A DNA stretch of 64,000 nt, from positions 12,344,009 to 12,408,008 of the forward strand of contig CM044955.1 of the NCBI GenBank assembly GCA_024516035.1. Reading direction: 5' to 3'. A model generated the notes under the pieces. That model did not search any database, had not been told where the DNA came from, and was given only the letters and a program-made list of their open reading frames with translations. This document shows positions 1-64,000 of this stretch, in pieces. Source of the DNA: Bactericera cockerelli. Its lineage: Eukaryota; Arthropoda; Insecta; Hemiptera; Triozidae. Position numbers and translations under genes: made by a program. Numbering within the stretch: the stretch's first letter is position 1; the number at the start of each line of letters is the position of its first letter.

Positions 1-1984
1 ACATTGAATCTCGCATGCGATTTTATGTTGCAAGGGGCGGATAGAATGTTGAACGTTTCAACATAAAAACGGAATAACCAATATACGAGAAAAACATTAA
101 AATATTTATGTCAATTATTCTTCAGATGAGGAGATATACAGGGCTTGAAGTACACCAGGAAGGCTATCTAGGATTTCTTGGCAGAAGTTTTCAGTTTTAA
201 GGCTATTTTGCTGGGTAACTATAACAGAATGATAAGTAATCCCTGTTTTAATGTACTTTTTTGAATAGCATAATAAGGTACTTTGTAGAAAATTAAAAGC
301 AAATAGTCTAAGTAAATGATTTATAGAACAAAGTAATACAAAGTAAAATTTGTTTGTCAAGTGGTAGAAATATAGGCAGCTATTTTTAGTATTATTATTA
401 ACTAAAACATTGATGCTCATTCTAACTACAAAGTAAAACTAGGAATTTTACGAAAATTTTAGACTGAGAAAACACATAAATTATGTAGAATCATCAGTAA
501 TATAAGCTTTTGAAAGTACTTTTAAATGCTAAATCAATGCTGAGTTTCTACGCCTAGTAATTAGCCGACGCATACAAGTCACTTCAGTACACAAAAAGCA
601 CCTCTTTGACTAAAAATACTTTACTACTCCTTTGTAGAATTGCCAAATAGGTTAGAATAATAATAATAATAATATAGAAAATCTTATAAGGGCAAAGTTT
701 ATAAGTAAAGCTATTAAGGTTATACGACTATATACGTCTTCATGAGCCTCAGCCGCACCCTATATAAGCAAGGTAAATAATAACTATATTACTCTTCAAT
801 GTATAGAGCAATATCTGCATAACGCCCATAATATGTTTTTATCTCATAAAATTGAACGCTATGATTTTCGCAATGATTTATACCTCGCTAGTAATTATTG
901 CTATTATTTCATGAAACTCGCCATACAGTCGATGTACCAGGGCTCTGAGTCTGGTACCTACACCTTTATTTTGAAATGGGGGGCTTGTACTCCACATGTA
1001 ATGAGAGACTGTCTCACAAGCTTTTGCTCTGGATGACTTTTAGTAAGCATGATTTGAGGAGCATATGTACAAAAATGAATATCTCCAAAAATACAAAAAT
1101 GGAGTTAGGAATAGATTCTAACAATTTATTCGGAGCGGAATTCAAAAATTAAACAATAAACAAGCTTACTCGATCACATGCCATAGTAATTGCGCTTTCA
1201 AAAGGACCGTATCAATCAAATCTGAACAGATCCATACTTGTTTCTATATTGTTTTACTTTTCATTATATTACTTTTTCCTTCATACTGAAAATTCATATT
1301 TTCGGAGATGTTCCATTTGTTGTAGCTCTCAAAATGAAGAAACAACTGATGTTTTGACCAGAAAACCACCTTCAGACGATAGTCCGCATACTGGTCCAGT
1401 AAAAATAATAAACTATAACCAACCATTAAACTATAAGCAGTATAATATGCATTTAGAAATCATTGAAACAAATGAAATCAGTGAAACATAAAAATCATAT
1501 GAGATGGGAATTACTGCGAAACTTTATTTGTAGTTGGTCAGTTGTCAGATAAAAGCATTACCATTCTGCAGCGCAAAATACAAACATTAGGTTTGTTTCA
1601 AACACAACAAAAGTTCATTAAAATGCACCCAGTGCCCAATATGTAGATAAAATTTCTGCATAAAGGTGTGAATGGGAAGGCTATGGTCAAATTTGAACAA
1701 AAACATAATGAAAACAACGCGAATATTATCGTTATGCTATTATAATTACCCACAGCCTCGTTACTGAAGCAATAAGCAGTGTTTCCTATAGAAATACAGG
1801 GTGTAATTGTGGCATTAATACTATGCAGAAAGAGAAGTGGGCCGATTTACATACAGCACTTTATATCTGCTTCAGCTCTTTATACTATCTGTCTAGTGTG
1901 GTGGGTACACCCTTTTTGAGCATGTAATGTAAATAAAATTCTGAAACCAGCCTGAAACAGGCAATATGTGAAATTTGTGGCGTG

Positions 1985-2035
1985 TGAGTTTCGGGGTTAA
2001 GTGGCAGAGAATGCCTGAGGCATTAACTTCGCCCC
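1985..2035 (+). repeat. Fragment resembling the 3' body of a tRNA-derived SINE (family A)
   Basis: The pattern 'GGGTTAAGTGGCAGAGAATGC...GCATTAAC...' resembles the body of the SINE copy at 26936-26985 (GGGTTAGGTGGTAGAAAATGC...GCATTAACC). No tRNA-like head is recognisable next to it, so it would be a truncated, diverged copy. The assignment rests on similarity by eye over about 45 bases. Confidence 0.4.
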
Positions 2036-5000
2036 GGATTACAACACAATTGTAATTAATATTGACATCTTCAAAAAAATTGTACATACTTCTAAGTTTT
2101 TTTTTAATTTATTGTTATTTTTTTGTTGATGATTGTTTTGTAAAAAAATAAAGTGTAAATAAATATACTTGAGTAGCTACTGCTCCTCATTTGATTTGGC
2201 GAAACTCGAGGCTCGAAAATGTATTCAAACACTGAAACACGTATCGCAAACTATGGCAAACCCATCATCAACCCATCATCAAATACAGTAAAAAATCACG
2301 AGTTGACACACTGTATGCAACAGATTTCGATACTCTTCTAATAGTAAATCAAAATGTTTGCACAGTAATAATAATTTCCAATAATAAACTGATAATTACT
2401 ATGGCAGGAGGAATATCGCGATGATGATATGGAAACCTTTTGTTCAAATATGTTGCGATGGGGGGGCCCATGAGGCTTTTGCAAACAATATTGAAGTCAA
2501 CTTTTAGTGTTATGACGCCGTGAATGTATAATTGCAAGTATAGGATAAAATGAATGAAATTAGTTGTGTAATATTTTTCGCCAAATAAATGACTTAGGTC
2601 CATTAATCCATTATACACACAAGACTTGTAAAAACCGTATTTCGGTGCAGAGAGGTTAATCCTTGGTCCAACATTTCGAAATATGGAAAAACGTCAAAAG
2701 AGTGGTTATATTCTATGGAAATAAACTTTCAATTAAACGCAAGACTTGATGAACATATTGAGCTATTGTCCGCTGTTCTCCACCTCCTAATACAAGCAAA
2801 GCGCAAATATAAACTTCCTAAAATTAGTTTAAAAATCAAATTCATGCCATTAAACAAATCATTCTTTTTTGGGTTTCTGTCAGATTGAGCCTCCCCTTGA
2901 GTTTTGGTGAACAGACCGACACAGCATAATACATTCAACAATAACATTGAGACAATACCAGCCAAACTGAGGTGTGATAATGTTAATGAAACAAATGCCA
3001 GGCTCGATGTAATTAATATTCATAATACACAAGACAGAGCTAACAATATCACAGATATGATGAATCCTCCCTCTCCACTACCCGTAATGAGATAATAACA
3101 CCGCAGAGCACAATAGTCGGTTCAGGAGAAATATAATTTCTTCAGAACCGAAAAGTTATTTTCACACTTTGGTTTGGTATTGCATTACCTACTGAAAAAA
3201 AATTGAGACTAATTTTCTAAGCTTCAAGTTTAGAAAATTAAAATTGAAAGATCAGTTGAGAACAACCAAAATAAGACATGACTTTAACTGGGACTTAATG
3301 ATTTCTGTATTAGGCTTACAGAGTACATCAAAGTAAAAAATCCTTAGTATTGAATAGTCATGAGGACAGACACGATGGTAATAGACAGACCTTGCAAATC
3401 GTCTTTAAAATTCCACCTTTAGTAAAATCAATTAAATTAGTCTTCATGCTTTGACGACTTACATAGAGCTGGAGATGACGATCAATGTGAAGAACACAGA
3501 TTCGCGACCAATGTTCCCCACGCTAACCAACAGGAATTACTCTACATTGCATCTGTTCTATCGAGTTTCAAGCTAATAATTTTATACTCAACAAAGCCAT
3601 TCCTCACCTAACTCATCGTAAAAGCTTAATATTTCGTAATGAGATAATCTGGACTGCATCCGAAGCAAAAACAAAAACAATAGCCTTACCAACACAATAC
3701 CCAATGTCCAATCATGCACAGACAAATGTAAACGGACATTCAATGCCAGGGGAGGGGATGTCAAATGTCGATAAAATTTAAATTGAAGTTAATTTATTCT
3801 TGTTTATGGAAATGCTACAGTGTGCATTCGCCTTGACATAAAAGGCTTTTGTTATTTAGAGTCTGGTCAATGATTGTGACAAAGATTTAGTTGGAAGCTT
3901 TTGAGTTTGTAGTTGATGACTTGATTGTACAACCCTCATGCTGGTATGAATAAGTGCACTCACTGTCCGTAGGTATGTCGACTATGTATGTGGGCAGAGG
4001 AAGGAATTTTCTTCGGACAGAATATTGAACAAAAGATATTATGGTGATTTGAAGTAACCAAGGTTTCTGTAAACAAGCTTTATTGTAAAATGTACAACCC
4101 ACGAAAATGTTCTTGGATTTATCATCAAAATTAATCCATATAAAGACTAAATGATTAACACGAGTTTTTCTCATTTATTATCTGGTTTGGATAATGCTGA
4201 TCAATACAGTTCACTAGTATTTTTTTCTTCAGTCGAGGAATCTTTGTTTTTAAGAGGATTTTTTTTCTCTCCAGTTTTTCAGACTCATACCATCATACCC
4301 ATTGCATAAATGATTTCAGCAGGTCATACTAGATGTACTGGTACCTATTGAACATAGTATGACCTGTCTACATTTACTATTTCTACTTTTGAGGTCTTTT
4401 CCAAAAATAATTTAACAATAAATTGTATTAAATCCTACATGTAGGCTGTGGAAAGCTTCGTATATCTTATGTACCTCTATATAAGTACAAATAAATAAAT
4501 AAATAAATACGCACACACATTTATTCAGTAATATATAGGAGCATTTACTTTCTCATTTCTTGTATTAAATTTCTTCTTTGTATTATTACCATGAAATTAA
4601 ACTCTCTTCTGTGTGTTCTCCCAAAGGTTTTGTTTCGTTTATATTTATGATATTCCTTTTCTTTTTCAAAAGAAAACTTTAACTTGAGACCAAGATTGAA
4701 AAATTCTCTTTATACATCTGATACAATACATGTATGTTGGTACGTACATATGTTTATGTATAGAAACATTCATTCTTTAGAAATTCTTCATTTTAAAGCG
4801 TCGAAAGACTGGGATCAGGGCTTTGTCAAGGAGAATGTTTTTCGTTAAAAATTTGAAACGTATGCTCAAAACATAAATAAAATAGAACTGTCCCTATGGG
4901 TTTATATGTAAAATACGTATACTCTAAAATTGTGAGTATAGGTAATTTTAATATTAAAATTAGAATATTTCAAATAATTTCAACGGCATGTGATTATTAG

Positions 5001-6417
5001 TACATTTTTTCACATAACTTGGCACTTTTCATATATCCTAATCCAACAGACATTTTCCGTTTGGTCATATTCACGTTCAATATTATTTATTTTAATCTTC
5101 CATACTTGCTCCCGCCTCCCGTTAATTCCCTGCCGAGGTCTACGTCATCAGTTATTCCATCTTCCGTCTGCATAATTAAAACTGATATTCAGAGCTTTCC
5201 ACGGCGCAAGATAATTACAAGTCGAAGAAATGAAAACTGATGAAAACCATAATTAAATCATTCAGATGGAGAAATTATCAAGAGGTTGAGGCGAACATAT
5301 CGGGAGTCGGGACTGAGGTTACTTTAATTACAAGACGGGTAGCTTTCTTAAATTATCTCCTTAGAGTATGTACAATGTACATTTATACATTCCAGAATGT
5401 TTCCGAAAGCGGAAAATATGTTTCTGGAACGGAGTGAAACGGTGAAGCTTGCTCCACTTGAAGTATCCCTTACATAACGAAGATTTCTATCCATTCTATA
5501 CTACACTTGTTCAACATGTCATGCTCTTCTGTATTACAGGAATGAGCGTGTTATTGTAAATAATTTCTCAGGCAGTTACTTTTGAATTCTGCTATAGGCC
5601 CCATGCTCCATAGGGGTGACAGAGGGCTTATTATTATTATTATTATATAGGCCCCACTATCAGGCAACGAGTGGGATAGAGGGTACGGACCCAATATTTG
5701 AAGTTGTAATACAATAGAGTAAAAACAGCAATATTTGAATGTCTTACTTTCAATTACTTGTGAACGCCAATTAGAAACTCTGAGAAATTGCCACCACCAG
5801 GAGAAGTTTCTGTCTCCCAGGTACTCCAACACGAGCGGCGACCAACATTGTAACACTCGTCACCCTCAAGTGTCACGAATAGAGTACAGCAACCTTCCAC
5901 GCAATAAAACAATATGTCACTTTTAACACACCACTAAAGATAGCGAAAGAAAACAGTGAAAATACAATATTTATCGTACATTATGATAACAAGGCTAGAT
6001 GATAGTTTCTAAACACATTCAATATTATCTCCATCTGTTAATATTTACTTTGATATCATATGTACATTTCACTGAATCCGCCATATGTAGAGCACAGAGC
6101 TCAAACAATATTAAAGCTTATCTTGCACCTCACACACTTCTTTCGTCACCGTTTTATAGCGTTCATATACACTTAATTCCCCGCTTTTATCTGTATTGGA
6201 AATATTTTTATTTTTCAAAGGCGACTTTTGTTCACATGACATTAAACAAGTAGATCGATGCCTTTGACATATCTGAACACTAACTTTGTTCTTGGCTTTC
6301 ACAGCAATTCTATAGCTATAGAGCTCTTTAACCTAGATTATAAATGATTATGAAGAGAGATCTTCTTTAAAACTGTACAAAGATACATTTTGTAAGCCCG
6401 TGAAAAATCATTCTTTC

Positions 6418-6585
6418 TTACTTACTGTCAGGCCATTTGAAGCCTAGACGACTTTTTGTCTCGTCTACAGTGTGCCTTCAAAATGTTCTGTCTTGAGAAT
6501 TCTCCTGATTAAGTCCAATCCTTGTTATGACTTTCATTACTCGGTCTTTCCATCCAAGCTTTGGTCCTCCTCCTCTTCTTGTTCT
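6418..6585 (-). pseudogene. LINE reverse-transcriptase C-terminal relic
   Basis: Reading the minus strand from about 6585 gives a frame with G-P-K-L-G-W-K-D-R-V, then R-I-G-L-N-Q-E-N-S-Q-D-R-T-F-stop-R, and ending K-W-P-D-S-K-stop at 6418. This matches the C-terminal tail seen in RTE/craftsman-type LINE endonuclease-reverse transcriptases, where a GRPxxRWxDxV block is followed about 15 residues later by an AQDRxxWR block. The tryptophan expected in the second block is a TGA stop here. Nothing upstream in the same frame extends it to catalytic RT motifs, so it is a 5'-truncated dead copy, as is typical of LINEs inserted by target-primed reverse transcription. The LINE clade is uncertain. Confidence 0.6.
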
Positions 6586-8387
6586 CATTGTTCAATATTT
6601 CTCTGCTTGTTCTAGCATAATCAACAATTTGATGGACGACAAGAGCAGCAGCATGTTTCAACACAAGTAAGGGATGCGCATTAGCAAAACCTACAGTTCC
6701 ATGCCTACTTCGCTCCTTATTTGTGTAGATTTACGCTAAGGTGCCTATCATGCGTCTCTTTGCAAGTTCTGATCTCCAGTGCCAGACACTAAAGCAACCA
6801 CAACAAAAGAGAGCAGACTACTCGACAAAGTACCACTATCTAAATATGATAATAAAATTAATATTCTGCACCAAGGATACTGGATTGAAGTTAAAATATC
6901 AGATTGCATCAGTGTTGTGTTTAATGCAGTGATAAATATTATTAATTAACTGTTGTCTATGCGGTAGGTAAATGCACCGACGACTCTGCTCGTATGCACT
7001 CTACGTGCAGTAACAATCATTTCCCTGCATTTTTAGCGTAGCGGGGCCTCAAAGATCTTGGTGTTTTTTTATGATGGTGTTCATTCATTCTCAAGTTTTG
7101 TGCTTTTTTGTGCATGACTGCACTAACTCGCAGTTTCAATAGGAAGTGGTTCATTAGTGGGTATATGAGCTACTGTGGGGTCCTACAAACTGCTAGGTAT
7201 GTTGTTCTAATGTACGTTATGGAGATGGTACAATTTTGGACTAAAGATATTTTGTGATAGGAGAAATTATTTTATAAGACACTAAAAGTGGATGAACAAG
7301 ATGAAAATTCTCTGTACATTAGTAATATTGAAAATGATTAAATTATGAAGGTTCAAACGGGAGCTATTCACTAAGAGTATGAGCAGCTCAAATTAATATT
7401 TGACGATATTAAACTAAAGAAAACAGATGACGTAAATGTAACATCATAATCACGGAATTGAAGGCAAAGACAAGCAAAATCAGAAAAAAAACACTTATAG
7501 TCAAAATACATAGAATATCAAAAAAATTAAAGCTAACTATTTAAGTTTCAAACTTGACAAATAATGTATTGTAAAATCCCAGTTCCGCCCTCCAAAACTA
7601 ATATTTGAAAAGAATTTCAAAGCAGTAAATGTCAGAGTGATAATGATCTTAGAAACCGTTCTCCGAGGAAACAAAAGCAGGAAATGATATGAATGGGGCA
7701 AGAATAAGAAACATTCATGAGGCTTGTCTAGCAATGTACTAATAAATGGTTATTAATTTGTCAAAAATACTTTTGTGTTAAACTAGTCCATGTGCGTGTT
7801 TAATCTACCTATGTGGGGCAGTGTACACAAGACATAATTGTTCAGTTCATAAAATTTTGGACACTTATAATAAGACTACATACTGATGAATGATGATGTG
7901 GACTATCTGAAAATTATTAAGGTACATAAAATAATGTTGATCTCTCGCAATATGAGAATGGATTGAAAAATGATTAATGCAGCTAGCTGGTAATGATGCC
8001 TTCATTGAGGATTACACTTTCAAAGGTATAAAAATAGACACCATTGAAAGGCAAATTAACTTTTCTTCTTAGTTTTCCTTATGCTATCGGCAAGATCAAA
8101 GTAAATCCATGTGATTAAATCATAGACATAGCGTCTATTTGAGATTATATCTAGCTTTTGTTCATTCATTTAAATCTACATTCGCGTCAACCTATTTATA
8201 ATATTTGAATAGTTATTCTCTCATGCACAGTTTTATTACATGTGTATCCGTTTGATGTTACTTGTAGTTCTAACCTTTCGAATGATGAGGACAACTTTCT
8301 TGATCCAGTGCCGTCTGATAATAAATTTTATGAATTCAATCTTCATAAAAAATCGTTCTGAGGCTTGTAGCCTTGATCACATCAAGG

Positions 8388-8892
8388 CAGTGGCGGCTCG
8401 TCGGGTGAAGACACTGAAGACATTTTCACCTAATTTTGAACAGTGAAAACACTACTCATAATCCCTTGAACATGGCACAATTGATCCAACTCAAGAAAAA
8501 AAAAAAAAAAAAAAAAAAAAAGAGTAAGCTTTGTGTAAAATAGATCAATGCTGCTTAACATTTCATGTTACTTTCCAAGGAGAACACCAAATGTGAAGAC
8601 AATTCGAAATTGTCTTCAGTTGTCCTTGAATCAACCAATCAGAGTTGAGTATTTCCAAGTAGGTATCATGAAATATTAGGCAAGAACTATATCTATGTAA
8701 TATGCTACTGAGGACAGTCTTCAGTTGTATTCAGTTTACATTATCTACACGACCTCATACGAAATGTCACGAAGCCACATACCATGCGCGATGTCACGTG
8801 TTTTTGATATTAACATTGTTGCCAGTAGCATTATGCCAGACCTAGGAAAACCAGTCAATGATTTAGCCTCCCATATCTAGCACAATCTTGTA

Positions 8893-8923
<31 letters not shown>

Positions 8924-10556
8924 TAATAGTAATAACGTAGGCGTTAGGAAAGCAGGATTTTGTGTCAGGAATTTTGGATATTATTTCTCATTTTTTGGGT
9001 TCTAGTTTTATACATAGTTCCTAAACGATAGCTGATACCAATAAATTTTAACTACTTAATATGTATCTTGTCAACTATAGTGTTAAAAAGGACATCTCGA
9101 TTGAAGTCAAATCTCGGAAATAATTATTTAATGTAGGTACCGAAATTGAGCCAAATAAGATAATCTTTTATCTAGTTGTTCCAAGAAGTTTTTAAATAGG
9201 GACAATTTTGGTCCTGTTTAAGATCCTGACTATGAAACCACTTTTAAAAAAAAAAATCATGAAATTAGACGTTTTGAAATGAAATTCTCAAAAGAAAATT
9301 CTGTTTAGGCGGTGTAGTATTATTTTTTTAAATAAATAAATACGTCTTACATGATTTGAGGGATTTCTTTAAATTTAAAATATAGCTCTTGAAGTTTGTA
9401 GAAATTTAGCAATGAAATTAACTTGGCAACATTGTATCTCTTATCTTTAGAATGTAAACAAAACTTGTAGCGCACTTTTTAAATTTTATTAGATTATTTT
9501 CAAATCTTTTCAACGGTAATCAAGTGACTTTTAATTGGTGTAACTAGTTAATAAAGTTATTTCCCAGTATTTGATACAGGATAGAAACATTATTCCTACC
9601 TGATCTGACCTGTGCTTTTCATAATAAGTTGAATATGAAGTAGCTATGTACTTCTTTCAGTGTCAGAAATAACATTATAATTATGCAGGTTGCAGGTAGC
9701 TAAGCACACAGCTTCCAGTGAAGTACTTAAAATTATAAGGCAATATCTGTGTTTTTCATAAATAGTCATTTAAACATCAATGGTAACACAAATTTAAGCT
9801 GATTTTATATTTGTAGTAAGTATGTTTTCTTAGATTTATTTTGTAATCTGGTGGTGGATTTTCTTCCAGTTTTGGATTGTAATTTTTAGTCTTCAACTAA
9901 CTTTCTTTCCTTCCCAGTTCTAACCCCTCTTTAAAATGTTGTACCTACCTATCTACTGAGGTATAATCCTAATATTTTTATTTTAATTCCTTTTTACCAA
10001 CTTTTAGTTAATATTTTTTATTAAGATGAATAAATATTTTTTATTAAGATGAATAATTAATAACAATATTTCAAAGAAACAATGAGATTCCCACAAAATC
10101 ATGGGGTTCAAACATTGAAAGTAACCCCATTCAGATTAAGAAGTAATGAGGATAAGAAAATATTATGATTACTGGATGTCCAATTTCTCCAATTACTATA
10201 ACCACCACTAAAAAAGTAAAGCAAATGCCTGCCCCACAGCCATACAGTTCAAGCCTGAATGGTTTATGAAAAATGAATGGCTGTGTACCAGCTCAAGTGT
10301 TGATAAATTGTTCTGCTGGCCTTGTTTATTTATTAGGTACCAAGTGTTCTCCAAAAAAAGTACCTATAAAAACTTATATGATGCAAAACTGGTATGAGAG
10401 AAAATCATGCTCTGCAGGGAAACAGCCATAACTTACAATGGGCTGTGTTTATGAGACCATAAGAACTAAGATCTGATAAATTAATAATTTTATTTTTTTC
10501 AATACTTCTGGGTATAATTTGTCTTCACCTAGTCTTGAAGTCAGGAGCCGCCACTG
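8388..10556. mobile_element. hAT-type DNA transposon, non-autonomous, 2.17 kb
   Basis: The left end reads CAGTGGCGGCTC (8388-8399) and the right end is its exact reverse complement (10545-10556), giving a 12 bp terminal inverted repeat. Both sub-terminal regions also carry GGTGAAGACA in inverted orientation. The element is flanked by a perfect 8 bp direct repeat, CATCAAGG, at 8380-8387 and 10557-10564. An 8 bp target duplication is diagnostic of the hAT superfamily. No open frame longer than about 60 codons lies inside, and I see no transposase motif, so it depends on a helper in trans or is dead. Two long poly-A runs (about 8491-8521 and 8898-8923) sit inside, perhaps from nested retroelements. 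Confidence 0.85.
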
Positions 10557-10978
10557 CATCAAGGTAAAAATAGCTGATGAAAGGATGATATAGGAAATTG
10601 ATTTTTTTAGTCCGTGATGGCTGATGCTTGACATTCAAGTGAATGTTTTAGCAGCTATGTTCAACCAATGTATTATTTTGTCATATGAGAGGTAGAATTT
10701 TCTTGAATCTGCAAGGATTTTTCTTCCTTCTCAAGCTATAATTATATTTTAAACATTTACTGACTACGTAACGTAGATGAGTGGGACACGTTTCAAATTC
10801 TGTGTTCGTCAAAAAGAAAATAACTTATCAAATTTTGATTTTTGGTGTGGCGTGCGAGTTAAGAAATTTAAAGCCCAGGAAGCAATCATACTGCTCCAGT
10901 CTACACACATACAGCTTAACTTTCTCCTCAGAAGTAAAAGAAGAAGGAAAATAATCTTAGAAGAAGTACGAAAACTTT

Positions 10979-10981
<3 letters not shown>

Positions 10982-11010
<29 letters not shown>
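10982..11010 (+). repeat. Poly-G run of 29 bases
   Basis: An uninterrupted G tract. It creates spurious poly-Gly and poly-Pro frames on the two strands that should not be read as genes. Length is likely to be unreliable in any assembly. Confidence 0.95.
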
Positions 11011-12016
11011 ATCTCCTGTTGAGAAAATACAACATGCAGGGAATGTTATCAACATGTATATTATTAAATATGCACACAGCTCAAACATAAGCAACAAAAT
11101 ACTAATTAATACCAGCAACTGAATTTCTTGATGAGATTTCAATCCTCCGCAAAGGCATAAGAAAATGGAAAATTTTCTTTCCCTCTCTTCAATCTTATGA
11201 AAACTTCTCATACTTTTCTCAGCATAAGCATACTTTTGGATATGAACAATTTTTAATTTTAACCCTTGTTCGCTTTCAGCGTAAATCATGCATGATCCTT
11301 GCGATTTGGTTTCAAAATGACGAAATCGAGGTACAAAATTGGAATGAAAATGGACAAAAGCCACTTCATCTGCATACTAGAACATGTTAAAACAATAGGA
11401 ATGCAATAATAGGAAGAAAATAATGAAAATATGTTATTTTAAATATTTATATAATTATCAAAATTTGTTGCGACTTGGACGTTTTAGAAATTTAACACCT
11501 GAGTTAGACACCTGAAGCTCGAATGGGGCTAAAGCTCATACACAACATATACAAAATTAGACTAGGTATTATAAAATATTACATGTTCATTAAATATGGG
11601 CAACACTGGTAAGTCTAAGTTCTCCCATGGTGTGATTCCAGCGAAATGAAAAATACTTAATGAACTTTTACCGAAAAACTTTTTCCTCCAAAAATATGAA
11701 CAATTTTCCATCCAAACTTGCAACAATAAATTTTCTGAAAAACTTACTACAATTTTATATCTTTTCAGCAAAACTAAAGCGCTTTACGCATTTCCTTTCT
11801 TTTCCATATTTAGTAAACCTAAAGCTTCTTGTGCTGTAGATGTTTCTCTTGAGTATTTATTCAAATTTATAACTTACTCGAAAGCAACTCAGAATATGAA
11901 CTACGCTTCAAGTACCCCGAAAGTTCAAGCCATTCTATGTGTTATAGACATAATGTACGAACATCATACAACGCTATAAACATTTTAGCAGCTTATACTA
12001 AAAACATTAACTACAA

Positions 12017-12263
12017 TCTTAATATATAAATGTCAAAGACACTCACTGACCACTGACCACTGACCACTGACTGATCATCGCTCTACAGCCCAAACCGTAA
12101 GTCCTAGGAAGCTGAAATTTGGTAGGTAGCTTTGTCTTATAGTCAAGATGTGCAATAAGACGGGATTTTTCGAAACTCCCACTACAACACCTGCCATTGG
12201 CGAAAAAGGATTTTTTTGCTTTCACGGCCATGCCTCGGCCGCAAAGCGGGCGACAGCCGCTTG
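12017..12263 (+). mobile_element. Short non-autonomous Helitron (copy 1 of 2, plus orientation)
   Basis: A 247 bp unit repeated in inverted orientation at 52401-52648. Both copies start TCTTAATATATAAATG preceded by A and end ...CTTG followed by T, with a hairpin-forming GC-rich segment (about GCCGCAAAGCGGGC here) roughly ten bases before the end. A 5' TC, a 3' hairpin, no terminal inverted repeats and insertion between A and T are Helitron hallmarks; the tail CTTG differs from the usual CTRR. Inside, ACTGACC is repeated about three times near 12050-12070. Similarity between the copies stops sharply at these ends, which supports the boundaries. No coding capacity. Confidence 0.75.
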
Positions 12264-12974
12264 TAACCTTATACAAATAGGTGCACCTGGTTCTATGGGG
12301 TATTATACGGATTACTCATGTTCTACAGAATTTGAACAGAGACAAACTTTGAAGATCCCAGTAAGACAATACCTACTTTCACATTATTGTACATTTAAAA
12401 AACACACAACGAAAAAATACACTCTATCATTTGTCAAGAAGTCACAGATGGGAATGAGACATTTTTTTCTTGTTAAAATCCAATTTCCAAAAGTAACTTT
12501 TAAGTAGGTATATTCTTATTTTATTTCATTTGCCTACCGCCGCTCCCTACTGGATAGGAGGTGGCTGTAATATAAACTTCTTTCTTTCATACCCTAATTC
12601 TTTTTTATTTCGCCCTGAGGGATGCTACTTTTGTTCTTATATCATTTTTACTATCATCATCATCTTCATTGATATTAGTAGGTGTACGTTTTGAGGCTTG
12701 TGTTACTCTCAATGATTTTGGTTAGTTTTTTTTTTCAATACGTAAGCGCTTTTATTTAAATGCTAATAATAAGTCTGTTGTACTTAATACTGGATTTAAA
12801 ATATACGGATGAGTCCGTGTCGAATTCCATATTTACCTAAGCCTTTTGTATTTATTATTATTGTAAGAACATGTCCCAAAACTAATTAATAGTTTATTAA
12901 ATACCTAGTTCTAACAGAAAAAATAGAAAATACAGCTACAAAATCCATATATGAGATGCTCCGAGAGCACTTCT

Positions 12975-13033
12975 TCAATAGAAAATGGCGGAAATCATAG
13001 GATATTAGCATGCTGTCCGCCATTTTCTATTGA
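12975..13033. repeat. Inverted repeat with perfect 18 bp arms (miniature element)
   Basis: TCAATAGAAAATGGCGGA at 12975-12992 is the exact reverse complement of 13016-13033, with a 23 base spacer. This could be a very small MITE or a hairpin relic. No target duplication is evident. Confidence 0.7.
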
Positions 13034-15364
13034 GGCAAATGTATGCTGTTTCCTATGCAGAAGGGGTGCTTCAGTTCTCGAACAGAGTTCGTTTCCTACT
13101 TTCTAAATCTATGCAGGAAAGCACATCGAGGATTTGTAGGTCTGATCTCCGAGCCGCCCTGGAGTATGATTATGAGTTACAAGAAACATCATCGCTTGTA
13201 ATTTTTTATGTTTTCTTTTCTTTCTATCTCCCAAAGTAAAAAATTGCCGTCTCCCCCTCCGAGTCTAACAGTTACGTTTATATTTTTATACTTTGTCAAC
13301 ACATGTGCCTTGCTTTCCCACTTAATTGTTTTCCTTTTCTTGCTTTCTTTATAATTTTTCAATGTTGATATTATTTTTTATGCCTTAAAAAAAAATTCGT
13401 TTGTTTGTAAAAGTAATAAAAATTCTCCTACCTACCGCGGAAAATGTGCCTTTGAAATAATTCGATGTTTGTATACATTTTTAAGAGTCGATTTCCTCCT
13501 CTCTTGACGTGTCACAAATCACCAATACAGGGGTATTTTCAAAATTTCCAATTTCTAGCATGGGGATGAAAGTGATTATCTCTCCTTTAAAATTTGAATT
13601 CAAATAAAGCAGCTAATTTTTATTCCAAAGATATCAAGTGTATAGATAATACCTAATACATAACAAACGTCAGCATATTCGATAATGCTACTTCAACTTT
13701 TTGTTTATGGGTAAGTTCCTGAAGTCATATTTTTTTTTATAACAAGGTTAATGTTACTTTCGACAACAACTTATTAAAAAATCTTTTTGTTATTTTTATT
13801 TATTTATAAACAATTGGATCAAGCTTTATTGACATTTTTTTTACATACAATGAACATAATAATAAGTTATGAAATAAATATAAACAAAGCCTGATCAATT
13901 CTTGCTGAATTTATGTTTCAATACCACGACTATGTGGCCATATCTACATAGACTAATGTACATACATCAAATGTTAGCAAAATTCCATTTCATGTGTAGG
14001 GAGAGTTGAAACATTCAAAGTTGAAAGCATTCGTTGTGTGCCAAAAGATCAAAAGAAAAATATTGAAAATGTCAAACAATCAAAATAAAATGGGAATTTC
14101 ATTTATTAAACATTTCCAAAGTGGACAAAGGTCTACGTGTTGACCCAGGCAAGTGCCCCCCCCCCCCCTCCTCTCCAGTACACGCCACCCTCTGCTTTAC
14201 GGCTAAAAAGTATGAAAGTTTTGTTTTTTAATTTAATTTTACACGAATAAATTGTTTTATGTCCAATACAATCAGTCCGTGTTAAAACAATATGGAAGCA
14301 TATATGACCATTTTACGAGTATTTTCTGGATTCTAACCTCCCTTGTATGTCTGCATGAATATTGAATAGGTGTGAGGTACGGGACTGAGAGAATGTGAAC
14401 ATTTTATAATGGAATGTTAAGATTTTACATTCTAAAAAAAGAATATGAAAAAAATTGAAATCGGAGCAAAAATTTTTTTTTTTTTACAGAAACGAAAAAG
14501 CTCTTTTTTGTACCTGTGAGGTAAGTATAATTATGTATATCAAATAAACTTATCACCTTTTGGCATACTACAAGTATCATTATCATTCCTACTAGTGAAG
14601 CATATAATGTTGTAATAACATGCCATACCTATGATATGAAAACACAAGTTTGGTTGTATGCATTGCATGTAATGATTTGATCAAATATCATAAAGTTGCA
14701 TTAATTTTCAGGAAGTAGATAATTATGCCCAATAAATTTCTCTGGAAGGAAAATTCAAAGCATTAAAAAATAATATAAAAACGGCGCGCGGTGTGCACAC
14801 AAATGAACTGTCTTAAAACGACCTAAGAATATTATGATGTTAAAAGCTTTTGCCCATTAAAAATTCACACTAAGTTACATTTGTAGAAATGTAATTTTTG
14901 GTCTGCCTTTAATGAAAAGAAGAAAATGCTCTCAGCTTGGAAAACATTAAAATATTTAAATGTTGTGTTGAATTTTTTATTCTATTACGAATAATTTGGT
15001 TATTATAATGTATATTTTATTTTCTAACTGCTCAAATTCAACATTTTTTAAAGGGGAAGAAAATAAGAGATGAAGATGAGGAATATACTTTGTGATGAGG
15101 AAAATTTACTGCAATTATATGGAACGTGTCGACTTGCATTATGGAGTAAAGGTTTATTATTTGTACTAATTGTAAATGATGAATATTGTGATCTTCTTTA
15201 GAGAGTGAATACACAAATCAAAAAACTAGTACATAAGATTTGCATAAAATAATTTTCAAATGAATCATAGTCATTAATGAGAAATTTTAGCATCTTAACA
15301 TATGTAAAAATGAATCACAAGATAAAAGAGACTTAAAGTAGGAGAATACTTCACTTCCTTTTTT

Positions 15365-15430
15365 AAATACACCGCTAGACTCGAACCTAAGTCTCTAGAC
15401 ACGAAATCTACCGCTCGAATAAGTTCATCT
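15365..15430 (-). repeat. Degenerate tRNA-like SINE head
   Basis: On the minus strand a B-box-like GGTTCGAGTC segment (+ strand 'gactcgaacc', 15379-15388) occurs in a tRNA-like setting. It belongs to the loose group of relics also seen at 16915, 36265, 40495, 41655 and 48288. Too diverged for a cloverleaf. Confidence 0.35.
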
Positions 15431-16914
15431 TGTTTAGTAGGTATCGCCTGTATAGAGTCAAAGTCAAAAGATATCTTGTGATTTCCTACCTACTGAGATC
15501 TCAATCTATTTGATCATCCCTTAATACCTATCCAATACTAAGCTCCGATATTCTCATTTTCCTGATCTCAGAACTCCACAGAAGATAAAGTCCATAATCC
15601 TTGAATTTTAAGTCTTCGGAGAGCAAAAGAAAAGGCCATTCCGGGGAACTTGTATTTCTTTTGTGGAATTAAGTTTGCTCTTTTCTTTTGAAATAAATAT
15701 GTGATCCATTATCCTTTGAAATTACATTCTAAGAGATAATAATACACTGGGCTATAACAAAAAGAGGAGGGGGGCGAGCTTTTTGGTTTTCAATTTCGTA
15801 TTCAAAGATAATAAATAATAATATATGCTTCAGATAAAACCTCTTCTTATTTTACAATGTATTTATATTTTTACATTATTTTACCACAAAGTTGCTTTTA
15901 TTGTAGCTATCTTTGCATTGTTAGAATATATAAATTTATTGCTTTCTATATGGTAGTGACTCTCCTTTGAATATAAAACAATTTTTTGCTGGTCTACGCC
16001 GAAAAGGTAATAAAAAGAGAAGAGAATTCACACACCTACAAAGTAAGCAAAGCAGGAGACGCATTTTAGCTATTTGACACACTGGACATGGTCTCTTAGA
16101 TAAAAGGAATAAGAACAAAATGATCAATAACATTTAGGTATAATACACGTACATTATAATACATATCATGAATGAAAAGACAACTTTAATGCATATCCCA
16201 AAATAAATATCACAAACGAGAATCCGTTTAGAGGTTCTCAGGAAACCAAAACTAAAATTAGCAAACAATTCAATGCCACCGATATCCATGTCAACCTATG
16301 AAAACTGATTGAGCTGGTATTTGTACAAAACATCAAAGAAAATTGAACATGTGTAATCTATGGACGTACCTATGTAGTATATTGTAGTACATATGTACAG
16401 GAGTAATATGTATACTGATGTAGTTCTATACGAATATGAAAATCGGTAGAAACTAAACCCCGTTATTGAATGAAATAGTTTCCATGTTTGACATTGGCAA
16501 GGCATGTCAAGCTTCATCAAAGCATATTTGCAATTCTTTGCAAATGTATACAGGGTTCTTGGAATATTTAATTAATTTCACATGAAACAGTCAGATTATT
16601 CATTTCTATTCATGGATTTTAGGCTACAACCTCTGAAAATTCAGTCACCTCTCTTGTTAGACTCTCGAGTCCTATAGTTGCCAGGATCGAGTTCAATGTA
16701 GATGAGAAAAAAGCTGTAAGACGTGAAGTCGAAATAACAAATTGGCAAACATTTTTTTTATATATACATAATATATAATCAAATATAATCTATATACATA
16801 TACTGTATAATAGTTAGGTAAAACCAGAGAAAAGTTATTAAAGTTATCATATTTATGCTAATCACGATCTGCAATCATATTAACTCAGAATAGCTTTATA
16901 CTATCTCTTTGCCA

Positions 16915-16990
16915 TAATGGGGACTCGAACTATCGACCTCAAGTTACAAGACCACCACTTTATCCATCGAGATATACTGAGGTCGGTAGG
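16915..16990 (-). repeat. tRNA-like SINE head relic
   Basis: Minus-strand reading gives CCGACCTCAGTATATCTCGATGG... followed by ...TAGTTCGAGTCCCC, i.e. an A-box-like and a B-box-like block about 45 bases apart, as in tRNA-derived SINEs. The anticodon stem is not convincing, so it is not called as a tRNA gene. Confidence 0.5.
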
Positions 16991-17563
16991 TAAAATTAAA
17001 ACGTATTTTGCTAATCTGTTTTCCATTAGTGGTCAGTAAAATGCATTAAAATATTTACACACTGAATAGTGTATAGTATACCTAAGGTTGAAAATAGTAG
17101 AACCCACGTTTATTATAGGTTGCTGAATTTATGTTTTTCAATATTGGAACTACAACTCTAGTAACTGGATAAGTATAAAGTATTACACATACAAGAGTAC
17201 ATCTAGTATAATGGGCATTATTATTGTAATAGATACATTAAAATTATTTTTTAATAGATAACCATCAAATAATTATGACATTTTCAAGGAAATTATTATA
17301 CCTGTCCATCGAGGCATAATACAACTTGACAGCTAAATCAAATAAAATTAATTGTATATTTTAAATTCTCTAAGCATGGCTAAAAACTTGTTAGTAATTT
17401 TGCATCAAATGCCAGCGAGACAAACATTAATTGCACATATTTATTGCTTACCAATGCCTGGATGAATATCGATAACAAGACGTGTTAATAAACCTGCTTC
17501 ATAATTAAAATAGGTAACTAACTATAGTTACGCAGTTACCTAATTCAACATTTCGTGTATTTA

Positions 17564-17591
17564 GCGCATCCACTGAATTTAGTGGATGCGC
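17564..17591. repeat. Perfect 11 bp hairpin, GCGCATCCACT arms
   Basis: GCGCATCCACT (17564-17574), a 6 base loop, then the exact reverse complement (17581-17591). It is GC-rich in an AT-rich intron. No paired element ends were recognised around it. Confidence 0.8.
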
Positions 17592-18233
17592 GAACATTTC
17601 GTCTCGATCTACATACATCTAAAGATGTAGGTTTTTTTGATATGATATAATACATGTCATTTTATGCAGTTAACAGTAATACACTCTCATAAATCGAACC
17701 TTAAATACATTCACATTCACAGTAAAATTATATAAGCATACATATTATACTTTTTTGAAAGCAGGAGAAGGTACCAAGACAGAATCAAACAAGACAATGA
17801 CAGCTCAAATTACCAACTAACCGACTTATTTTTTGGTATTTTTTTTTTTTTAAGGTGTGCCTTGGAACCGCTTTCGCATTGATTCAGGGCACCTTACCTT
17901 TACATCCATGCCATTTACCTTTACCTATTTACATACAACTATCCCACTAAAAAATATGTTCAACCAATAAAATTTAGGCTGGCTTATCCATAAAATGAAT
18001 ACATAAGGTTATGTATAGCTCATGTTGAACAAAACTGATTCGATGGACGAACGGAAACTAAGGTACTAATATCTAATATCGCTTGAACATTACGAGCAGA
18101 AAATAAAACGTTTTCGAAACACTATTAACAATATTAAATATCTGTGGAAAAGAAAGTTGGGAGGGGTGGATAATACCAGTGTCGCATAAATGAAGAATTC
18201 GAGTTCGTAAACATGTTCAAATTTTCAATGTTT

Positions 18234-18239
<6 letters not shown>

Positions 18240-18268
<29 letters not shown>
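18240..18268 (+). repeat. Poly-A run
   Basis: About 28 A residues, possibly a retroelement tail, but no recognisable body lies 5' of it. Confidence 0.8.
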
Positions 18269-18270
<2 letters not shown>

Positions 18271-18333
18271 GAACAAAAATAGTCTTCTAAAAATAATAAG
18301 AAAAATCAGAAGAATAAATTCATAGTTTCAAAC

Positions 18334-18462
18334 TGAGATTATCAAGATATACTTTTATACACATTGTTGATTAATGTGAGATTATCAAGATATACTTTTA
18401 TACACATTGTTGATTAATGTGAGATTATCAATATATACTTTTATAGACATTGTTGAAAGCCT
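18334..18462 (+). repeat. Three-copy tandem repeat, 43 bp period
   Basis: TGAGATTATCAAGATATACT begins at 18334, 18377 and 18420 (third copy with small changes). The first two units are nearly identical, indicating recent tandem duplication. It is non-coding. Confidence 0.9.
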
Positions 18463-19692
18463 CCCAAAAAAACGAGACACTTAATGAGCGAGTATATTAG
18501 TAGACACGGTGACTTCTTTTGCTACAGAAATGGAAAACGCGATACAAGAAGTGATCACATAGACTTATATAGACAATCTACATTCGGTAAAGGAGCAAGC
18601 CACAGACATTGCAACATACGATCAAAAATACCAATGTGGGAAACATCTCCAAGACACGGCACTGAACTAAAAGACAACCACATTGAAGACAACATAAAAA
18701 ACAACAAAGTCAACCTCAAAAAGAGGGGCTAAGAAGAAGATAAATGGGAAAGAAAACCTGGCTACCATTGAAGGAGACGTCCACACTAGTGTCAACAAAC
18801 GCAAGAGTGATGAAGTTGTCAGGGCGATGGAAGAAAAATGGGTTTTCAATTGAAATTCAATATGAAATACTAGCACATATGTATGGAAGTTCGATTAGCC
18901 CTGGGCGTCTGGTGAACAACAGACATGAAGGGAGACTCGTTACGTAAGACATGTTGTGTGTTGGTGAGTGTGGTTTGGTGGCAATGATCAGATTTGAAGG
19001 TAAGTTTCTGATGTGGTGGCAACATTTTAAGCCCATCTCCTCAGATAAGCTGGATTTATATAGTTTAATAAATAGTTTTGGATTTCTTCGATTTAACCTT
19101 TCCATGATGACTGTCAAACTCGAGATACATAATAAAATAGACCTAGTTCCTCAGGATAGGTTTTCTTTAAGCTTTTCTAAACCGAAAATTATTGTGCCTC
19201 TCACTATTTCTCTCGTGTTCATTTATGTTCAGAAAAATGTCCCAACGATAAAAAAAAAAAAAATCTTACTCATAAAGATAAGCCAGAGTAGGTAGGGCAA
19301 GATGTTTCAATATGTGGAAAAGAACATGATATCTAACTTTCACTTGATGAGTAAAAAAATGTCTCTTGAAAACCACACATTTGTTACAAAAGAATAAAAA
19401 AAGAAGTAATTAGCTTTTGCAACATCTGCGGCCAAGCTTCTGTTGTTGATGAAGAAATGACCGAGTGTGTTGGTGTTTTTTGTGTTCAAAGAAATTCGAG
19501 TAAGAAACTCGAGGGATGACGAAGTGAACATTCTCTTTTATTAGTGTTTTATCTTCCTTTAACTGATAGTACTTAGTGGCTTGTTTTAGGTTTTCACAAC
19601 ATAAACATAAATTAAACTTGTGTGGATAACCAGTCACATTAGGGACCGAGTAAGAGCGAAAGAAGAATAAGTATATAATTAGTTTGACTTAC

Positions 19693-19752
19693 CTTTCTAG
19701 ATGTTTGACTATATCTTCATACGCCGCCCTACAGTTTTCCCATATGCCCGAT
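19693..19752 (-). CDS. dac: dachshund exon C (60 bp internal exon)
   Basis: On the minus strand a TTCTTGCAG acceptor precedes the exon (cag at 19755-19753) and a GTAAGT donor follows at 19692. The exon supplies one base to complete an Arg codon begun in exon B (CG|A), then 19 codons reading S-G-I-W-E-N-C-R-A-A-Y-E-D-I-V-K-H-L-E, and ends with AG of the next codon (phase 2). From my knowledge of the family, this SGIWENCRAAYEDIVKHLE segment is a highly conserved block of insect Dachshund between DachBox-N and DachBox-C; I know of no other family with it. The phase fits exon B exactly. The next exon, expected to continue with R-L-R-E-E-R-like sequence, is not in the window. Dac is a nuclear transcription cofactor acting with Eyes absent and Sine oculis in eye and leg development. 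No lesion is visible in this exon. Confidence 0.93.
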
Positions 19753-22700
19753 CTGCAAGAAAAATACAACACTTCGTTAGTATTCGTAAACATAGGATTT
19801 TTAAAGCCATACTTAAAATTGTGTCCATATACAAATATCATTTGTTGTAAAATGATTGATATGAATATTAATCATCAAGATTCCTGTTGGTACATCATGA
19901 TTCTTATTTAAATTTTACCATGAGGTACGATGAAATAATATTTCAAAATTTAATATCAGGATGAGATAAAAATGACGGATGGGGACAGTCATTTTTCTTT
20001 GGGGGGAAAAAAGAGAGATTAATAATTGAAAAGATAAACAAAACAATAAAAGAAGAAGAGTCTCAAACATTGAAACCTGAAGAAAAAATGCAACGGAATT
20101 AGGGATTTCTCCCTCCAAGAGAACCAAAGTTAATTTTATAAGCCAGCAGCAAAGGGACAAAACGAAGACGGATGAAGAATATAATGGTGGAGAAAAAAAA
20201 GAAAGAAATATTAATGAAAAATATAAACATAATAAAGATTTCAATAATTAGGAAAATGAAAACAACAAGGGAAAGAGAGATACTGAATCATATTGAAATT
20301 GAAACTGCTGTTAATAAAGAACATGAAGAGAAGAGAAAATTGTACAAAGAATTAAGCATGGAGCATCTTCTAGCCTGAGGACAGACTCTGTACGAGAGTT
20401 CCAGCAGATTTTCAAAAGAGATTTTGGTTAACTTTTAAAACAGATGTAAAGGCAAAAAATGTGCGCAAATGATACTTGATTTACAATCAATATCTTACTT
20501 AGGTAGTGTCTTACCATAAAAATATCCTAAAATAATTGCTTTAAATTTTTATAATTGTTGCAATTAAAATGATAAACATTCCTCCAATATTAATAAAATA
20601 TAAAAAATACAATTCAATACAATAACTCCTCTTTAATTCCAAGTGCCACAAATGTTGGTATGATAAAACGTCTGCTACCTGAAAGCGTCGTCTAGCTTAC
20701 AAGGTAACAACATTATTCATGCAAGAACTGAAGAGTCAGCTGATATTGCTACAAGTTAAGCAGTGGCCTGTATTGATAAAAAATGCCATAGTCTCCCAGG
20801 CTCTTTTTCTTTTTATGATTAATAATTTTCTTTTCAAAGACTCGGGAAAAAATCTGGGGAGGGACTGATTTATTAACAGAAATTATAATAAGCTAGTTTA
20901 CTTAAGGACATGAATGAAATATTCATGGAATGAACAAGCAAGTTCATAATATGATAGCTGCTGATAGTTTGAGAAGATGCAATATTTGGAACACAGAAAA
21001 CTTTCAAATAGTTATGATTAAAGTAGGTATTTTGGCTTTCATCTATAGTACATTTAATTTACAGGAGTAAATTAAATATAACTAGTGATCCCAAAAGCTT
21101 TCAATGTCCTTAGAAAATTCCTATGCTTGGATAAAAGGAATACACCTATGTGTCAGTGATTCAACTAGAAAATTAGTTAACACTAAAACAACAAGTTATA
21201 AGGCAGCTTTGAAATGAAAGAAAGAAGAAAGAAATACAACTAACCAATCCAAAATGTTCAAGACAGGTGTACACATGGTTAACTTCAGAAATGAACTGCT
21301 AGTTAAACATCTAGCAAGGAAAGTCAATAGACAAGACTCTACTGTTGAAACTATTAGAGCTTTGCACAGTATTATTTACTTTTCCTGTAGACTACACGAA
21401 CTTTGTACAGAAAGTTAAGTACACAAGGGATGACTGCTGGAAATTGTACAGGGTTAGATACAAGGTTTCTTAGATTCAGTAAAATGGATACATCATGATC
21501 TAATTGTGCAACTGTTTTCTTTTTATTTGGCAGTGCGAAGATCAATGTTATGTTTCATAAATGGGTACTCATAACTCTCATAAGTCATAAAATAAAATTC
21601 ACAATATAAACATCGATACTTTTCAACCATCACTGTAGCAGGTTGACGATTTATGTAATATGAGAATTATTCTTAAAGGACACAATGGAACAAATCAAGG
21701 ATAGGTATTACTGATTCCAAGCTAAAGTATTTTGAGCTAACAAAAAATAGGAACTATCAAATGTTTTTCCAGCAAATCGCAATATTCTATTCATTATCTC
21801 ACCCTATTTTACTGCAACTTACATCGAGACAGTGTTTCAATACGTGTGCATTAAGTCAAGTTGCAGTTGAAAACAACAAACATGCAATATATGCAAAGTG
21901 AGAAACTTCACTAGGGAGAGAGGTTAAATAACTAGTAATGAACTTGCAATAGAGAGAGGCCAAAGAAAAGCTCCAAAGTGAAAAACTTTAAATCACAAGG
22001 AAGGATAAAGACTAGACTGCTGTACTGTTGAATAAGTGAGAAGCCTTAGAACAATAAACATGGAAACAACTTGGAAACGTAAATAGACAGCATGTACAAC
22101 TCATTACGACCTGGTAGTACTGAGAGGTCAGTTTTGGATAAAAAATCATTTGCTCAAATTTCCAACTGTTTTCCAGTCTTTCTCTAAATTTTTCACAGCT
22201 TTTTAAGCCATTCTACAAGCACACCTACCAGTCTCGTCAGTTTTATCATGTGCTTGATTAAAAAAGATAAATTAATAATTTTTTAAGTATTAAAAAAAAT
22301 ACAATACTTTCCTCATTATAGGATAAGGAAAGTGAAAACAAAAATAGTACATGGAAAGAAATCAATGACTTGTAAAGTCCGAACAATACTTTCAGGTGAA
22401 AAGTAGAAAGTGGACTATCCCAAGTTTTTCAAATACATATAATGAAGAAACAAAAAATGTAAAAGGACATGAGAAGGTCTTAAAATCAACTTGAAAAAAT
22501 ACACGAAGAGCAAAATAAAATTGTTTCGTTCTCTTAAGAAGCCTTGAAAATATAATCACCAAATGCTCAAAAAAAAAAAGGGGGAAACAAGGTAAATTAA
22601 ATTATTAATTACGATATTTAGCCTGATAGAAAAAAAAAATTAATTAAAAAGAAGTAAGACTTAATAGTGGAAAATTTTGTGAGCGAAGACCCTTGCACAG

Positions 22701-23710
22701 TTTTAGAAAGAAAAACGCCTCTGCAAGACTCGAAATTTTGAAATTTTATAAAAAAACCGAAGAAATGTAGAATAATATGTATTGCTTATTGATTGATGGA
22801 TATGCTAAAAGTGATATTTATATTTTGCATAGACAGTCGAATAATACTTGACACAACTACTTTTCATAATTCTGTATTTCTGTGGAACCGATTCCACTTT
22901 TCTTCATCATTAGATATGTGAAAACTTTCTCCTTTCCATCCTAATTCTAATAAGGACTAAAAACTTAGTAGATTTTGTGTTTCAATTTACTGTCCTTCAA
23001 CGGGAGTTATGGTTATTCGGTCCGAGGATACATCTTCTGACATACAGACTACTCCCTAGACAAGTTGAACTACTCTCTACATACAGTCCCTGCCATCCCT
23101 CAGACAGAGTGTAGGCTAATGAAGAGACCAACACAACGAAAGCTTCTCGAGTGATGCAAATTAAATATTTCATAGAAAGAAAAAAAATATCAGCGAAATT
23201 GCAGAAGGCCTTTCGAAATAAATCCCTTCTAATTAGGCTCTCAAGATGTTCGATTTCAAGCATAGACGCTTCATTAGGAAAGAAAATTACGAGAGAGAGA
23301 GAGGTCTTTATTATTCCTGCAACTCACATAGACATATTCTTGCGAAAAAATAACTTGAAAAACTTGCAGTTCTTCAAAGATTCGTAGTTTTTTTTTTATT
23401 ATCAATTATGTACATTGCAAAGGACATCTAGAGACTGTTGTTTGTGAGGTTCAATTCACACACAAACACATTGGAATAAACTCACTTATCGAAGTTCACA
23501 TTTGAAATATACTATGATGTAAAAAGGAAAAAAAAAGATAATTATAAATTAATATACATTGAAAGAGGACAAATGCTTGATAAAAAAAAAAAAAAAAAAA
23601 TGTGGTCCGACACATACATTTTTGCACAAAAGGACGACCACATTAACTTACCCATTTCATATAAACAAAAATCTTTGTGAATATGTGTCATGAAATAACC
23701 AAAGTACTTG

Positions 23711-23742
<32 letters not shown>

Positions 23743-24006
23743 TGAAATATGGCTGAAATAACGGATGATCAAACTTCCGGAGAGACATAGATGTCAACTG
23801 TTTGTGCAACTATAAGGCCTTTCTCAATTAATCTAGAGGCTGATGTTTGTGAGGTTCAATTCACACGCAAACACATTGGTATAAACTCATTTTTTATCGA
23901 AGTTCACATTTTAAATATGTGAAAAATGGCTGAAATAACGGATGATCAAATAATCCTGAGTCATCTGCTCCACCAAACTGTTAGAAGCAAGGAAGTGTCC
24001 ACTCAC
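19753..24006 (-). other. dac: dac intron between exons B and C (4254 bp)
   Basis: Bounded by GTGAGT at the exon B end (24006-24001) and TTCTTGCAG before exon C. Mostly unique-looking AT-rich sequence. 19753-23425 shows no element I can name, apart from a few A-rich tracts. The part nearest exon B contains the duplicated block listed separately and two poly-A runs (23581-23599 and 23711-23740). Confidence 0.85.
23426..23953 (+). repeat. Scrambled direct duplication next to the exon B donor
   Basis: Block 1 (ATCTAGAG..TTTGTGAGGTTCAATTCACAC.., 23426-23512) recurs at 23831-23920. Block 2 (ATGGCTGAAATAACGGATGA) occurs at 23741-23775 and again at 23921-23953, directly joined to the second block 1. 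The first block pair is separated by about 230 bases containing two poly-A runs, so one explanation is a ~400 bp duplication followed by insertion between the blocks. The second copy ends about 50 bases from the exon B donor. Confidence 0.75.
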
Positions 24007-24226
24007 CGTGCCAGGGCCTCGATGTTGGGCAGACTGCCGTGGTGCTTGAGAAGGGCAGCGGCGTCGTGTCTACTCAGGCCGGAGTGAGGAGGGAGCACCC
24101 CGGGGGGTGTGCCCCCACTCTGCACCTGGTGGTTCATTTGCTGCAGGAATTGGAGCTGACTTAGTTGCGTGGGGGGATGGTGGTAGCCGTTCGCCAACAG
24201 CGGGGATTTTTCTAGTCTAGGAACGT
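24007..24226 (-). CDS. dac: dachshund exon B (220 bp internal exon)
   Basis: The minus-strand acceptor is CTGTTCCTCCTCCTGTGTTCTCAG, of which the last bases ..TTCTCAG abut 24226, and the donor is CG|GTGAGT at 24006. The exon supplies two bases to finish an Asp codon started in exon A (G|AC), then 72 codons opening V-P-R-L-E-K-S-P-L-L-A-N-G-Y-H-H and closing S-L-P-N-I-E-A-L-A, and leaves CG for the Arg completed by exon C. The composition (Gln, His, Pro and Leu rich, with Q-L-S-Q-L-Q-F-L-Q-Q-M-N-H) is the low-complexity linker expected between the two Dach boxes, and LPNIEALAR running into SGIWENC is the conserved insect Dac join. No in-frame stop. At about 60% GC it contrasts with the surrounding AT-rich intron. 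An internal ATG upstream of the acceptor is intronic and is not a start. Confidence 0.92.
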
Positions 24227-24479
24227 CTGAGAACACAGGAGGAGGAACAGAAAATAAATAACACTAAAATGATTTATTTATTTACACTTTATTAGGACAT
24301 CTATATCTATAAAAGAAAGCTGTCTGTATGTATGTGTGTGTGTGTGTATGTATGTATGTTCTTTATACAAATCCACACCGTTTGACCGAGAAACCTGAAA
24401 TTTTGCACATAGGTCCGCTTGGATCAGGAAATTCTTCTAGGCTAGATTATATCTCCCTGAGGTTAAGCTACAATGAGTA

Positions 24480-24910
24480 AGGATAAAAATGGATAGGTGA
24501 CGCAAAAAAAATGCACGTTTTTTGACATAAATGACATTTTTTCTCGAAATTTGTCGCGACGACCTATCAACTCAAAGCGAGAAAGTTTTAGGCAAGGGCT
24601 TGAGCTTTCAATTGACATATCGATCGCGAATTTCTGATGAGCCGTTCTTGAGCTACGCCGGGTAAGGTAAAAAAATGGATGGGTAACATGTAAAATATTC
24701 ACGTTTTTTGACCTAAATGACATTTTTTCTCGAAATTTGAAGTGACGACCTATCAACTCAGAGCGAGAAAGTTTTAGGCAAGGGTTTAGGCTTTCATTTG
24801 ACATATTGATCGCGAATTCTGATGAGCCATTCTTGAGCTACGCCGGGAAGGCCAGAAAATAGATGGGCGACAAAAAATATTCAGGTTTTTTTTCAAACCT
24901 AAATGACATT
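24480..24910 (+). repeat. 186 bp tandem repeat inside the Helitron (about 2.3 copies)
   Basis: AAATGACATTTTTTCTCGAA recurs at a spacing of 186 bases (24529, 24715), and a third partial copy begins near 24850 and is cut at 24905-24911 where the GT repeat takes over. Each unit contains GACCTATCAACTCA, AAAGTTTTAGGCAAGGG and GAGCTACGCCGGG. The abrupt replacement by GT repeat suggests microsatellite expansion within the third unit. Confidence 0.85.
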
Positions 24911-25038
24911 TTGTGTGTGTTGTGTGGTGTGTGTGTGTGGTGTGTGTGTGTGTGTATGTGGGTGTGTTGTTGTGTATGTGTGGTTGTGTGTGTGTTTTGG
25001 TGTGTGTGTGTGGTGTGTGTGTGTGGTGTGTGTTGTGT

Positions 25039-25076
<38 letters not shown>

Positions 25077-25173
25077 GTGTGTGTGTGTGTGTGTGTGGGG
25101 TGTGTGTGTGTGTGTGTGGTGTGTGTGTGTGGTGTGTGTGTGGTGTGTGTGTGTGTTGTGTGTGTGTGTGTGT

Positions 25174-25215
<42 letters not shown>

Positions 25216-25269
25216 GTGTGTGTGTGTGTGTGTGTGTTGGTGTGTGGGGTGTGTGTGTGGTGTGTGTGG

Positions 25270-25300
<31 letters not shown>

Positions 25301-25543
25301 TGTGTGTGTGTGTGGTGTGGGGTGTGTGTGTGTGTGTGTGTGGTGTGTGTGTGTGGTGTGTGGTGTGTGTGTGTGGTGGTGTGTGTGGTGTGGTATGTGT
25401 GTGTGTGTGGGTGTGTGCGTGTTGTGTGCGTGTGTGTGGGGTGTGTGTGGGTGTGTGTGCGTGTGTGTGGGTGTGTGTGGATGTGTGTGTGTGGATGTGT
25501 GTGTGTGGGTGGGTGTGTGTGTGCGTTGTGTGTGTTTGATGGG
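24911..25543 (+). repeat. GT-rich (CA on the gene strand) microsatellite, ~630 bp
   Basis: Long imperfect GT repeat with TGG and TTG interruptions. It yields open frames of more than 200 codons (Cys-Val rich on plus, Thr-His rich on minus) that are artefacts. In the dac pre-mRNA it would be a CA-rich tract about 690 nt upstream of the exon B acceptor. Confidence 0.97.
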
Positions 25544-25606
25544 CTGGCGAAGCGGCGGGTGTAACCCGCTAGTATTATATACAATACAAATAATTACAAA
25601 TTAAAA

Positions 25607-25720
25607 TACAGTATAATAGAAGAAAAAAATAAAGAATAAATAAATAAATATAACATAATATGTGTCCTAACTAAAGGGCAGGGTTTTTACCTTTGGCAAT
25701 CTCTTCCACCCAACCCTTTT
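25607..25720 (-). repeat. LINE-like 3' tail fragment (copy 1)
   Basis: On the minus strand GGTTGGGTGGAAGAGATTGCC is followed by CCCTTTAGTTAGGACA and then an ATTTATTTATTTATT-type tract. The same two blocks, in the same order and with similar spacing, occur on the plus strand at 30551-30605. Two copies with a shared 3' body suggest a non-LTR retroelement 3' end; the family is not identified. Confidence 0.55.
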
Positions 25721-26501
25721 AATGATAGTATTTAAATTATTTTTTATACAAATTTAGACAAGTTTTCTTTACAAAAGTAGATACACACAATGCCTACAAT
25801 GTTAAACAATAAACAAATCGTAATTAGCTGAATAATTATTTAAATAATTGTGCTAGTACGTCATGTACAGAAACAAAAGTCTCAGTTACTTTCCCACCAT
25901 ACTCGAGACTCTAGAGTCTACACTAGCTGAAACGAGTAAAGAAAAAATTGATAAAAAAATCAAAAGTAAAAAAGATACCGCAATGAATGCAAATGAATAT
26001 AATGTAAGACATAAGATCCACAATGTGAATGAAGTACTTGAAACCTAATACTTTGTATCTTTTCTTTTCATGTTCGGTTGTATTTATTTGAAGTAGATAT
26101 AATTGAAATCGGCAAAGTAGAAAAAATATTAAAAATGAAATCAAGAGTGAACATATTGTAAAGAAAAAGAAACCACCATGGAACAATGCATCAAACCTCA
26201 TAACTGTATCTTTAACGTGTTGTAAGTTTTCGTTCTTTGATGTGAATGCATTCAAAGATTATAAAAAAATACACACAAATGTAGGTGAAGTTGTACATCA
26301 AGAGCGCATTCATAATCACATTATTCCATTTGGAAACTTCCAATAATTTAAACTCTATAAGTGAAATAGTTATACAGTGACACAGACCAGGGGTGTGGAA
26401 AAAACAACGAGATATATAAAAAAATCAATGTAGATTTTCAGCTTTCGTCTGACTTCATTATGAAAAAACATTGTCTCGTTAATCACTTGACTATACAATG
26501 T

Positions 26502-27019
26502 ACACAGGTAGTCAAGTGGTTAACTCTTTGCGGCACGGTGGTCCCAAGGAGGACCACATAAAATGGGACCCTTACTGCACGGGCCCTCCTGACTTGTTGT
26601 GCCCTGTGAAAGCTACGACAATGTCCGACTACAGCCAAAAACTTTTATCCAATAGGAAGAAGCTTGAGTGGTCCCTGGCTGAGTGAAGCGTGCTGAGACG
26701 ATACTAAAGACAGTTCTCATATGGACCACCGTGCAGTAAGGTACATTTTCCAAGTGGTCTTTCTGGGGACCACCGTGCCGGAAAGGTTACTAAAAAAAAT
26801 CCGAGCTGTGCCGCAAAGAGTTACGCGCTAGTCTGGTAATCCAGGTAGCGTAGGGATCCGTTGGTTCGAATCGAATCCCGTGCATAAATTTTTCCGCATG
26901 AATTTGAGTTTGTGACCACAGAATAATAAGACTCTGAGGGTTAGGTGGTAGAAAATGCTTTGAGCATTAACCTCGGCTACTGGTTTCCTTCAACTAAAGA
27001 GTGTTCTTATTATTATTAT
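26502..27019 (+). mobile_element. tRNA-derived SINE (family A), split by a nested MITE
   Basis: GGTAGTCAAGTGGTTAA (26507-26523) is an A-box-like tRNA start. The remainder, CGCGCTAGTCTGGTAATCC...GGTTCGAATC... and the SINE body down to an ATTATTATTATT tail, resumes at 26821. The intact copy at 44179-44345 has the two halves joined directly. The body then shows the TTTGAGTTTGTGAC and ACTAAAGAGT blocks in both copies. Confidence 0.8.
26524..26820. mobile_element. piggyBac-type (TTAA) MITE nested in the SINE, 297 bp
   Basis: Terminal inverted repeats CTCTTTGCGGCAC (26524-26536) and its exact complement (26808-26820). It interrupts the SINE exactly at TTAA: TTAA stands to its left (26520-26523) and TTA, with the last A lost, to its right, whereas the uninterrupted SINE at 44 kb reads GTGGTTAACGCGC. 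TTAA target duplication is diagnostic of piggyBac. Sub-terminal inverted motifs (CACGGTGGTCCC / GGGACCACCGTG and CTTACTGCACGG / CCGTGCAGTAAG) add a second layer of pairing. No coding capacity. Confidence 0.85.
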
Positions 27020-30000
27020 GAAGCCCTGTCTCTAAATCACAAGCTTAATGGTCAAGCTATGCATATCCTACTTTTTGGTTTCATTTGTCAGTGGCTTACT
27101 AAAACACTGTAATAAAACTTTCAATTTGACAACATTGGACAAAGTCTTGGTGTTAAGAGTTTACATAAAATTCTATAACATATTGCTTCCAGTTATGAAC
27201 CGAGACCGGAAATGTCTAGTGTCGAACTTTGAAGAAAGAACAATCATTGAGGAGATGTCCATCATTTATCTATGCATTAGTTTCAGAATAGACTCTCTGA
27301 ACATTTTCATCAAAGGGAAAGCAAAGCACTAAACAACAGTTCAGACTGACTATTTTCTTGCGAATACATTAAGTAACGCACAGATTTATGCTATCGAGCA
27401 AGAGGAACACCTACCAAGAAGTGGAGCGTGCTCACATGTCAGATAACATTCTTGTAGATAAAGTTTCAGAGGAATTTCTGCCTTTGAGTTAGAGCGAGAG
27501 CTCTGTTCAAAAATAGTCCAATATGAGAGAAACGTTATTGAAAATTTCGTGTTTCAAGAACCAGTAGATCAGTTCGTTTAAATTTGTTAAGTAACCAATT
27601 TATAAATACTTTTTATTCTAGAAAATGCCTAATCTTTATATATCTTTACCTAAAGCAGGCTGAGAAAACAATAATGAAATGATTATTTGATTATTATCAA
27701 TGACTAAATTAATTTGTACAGCATGATTATATGTAAAGGTAAGTAGGTATTTTTTTTTACACCACTAATAGGAGATGATAATGCTGTTGAAGAAAGAAAA
27801 TGTGCAGTAATATGGAGGAAGCAAAGAGCTAAGAGTCTCTGATCAATGAGGCAAAAGAGACCTATGTTAACACTAATCTACTTCCCTTGTATCGATCAGG
27901 ATTTAATTATTTGGACCCGCTCCAAATATGAATTAAGGATTTATATGGATTAAGGAGGTTGCTTTTTCCTGTGTTACCGGTGATCCTGTGATCGTCCTGC
28001 GGCTAATGCATAAAGCAAAGCGCACGTGACCACACAGAAAACTAATTGCAGTGCAACGTATTACATCAGGTGCTTATTACAGGAAATCGGTACTCTGTAA
28101 ATGGTCGCATAAAATGTTACATTAATGTAGATATACGTTATCTTAGAGAAGTCCAATTTCATGTTTTTTTTTTTAAATAATGAAACATATTAACTTTTTG
28201 TTTATTTTGTTCTTTGATCGAATTCGTTGTTTGGTTCATCTTACGCGTATTTTCTTGACTAATTGACATATTACCTGAAATGTATATGTACCAGCAAAAA
28301 CACATGGAGGAGCCTATGAAATGACAAACCTATGAATTACACGAACACTCAATGCATAATTAGTATGGAATACCAAGATGATTTAACCTGCATCAAGTGA
28401 ATTTGTAAATGCATGGATAGGTAAGTAACTGCTGGGCATAACTAACCTTAAGAAATGTTTATATTAAATATACAGATACCAACACATTTATGTCTATATA
28501 AGTGAGTATATTTATACTAAGAATAGTGTACGCTGTGCAACCTTGAGAAAGAGGTACAGACAAATGTAGAATTGATCAAAATAGTATAAGTAGGTACGTA
28601 TACAATTATATGGGAATAAGAAATGTTATCTTTGAACACAGACAGACGGACAGACAGTCAGACACAAAACTTGATATGAACCTAAGTCCAGATAATAAAG
28701 TACTTGTGTTGGCGCGTATGTGATTAGAAGGAGTGTAGATACTTCAGTTCCAACTTGGAACTGTAATTATTATGTAAAAGTTTTGACCTAGTATGGTATA
28801 AATTTCAAGCGAAGAATTATATGTTTAGTAATTCAAGATCTTGGAGTTCATATGGAATGGAGACTTGAGTATATCATTTAATACAATCCTTAGGAGTGAA
28901 TACTATTTAGCCATGTCAGGGGTTCACAGAATTTTACTTGTGGAAAACAAGCGCATCTTTTCTTTGTGATAATGCCAAAGCATCTTTACAACAACCAGAT
29001 ATTTTTGAAACAAACCAGATATTTTTTAATAACAAAATAACAGACCAGATATTTTTTTTAGTTGATATTACTTCATTACAGATATTACTTCATATAACGA
29101 AATGTGGCATTAAAATACGTGTTCTTCAAATATGAACGCCTTTACTATCAATATTTCTATTCTATAAATTTTGTGAAAAACGTCGCAATTGTGTGAAATT
29201 ACGAAATCATAAATTCTTTGGGACGCCGAGCGCTCGAGTAGCATTTTCAGAGGCAGTTGCAGGTATAACATTCCATTTTTCTACATTGAAATTAAAAAAA
29301 AATGTAATTGAACTTTCTGTAATACTCGTATAAACATTGAACTGACTCAACGTTAAAAGTTTCAACATGAAGCATCCGCATTGAGATATTTAGATTCTCA
29401 AACAAAATTTCGGTTTCCATTTCTCTTTTGGCAGTGAATAGTTAATTAAAATAATAACACACACAGGCGCTTTCCACATTGAATTCTCAAGACATCAATC
29501 ATAGCCGTCAGCAAACTTGTCAAGGGGAAAGCAGAATATCTTCTCGCCCTCTCTCTCTTATTTTTTACGAATATACTGAGAGGGATGTAAATTATTAATA
29601 TTTTCCTAATTAGACATTATTGTGGTTTTGATAATTTCAGCTTCGTTCCGAGTTTTTTGTTTTCCACCGCCGCGCCGCTCTCATTACTGCATTCATTCCA
29701 AATCTCTCTGCTGAGTTCTTTAATAACATTCTCGCTTTAATTAAATTCATTCTCCTTCTTCTCAATACCGCACCAAGTTCTTGCTTGCATTTCGCTGTCG
29801 AATATGATTTTTTTTTTAACAGGGCTACTAAATCCAGTCACACTAAGTCTTTTAAAGTTAATATTATTTAATATTAAATTTGAATGAATCACTAAATCAA
29901 TCTAAATCATACATGTAAAGACGTCATTGTTAATATTTTTGGATTTGATAAAAAATACATTAGTCGATTATTGAATTTCAAAAAGTTTTATACAACTTAA

Positions 30001-30550
30001 TTCCTCTTATTCAAACTTTATTTTTCATCTTTAACCTTCTCTCCTTTAGTCTGAAACATTGAACTCAACTAATAGTCTTCAACTTCTTTCTTCTCTCTGT
30101 TTCTGACAATGTTGTCTGCGATCCTTCTAAAAAGTTTATGATTGCGGATGCATGTTACATTCTGAATATTTAGAACCGTATGCCTTCCGAGCTGCGGACA
30201 ATTATATTTGTATAAATAAAAGTTATGAGAAAATAATCCTCGACCTGGCTGGTGCAGCATTTTATATCTGTGAGGAGAAATTTATGTCTACAAAATTGAT
30301 TGTTCCCTTGTTCAGGGTGGATCACTTGCACCCGCCTACTTGTCAAAAAATAATGACCGAGTAAATGAGATTCTCAACAGGGTCGAGCTTTGTGAAATAT
30401 CATTGAAGGTTGTGAGGATCTTTCTACTCAAGACAAAATCTTCCTGTGTTGATAAATACGAGTATATTCTCTTATCAGTTATACTTATCCTAAAAAAGTT
30501 TCAAACAGGAGTAGGTGCCTATATGATTCTTATGAACAAACCCATAAGAC

Positions 30551-30755
30551 GTTGGGTGGAAGAGATTGCCATACACAATAACCCCGCCCTTTAGTTAGGA
30601 CATATATGTCTATATTTTGTTTATTTTTTTTTCTTGTGTTATATTAATATTGCCAACTTTGTATTTTAATTTTTATCATTATTGGTTTTTACTATTATTG
30701 GTACAATATATGTTCTACTAATAAAGAGTTTCTAAATAAATAAAATAAATAAGGC
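30551..30755 (+). repeat. LINE-like 3' tail fragment (copy 2)
   Basis: Shares GTTGGGTGGAAGAGATTGCC and CCCTTTAGTTAGGACA with the minus-strand copy at 25607-25720. It ends in AATAAATAAAATAAATAA near 30734-30751, a typical simple A-rich non-LTR tail. The 5' limit is unclear; there is no RT motif in the preceding 400 bases. Confidence 0.5.
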
Positions 30756-31887
30756 GTGTCTACCTACTAAAATAGAATCTTATTTTCCAAACAATCATCA
30801 ATTCCACTAACTTATACTGAAATCTTGAAATTTCAGCAAAAATACAGAAATATCAGACATCCTTAATCTCCCAGGCAAAGCCGTACTGTTTGGGCAATAC
30901 TGTATTGGCAAGTCCGCTCTACAATTATACCTATGCTATTTAAATTGTATACTTAGCACAACTGATATCTTTCCATTTTATTTTATTTTGAGATTTCTTT
31001 ATGGCAATAAAATTATGCTACAATAAGAATTATAGCTCACTATTAATTTTATACATTCTATCTGTACAGTTTGAACGCATTAACCCTGTCCTGGATGGCT
31101 ATCAATTTTTCATTTTTCCCATGGATTGATTTTGCATGATGTCTAGTCACCTGGCCGTTTATTGAATATTATCATATTTCAATACTTTCCGTAGTATTTT
31201 AGGTATGTTTATACCAATACACCAGAAATATGTTTAATATACATAAAACTTGGTTGTAAATCACTTCTTATTTATTTCATTAAGTTTGTACCAGTAATGT
31301 GGCAACATTTTACGACTAGTATCTAAAGAGTCTAACAAAATCTTTTTCTATTAGTCACACAAAACCATTTTCACCTTGAAGGGGTTAAAATAAACATTTG
31401 AATTCGAGTGTAATAAATAATATAATAGCTGAACCTGATGCAGAATTATAAAAAGCCTATAAAATTCGCAATTGCAGTACCATACATACATGGTCATAAC
31501 ATCATGGCCCACAAGGGGAAGAGACATTGGAAAAGAAAAAACAATTTTTAATAAACATTTTATAGGGGTCAACCTGTGGGTTCAAATGCAACATGGGAGA
31601 AGACTCCAGCTATATATACGAAGTTGGGTATGTACATAAGTTTAGTGCGTGTCCACTCAAGAACAGAACCTAAAGACTTTTTAAACAGATTTTTGCTACA
31701 TTTTTACTTACCACTATAGACTTTGTTGTTCTTCGTCTGCTAAAATCATTCCCTACTCAGGCGGGGTCAATACCTTTCGACCGTCTCTACTAATCTGATC
31801 CTGGATTAGATTTATTAATTTCTTTTGCTCGCTTAGAATTTTGAATCCATCATTTCCTTTGATGCACCATTTTCATATATTTTATTA

Positions 31888-32587
31888 CTTCCGAGAAATT
31901 TCTAATATTAGAAATCGGAAGTATTGTGTTCGTTTTTGTAAAAAAAAATATTTTTTTGCTCCGATTTCAATTTTTTTCAGATTTCTGGACGTTTCATAAC
32001 CTCCTGAGCAAATTTGGTTTTGTGTCTGTCTGTCGGTCTGTCGGTCTGTCGTTCTGTCGGTCTGTCGGTCTGTTAAAACGATTCCTTGTAACGCGCAAAT
32101 CTCGGAAACTACTCGACCGATTTTGATGAAATTTTGCACACATCTAGGAGACATTCTGTAGATAGTCCCATTTTAAATTCATCGAATTCGTACTAGCGGT
32201 TCTTGGTGAAAGAGCCCATGCGCCTGACCACTAACTTTTTACTTAAACGCTTATATCTCGTGAACGGTACACCCGATTTTAATGAAATTTTGTGTGTGTA
32301 TGCATATAATTGTTTTACATAGGCTATTTATATATATTTTTTAATTAATTATAATTAGACTCTGATATTTAAGAAAATCCGAAATTTTGGACAAAAAAGT
32401 CAAAAAATAAGGACCACGACTTGCCGATACAGAAATTTTTGTGGTATCTAGAATGTAGAAAAAACGATTTTCTACCATATAAAACAAATTTGAAGAAAAT
32501 CAGTGCAGTCGTTTTGGAGATACAAGTAATTTAGTATAAAATCTCAAAATTGGCACGTGTTAACAATGTGAAACAATCACGAGGAAG
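31888..32587 (+). mobile_element. 700 bp repeat with short inverted ends (copy 1)
   Basis: Ends are CTTCCGAGAAATTTC (31888 on) and ...CACGAGGAAG (32587), so only about 5 bp are inverted, flanked by TA on both sides. An inverted copy lies at 57625-58307 with the same ends. Internal landmarks are a GTCTGTCG simple repeat (about 32022-32072), CTCGACCGATTTTGATGAAAT, and GTGAACGGTACACCCG. The flanking TA could be a Tc1/mariner-type duplication, but the second copy has AA on one side, so the superfamily is unresolved. Open frames through it are low quality and not genes. Confidence 0.7.
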
Positions 32588-35554
32588 TATAGAGTCCATA
32601 ATTGGCAGTGTTTTTTTTTATTTAAATCTCACATCGACTTCATTTTCATAAATTATTTTGTCATTTGAAATCAATGACTTATGCCTGATTCTGTCACTCT
32701 GATTCCATTTCTTTGATAATTAAAATCTCTTGTATTGCTTATTTTATAGCATGTTAAAAACAATACACCTCTCCGACATCTCCTGCCTAAGCTCTGAATC
32801 CTGAATACACATCATGGTGAAATTTTTCATTGAAATCCATTAAATATTTCGCAATAAGACCGATCAGTAAGGAAGTGAGGATCATGTAGGCCGTGTAGGC
32901 ACTGCAGAGAAAGTCACACCAAAAGCAGACATCAGATTGTCCCGACTGGATCGAATCTATTAAGACTTGTGATGTGTTGGGACTTCACGAACAGACGTCT
33001 AAACATTCCTCTGATGTTTCCTCCAGGTACATTAATCATCGCATGTGTGTACGAATTTGACACCATCTTAATTAATGACCTCCTTGATGTGGACCCCGGC
33101 ACAGAGTAAACAAAACACCAGGTTATTGTTCTTAAACAATCTAGCACTTAGTCTGGTGTTGGATACTGATCTAGCATTAATTCTGGTGTTGGATTTCTAT
33201 TAGGTGGATAAAGTGGATATCCATTATCTTGCATCGATCTTCCATCTGATCTCCACCAAGCTTGAGTCCAGCATTGTTCCTGGATCTAAGGCATTCTTCA
33301 AAATCTTGTATATATCGGAATAGTCATCATGACAATTTGTGTTTACACACATTACTCAAATGTACCAGCTTGAAGTTGACGTTTGAATTGGTTTATTTTG
33401 TTTAATTATGGCAAAATATTTAGCTCATATTCATTGCCTAAAAAGTTTGGTAAGTTACTGAAATTTTTATATACGAGTATTTCAATTCCACTACTTTCTA
33501 AATTCCCACGAAGTTTTCGAAAAGCGCCAAAACTTGGAAACCCATTGCTATTATGATGAGATATTATGAAAGTAGCATTGCAAACCTTTATTGACAAAAG
33601 AAACAAAGTCCCAACAACAAGAGAGAGACAAGTGAGTAACAATCAAGCAATGCAGGTTCCTATATTAACATTAATAAAAACAATGAACCACTCCAGAGCT
33701 ATAAACAACATTCAATATATGAAGGAGACTGCAGGAACTGTTCCCAACAACAATGACACTGACAAATTCAATTGAAATGAAGTACCTTTTAATTAAGTAC
33801 AATCACATAACAATATAAATACTTTTCATACAAATATCATCAGATTTAATTGAGCCATTCAAGTATGCTGACGCTTCCTTTGTCCTTTCAGTTGTTATTC
33901 TGTAGGCTTTCGATGTACACAGAACAGGCCTTTTCATTCACATCGTTGGAAGAATTGAGAGTGAATATGGTTTTTTTGTGAATAAATTAGAGAGTAAAAA
34001 TAAAACACTCATAATAAGTATATCTCAACGATAAAATGACCTTATCTATAAACGTAATATTTTCCTGATAACGGAAGTTATGTCCGAATATTCCATTCCG
34101 ACCAAAGTTTAAAGGCTGCACCAATCTATCAAGTGTCGATACAGCTTAATGCTCTAGTTCGACCTTTATAACACACGTAGGAAGATCAAAGACTATCATG
34201 CCACTGTTGAAAACAGCCGTGAGAGGATTGACATTAAACAGAAAAACCAAAATTACAGAGATCAACCAAAATTCAGAAGCAGGACTACTAGTGTGTATTA
34301 ACATGATCTTTCAGTCTGATAATAAATTTTATTGATGCCACTGGACACCAGGGTTTTGCTACAAAGTCAGACATCTCCAAGATGTTGTAACAATAAAACC
34401 CGGTGCGGATCTGAAATCCCAAACAATTACATGGTGGACAGGTTTGGAATCTGGTAGCATGAAAACATCGACCTGGGAACCTCTTCCAACATAAATAATA
34501 TATTTAATACATCAGTAGTTTACAAATTGCTCTTAAAATCGTAAAAAAAGAACATGTTCTCTCAAATCTCATCATTCAAATTACCATTATTTAACACAGA
34601 AATGTTGTTGATAAATTAGTATAATTCAAGAATATTATGAACAGATATGTCAAATGGTGAGGTTTTTTCTTCGTCTGCATTTCGATTTGACGAGTATTCG
34701 GCATTATTTATGACTCGAAGAGTGACTTCTTTTCTTGAGCACCTTCCAGAATAAAATGATTATTAATTTGGCAAAATCTGGTGTCGCACAAAGTTTCTCA
34801 ATTCTGCAAAAGTTAACTCTGCAACTCCGGTTTGAAAACCCAACAGATTGTTAAAAAATGATTAAGTGAAGAATAGTTTGGAAATAAGCATTTAAGAGTT
34901 TAAATAATGACAAATCTCAACATACTATATTTTTTAATTGTAAAACTCTATACAGGGTGTAACAGACTAAATGTAAAATCTCTTAAGGGGTGGTAGTATA
35001 GATCATTTCCAACCATTAATGTTCTATAACACTTTTGATTTAACTCAGTGGTTCTCGAGATATTATTTTTTTGAATTATTTTTACAAGTCCCCTGCCGCT
35101 CGACAAAGAATGGCATCTAACTCCGTAAATACAGTAGATGAAGCAATAGATTTAACTTTTTCCATAAGATAACAATATTTCACTATTATTTAGACTAGAT
35201 TTATTCTTAAAAAGTGCACACGTACTGAAAAAAATCGGCAGCAGCGGAAAATTTATCGCGAACATGAAATCCACCTGAAACTTCAGCCGCCATTTTCTCA
35301 AAATACTGCCCTCATAAAGTATTGGTTTCATTTATGTAAAAACTTGCTTGAAGTCTTATCTTTCAGAAAGTATGACACACTTGATATAAAACTTTCATTT
35401 TTTATTGAAACCAAGAGAAATAAAAAAAAGTCAGTCAGTACTACTAACTGTACCTACTAGGCTACCATCCTACTTTTACCTAGGGAACTAATTTTTTTCT
35501 TCAATTTGACAAATTATGGTTGCCATTTATTTTCCAACGGCCCAAAAGTTTGCC

Positions 35555-35620
35555 TCAATAGACTCTTAACTTGGAGGTCACTGGTTCGAGTCTCAAGTGT
35601 GGCAAATTAGTATGTACGTA
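35555..35620 (+). repeat. tRNA-like SINE relic in the left foldback arm
   Basis: CTTAACTTGGAGGTCACTGGTTCGAGTCTCAAG carries a B-box-like GGTTCGAGTC (35583-35592). The right-arm counterpart at 36265-36345 is longer and retains the 5' half (GCCTCAGTCGATTCATTGAT) that is deleted here. Its presence in both arms means the SINE was there before the arms were duplicated. Confidence 0.6.
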
Positions 35621-35890
35621 TTCATGTATGATACTTTTAGCTGTGATGCTTCAGAAATCAATATTAATCGTAATTGTTTATTTGTTCATAAGAGGAAAGG
35701 GTCTCAATGATAAAATGGTTTGAATGAAATGAAACATAACAATGTACCTACATAGTTAACACCCACAGGTAAAGGTGGTACGGTAAATACTGAACATTCA
35801 TAGGTTGGTACATAGAGGTACAAATTATTATGTTAGTAGGTACCGAATTTTAATAAAACACATGGAATACTAAAATATTAAGGTCAATTA

Positions 35891-36193
35891 GTAGTCACCG
35901 TGGCAGAGTGAGTTAGCGTGCTAGGCGTTGCACGCATGGTGACCTGGGTTCGATCCCCAGCGGGACAGGAGTTTTTCTGCTCTGTACTTGGATGTTCGGG
36001 GTCCACTCATACCTCGTGAGGAAAAATGAGTAGTTACTTGTATGAGTAACGACCAGTGGCGGCATTACCAGAGTAAAAAGAAATTAATGTAATAGAATAA
36101 TTCGAAAAGTAAAGGAGGCTCTTAGTAATGCTGCGCTACCCACAACAAATGTGAAGAGGCCTTGTGCTTCACCACAAATAAAACCATACATGC
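35891..36193 (+). mobile_element. tRNA-derived SINE (family B) with a 24 bp target duplication
   Basis: The head GTGGCAGAGTGAGTTAGCG...GACCTGGGTTCGATCCCC has A-box-like and B-box-like elements. The body includes GTACTTGGATGTTCGGGGTC and CATACCTCGTGAGGAAAAAT, and the 3' part includes GCTGCGCTACCCAC. It is flanked by a direct repeat ATACTAAAATATTAAGGTCA(ATTA) at 35867-35890 and 36194-36217, the target-site duplication of LINE-driven retroposition. Related copies lie on the minus strand at 38865-39212 and 55885-56139. Confidence 0.88.
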
Positions 36194-36261
36194 ATACTAA
36201 AATATTAAGGTCAATTAATCACGATCGTGGTGTCACAATAGCTCAAACTCATCTTACTAAA

Positions 36262-36345
36262 TATTTGCCATACTTGAGACTCGAACCAGTGACCTCCAAG
36301 TTAAGAGTCCGCAGCCTTATCAATGAATCGACTGAGGCTAATTTT
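36262..36345 (-). repeat. tRNA-like SINE relic in the right foldback arm
   Basis: Minus-strand GCCTCAGTCGATTCATTGAT...GGTTCGAGTCTCAAGTATGGC has the spacing of a tRNA-like head. It is the mirror partner of 35555-35620 and the less deleted of the two. Confidence 0.55.
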
Positions 36346-37134
36346 TTGGGCCGTTGGAAAGTAAATGACAACCATAATTTGTCAAATTGAAGAAAAAAAT
36401 TAGTTCCCTAGGTAAAAGTAGGATGGTAGCCTAGTAGGTACAGTTAGTAGTACTGACTGACTTTTTTTTTAGTTTCTCTTGGTTTCAATAAAAAATGAAA
36501 GTTTTATATCAAGTGTGTCATATTTTCTGAAAGATAAGACTTCAAGCAAGTTTTTACATAAATGAAACCAATACTTTATGAGGGCAGTATTTTGAGAAAA
36601 TGGCGGCTGAAGTTTCAGGTGGATTTCATGTTCGCGATAAATTTTCCGCTGCTGCCGATTTTTTTCAGTACGTGTCCAATTTTTAAGAATAAATCTAGTC
36701 TAAATAATAGTGAAATATTGTTATCTTATGGAAAAAGTTAAATCTATTGCTTCATCTACTGTATTTACGGAGTTAGATGCCATTCTTTGTCGAGCGGCAG
36801 GGGACTTGTAAAAATAATTCAAAAAAATAATATCTCGAGAACCACTGAGTTAAATCAAAAGTGTTATAGAACATTAATGGTTGGAAATGATCTATACTAC
36901 CACCCCTTAAGAGATTTTACATTTAGTCTGTTACACCCTGTATATGAATATTTATTATTTAAAACGTGCAATTGAAATATTTCCTCTACAGTCACTACTC
37001 TCTTTTCCAATGACCAATTCCATCTTCATACCCCAACAATGGCTCTCCACTCCTCCATCTTCTCCTAGCTCTTCTTATGTACTGGCTGCACGCACGCTGA
37101 GCAGCAATGGAAATTTTGGCTCGTACCCATCCTA

Positions 37135-37235
37135 ATGCCGGGTCCACACTAAGCGAACATTGTTAGCTAACAATGTTCGCGAACACACTGCGAACATTGT
37201 TAGCTAACAATGTTCGTTTAGTGTGGACCCGGCAT
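37135..37235. mobile_element. 101 bp MITE with two nested palindromes
   Basis: ATGCCGGGTCCACACTAA at the left is complemented by TTAGTGTGGACCCGGCAT at the right. Next to each end lies CGAACATTGTTAGCTAACAATGTTCG, itself a palindrome, so the whole unit can fold as one long hairpin or as two side hairpins. There is almost no divergence between the arms, which suggests recent activity or gene conversion. A target duplication is not clear. Confidence 0.88.
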
Positions 37236-38864
37236 AAGAGGATTGCAGAGCCTTTTATTCCATTTATCAACATACTATTTATAGTTCCTATTCTCAATGA
37301 AATCTTGACCATTGTGAAGAACTTCACAAAACTTTCAGAACACAAGTCAACGACGGGAAAGCATCAGACATCATCTTAAACTGTAAAAATAATATGAGTT
37401 CCTATGTCATTTTTTGAAAAATAATTCCATCGCACAGCGGGACACCTACAGAAAGTTATGTACCGAATAATTTCAGTTCATTAAAATAAAATCTAAAAGA
37501 AATATTTTTATATTTCCTTACCAATTTGGAGTGCACAGAACACCAGAAGCTCAAATTGAAAATATTTTAATTTGCTCAATGTCTTGCTTCTGTTTCTCGT
37601 TTGCCTCACCGCCGACTCGCATCACTCTCATGACTTTATTTTTGTCGTCATATTTTCGCCATGACCGATTAACATACTCGTAGCTCCAAGCTTAGCTCGG
37701 ACAATCTTGCACAAACATATTTTATTCAAAATATCCTTCGCTCTGAACTGTGTGGAGTGGCTGAATAAATCTACATCTTTATACGCGACATGAATCAGTT
37801 GCGTTTTACTATTTTCAACACAATTAGTTATTTATGTGGTAAATAAATATGCTAAATTTAATGGGCTGAAATTCAGTCAACCCGCGTCCTCAAGGTAGCT
37901 AATGGAACCAAGTAGTGTTAGTGTTTGATATCAGTTGGAGTACAATTTACAAGCTTATGGTTTAGTTCAATATGTATTAGTAATGAGTTAATATTCATTT
38001 GGTTTACAACTGTTACACCTTGTATATCACGAAGTCACATACCAGGTTGTTAGGAATTCGGCTATCTTTTGATGAATTTCATTACCACATGGATTATTTT
38101 ATTCACAACTTTATTCCTAATACTCTGCATGGCAAGAATTTTATTGAAAAGGCTTAGAATAACACCACGTATAGGATAGGTGTTGGTATGTGTTGGATGC
38201 AGCACATATTCAACATTCCAATCCAATTTGTTGAAACAAAAGAGCGTTACCTATATGTACAATGTACATGCACTGGTGTGTGGTCAAATGTGAACTAATA
38301 TATGTAGTCAAGTGTGTAACTTTGAGCTTGAGCATGTATGGATATCCTTTCGGAAAGTAAAAAATATTATTAGAATAACCTTGTGTTTTGTTACATTAGC
38401 AAGAGGGTGTCTACAATTTACTCAACATGCAACATGATAATTTTATGTGGCCAAACAAAAATTATCTTCTTAATAATATGATCTATTTTGCACCTATGAA
38501 GAATAAAATTTAGACTGCCAATGTAACAGGTATTTTCAAGACTCATTGAACTCGTAAAATGGTAATGTACAATACATGCCATGAATACATAACATCGTTT
38601 AGAAGCAGTATATATCGTCAAAATCCAGCATCTACAATAGTCTACATACAATTTACTCATTTTGTTTATTTGTTTTGATAAAAAATTAACTTCTCACTCA
38701 TCTCAGATTGTTGCCTGTTTATCTTTCGCACAATCTTGGGAAGAGAATTGGTTGTATCGTGCAGGAATTTCGACAGAATAGCGCAGCACTTTCCCCCAAA
38801 AAAATATTTAATAACTAATAGAATTAAATAATAAGAATAAATATATTTTTTGTGTAATGAAAAG

Positions 38865-39212
38865 ATAATTTTAGTGGCAGCGCAGAGTTAGGGCTTCCTT
38901 AGACTTAGGCGGAATTATAACGTTTCTAATACCTCGTGGCTAATCACGGTTGCGTACTGTATAGATGGAATCGCACTTCCAACACTTATTATGATTTTAT
39001 TAATCCGCCTAATATTCCTATATCTTTCTAAGCACATATTTTTGCCACGGGTCGCTGTTCAAGTGTTCACATGAAAGCATCAGATCTACCACGAGGTAGT
39101 GGACCCCGTAACACACAAAGATAAAGACGAAAAAATTCCAAACCCGTTGGGAATCGAACCCGCAGCACCGGGTGAGTAAGCCGAGTGCGCTACAACACTG
39201 GTCGCAGTGCCT
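38865..39212 (-). mobile_element. tRNA-derived SINE (family B, minus strand)
   Basis: The minus-strand head ...GTTGTAGCGCACTCGGCTTACTC...GCGGGTTCGATTCCCAACG (39119-39205) is tRNA-like with a clear B box. The body includes GGGGTCCACTACCTCGTGG, echoing the family B body, and the 3' part ends CTGCGCTGCCACTAAAATT, matching the 3' block of the 36 kb and 55.9 kb copies. The middle section is longer and diverged. Confidence 0.7.
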
Positions 39213-40494
39213 GCTCTGAATATGGAGTTCCGCTTGTTGAGAGGAAAGCATTCTCACTCGTAGTGGGTGGGTGTTTTGGTTTGCATTTGGGAAAATGATT
39301 TAAAACGACTAAATGATTTGAAAAAAGTTAAGTAGAACTAACTAGTATTTGTGTTAGTTTATGAATTATTTGCACCATATTTAATTTACAGTTAGAATGG
39401 CAGTGCTAAGCTAATGGTGATCATGAACCCAGCAGAGGATATACCATATTTTTAACCATTAAAGAGTTTGTAAAGGGTCACTCACTAAAAGCTATGTTAC
39501 GACATGGTACGTATCGCAGTGTTGATGTGTGTACAAAACAAATCTGTTGCAAAGCTACGAACATGAATTAGAGCAAGAGAAACCACGCGAACATTAGAGC
39601 CCAACAGAGTAAATATATGATCCTAAGTTGAATGTAATCTTCTTCAAATATTTATATGTTAATAGTTTTATTAGTTTTTAATGCTATATATTAATCCGGA
39701 ACGAATACAATGGATTTTAATTGTTTTTTCTAATTCGAGATAACATTTTGTGTTAAAATTTATACACTTGTTTTGTTTTTCATATTTTCCTCGTGTTCAT
39801 TCATTGAAATTTTTATCTTGAATGCTGACAGTCTGTCTGGGTGCGTGAACAAACAAACAACCTCCAGGGGAGACCCAAAAATGAGGTCTGTCCGTGAGAA
39901 CGGAATAAGAAGACAGAACTTCATTCCGTCGCAAAGCCTGGGTACAAATATTTTAAAGAGACAAATTGCAATGCTCCTTGAGCGAAATATACAAACCTCT
40001 TGAAATGCAACGAGAAACGCCGATATCGTTAGAGACTACTCCGCTATTGAAATAACAATACAGTGTAATACACTTGAGGTGTAGTTTAATGAGAAATAAT
40101 TAATTACTGCAAAAGCTTTGTAAAACAATGTCCCATACAAAAGCTACGTATAATTACTCTGAGACCTCTGGAAACCCTCACGTCTCACATTGTAGCACTG
40201 CCTCGGAGGTGTCCATGTTATTTGATACATGAGAACAATCTCGACAACGTACAACAAGTGTCACCGAGTCGACAATCACAATCAGAGCCATTATAGAGTT
40301 TAATATTAATAACAGTACCTACCGACTAACTCGGCATTGATTGTTTCTCACAGGAAACGCTAGTTAAAACATACGAATCTCCCTTCAAATAAACACATCA
40401 CCTCTTGAGTTCCCTCTCGTGTGCCACGGTGAGTCGACGTACACCGAATGGTAACTCAAAAGTTTTGAACTGACGTAACAGAGGGCCGGTGAAA

Positions 40495-40562
40495 GCGATA
40501 CTTGGGACTCGAACACCGACCTCCGGTCAAAAGTCTTATCGATCGAAGTACTGAGGTCGCGG
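40495..40562 (-). repeat. tRNA-like SINE relic
   Basis: The minus strand reads GCGACCTCAGTACTTCGATCG... to ...GTTCGAGTCCCAAGTATC, tRNA-like A and B boxes of the same loose group as 16915 and 36262. Confidence 0.5.
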
Positions 40563-40854
40563 TGATACAAATGTATTTGGAACTATTTAGAGCAGTAAAC
40601 AAGCACTTTTTCACTTGAAACCACTGAAAAATACGTAAAACTGAATTGTTGAGCAGAAAACTTCGTCACAATAAGCACAACTGTGCGACCAAGTACCATC
40701 AAGTAAATGTTAACATTTTACCCGCCTGTCACGGTAAGATATAAGTCAGCTGTATTAAAGTGATAACTATGCACCATACATTAAAGGTTAGTTATAATGC
40801 TCAATTGCTCATGTTGAATACCGATAATGTCACACCTATTCTAATCCACGCCAA

Positions 40855-40920
40855 AAATTTGCCAGACTTGGATCTCGAACCACGGACATCCAGGGATTCC
40901 TAATCGACTAAGGCCGAAAT
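40855..40920 (-). repeat. tRNA-like SINE relic
   Basis: The minus strand has TTCGGCCTTAGTCGATTAGG... and GTGGTTCGAGATCCAAGTC. It is diverged, but the two blocks are correctly spaced. Confidence 0.45.
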
Positions 40921-41654
40921 ATGAAACAGGATTAGATCAACTATACTACACTATCCCTTAACACACCCTTAGGTGGGAATTCCAAACATATCACAGGCAT
41001 TTATATCAACTGTGAAGTGCGGTAGTGGCTTGGATTAATAAACCCTAGAGATCCGGTTTCATTATTTGGCTCTAAACTACAGAGGTCCAAATCTCTCCGA
41101 TAACGAGACACGAGATACAAGTAACCTCGTATGGATTGATGAAGGAGCTGTGCTTTCATACATTAAAATTAGATGATGAGAATGTTCTGTTCTTTTCTAA
41201 AAAATAAAAAATATATCTAACCATGTTATACAAAAAACAGAGGTCCAAATTGATGTTCATAATTTGGCTCTTAGGTGAAAATTGATCTAGTTGAACCCTC
41301 AATTTGGACGCTGGACCAGAACAGGTCGGCAATACAGATTAATAGAGGAGAAGCGCATTGTTTCCTGCGTCAATTACTTCTGTCAATCCTCACGGCCCTC
41401 ATGCGAATTCTGTATCATTCAATTAAAGGCTTCGACCGAATGACGTAGGACCTGGCAGAGTGTACACAATAGGTGTATATGTCACTATAGATAGGTGCTT
41501 CTGCGGTGCAAAAGAAATCATATTTGTGTTATCACAATCGCCATATCATAATTACTCAAACTTTAAGCCCAAATTTTTGTTTTTCTCGTTATATTTGAAA
41601 TTCGAACTATTTTATAAAATATATTATGACCTCAAACCTGCCTTTACAAATTTT

Positions 41655-41728
41655 TGTCCGTACCTGGGACTCGAACCATTCACGTCCAGGTTACGAGTTC
41701 GCAGCCGGCACCGTATTGATCAGATCTG
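41655..41728 (-). repeat. tRNA-like SINE relic
   Basis: The minus strand has ACCTCAGATCTGATCAATAC... and ATGGTTCGAGTCCCAGGTAC; the plus strand shows 'TACCTGGGACTCGAACC'. It lies within 1.2 kb of two other relics, forming a small cluster. Confidence 0.5.
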
Positions 41729-42109
41729 AGGTAGAATCAATAAAGTAGAAACAATACAAAATAGGTACAATACATAACAATTTATAAACCTACTTCCTTG
41801 ATAGAAAGTCAGCAAGTATACCTATAGGTAACACTGAAAGTGTTAGTTAACTTGAATAGATAAGTTAAAATCAATATCGCACAGAAGCCTTACACACAAG
41901 GCATAATGACAGGGGTCCTTCATTAAAATAAACTTTAAAGCAAACAAAAAAGTCACTCACTGGAAAATTCAAAGGGAAAGATAAACACCAGTCACTCACA
42001 GTGGAAATATACAACACTTGGATAGCAAATAGACAAACAAACAGACAGACGTGTGAAATGAAAACCATGTGAACGAAATTCGAGTTGACTTATTTACAGG
42101 ACTTAATGA

Positions 42110-42170
42110 GCTTATTGGTAGAGTGGATTCGCAACTAGGAGTCTGGGGTTCAAGTCTGAGTCGAGGTCAA
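42110..42170 (+). repeat. tRNA-like SINE relic (plus strand)
   Basis: TTGGTAGAGTGGATTCGCAA...GGGGTTCAAGTCTGAG gives A-box-like and B-box-like blocks, followed by TTTTTCCGCAGGAACAT, resembling the TTTTTCCTCATGAAT step after the head of family A. It ends about 140 bases before the exon-junction array. Confidence 0.5.
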
Positions 42171-42300
42171 TTTTTCCGCAGGAACATAACTCCAGAAAGC
42201 ACACTCAATCTTAAAATTCCCGCTTACATATGGTTTTTATGAATCTTTTGGCTTCTTGCACCATGGCCCAAGTGTCTGAAAGCCAATGGTATAAAACCTA

Positions 42301-42650
42301 TGTATAAGAAAATCTACTCACCATTTTGAAGGTGGCCACTATAGAAAATTAAAGCTATGTATAAAAAACCTACTCACCATTTTGAAGGTGGCCTATAGAA
42401 AGTTAAAGCTATGTTATAAATCTACTCACCATTTTGAAGGTGGCCATTACATAAAGTTAAAGCTATCGTAAATTGGAAGATTCTCCAACCGTATCTTTGT
42501 AAGGTGGCAACACCGTATAGCCAGTTAAAGCTATGTATATATAAAAATCTACTCACCATTTTGAAGGTGGCCATATAGAAAGTTAAAGCTAGTATATAAA
42601 ATCTACTCACCATTTGAAGGTGGCCATTATAGAAAGTTAAAGACTACGAA
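42301..42650 (-). repeat. Tandem array of the dac exon A 5' splice junction
   Basis: On the minus strand GGCCACCTTCAAAATG followed by GTGAGTAG, i.e. the last 16 bases of exon A plus the donor, is repeated at 42625-42603 (one T of the run lost), 42572-42549, 42445-42422, 42393-42370 and 42337-42314. The true junction is at 43011-42988. Units are about 52-60 bp apart, with a larger gap around 42446-42548 occupied by a diverged unit, and are joined by a shared spacer (CATAGCTTTAACTTTCTATA). Copies 42603 and 42422 share three more exon bases (AAT). Every copy keeps a consensus GTGAGT donor. The array lies 0.35-0.7 kb downstream of the real donor in the direction of transcription. Confidence 0.92.
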
Positions 42651-42995
42651 AAAAGGATTACTCCCTACCATATGTTTGTATGCGGGATTATCCTTTCCTT
42701 GCAATGTGCATGATGCACATTTTTTTGTACTGCTTCTGCCCCAAGACAAAGCATTTTCTTCCACAAAACTACAAAATTCGCTTTATTTATGAAAAACTCT
42801 TCGTCAATAATCCTTCTTACTTAAAGTTTAAAATAAAGATTAGAAAATGTTTTGCAATTTGAATGCCACCGGAAGATACCAGTTACAAAACCATTGTGCT
42901 GTCAGAATTTAGTTCAACATTGGCAGCGTACGCCATGCTACAAATGAAAAGCGCTTGGAAGAAGAGGAAAGGTAGTTGTAATAAAATCTACTCAC

Positions 42996-43137
42996 CATTT
43001 TGAAGGTGGCCATTGGGGTAGTCGCCGTAGTCCGAACCCCCGTTCTCCAGCCGGTGCTTCTTCAGCTGATGACTGAGATGCGACGCGGCCAGGAGAGGCC
43101 CACCGAGGCCCTCTTAGGCGGCCGGCCGGGCCTGGAG
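42996..43137 (-). CDS. dac: dachshund exon A (142 bp) with a one-base deletion
   Basis: The minus-strand acceptor is ...CTCTCTACGTTCGCAG (ag at 43139-43138) and the donor is ATG|GTGAGTAG. The exon enters in phase 2 and reads S-R-P-G-R-P-P-K-R-A-S-V-G-L-S, the basic AT-hook-like motif that directly follows DachBox-N in Dachshund proteins (vertebrate DACH1 has the same SSRPGRPPKR). At 43092/43091 the frame breaks. Continued literally it hits TGA at 43064-43062; shifted by one base it reads L-A-A-S-H-L-S-H-Q-L-K-K-H-R-L-E-N-G, then on to N-G-H-L-Q-N and a trailing G that joins exon B as Asp. One missing C, turning CTCTCC-CTGG into CTCTCCTGG, explains this. The corrected length of 143 bp gives the phase exon B needs. 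A sequencing or assembly error is more likely than a null allele, since splice sites and the rest are intact. Confidence 0.92.
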
Positions 43138-44178
43138 CTGCGAACGTAGAGAGAGGAACTGTTGGTTAGAGAAAGGACAGACGAGTCTCGTTGTAGGGTC
43201 AGAAAGTACACGATAGCATGCAGAACATACATAGATTACATATATATTAATGCTTTAAAAATAAATAGGTAACACATACTAGAGGTACATGAATTATACA
43301 CACAAGAAAGTAAATTTTCGGTTTGCGTGAACACAGATTTGTGAATATAAGCGGTGTTTATGTATATTTGTTTGAGAGGGAAAAAACAGTCATTGTAATA
43401 ACAAAATTTACTTTTTTGTAGAAATTTTAAAATTGGCTGGAAACGTGAGATTTGCAAGAAGCTATCCAAGTGAATGTTTATTGAACGTGCAGAAACCCCA
43501 CTCATAAATTAATAATAATTGTTAACTATAGTGATTATGTATTTGACTATATACATCGAAAATAACGCAAAAATCCAAATAACTGAAACCTCCAACATTT
43601 TTTTCTCCTCACTCTCAAAAATATCTTTTTCGCAATCGTGCAGCTCACTACAAAGCGAAATTCAGTCACTCTTATGGCACTATGGCAGGATAGCACATCA
43701 CAAGGAGGAGAGAAAAAGTCGTCTCGATAAACATCTTGAAACTTTTCTGAGGTTTTTTTATTCTTTATTTGGAGGATGTCAGGAAAATGATTCCATAATC
43801 CTTGATTGATGAAGTCTACGAGGAGTGATTAAGTTGATAACAGAGGGAACCGTGATAGCGTGCTTTGATGATGAGGCAATTTCGTACCCATTTCACTAGA
43901 AATGATTTACCAGTACACATTTTGGCAGATAACTGCTTAATATTAGGTGTTTTTTTATATAAAATATTTTTGAGATTATTTCTTCTTAAATGGGTACGAT
44001 AAAAAAGCCATTTCTTTCCCCAAGTTTTTGGTGTAGTTAGGCTTGCATGTTTGATAACCTTTTGTCTTGAACTTTGGGGTAGCACAAGAGGTTGACTCAT
44101 TGCCAGTGCACTAGGATTCTCTTGAATGAAACTGGCAGGCCAAACAAAGCACTACTGGTACATGTAGTTCTACTCATT

Positions 44179-44345
44179 GTGCACTGGTAGTCAAGTGGTT
44201 AACGCGCTAGTCTGGTAATCCAGGTAGCGCAGGGATCCGTTGGTTCGAATCCTACCCAGTGCACGAATTTTTCCTCATGAATTTGAGTTTGTGACATTAA
44301 CCTTGCCTGGTGGTTGCCTTCCACTAAAGAGTATTTTTATAATCT
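44179..44345 (+). mobile_element. tRNA-derived SINE (family A), uninterrupted copy
   Basis: GCACTGG (44181-44187) pairs with CCAGTGC at the other end of the head (to 44263), forming a 7 bp acceptor-like stem. Between them lie an A box (TAGTCAAGTGG), a CTGGTAA anticodon-like loop (GGT, Thr-like), and the B box GGTTCGAATC. A mismatched anticodon stem and an overlong variable region argue against a working tRNA. It is followed by the SINE body (TTTGAGTTTGTGAC...ACTAAAGAGT), shorter than in the 26 kb copy. This copy shows the pre-insertion state of the TTAA site used by the MITE at 26524. Confidence 0.8.
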
Positions 44346-47218
44346 TACTATTGGAGTTTCTTCATGAGCTATGTGACGGGTTACAAAACACTGTCACATA
44401 CGAGTATCGAGTATAATTGTCACTTAAATGGTTTAGTCTTCAGAGTGTATCACCCTGTAAATATGACTGATAACAACCCATACAGCAGCTCCCGCAACAA
44501 AGACTGTGTCCAGTAGGCACATAAGGGATGAGGGATCCTTTTCCTTGAGTGGAATGCACATCAGGAATGAAAATATTATTCCCGATATATTTTTTACGAT
44601 AAGGAATGCTGCAATATTTTTTAATTAAATGTCGAGAGTCCGAGAAACAATGAGAAAAATACCCAAGTCAAAATGTACACGGTATAATTTTTTTTCTTCA
44701 TTCTGATAATATAATGCTCTTTTACGAGTAGAGTAGGCAGGGTTCCGATATGGAGTTCCATCTTTGTTATTTGCTACTGATTGTTTCATTTTTACAACTG
44801 ACCCCATACAGGGATAAAGAGTGGACACAAAATGCTACTTGAGAACAAATATTATTCTGTATTCATCAACAAAAAAAATTCATCTTGATCTCGTTATTAC
44901 ACCTTAAAGGATAACTTACTTTTCTTAATTTTATAGTTTTCTAGAGAGCTTTTGGTGGATGGCGCCTCCATCACTTTTTGCATCGTTACATGTATTGACT
45001 GATATCTTGACTAGATGGGTGAAACATTGCATTAAACTTCCTAATCTAGAGTTTTGTTATCAATTTAGCTGTAAAATGCAACCTAAAAGTGCAAGTCTGT
45101 GAGATTGACGCTGTCACTCTACCCAAAACATGAAATCTCTCAAGAATGTAAATACTAGAAGACTATAACCTAGCATCCATCCTCACATGGGGATCTGGTT
45201 AGCCAAACATAGTGTCACAGATTTACATTTGGATTCCTAATTTATTACCAAAACATTTCAAGAGGCACAGACTCAGAGCTGTAAACAAGTGGATTTCTGG
45301 TTCAAGATGATACGACTTGGCATAGGTCTGGTATCTGGCATTTATCATTCAATATACTTAAACCAACATCCAAGGGTTCCTTTGTCTGTAAAATATTTTA
45401 TTAAATTAATATCTAGACCACAGAAAGGCATATGTCTGTGTTGTGAGTGTTTGTTAATATTCGAATTGGTTTTAATGTTCATGTGTCTGGTAACTTCATC
45501 AATGTTTTGTAGTGATGATGCATTGATGTGAATTAGGGTTTCTATGTTATAAACATTCACATGGAGAGCATTTTCTTTTGAATAATATGATTACACGATT
45601 AAACCCTAAAATCAGTAAAAACTATGACCTTATGCCTCACTATTTTATACCGTTCTACAGTTTTACATTGCTGTGACACCACTGTCACGAGTGACAGGTC
45701 AAATATAAACAGTGAATTGAATAGATTTTGTTCATTTTTAATCTGGTTTTAAACATTTTTTTATCCAGTTGTCAAAAACCGCGATGCTAAATTTGACTTA
45801 TCGACCTTCAGAAAAGCTACCCTTTTTATATCTTCAAAACATGCGATGAATTTTTTTCTCGGTTAAATCTCTTGAAAGCTTCAACTTAGAAATCCTAAAA
45901 GTACAAGATGCTGATACTGGAAATAATAATGAAAAAGTGTACTGGTGAATATATTGAAAAACTAACCTTTCTGGATCTTTAGGAAAAGAAAAATAATCCT
46001 AGTTCTAAAGTTCATTAAGTACGGCAAAGGCAAAATGACAATGAATGAAGATCTGAATGTAAAACGGTCATGTTGTAAAAGGAAAAATAATGAACAGTAT
46101 GAATGTAAAATGTAATATAATTTCTATCGCATTTCTTTGATGTTACAAAAAATCACTCCTCAAAAAACAGGAGTAGCGCAGCCTTTTCGTAAAGAGTATG
46201 GATCACAGCCACTTGCATTATTGGGTTATTTCAATCTTGAATTCCTTGATTCAAGTACTCCATATCAATAAATTATTACAGGGACGGAAGACGTTGACAT
46301 GGTAAGACATCGCGCTTTTACATTTCAATAGGTGTATCAATGTGTATGAAAATCCTTTTAAAAGCGTAAGAATTGATTCTTTTTTTATCATTGTGGAAAA
46401 AATAAGATAGGTTAATCCTTTACTTTGCAGTTTGACACTTATGAAAAAAGTCCTCGTGTTTCATGATCCAATCATTCTTCTTTTATTGAAAAAATAATTT
46501 TAAATTTCATTTTGAGAGTATTATTTGCTTTGCATTTACTGCTGATGTGAAAATTGTTGAATTCAATATACAAAGTCTATTCAGACGTGCACGTGAGTGA
46601 TAGGATGAACAATTCAGAAAAAATGCCCATCCTTAAACAAAATATAAATATTATATTTTTAAGGTTTAGTAGTTGTCAGACAAAAATTGATATGATAATC
46701 TTAGAAATTATTTTTGACCCAAGAAAATAAAATACAAGGATATGCTTAGGATAAGGAACAACAGTGAAACATCGGATAATTCAATTTCAAGCAAAACTTA
46801 TATAGATAAAAATGTTTATTCACAAGTATTCAGATAAATATCTTATTATTATTATTTTTTTAATAACAGGATAACATATACAAAGGTATTTTTCTAAGCT
46901 AAAGCTTCTAAGTTATTCAGATATTCGATATAGCCATATCTAGAGAGCTAAAGATGAACGAGTTTTCATAAATATTCAAAGTCGAAAGCGTTGTGAGCTT
47001 CACAGTGCTGGTTCCAAACAAATGAAATGAAGAAATAATTAAATCCTCAAATTCGAAAATGAGCTTTCTCAAGATGATGTGTCAGAAACAAGGATTATTT
47101 TAAATAAGTCGAGAAAAGCACTCCGAAGGAAGGGAAAGCAAAGGGTTTGTGTTCCGTTACTTATTTTTTGACTCGCTGTTTCCCTCCCAAGGGCTAATTA
47201 CTGATCATTTGCACGGCT

Positions 47219-47237
47219 CCCCCCCCCCCCCCCCCCC
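47219..47237 (+). repeat. Poly-C run
   Basis: About 19 C residues (interrupted only by the transition from the preceding text), similar in kind to the poly-G at 10982 and the shorter poly-C at 14158. Confidence 0.9.
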
Positions 47238-48287
47238 GCAAAACAGAAGTATATTATTAATTCAAATCTTAATTAGAACTTGAAACAGCATCTTGGTTCT
47301 GGATTTTTTGCTGTAACTTTTTATACCAGCAAAGAGTTGTTTGTTTTTATTATATTTTTTTTACTTTTCACGTTGTTTTTATTACTAGTCCTTATACCAT
47401 CTTTCCTTCCTTTTAGTATATCCTTACCTCCTTGGTCTCAATTTTATATCTCTTGCTAACCTCACTTATATTTAGATGTGGGATTATCCTTGGCTAGAAA
47501 TATCAAGCCACAACAGAATACACACCCATGTAACACTTAACAACATCCTAGCTATGATGTAACGTCATTCATTAAACTTGCTACATTCGGACATTTAATC
47601 TTTCGACTTTTAAGATTTCGACGGTGGATATTAATTACCCAACAGATATACAATTATACATACATAAGTCCACATCCATACATTCGTCCGTGTTTAGTTC
47701 AAACAGAGAGAAGCTGAGTTCAAAATTTGTGGGGGAAATTTAAGTACAGGATCATCGATAAAATTATACATCCATCAAAATATATTTTAGACTATACTGA
47801 AAGCTCTTATTCCTCGCTGGGACGTGACACCTTACTGATGCATGAGAAATCACGTCACCTCTCAGCTGAAACGCTTTCCTTCAGCATTAAATTTAATCTG
47901 TTTCAAATTCAAATCAACATCCCATTGCATGGATGTCATCATGAATAAACCTCTTTGGAGTACTTATTTTTCAGGAGAAGGAATGGGTCGAATTTGTTGT
48001 GCGTAATCGCTGCAGTTACCTACCTTTACTACAGAAATATTTTTACACGAAATTGCCTTGGTAGTATTACTAATTACGGCCTTAATAACTAAGTATATAA
48101 TCGATTTCTATAATATCGTTGGGAATCTATACCCGTATTAGTGTGTAGGTATAACATAAAAGCTTACCACAACTCGTATTATTGAGTATACTTTATGAGA
48201 AATAGGTAAAACACAAGGTTTCAAAGGGTCTATTATTGTTAAGAGTGTTATCATAATTACTCAAATCCACGGTACTAAATTTCCCGA

Positions 48288-48335
48288 TACTTGGGACTCA
48301 AAACCGCCGCCTTATCGATCAAGCCATTGATGTCT
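48288..48335 (-). repeat. Degenerate tRNA-like SINE relic
   Basis: The minus strand has TGGCTTGATCGATAAGGCGG and a decayed B box (TTTTGAGTCCCAAGTATCG). It belongs to the same loose group as the relics near 40-41 kb. Confidence 0.4.
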
Positions 48336-51300
48336 GATTTCAGAAAACATCACCTTCTCTTCATACTATGATGAGTGTGAGCAAGGTATCGAAGATGATA
48401 ATGCTATTTGATTAGATTGCTGCAGGAATTTTCATAATCTTTCTCTCATATAAATTTTCCTCGTAAAATACTGAACTTTCTCTACGTGCTGTATGGCTAA
48501 TCTCTCCTCCGTTTCATTTCCGTTGTTCCCGTCTTCAATTCTTTTGTTCCTCCGCTTCCCGACGTTAATCTCGTTCCTGATTTGAATTTATCTTTCTTAT
48601 TTACTTCCCCACTCTTGTCTCCCTCTCTGTCTACTTGTGTCTTCATTTCCTTTACTGCTATAATACGATGTTGTTTGTCTGCCTGATGATTACACCCACC
48701 TTGTTTGTAGATTTAAGGCTACATAAATCCCTGAAATATTGCTATTTCCAAATGTTGAATAATCAAAAAAACACAATAATTTTAACTGAAAATTATTAGA
48801 TTAAAAAAAAAAGAGTTTTAAAATAATAGCCACTTTTTCATAGAAAATATCAGTTTTGTACACCAGTCTTTGAAACTTCAAAACACTTTTCAAAACGTCA
48901 GTTTTGGACAATCCAGCTATATGCTACACTATGACGTCATCAATATGAATACAATAATTGCAATCGTTCATCGTGTGCCATCATAAAAAACAACAAGATA
49001 AACCCTTCCTTGTGCTATCCTATAAAACTCCACGATAAAGAAGATAAATAAACATTTCAATTGGAACAATACATATCATATTTCTGAATGTGAATGTGAA
49101 AGGGGTGAATTCTACTATGTTAGTTTTAGTTGTTATTGTATTAAGTTGAAAAATAATAGACTCAAGTCTATATCTCTCATGTCTTACAGTGTTATCTAAA
49201 GACGCGAAGTAAATTTTGTGAATAACAGTTTTCTTGTCGATATTCTTTTTTAACAAGGAAACAAACTCAGTGTTGATTCTTTTTCGACAAAGAAATTTTG
49301 TGATGCTTTTATTAAGCTATCAGATACCAGTTTCATATAGCTGATAAAGCTCCCATATAGGTCTTGATTTTTAAGTATATTGTTCATAAAAATAAATGAA
49401 TTTTCAATTGATGTGAAATTTTTTATTGGTTCAGTTGGAAATTCAACATAAAAAGTCTGAGATACTAATACACTGTATTTTTATTCTTTTTAACTATTCA
49501 GGCTTTCAAAAAGCACTACTAGTTATCTCTGTAGCAAAACCTATGTCAAAAAGTAACCCTGTACAATGTACAAATAGAAAAAAGGGTTGCACAATGTTCA
49601 TCTATTGACATGAGATGCATTCGATGACTTCATTATATTCGGCATTAATATTTTCCTGAAAATGCTATCGAACTTGTTCATCTAATACTTATTTGGATGT
49701 TTTTTTTTTATTTATTTTACCATTGAATTTTTTTATGTTGGTTGATACTTTCGTTCTCTTGTTCTGAAATGAGACTTTTTTTTCTCCAATAAGATGTGTC
49801 CAAATTTTTTAAAACAAATTAAAATAATTAAAATTATGTTGACATGGACTCTACTTGACAGTGAAAGTTTTGCTATTCGATGAAGAATCACCTAAAATCA
49901 AGAGGAACATTTAACCGTCATTTAAAAATTGGTTGAAAGTATACATACATATTTAGTAGGTGCAAAAATCTTTGAGCAAATTCAAGACAAAGTGTACAAT
50001 ATTCTCACGATTTTCGACTTAGAATTTGATGTGTATGATAAAAAATCCACGACAATTGACTCATTTGACAATCACATATTTTGACAATCACATATTTGTG
50101 TAAAATTTCTATAGTAGTGAAGGGTCATGATATCGTTTTCCGAAATGCACTATTTCAGAAATATCATTTTTTCTAGGTTTTTCATTTTTGGTATTTTCAG
50201 AGTGGTATAATATAGTTTTCCTTTGTGATTTATCTAATAAAAATTTTATGGTGTGTAATCTTGATTCAATGCAGTTCTGGGAGTATCTGTGATTTAGGGG
50301 AGACGGTGGTAGTGCATTATTTCAGAGATTATTTTATCAATAGATTTTTTATTATATTTCTGCGAGATTCGAAATAATATATTGGCACTAGTTTTGCTTT
50401 ACCACTGAGTAACTGGTAGCTTTGTAAACTTTATTGAACGAGGATTCTACATATAAATTAATAATCGATGGAATTATTATACGTTTTGTCGAATTTGCTC
50501 CAAGACTTAGTTTGTTTATACCAGGGAAATAATAGAATATGAATGGGTTCAAAATTAGAGCTAAAATTTTAAGAAAATAAGATTAAACACTAACTTTGGG
50601 TTGGGTGAGATTAATTTGAGTAGCCAAAAAAAACCATACATTGAATAGATAATGTCTGATGAATATTGGATATTCTAATAATTATAGCATTTTCTTACAA
50701 TGAATTGTAAAACTAGACCTGTCGACTTCAATATTATATAAGATTTGAAAAAAAAAGAACTGTGCGATAACTGCTGTTCTTTTCATTCCTCACTTATCAA
50801 TACAGAGGGTGTATGATGGCATAACGCACATTTTTTAAGGGTTGATTATTTTTTTCCCTTTTTTACAAAAAATCTTTTATATATAAAAAGCTGATATAGT
50901 ACTTAACGTCATTTTCAGTTTTAAAATGTTACTTTTTATACATTTAAAAAGAGAAGAAAATCATTTTAAATATTGGATATCGAATTATAATATTTTTCAG
51001 ACGCCTGAAAACGTAATAGCCCTTCTTGGACGCTCTTAGAGAAAGCAGGAATGAAGGCAGGAGGACATAAATTTTGTTTCTTTTTATATTTTTTAAAAAT
51101 CCTGTCCACTACAGACAACTTGATCTTTCACATTAAATAGCTTGCCATATTTTATGTTTTGAAGAAATTCAAGAAAATCTGTTCACTTTGCAAAATTTTC
51201 AACGCAATAACTTTTATGCCGAGGACATTGCCGACATTTTCAAGGATGTTTTATAATGATTTACATAAGGAAAATGATTTGCATTTGCAGCACACTGTAA

Positions 51301-51555
51301 GGACAAGACGCTATGCTAACTTCAGGAGACGAAGGAATCAATGCAAAGGCCAATCAAATAAAGACATTAGACCACAACAGGAAATTATTAATAAGAAAAA
51401 TGAGAGGAAATGAAACCTACAAGCAGGAAGAGTGGAAGGAGGAGTAACTAACCTCAACACAACTTTGAACGAAAAAAAAATAGACAATAATGAAATAAAC
51501 GACAAAGAAAGATTTACTGATAGTCACGAGAGTTCTAGGAGGAAAAACTTAACAG

Positions 51556-51977
51556 CAGGGTGTCTACTGGTCAGGGAAAACCTGGAAAACCTGGAATTGT
51601 CAGGGAATTTTTCGAGACCGAAAAAGTCAGGGAAAAGTCAGGGAATTTTGTGAAAAAACACCATAAGTCAGGGAATTTTGTGAAAAAACACCAAAAGTCA
51701 GGGAATTTTTTTCAAGATCCAATTTTGTCATGAAAATGAAAAATGAAAAAAATTTGCCTGCGGCGCCACTGTAATCCAGCAGTGTGATAATGCTTCTTTG
51801 GTAAGAAACACAAAACACTCTTAATCACTTTTTATAAAATTAACAAAATTTTATCAGGTCTTATATAATATTCATATAACGTCTCCTTAAAAAAGTAGAC
51901 TGGAGAAACTGGAAAAATGGTCTGGAAAACCTGGAAAAGTCAGGGAATTTTACTTTGACCATTTAGTAGACACCCTG
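51556..51977. mobile_element. 422 bp MITE with CAGGGTGTCTACT ends
   Basis: The left end CAGGGTGTCTACT is complemented by AGTAGACACCCTG at the right, allowing a 13 bp inverted repeat. AACAG occurs immediately outside both ends (51551-51555 and 51978-51982), a possible 5 bp target duplication. The interior repeats GTCAGGGAATTTT several times in a ~30 bp periodic pattern (51598-51710 and again at 51941). No coding capacity. Superfamily not assigned. Confidence 0.8.
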
Positions 51978-52400
51978 AACAGGGTGGATAATATTTTATT
52001 TACCTACATTAAAATAATTAAAGAAAGAGACAAATTGCGATACATTCTTAGCCTGCATATTAATGAAGGTTTAAAACAAAACATGAAAAACTACGTTCGA
52101 TATTTGCTCTTAACTACTAAATCCAATAAAGAAATAACATTATCCATGCCATCATAATCTAGCAAAGTGGTTTCAGAATTGTGAAGGGAGTATCCACCTA
52201 GGAAAAGCTCAGGCAATTCATCAAAAGGTTACATGATATCTATTGCATGACAATCCTACATTGCAGTGCGTGGCAGCACTGGCGGCTAAATGTGAACTAC
52301 ACTCAGGGGAATCAAACAGAGAGAAATATTCTTTATTATCCAAGAGGAATAGTTTTATTAAGAGTGACTCTGTCTTTTACTACATAAACTTATATTTTTA

Positions 52401-52648
52401 CAAGCAGGCTGTCGCCCGCTTTGCGGGCCGAGGCATGGCCGTGAAAGCAAAAAATCCTTTTTCGCCAATGGCAGGTGTTGTAGTGGGAGTTTCGAAAAAT
52501 CCCGTCTTATTGCACATCTAGACTATAAGACAAAGCTACCTACCAAATTTCAGCTTCCTAGGACTTACGGTTTGGGCTGTAGAGCGATGATCAGTCAGTG
52601 GTCAGTGGTCAGTGGTCAGTGAGTGTCTTTGACATTTATATATTAAGA
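52401..52648 (-). mobile_element. Short non-autonomous Helitron (copy 2 of 2, minus orientation)
   Basis: Reverse-complement copy of 12017-12263, with the same TCTTAATATATAAATG start (GA at 52647-52648) and a CTTG end (CAAG at 52401-52404). Its GCCCGC-AAA-GCGGGC hairpin is better preserved than in copy 1. Open frames that run through it are artefacts. Its 5' end lies only about seven bases from the poly-T of the neighbouring SINE. Confidence 0.75.
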
Positions 52649-52651
52649 TAG

Positions 52652-52654
<3 letters not shown>

Positions 52655-52690
<36 letters not shown>

Positions 52691-52985
52691 TGAGTGTTTC
52701 ACAGCCGTTTTTATTTCGTAGCCATGAAACAGGAGCTACTGTAGACGCTTGTGGTCTGTGTTGTAGCCTACCCATCCCGTAGTGTGCCTCCCCTCCGATG
52801 GGCGAGAAGTGACACAATACTTCCCAATTAGGTGCTGGGTCAACACGAGCGCACCGGAAGGTATCCCTTACAAACAATTGTAACCAAATTAAGAATACAA
52901 ATTTTTGTCGGCACGGGGGATCGAACCCGGGACCTTCCGCATGGCAAGCGAGTGCTTAACCACTGAGCTAATCGCGCGCTCTTTG
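52655..52985 (-). mobile_element. tRNA-derived SINE (family D) with poly-A tail
   Basis: The minus-strand head starts GCGCGCGATTAGCTCAGTGG (A box TAGCTCAGTGG) and has CCCGGGTTCGATCCCCCGTG (perfect B box), 52908-52980, very like a genuine tRNA. It is followed by a ~220 bp body and a 31-base poly-A tail (poly-T at 52655-52685 on plus). The best preserved tRNA head in the window, it suggests a young or well-conserved family. The body, directly joined to the head, and the poly-A tail argue for a SINE rather than a tRNA gene. Confidence 0.82.
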
Positions 52986-53348
52986 TTCTATATAATATCT
53001 AAGAGCTAAGATGAGGTTCTATATAATATCATATTTTTTACGAGTTCACAGTCAACAATATTGGTGTGAGAACCGAAATGAGTGTGTTGATATACGTGCA
53101 ACTTTTCGAGTGCAATAAATTGTTAGACATTTAAGTCTAACGATTTCACTGTGTTTGGCATACAAAGATCAATGAGTCTCACTTCGAACACGATGGGTTC
53201 TCTCACTTCGAACACGATGAGTTCTGGAAATCTATTTCATTTTATTTTTGGCAATTGGTAATAGTTATGAAGACTTGTACCTTTACAAATCTTATCATGC
53301 GATTGGTTTGCCTCCAAAGGAACTAGCTCTTATTATAAGTATTCTTAA

Positions 53349-53465
53349 CACGTAGACGACCGGGTGTACCACCGGTGGTACACGCATGTACTACGCCTGT
53401 GAATAGCCTAAACATCGCCGGTCCCACGGGAGAACTTACGAAAAACCATGCCGGTCGTCTAAGTG
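53349..53465. mobile_element. 117 bp piggyBac-type (TTAA) MITE
   Basis: Ends CACGTAGACGACCGG and CCGGTCGTCTAAGTG are inverted with 14 of 15 matches. Intact TTAA stands on both sides (53345-53348 and 53466-53469). TTAA duplication plus short inverted repeats is the piggyBac signature. The interior is partly palindromic (GTACCACCGGTGGTAC). It shares no end sequence with the MITE at 26524, so at least two TTAA families are present. Confidence 0.85.
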
Positions 53466-53952
53466 TTAAAGGCTGCAGTTGGAAATTCCTTCCAATTGAC
53501 AAGTGAAGGCGAAACCTTACAGAACGCTGGTGATTCTAATACTGATGTTAAGCCTTACGAGGAGACGAAAATAATTGAAAATGTAATTATTATTTTATCA
53601 TTGCGGTTTTGAGTAGGTATTAAAAATCCTTTTAAAAATAATAAAAGACATTGTAAAAGGGGTGACAGAGAATTCATTGAAAAATAAAAGGCTTCTATCC
53701 TTATTCCTCCTGAAACTTGTGGAGACTTGGAAAACATTTTCGGGGATGTAGGAAAAGTGAGAGGGTGTGAGGAGGGCAATTATAAAGAATTTTAAAATTA
53801 TGATTACTACTTCACCTTATATCAGACACTGAGGATTATTGTGTAAAAAGGAAGAGTGCTCCCTCTTGTCTCTACCCTGTAGTATCATATACAGGGTGGT
53901 CACTTGGAATCATTTATTTTAGAAGGCATTGCTCGAAATAGCATACCTAGTA

Positions 53953-54587
53953 GAATAATTTTGAATCTGAACAACCAATGTCACCCACTGTAAAACTTAA
54001 AGGCTTCAGGAGAAATATTAAAAAGATATTTTAATATCTCTTATAAGAAGCCCTTCAAAGCTTAGGAGAAGTACCTTTGTATAAATGTTTCTTTATAAAG
54101 AAAATAAATAAATAAACTATTATTATTATTATTAAAAAAGTAAAACCCTCTCCGATATCTAATAATAACTAATTCTATTGCTTAGATGTCTTCACGCTCA
54201 AGTCCATATTAGAACACTAATATATAGACGGAACATTTAGATTGGATTCTTGCTCCCAGCAAACGATTTGATATACCTAGTAGTGGTCATTCTAAAATAG
54301 TTTTCAATTTATTACAACAATAGACAATGTACATCTATCTTTCAATAAAGACAAAGATTATTAATACATTGGCTTATAAATCCGGTTGAAAAAATTAATA
54401 TAGGAAACATTTTCGTCAAATGTTGGTAATGTCTGAGACTTTTTAATCACATCAGCTATCTCACCCTCACTTGTACAAGATTCTTTTTTACTTTCCACAG
54501 TTTCAGAATGATTTTGAATCTGAACAACCCATGTCACCCACTATAAAACTTAAAGGCTTCAAGAGAAATATTAAAAAGATATTTTAT
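53953..54587 (+). repeat. Direct duplication of an ~80 bp block, 553 bp apart
   Basis: ATTTTGAATCTGAACAACC...ATGTCACCCACT...AAACTTAAAGGCTTCA..GAGAAATATTAAAAAGATA occurs at 53953-54031 and 54506-54586 with only a few differences. The intervening sequence contains an AATAAATAAATAAAC plus ATT repeat tail (54101-54133). Confidence 0.8.
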
Positions 54588-55884
54588 TGCTTTTAAGAAT
54601 TTTTACTTGCGCGAAAGTATTAGGAAGGTAGCCTTTTATTTTGGAATAAATTGTAATACTTCCCAACCCATTACTCTTATTTATGTCTCTAATTAAATTG
54701 CCCTCACATCGAGTATTCATAACACAAGAGGATTGCTCGTGTTTCTTAAGCATTTTTAGTACGCTTCTTTGTTTTACAAATTAAGGCACGAATGTGCGGG
54801 TAGGAAAGGAGACTTTCAGATGGTCACTTTGCTCAGGAATCTAGGTAATTAATACCACATGTGTCCCTTTAATGTTCTGGACAAGAAAACAAAAAGGTTT
54901 CCCATTACATTAATTCCTTGGGAGCCAATATTTTCCGTAATAAATATTAACGTGGGGTTCTAGTGTATTGTGTCCTGGGAAATACATTGTTATTCAGCAG
55001 ACTAAAACTGTAAGAACAGCTTTTGAATTTTGTACCATGTTTCGCAAATGAGGACCTCGCTATCTCTGTCGTTGGTTGTAGAATTTGTAGATGTTCCAAA
55101 GATTTTAAATGTTTCTAAATTTTCCTTCTATTTCACTTGTGTTTGTTGAAACTGATATAGCTTAGAGCACCACTTTTTTCTTCCTTCCTCTCTCTCTCTT
55201 TTTCATGAACAGAAAAACTTGATAAAAAATAAAGAGTGAATTATAAGAAGGAAAAAAAATGAGGGACTAATCTCTGGAGCAAATATAAGAATGCTTATCC
55301 TAGCCATGATGACCATTTCATTAATCCGAGAGAAATGGACAGAGGAGAGAATGAAAAAGAAATCTGAGAAATTAAAAACTTAAAAGAATGGGAGAAAGCG
55401 GGAATATGTACAAACAAAAAAAAAGAAGAAAGATTAATAATGAAATAAATACTGTGCAATGTAAAAATAATAACGTGAAATCTCAGAAAACAAAAAAAGA
55501 TTTGAAAAAAGAGCGAGGGTGGTTTTTGGTCATTAGAGGAGAAAAGGATTATAAAAAGAGATAAAGATGATACGGTGGTAAGTAGTAAGCAAAGTATGAG
55601 CGAAACTCTGACCAGCGGCGAATGGACATTGCTAACTGTGAGTGATCAGTCAGCAAAATATACATACATATCACAGATACCATTTTCGACTATACACTTG
55701 TGTCAATCTTAGAAAGACATACCCTTATAAATTATGTAGTAATATAAATTATATATCATGGATAGTAAGAATGTAAACGTGGTGCTACTAACCTTTGAAA
55801 AACAATTCATTAAATTCAATTACGACAACTTTTCGATGTTCGAAAGAAAGTAATATAATATATAATAATGCTTTTTCTTTGTGT

Positions 55885-56139
55885 TATTATGTCACAATTT
55901 TAGTGGGTAGCGCAGAATCATAGGACTTTACCACTTTAATTACAATATCTTGTATTATTTTTTTTTCCTCAGATTCTGCACTGGTCGCTGCTTCACATTA
56001 AAGCAGCTACTCATTTTTCCTCAAGAGGTATGAGTGGACCCGAACATCCAAGTACAGAGCAGAAAAATCCTCCCCGCTGGGAATCGAACCAGGTCACCAT
56101 GTGTGCAATGCCTAGCGCGCTAACTCGCTCTGCCACAGA
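55885..56139 (-). mobile_element. tRNA-derived SINE (family B, minus strand)
   Basis: The minus-strand head TGTGGCAGAGCGAGTTAGCG...GACCTGGTTCGATTCCCAGC closely matches the 35.9 kb copy, as does the body (TACTTGGATGTTCGGGTCCA, CATACCTCTTGAGGAAAAAT). The 3' end carries the shared TCTGCGCTACCCACTAAAAT block. No clear target duplication was found. Confidence 0.83.
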
Positions 56140-57624
56140 AATAAAGTAATTGATATAGAGTTAAAGTATTTATTTCCAAGTGGTAAATGAGAGCTCGACT
56201 CTAGTTCAAAGGTTACCATTTTTTTAATGAGGAACAAGCAATAGTAGTTAGTAGTGCCAGAATTTCATTCATTACTTTCAATTTTTTTTTGGTTGATTGG
56301 TTTTTCTCATCTATTGTTTAAGCCTCAAGTAATTCTCTTCAACGCCACTGTTTTATTTCCCCACTAATAGCTTCATTAACAGGGTTCTGGCTGGTGCGGT
56401 ACGCCACAGGGACCACTCCTTGTTCCTTAATATGAATATTACTTATTCATGTACACGAGGGATGAAATGAATGGACAGTCTCACCCCCGGATCCTGCAGA
56501 GCCTTTGAGTTGCTTTCCCTCATCTGTGTTTAATATTTCATTTCGAATCTTTTGTCTTGTGCTGCGATGCGCTGTCTTATCCATTACCTTTGTCGAGTTG
56601 TATTCCAGTTGTGTTTGTGTTGTCTCACCGTTATATCAGTCATATGTATTAACAGTTAATTGGTTTTCAATATTTTTCAAAAAAATTACCAACATTTTTA
56701 AGAGCCTTAACTACAAAAGAGACTTGAACTTAGCTGGCCGGAAAGTCATGTTCTCCTAAATATTAGATGTCTGTTAACAAGACAAGTGCCTGTAAAATGT
56801 ATTCCTCTACATACTAAGGTATAAGGGTCAAGTAAAAGATATACATATATAATATGTATAATATATTATAATGAACATAAAGAAATGCGACTATGCCCAG
56901 GAAAAATGTGACTACAAGGACAATAATTAGCATGAAAAATATTATAGACACAATTAAAAATCCGAGTTCAAATACCTAAAAAAAAATACATGGCTGGTGA
57001 ATGGGATACAATGAATAAAATACAATGTTTTGCCTACGTATAAAGGTGACACCTATTATAACTGAACAAATCGGTACCTAAGTTTTCCCAAAAATAATTA
57101 AAATAGTATAATGTAACCGTGTGTAGAAGTGACAATAATATGGGTACCCAATGACAATGAACAATATAATGTAAGAAAAATAGTTGATACCAACATCGTG
57201 GAAATATTTTTTAAACAAATAAAAATATGAACAAAAAGCACAGGATTCTATGAACATGAATAATAATCGGATGGATAAACCAAGAACAGAACTCTGAGCA
57301 TTGAAAAATAAGTGTGTGGTGTGTGTCTAATTAACAATGGCTTTTTCTATAACAATGAAAATAACATGTAAACTAATGATAATTCTGTATCAAATAATGA
57401 AGGATATAAAATAATAATAGGTATGTTCACAAAACCTATCTGATTATATTCAGAAGAAGAAAACTCACGATGTCCGAAGAACAATGAGTAAGGGGCAATT
57501 GCTTACTCTTACAAAATTCTGAATAGTCAGGTGAAAAAGCAAATTCTCTTTTGTTGAAAAGGATATGTGGCCCATTTCCCGGAAAACGTGCAGACAGAAA
57601 AAAACTGCAATTATGGACACAAAA

Positions 57625-58307
57625 CTTCCTCGTGATTGCTTCACATTGTAAACACGTGCCAATTTTGAGATTTTATAGAAAATTACTTGTATCTACAAAA
57701 CGGCTCAACCGATTTTCTTCAAATTTGTTTTATATGGTAGAATATTATTTTTTCTACATTCTAGATTCTACAAAAAATTCTGTATCGGCAAGTCGTGGTC
57801 CTTATTTTTTACTTTTTTGTCCAAAATTTCGGAATTTCTTAAATATCAGAGTTAAATTATAATTATTTGAAAATAAATATAAATAACTATGTAAAAAAAT
57901 ATATGCATATTCTTACAAAATTTCATTGAAATCGGGTGTACCGTTCACGAGATATAAGCGTTTAAGTAAAAAGTTAGTGGTCAGGCGCATGGTCTCTTTC
58001 ACCCAGAACCGCTAAAATGAATTCAATGAATTTAAAATGGGACCATTACAGAATGTCTCCTAGATGTGTGCAAAATTTCATTAAAATCGGTCGAGTAGTT
58101 TCCGAGATTTGCGCGTTACAAGGAATCGTTTTAACAGACCGACGGATCGACGGACCGACAGACCGACAGACGGACACAAAACCAAATTTACTCAGTAGGT
58201 TATGAAACGTCCAGAAATATAAAAACAATTGAAATCGGAGCAAAAAAATATTTTTTTTTACAAAAACGAACACAATACTTCGATTTCTAATAGAAATTTC
58301 TCGGAAG
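57625..58307 (-). mobile_element. 700 bp repeat with short inverted ends (copy 2)
   Basis: Reverse-complement copy of 31888-32587: it begins CTTCCTCGTGATTG and ends GAAATTTCTCGGAAG. The GACCGACAGACCGACAGACGG simple repeat and the ACGAGATATAAGCGTTTAAG landmark are preserved. It is slightly shorter (683 bp), partly through differences in the simple repeat. Confidence 0.7.
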
Positions 58308-59151
58308 TAAAAAATCTGAGAATTCCTATAGATATTAGATGCTCCTCAACCCATTGAAAATTATTAGAGGCAATTTATAATTGATTGAAAACAACAATGG
58401 TGTCTTCATAATTTATACGATCATTGCCTCATCAACCGAAAAGAAATATTAATTTACTGTTTGTAACGTCAGTAAATATTGTAATTGAAACACATAATAA
58501 ACCAGGAGGTAGCTGTAAAATAACCATCAATGTAAGGTGAACTAATCTAGGTATGAACATACTTAGTACCTATTAAAATAACTTCAATAAGGGCATTTTT
58601 CTCTCATCGACATCGAAGGGAAATTGTTAAAATACCTACTATTATTATAGGTATGTACATCAATGTATGTAGTATTTAATCAATAGAAATTTTGTTCTCA
58701 CTGTAAAAATGTATAATTTACATTGAATAAAATTAGTTGAAAATGTGCCACAAATTCAACGATAGGTTCTAATTCCAAGTTATCGGCTTGGATTTAAATG
58801 AAGTCATATTTATAAACAATATAACTTGTGAGCATTGAGAAGATACAGATAAATAATGTTGTTGCAACAAGGAACAATTAAACGGATTCCAACCTAATGT
58901 TTACTCTACACATAGTAATTGTTTCAGTGCTATCTCTGCTCACCTAATTAGACGTAAACATCAATAAAACATATTCAACTGTTTATTTCACTTTCAAATG
59001 TTTATCTTACGTTTTATCTGCTTTCAATGAAACTGCATACCACATTGGCAGGGACTACAGTGCATATTCATGGTGAAGTCTGTACGACGTCCCTCGTCTG
59101 TAGTATTACACCTAGGATTAAATCCCTGTCGGCCATGAATTTTAAAATGGT

Positions 59152-59218
59152 GAAAAATCCATGCATAGGATGGGATTCGAACACACGGACCCCTGCACTA
59201 GCTGGATCACCACTCACA
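59152..59218 (-). repeat. tRNA-like SINE relic
   Basis: The minus strand reads GTGAGTGGTGATCCAGCTAG...GTGTGTTCGAATCCCATCC, with A-box-like and B-box-like blocks at tRNA spacing. It is followed by about 100 bases of unidentified sequence with no recognised tail. Confidence 0.5.
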
Positions 59219-59642
59219 CACTAACAAACACTCCACATCAAAGTTCATATTAGTAATTTATCTAGATATAGATAGTGGATATTTTGTCTAAAACAGTGCC
59301 TGAGAATTCAGTATCTTTTATGTATTGTAATGCAAATCTGGGGATTATTGTTTATCCTGTAATATCACTAGTCTGTAAATAAAAATAAATGAATAGCAAT
59401 GCATGTACATAATTATGTACAATGTACTTGTAATGAAATTGAATAAGTACTTTTAATTTGTGGTGCATAGTTTTTTTTTTTTTTTCCTTAACTTTTTCAA
59501 GCAAGTATTTATATAAACAAGATTAAATAATCATGCAGGTAAATAGAGCTAATATGATGTAGAAGTGTGGCTCTCGTATTATCAAATCAAATTTTGAATT
59601 TGTTTACTTCATCAGTAATATCGAGAAGTAAAAATAGATTTT

Positions 59643-59708
59643 AGTTATTTTGGCGTCTCCACTAATATTGAATAGTTGAATATTATTAGTGGAGATGCCA
59701 AAATAACT
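59643..59708. mobile_element. 66 bp hairpin MITE
   Basis: AGTTATTTTGGCGTCTCCAC at the left is the complement (one mismatch) of GTGGAGATGCCAAAATAACT at the right, with ATATT-type inner pairs and a short loop. A damaged related copy occurs at 61941-62003 (TTAGTTGAATATTATTAGTG plus GGAGATGAAAAAATAACTT). Confidence 0.75.
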
Positions 59709-61940
59709 CAATCGCTAATGGTGTATTTATGCTATTTTAATGTATATGTATTCATAAAATTGTTGTGATTTTTATTGATACTATATTTCTCCCAGATTAA
59801 AAATTTGGACCAGTGAAACTAGTATGCTTTTACGAATAACGCTGATAAGTAAAAGCATGACAGTAGATAAAAACAATTTCTTTATTTCAGGGGAAATTGT
59901 AACATGTACTGCACAGTATCATTTAGAGGAAGACATAGATCAAACATAGTCATTTAAAAGAATACCCTCTTTTGAATGACTTCATATATTTACAACAACA
60001 AAAACAAAACCCTGAAATTTTACTTTGTATACTTCAACAGTAATTCGACCTCGTAACGTTCAACAAATAGGTTTTTAAGTTTCAAATTTACTTCTTGTTT
60101 GTTTTAATAATATTTAAATACAATGTAAAACGTGCTCTTTATATTCCTCTTTTTTAATATCTGCTTTTTTCTGTTACTTTTTCATCTTATTAAACATTTC
60201 CTTCTTCATGCACAGTTTTATCTTCTTTTTATTCTAATACATAATGCTAAATGGTTTAATTTAGATAGGTTTTGAGCTTTCTTCTCCTGCAAGAGCACAT
60301 TACGGAGTTGTAATTCTACATTTCATTTACTTTCCAAAATACAATCATGTCCAAAGTAAGGTGCAGCGTAATCTTTGTACAAACCGCTGGCAAAAGTTAA
60401 AATATAATATGAGAAGATGTTCTAAATAATAAAAAAAGAAGGGTCGTTCCCTTTGTTTGAGTATATTGGTTTGGGCTTTTTTTATTTCCTTTAAAATAAA
60501 TACCTTTGTTTCGATAAGTTGCTATTTTCTTATCAATTGAAAGCAGCCAGGGCCATCTGGTTGGAGTTTCTCCCCCACCCCTCATTTAAATATTTATTAG
60601 CTACGCCAGCAATATCTTTGGTACGTCTATGCCCTTCTGTCTTTACTTCAATAAATGTTTTATTTACTATCAGTCCCTGTCTCGGAAGGTAAAAAATCTG
60701 TCTTTCTTCTTAGACCATCATTTAGGTGAATACCTACATATTGTGTTACAGTGCCTATACTTACTATATTCGATATTGTTCCACGATTTTTGTTGTTGTT
60801 GAAAAACACTAATACTAAGTTGTTCCATTAATCAAATCAAATCAAGCACACAAAACAGAATTTTTACATATTTATTTATTTCTCTTTTCCATAATAACCG
60901 TACTTTACAAAATCCATAGGTCGTAATGTTGCTTACTTCAGCTATATACCGTCCAACATTTTCCAGATCTATCTTTGCAACCCGTCTTCATACCCACTAG
61001 GCAGTTTAGTATTTTATCTTGCAAATAGACCAATCACACACAGACTGCAATAGAGTTCAACAAGGACTGATGTCACTGATGGCAAGTACAAAGAAATCCC
61101 AAGTACGCGTTCATTCTGTATCTTGCGAGGATCTTCGTGTTTCTGCTACAGTATCTCGCTCTATTATGATAAAATGCTGTGCTGCAAGAGGAGCTGTATC
61201 GGTTACAGAATCTTTTGTTATAATCACGTTTTTTGTACATTTTATTTTAATCAAGCTTTCGTTTCCTTTCTTTTCATATGGATAAGTGGGTCCCCTAGCA
61301 AGGCTTTTTTTTATAATTGTTATTGCAAATTAATATACAATACTTTGGTTTACTTTGTTGTATTATGTCTCCTATATGGGTACCACCATCTTCATATTGA
61401 TTTGAGGTGTGCTTGTACGTCCTACATAACAAGGGGTGGCATTGCTCGCAAGCACACATACATGTATTGGATCTCTTGTCATTTCTTTTGTTCTAAATAA
61501 GTAGTCTAAGATTTCATGTTGTTCAATAATGAAGTACTCTTCTCATACTGTTTTCTCATACTGTCAAAGCATGGAGGATTTGTGTCATGTTTTCTTTTCC
61601 TTTCTTCTTTCCTTTGTGGTGCTCATTTTGATATATCCGCAGTTTTTCCTGAGAAGTTTCTTCGGATTGGCTGAAGAGTTCTTTTGTCAGGAAGTTCTTC
61701 AAGAAACTCCTCAGCAACATCTTACCGGCTTCTTAATGAAAAAGCTGTCCTATTTGAAGACTAAACTCTGAGAAATATGTTAAAACAAAGCAAATAAGCG
61801 TGTTTTTTTCTCATTAGGGTTACTAACGTAGTTAATATTAATATTTTATGAACATTATTTCACCAAGTGAATGTTTTAGCAGTTTGCAGTCTAGGTCCAA
61901 AAGTATTTTGTACACAACCTACGTTATCCCAAAGTAAAAG

Positions 61941-62003
61941 TAGATTTTTGGAGCCTCCAAGAATATTAGTTGAATATTATTAGTGGAGATGAAAAAATAA
62001 CTT
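61941..62003. mobile_element. Diverged second copy of the 66 bp hairpin MITE
   Basis: The right half matches 59675-59708 (GAATATTATTAGTGGAGATG then AAAATAACT). The left half is altered (TTTTTGGAGCCTCCAAGAAT), so the hairpin is broken. Confidence 0.6.
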
Positions 62004-64000
62004 ATAAATCTATGCTGATGAACACAAAAGTAATCAAATACCGCATGATTTCTCTAAAAAGAAGAGCAAAGTGATAGAACTTCCCATTTCGAAAAACAAT
62101 GTGCACCTATTTTCTCCACCAATTTTGTGTGAAGAAAAATCCGTATCATATCTTTCAGCAACACAAAGGAAAAACACCATAAAAATCACTCAAGAAACTC
62201 CACATGCAAGGAAAGAACAATGCATGAAAGAAAAGAAAAGAATTTTCCAAGGTGAGCTGAAACACATGAGAAGCTGCGGAGTGAAAACAATACGAAATAA
62301 ATAACTTAAAAATGACATTAATGAAAATTTTCTCTTGAAACCTAGGAAAATCCCTAGCATGCACACTTTCATATACAGGATGATTCAAAGCGAACTTTCT
62401 GACGCAATTACTTTAGAATCTCACTGGTGACTTTAGGGTAAAAGCTTTTAGGGTTCTCTTATCTGATAATTAAAAAGTTATTTCATATTCATTTTCAACT
62501 TGGAAAAAGTGGAAAATCATTGAATTAATAATACATTGAAATTACTTTGCAAGGAATATTATTTAGATGAAGTTTTTGTTCAATTCCAATAGATTATGAC
62601 CGAAAAATAAATAAATAATATGTTCGATTACTTAATATGTCGGTATATTCATATCAATTTTTTAAGGTCAAACATTTTCATATTTTTTTTCTACTAATAC
62701 TGTACTTTTCTGAGTGAGATAAAGTTATAACAGGAAATTATCAGAAAGAAGTTTCAAATCACCAAATCCGATTTCATCTCCTCACTTTTCCAACACACAG
62801 TATGGAAAAGCTTACACACATAAAACAACTATTGTTAAACCTTTTCCACAAGGAGATTTTTGTAAAGGCTTTTTTGACTCGGTTGCAAGTAATTTATGAA
62901 CAGAGAGGAGTTTTAATTATTGTTTTACTATTTAATTCAAGCTTTCTTACAGGGTTTTCGATCTTTATTATTTTGTGTGAGGGATTCTTTTGTGCACTTT
63001 TGGAAACATTTATTACAGGTTCATGTCGTTCAAACTGTGACTTGTATAGCGAAATTTAAGAACAGCTTTCCAATATTTTTTATATTACCTACACATGTGA
63101 TATATAACTGACTTATTCTAACCAATAATATGTCACAACCTTAGTTCTCACTACTAATCTACTAACGTTTTTTCACACAAACAAATTATTTTCTTTAGGT
63201 TGTGAGGTGAAAATGTAACTGTAAGTTTATATGTGTTTAAAAATAAAATAAAAATAATAATAACTTTATAACTATCTAAAGTTACAAGTTTTAAAAGAAA
63301 ATGTTAACATTTTAAAAGATTCCTTGCCTACAAGTCTCAGCCGCCTCTCATGCAAGACTTCTCTCCTAATAATTCATTAAAAAGCATCAGCTTCTGAAAA
63401 TTATATTCATTTTCATCTCATGTAAAACAAGCTCCAGCATCATGATTCATTACGCTCACAATTTATTGTTAAATAGTTAAAAAGTATCAAGCTTTCATTT
63501 TCTAACAAGGTAAGACTGTTGTGAGGTGAATTCAGCGAGCGAGTGCAAGTTCTTTCTAATATCTTTCTAAAAAGACATGCTGGAAGATACAATTTTCTGT
63601 GAAATGGAGAATATGTTGAATTTTTTTTCTTCTTAATTATAATTAATGATTTAATTAATTTTGAACCGCACGCTGTTGTTCCCTATGCAATGACAATAAT
63701 AATTTTCTCTTGCGGTCGTGAATTATTTTTTTCAAGTTTCCATGTATTTATTTCTACAAACCAACCACAATTAAAAATGAACAATAAGGGTATACATATA
63801 CCCACCTTGTGTGCTGAAAGGTGGGGAAAAAATGAATCTAGTATGATCTTTAAAATTTTCAAGAAAACCACTCTTAAATCTGAGGTTTACGAATCAGTCG
63901 CGTAAACTGTACGGAACTCAAACATTATATCTGTACAATCCATAAGAGAGTATACGAAACATCGCCAAATTAAAAAGCTTTTAAATGTTGCCAAGTCGTA

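Follow-up and report, generated by a model that had tools for sequence, protein, structure and literature searches.

Splice donors in gene-resident minisatellites

A minisatellite in the human IFI6 (6-16) gene reportedly supplies splice donors, as Turri et al. are said to have described in 1995. In an excerpt from PMC4526556, two downstream repeat units of IFI6 are given as splice donor sites in use. A second comparison is offered by CeRep25B of Caenorhabditis elegans, which excerpts from PMC4039745 present as a mostly intronic minisatellite family with clusters on chromosomes III and II, units that hold splicing-regulatory motifs, and a possible influence on splicing. Here, we describe an array in the dachshund (dac) gene of an insect that resembles IFI6/6-16 in being an in-gene tandem repeat with sense-oriented splice donors in its units; it differs in that the downstream units of IFI6 are reported as used donors, whereas those of dac are predicted ones, with a unit of ≈54 nt and a start ≈340 nt from the true donor. 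Insofar as the excerpts characterize CeRep25B, the dac array shares with that family an intronic position and a possible link to splicing, but it is confined to a single locus in our searches and derives from a junction of its own gene. Given the IFI6/6-16 precedent, the dac array belongs to a known kind, a minisatellite that provides splice donors, of which it is a new and probably unused insect case; a literature search with the terms used, within one library, returned nothing on such an array in dac. We favor, with a probability of ≈80%, its reading as an intronic minisatellite that arose from a duplicated copy of the exon A junction, expanded by tandem duplication and is probably neutral, which is also the best supported of the meanings that a first-pass annotation of this DNA had proposed. 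If neutral, the array would be a clean natural example of a minisatellite born from an exon–intron junction, one that leaves a developmental gene with strong cryptic donors, and would offer a natural test of how far exon definition ignores five equal competitors. If functional, multiplication of a donor would be a way to tune splicing or the U1 protection of a long intron.

The host gene and its exon A donor

A homology search with the peptides of two exons, A and B, returned 49 insect proteins at E ≤ 0.001 among 78 candidates, including proteins from Dendroctonus, Polyplax, and Eretmocerus, and six of these insect proteins were used to place exons A, B, and C by tblastn. Like the first-pass annotation, we take the gene to be dac. 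All positions below are those of the window (the whole 64 kb stretch of DNA analyzed), and the gene lies on its minus strand. Exon A (42996–43137, 142 nt) ends in CAA AAT G at the junction and supplied the exon bases found in the repeat units; its donor, GTGAGTAG, occupies 42988–42995. The following intron (24227–42995, phase 1) holds the array and leads to exon B (24007–24226), which has a phase 1 acceptor and a donor GT at 24006; exon C (SGIWENCRAAYEDIVKHLER) was placed at 19693–19752. The length of the intron, 18,769 nt, agrees with the 18.8 kb given in the first-pass annotation, which also had the strand and the true donor at 42995 right. Translation that continues in frame past exon A reads GGT GAG TAG, with the stop inside GTGAGTAG at 42990–42988, and use of any distal donor would therefore truncate the protein.

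Exon A carries a one-base frame break near 43092 on the minus strand, with SRPGRPPKRASVGLS in one frame and LAASHLSHQLKKHRLENGG and what follows it in another; the corresponding segment is uninterrupted in the 43 of the 49 relatives that show it. A genome search found no second exon A, which makes an error of assembly or sequencing the probable cause of the break; the alternative is a real lesion. The same intron also contains a TG/CA-rich stretch of low complexity (24789–25568), open in several frames and near the exon B acceptor.

Structure of the array

The array (42649–42292, minus strand) consists of six head-to-tail units of ≈54 nt, within the 10 to 100 bp or so that is typical of minisatellites, with successive spacings of 54, 58, 68, 54, and 54. 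Tandem Repeats Finder reports it at 42294–42642 with a period of 54, 6.1 copies, 78% matches, and a score of 378. Five of the six units contain intact or near-intact the last 16 to 19 exon bases plus GTGAGTAG of the exon A donor. The exact 24-mer GGCCACCTTCAAAATGGTGAGTAG (minus strand), which is GGCCACCTTCAAAATG joined to GTGAGTAG across the exon/intron boundary, occurs at the true junction (43011–42988) and in four units, and the fifth differs by the deletion of one A; within the window, on both strands, GTGAGTAG is found at the true donor and in these five copies and nowhere else. The matches of the five units to the junction extend over 31, 31, 30, 34, and 29 nt at 97 to 100% identity and comprise 16 to 19 exon bases and 12 to 15 intron bases. 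The source segment that is identical to array DNA spans 31 nt (42983–43013, minus strand), with 18 exon and 13 intron bases.

From 5′ to 3′ on the minus strand, unit 1 (42596–42649) has its donor GT at 42610 (position of the G, here and below) and is the one with an A deleted from its exon part; unit 2 (42538–42595) has its donor at 42556. Unit 3 (42470–42537) is degraded and lacks GTGAGT, and it contains the near-palindrome TTGGAGAATCTTCCAA, which forms a local hairpin in the predicted fold. Unit 4 (42416–42469) carries a donor at 42429; unit 5 (42362–42415) carries one at 42377, with TATAG directly 5′ of its exon-like part; and unit 6, taken together with the array end (42292–42361), carries one at 42321. 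The RNA of the array folds no more stably than shuffled sequence (z = +0.81; 80 of 100 shuffles equally stable).

These data bear out much of the first-pass annotation, which described five copies of GTGAGTAG preceded by 16 to 19 exon bases and lying 0.35 to 0.7 kb beyond the true donor; the measured distance from 42995 is 385 to 674 nt. Its five sites are the right ones, but each of its positions is 8 lower than the donor G and corresponds to the base after GTGAGTAG, and an array described as having five members in fact includes, in addition to the five donor copies, the degraded unit at 42537–42470.

Genome searches place the array at a single locus

We searched the 565 Mb assembly (1032 contigs) for further copies. 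A DNA search, which skips common words, matched array DNA only to the array itself and the true junction, and an exact 20-mer from the spacer occurs once in the assembly. With up to three mismatches, the 24-mer occurs seven times; five of these occurrences belong to the locus itself, one at the true junction and one in each of four units. The reversed 24-mer, used as a control, gave none. The genome search and these counts against the reversed control exclude a chance origin of the copies. The two remaining core matches are C2 loci that are ≈90% alike, share 19 to 20 nt with the core, and are single copies with no array; the pair would represent one coincidence around the start-like context CAAAATGG. 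A dispersed repeat or transposon family was considered and set aside, as neither the DNA search nor the spacer 20-mer found array copies elsewhere. Within the window, no copies of the other dac junctions (the exon A acceptor, the exon B acceptor, and the exon B donor) were found at E 0.05.

Proposed origin of the array

We propose that a segment of ≈30 nt from across the exon A/intron junction was copied to a site ≈340 nt downstream in the intron, presumably by a short templated insertion or a template switch. Of these, we favor a short local templated insertion, a class that an excerpt of PMC11724301 describes as ≈2 to 35 bp long and direct or inverted; the copied stretch of 29 to 34 nt fits this size range. 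Joined to ≈20 nt of AT-rich sequence, the junction copy would have formed the ≈54 nt unit, which tandem duplication may then have multiplied to six, with one unit later decaying. The consensus donors would thus be passengers of the source segment. We consider the array most likely to be neutral or very slightly harmful, because an exon A of 142 nt, bounded by its own acceptor and the true donor, should normally be preferred over the exons of 527 to 816 nt that would end at the copies.

Conservation within the unit and origin of the spacer

We compared the spacer and core portions of the unit in three ways, all of which leave out the degraded unit. Substitutions affect three of 75 sites in the spacer body and none of 119 in the core (Fisher P = 0.056; P = 0.16 when the one deletion in the core is counted), and hand counts that include indels give 7 of 100 versus 1 of 120 (P = 0.025). 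In a test applied uniformly to the 14 of 28 local arrays (see below) with a period of at least 25 and at least three copies aligned, with insertions ignored, the best half of the dac unit (five units aligned) has a conservation of 0.985 and the worst half 0.926. The difference of 0.059 has a shuffle P of 0.21 and is the third largest among the 14 (range 0.009–0.091), with the second lowest shuffle P. The unevenness within the dac unit is thus no good evidence for selection, and the cruder counts are borderline.

Judging from alignments, the spacer may have been copied from the true intron start and have since diverged. In the genome search, the alignment of unit 5 to the true junction reached beyond the core, covering 52 query bases at 83%. 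When anchored on the donor, the match of the spacer consensus to the true intron start was equaled by 4 of 700 random intron positions, and those of four single units by 11, 39, 133, and 5 of 700. The score of the spacer consensus was reached by 47 to 53 of 1000 shuffles and by 10 of 904 other TTTTAT sites; across the four spacer versions, shuffle controls reached the observed scores in ≈1 to 6% of cases for three and ≈10% for the remaining one, and the number of TTTTAT sites that did so ranged from 10 to 52 of the 904. End-to-end alignment of the spacer to the intron start was equaled by 62 to 72 of 1000 shuffles, and free local matches between the spacer and the junction flanks by 267 to 430 of 500. 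Anchoring on the exon side gave matches equaled at 486 and 578 of 700 random positions. The anchored tests are therefore suggestive for the intron side only. Such homology, if real, would imply that intron bases diverged while the donor bases were kept.

Donor strength and alternative readings of the array

Donors were scored by a simple calculation of duplex energy with the 5′ end of U1. At −10.8 kcal/mol, the true donor and its five copies share the top value among the 1069 sense GTs of the intron, followed by two sites at −10.7 and one at −10.4 kcal/mol. Five of the six units thus hold sense-oriented consensus donors of the IFI6 type with U1 pairing equal to that of the true donor; the tie follows from the identity of the copies to the true donor and is by itself no proof of use. 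GTRAGT occurs 10 times in sense in the intron, the true donor and five copies included, versus nine times in antisense, and hence there is no wider enrichment.

These energies speak for functional decoys, in which the five copies would bind U1 and compete with or delay the true donor, thereby tuning dac output; their use by read-through would meet the in-frame TAG in the donor and lead to a truncated or degraded mRNA. The near identity of the unit cores and the stop in GGT GAG TAG fit this scheme as well. However, the sites at −10.7 and −10.4 kcal/mol are unrelated to the array and show that strong U1 matches are not specific to it, core conservation is not clearly above that of other arrays, comparable clusters of donor motifs exist elsewhere, one of the six units has no donor, and the extended exons (527–816 nt) compare poorly with a true exon of 142 nt. 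We regard functional decoys as quite improbable, although the decoy donors named in the first-pass annotation do tie for the best U1 match in the intron. About as improbable, in our estimate, is a maintained bank of sites. In this reading, the gene would have duplicated its exon A donor five times, and the copies would serve as U1 sites along the 18.8 kb intron, either competing with the true donor or supporting it; the core would stay constant and the spacers, as diverged copies of the intron start, would drift.

That the array is an artefact of assembly seems to us very improbable. The frame break in exon A lies in the same kilobase, with no second exon A, and local base accuracy may therefore be imperfect; however, substitutions and indels distinguish the units from one another, and one of the six is degraded, whereas a looped assembly would give near-identical units.

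A faint prospect at best is telescripting, whereby U1 bound to the array would keep a long intron from being cleaved and polyadenylated prematurely. The strong U1 matches are compatible with this idea, and an excerpt of PMC5499120 lends support from melanogaster. Against it, the 59 sense AWTAAA motifs of the intron are sparse near the array: a single one (42787) falls in the stretch from the true donor to the array, and past the array no other is reached before 40304, ≈2 kb beyond. The array would therefore guard no dense cluster of signals, and nothing observed here speaks positively for the suppression of polyadenylation suggested in the first-pass annotation.

The least credible reading is that of tandem microexons, formed from an AG in the spacer region and a copied donor and adding peptides such as ALTLCNGHLQN (unit 4) or ALIFYSGHLQN (unit 6). 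Open, in-frame exons result from five of the 16 AG-to-donor pairs of up to 60 nt in the array (33 nt in unit 4; 15 nt, encoding GHLQN, in unit 5; 51, 48, and 33 nt in unit 6), but the lengths measured from the spacer xxTAG vary (33 with a stop, 32, 33, 31, and 33 nt), and pyrimidines make up 8 to 12 of the 20 positions before the spacer acceptors and 13 of 20 upstream of the nearer TATAG sites, whereas the true exon A and B acceptors look pyrimidine-rich by eye. The five copies thus lack a constant frame-preserving length and have pyrimidine-poor acceptors, and the weak 32 nt microexons of the first-pass annotation, a length that holds for one copy and not for the other four (33, 33, 31, and 33 nt), are poorly supported.

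Other minisatellites and donor-motif clusters in the region

To place the favored junction-derived minisatellite among its neighbors, we collected all arrays with a period of 15 to 200 and at least 2.8 copies from the 64 kb window plus 200 kb of the same chromosome. These 264 kb contain 28 minisatellites, the dac array included, or ≈one per 9.4 kb; only two of the 28 fall in the window, and a few of them are pieces of one larger array. The 27 others are like the dac array in period and copy number, and the homogeneity of the dac array is matched among the 13 of them that qualified for scoring, falling inside their range; it differs in copying a splice junction, which none of the others, taken without gene annotation, was seen to do. 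Extrapolation from 264 kb implies tens of thousands of minisatellites genome-wide, and with so many arrays some would be expected to start at junctions by chance.

Nine of the 27 other arrays have some match in their 5 kb flanks, five of which were discounted by eye (two sister-array pairs and one T-run). Inspection of the remaining four revealed one array that runs on, two clear detached partial copies (30 nt at 680 bp and 33 nt at 239 bp), and one weak one (19 nt at 1.4 kb); the 33 nt copy looks like part of a larger duplicated element.

Clusters of at least five GTRAGT per 400 nt on one strand were found at three places in the 264 kb when both strands were scanned, the dac array being one. 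Another is a 25 nt minisatellite of 9.8 copies at C1:12007612-12007860 (L004 7612-7860), the reverse complement of which holds six GTRAGT, five of them GGTRAGT; its likeness to the dac array lies in these five GGTRAGT in about ten units. The third, near C1 12135149 (L017), is an AT-rich, partly repeated stretch containing CTAAGTAAGTATAGTTTAC, with seven GTRAGT per 400 nt on one of its strands.

Separately, short COX1-like fragments were observed at 16 places in the genome, on many contigs and all within profile positions 296 to 358; they could be nuclear copies of mitochondrial DNA, or else a chance-like repeat family.
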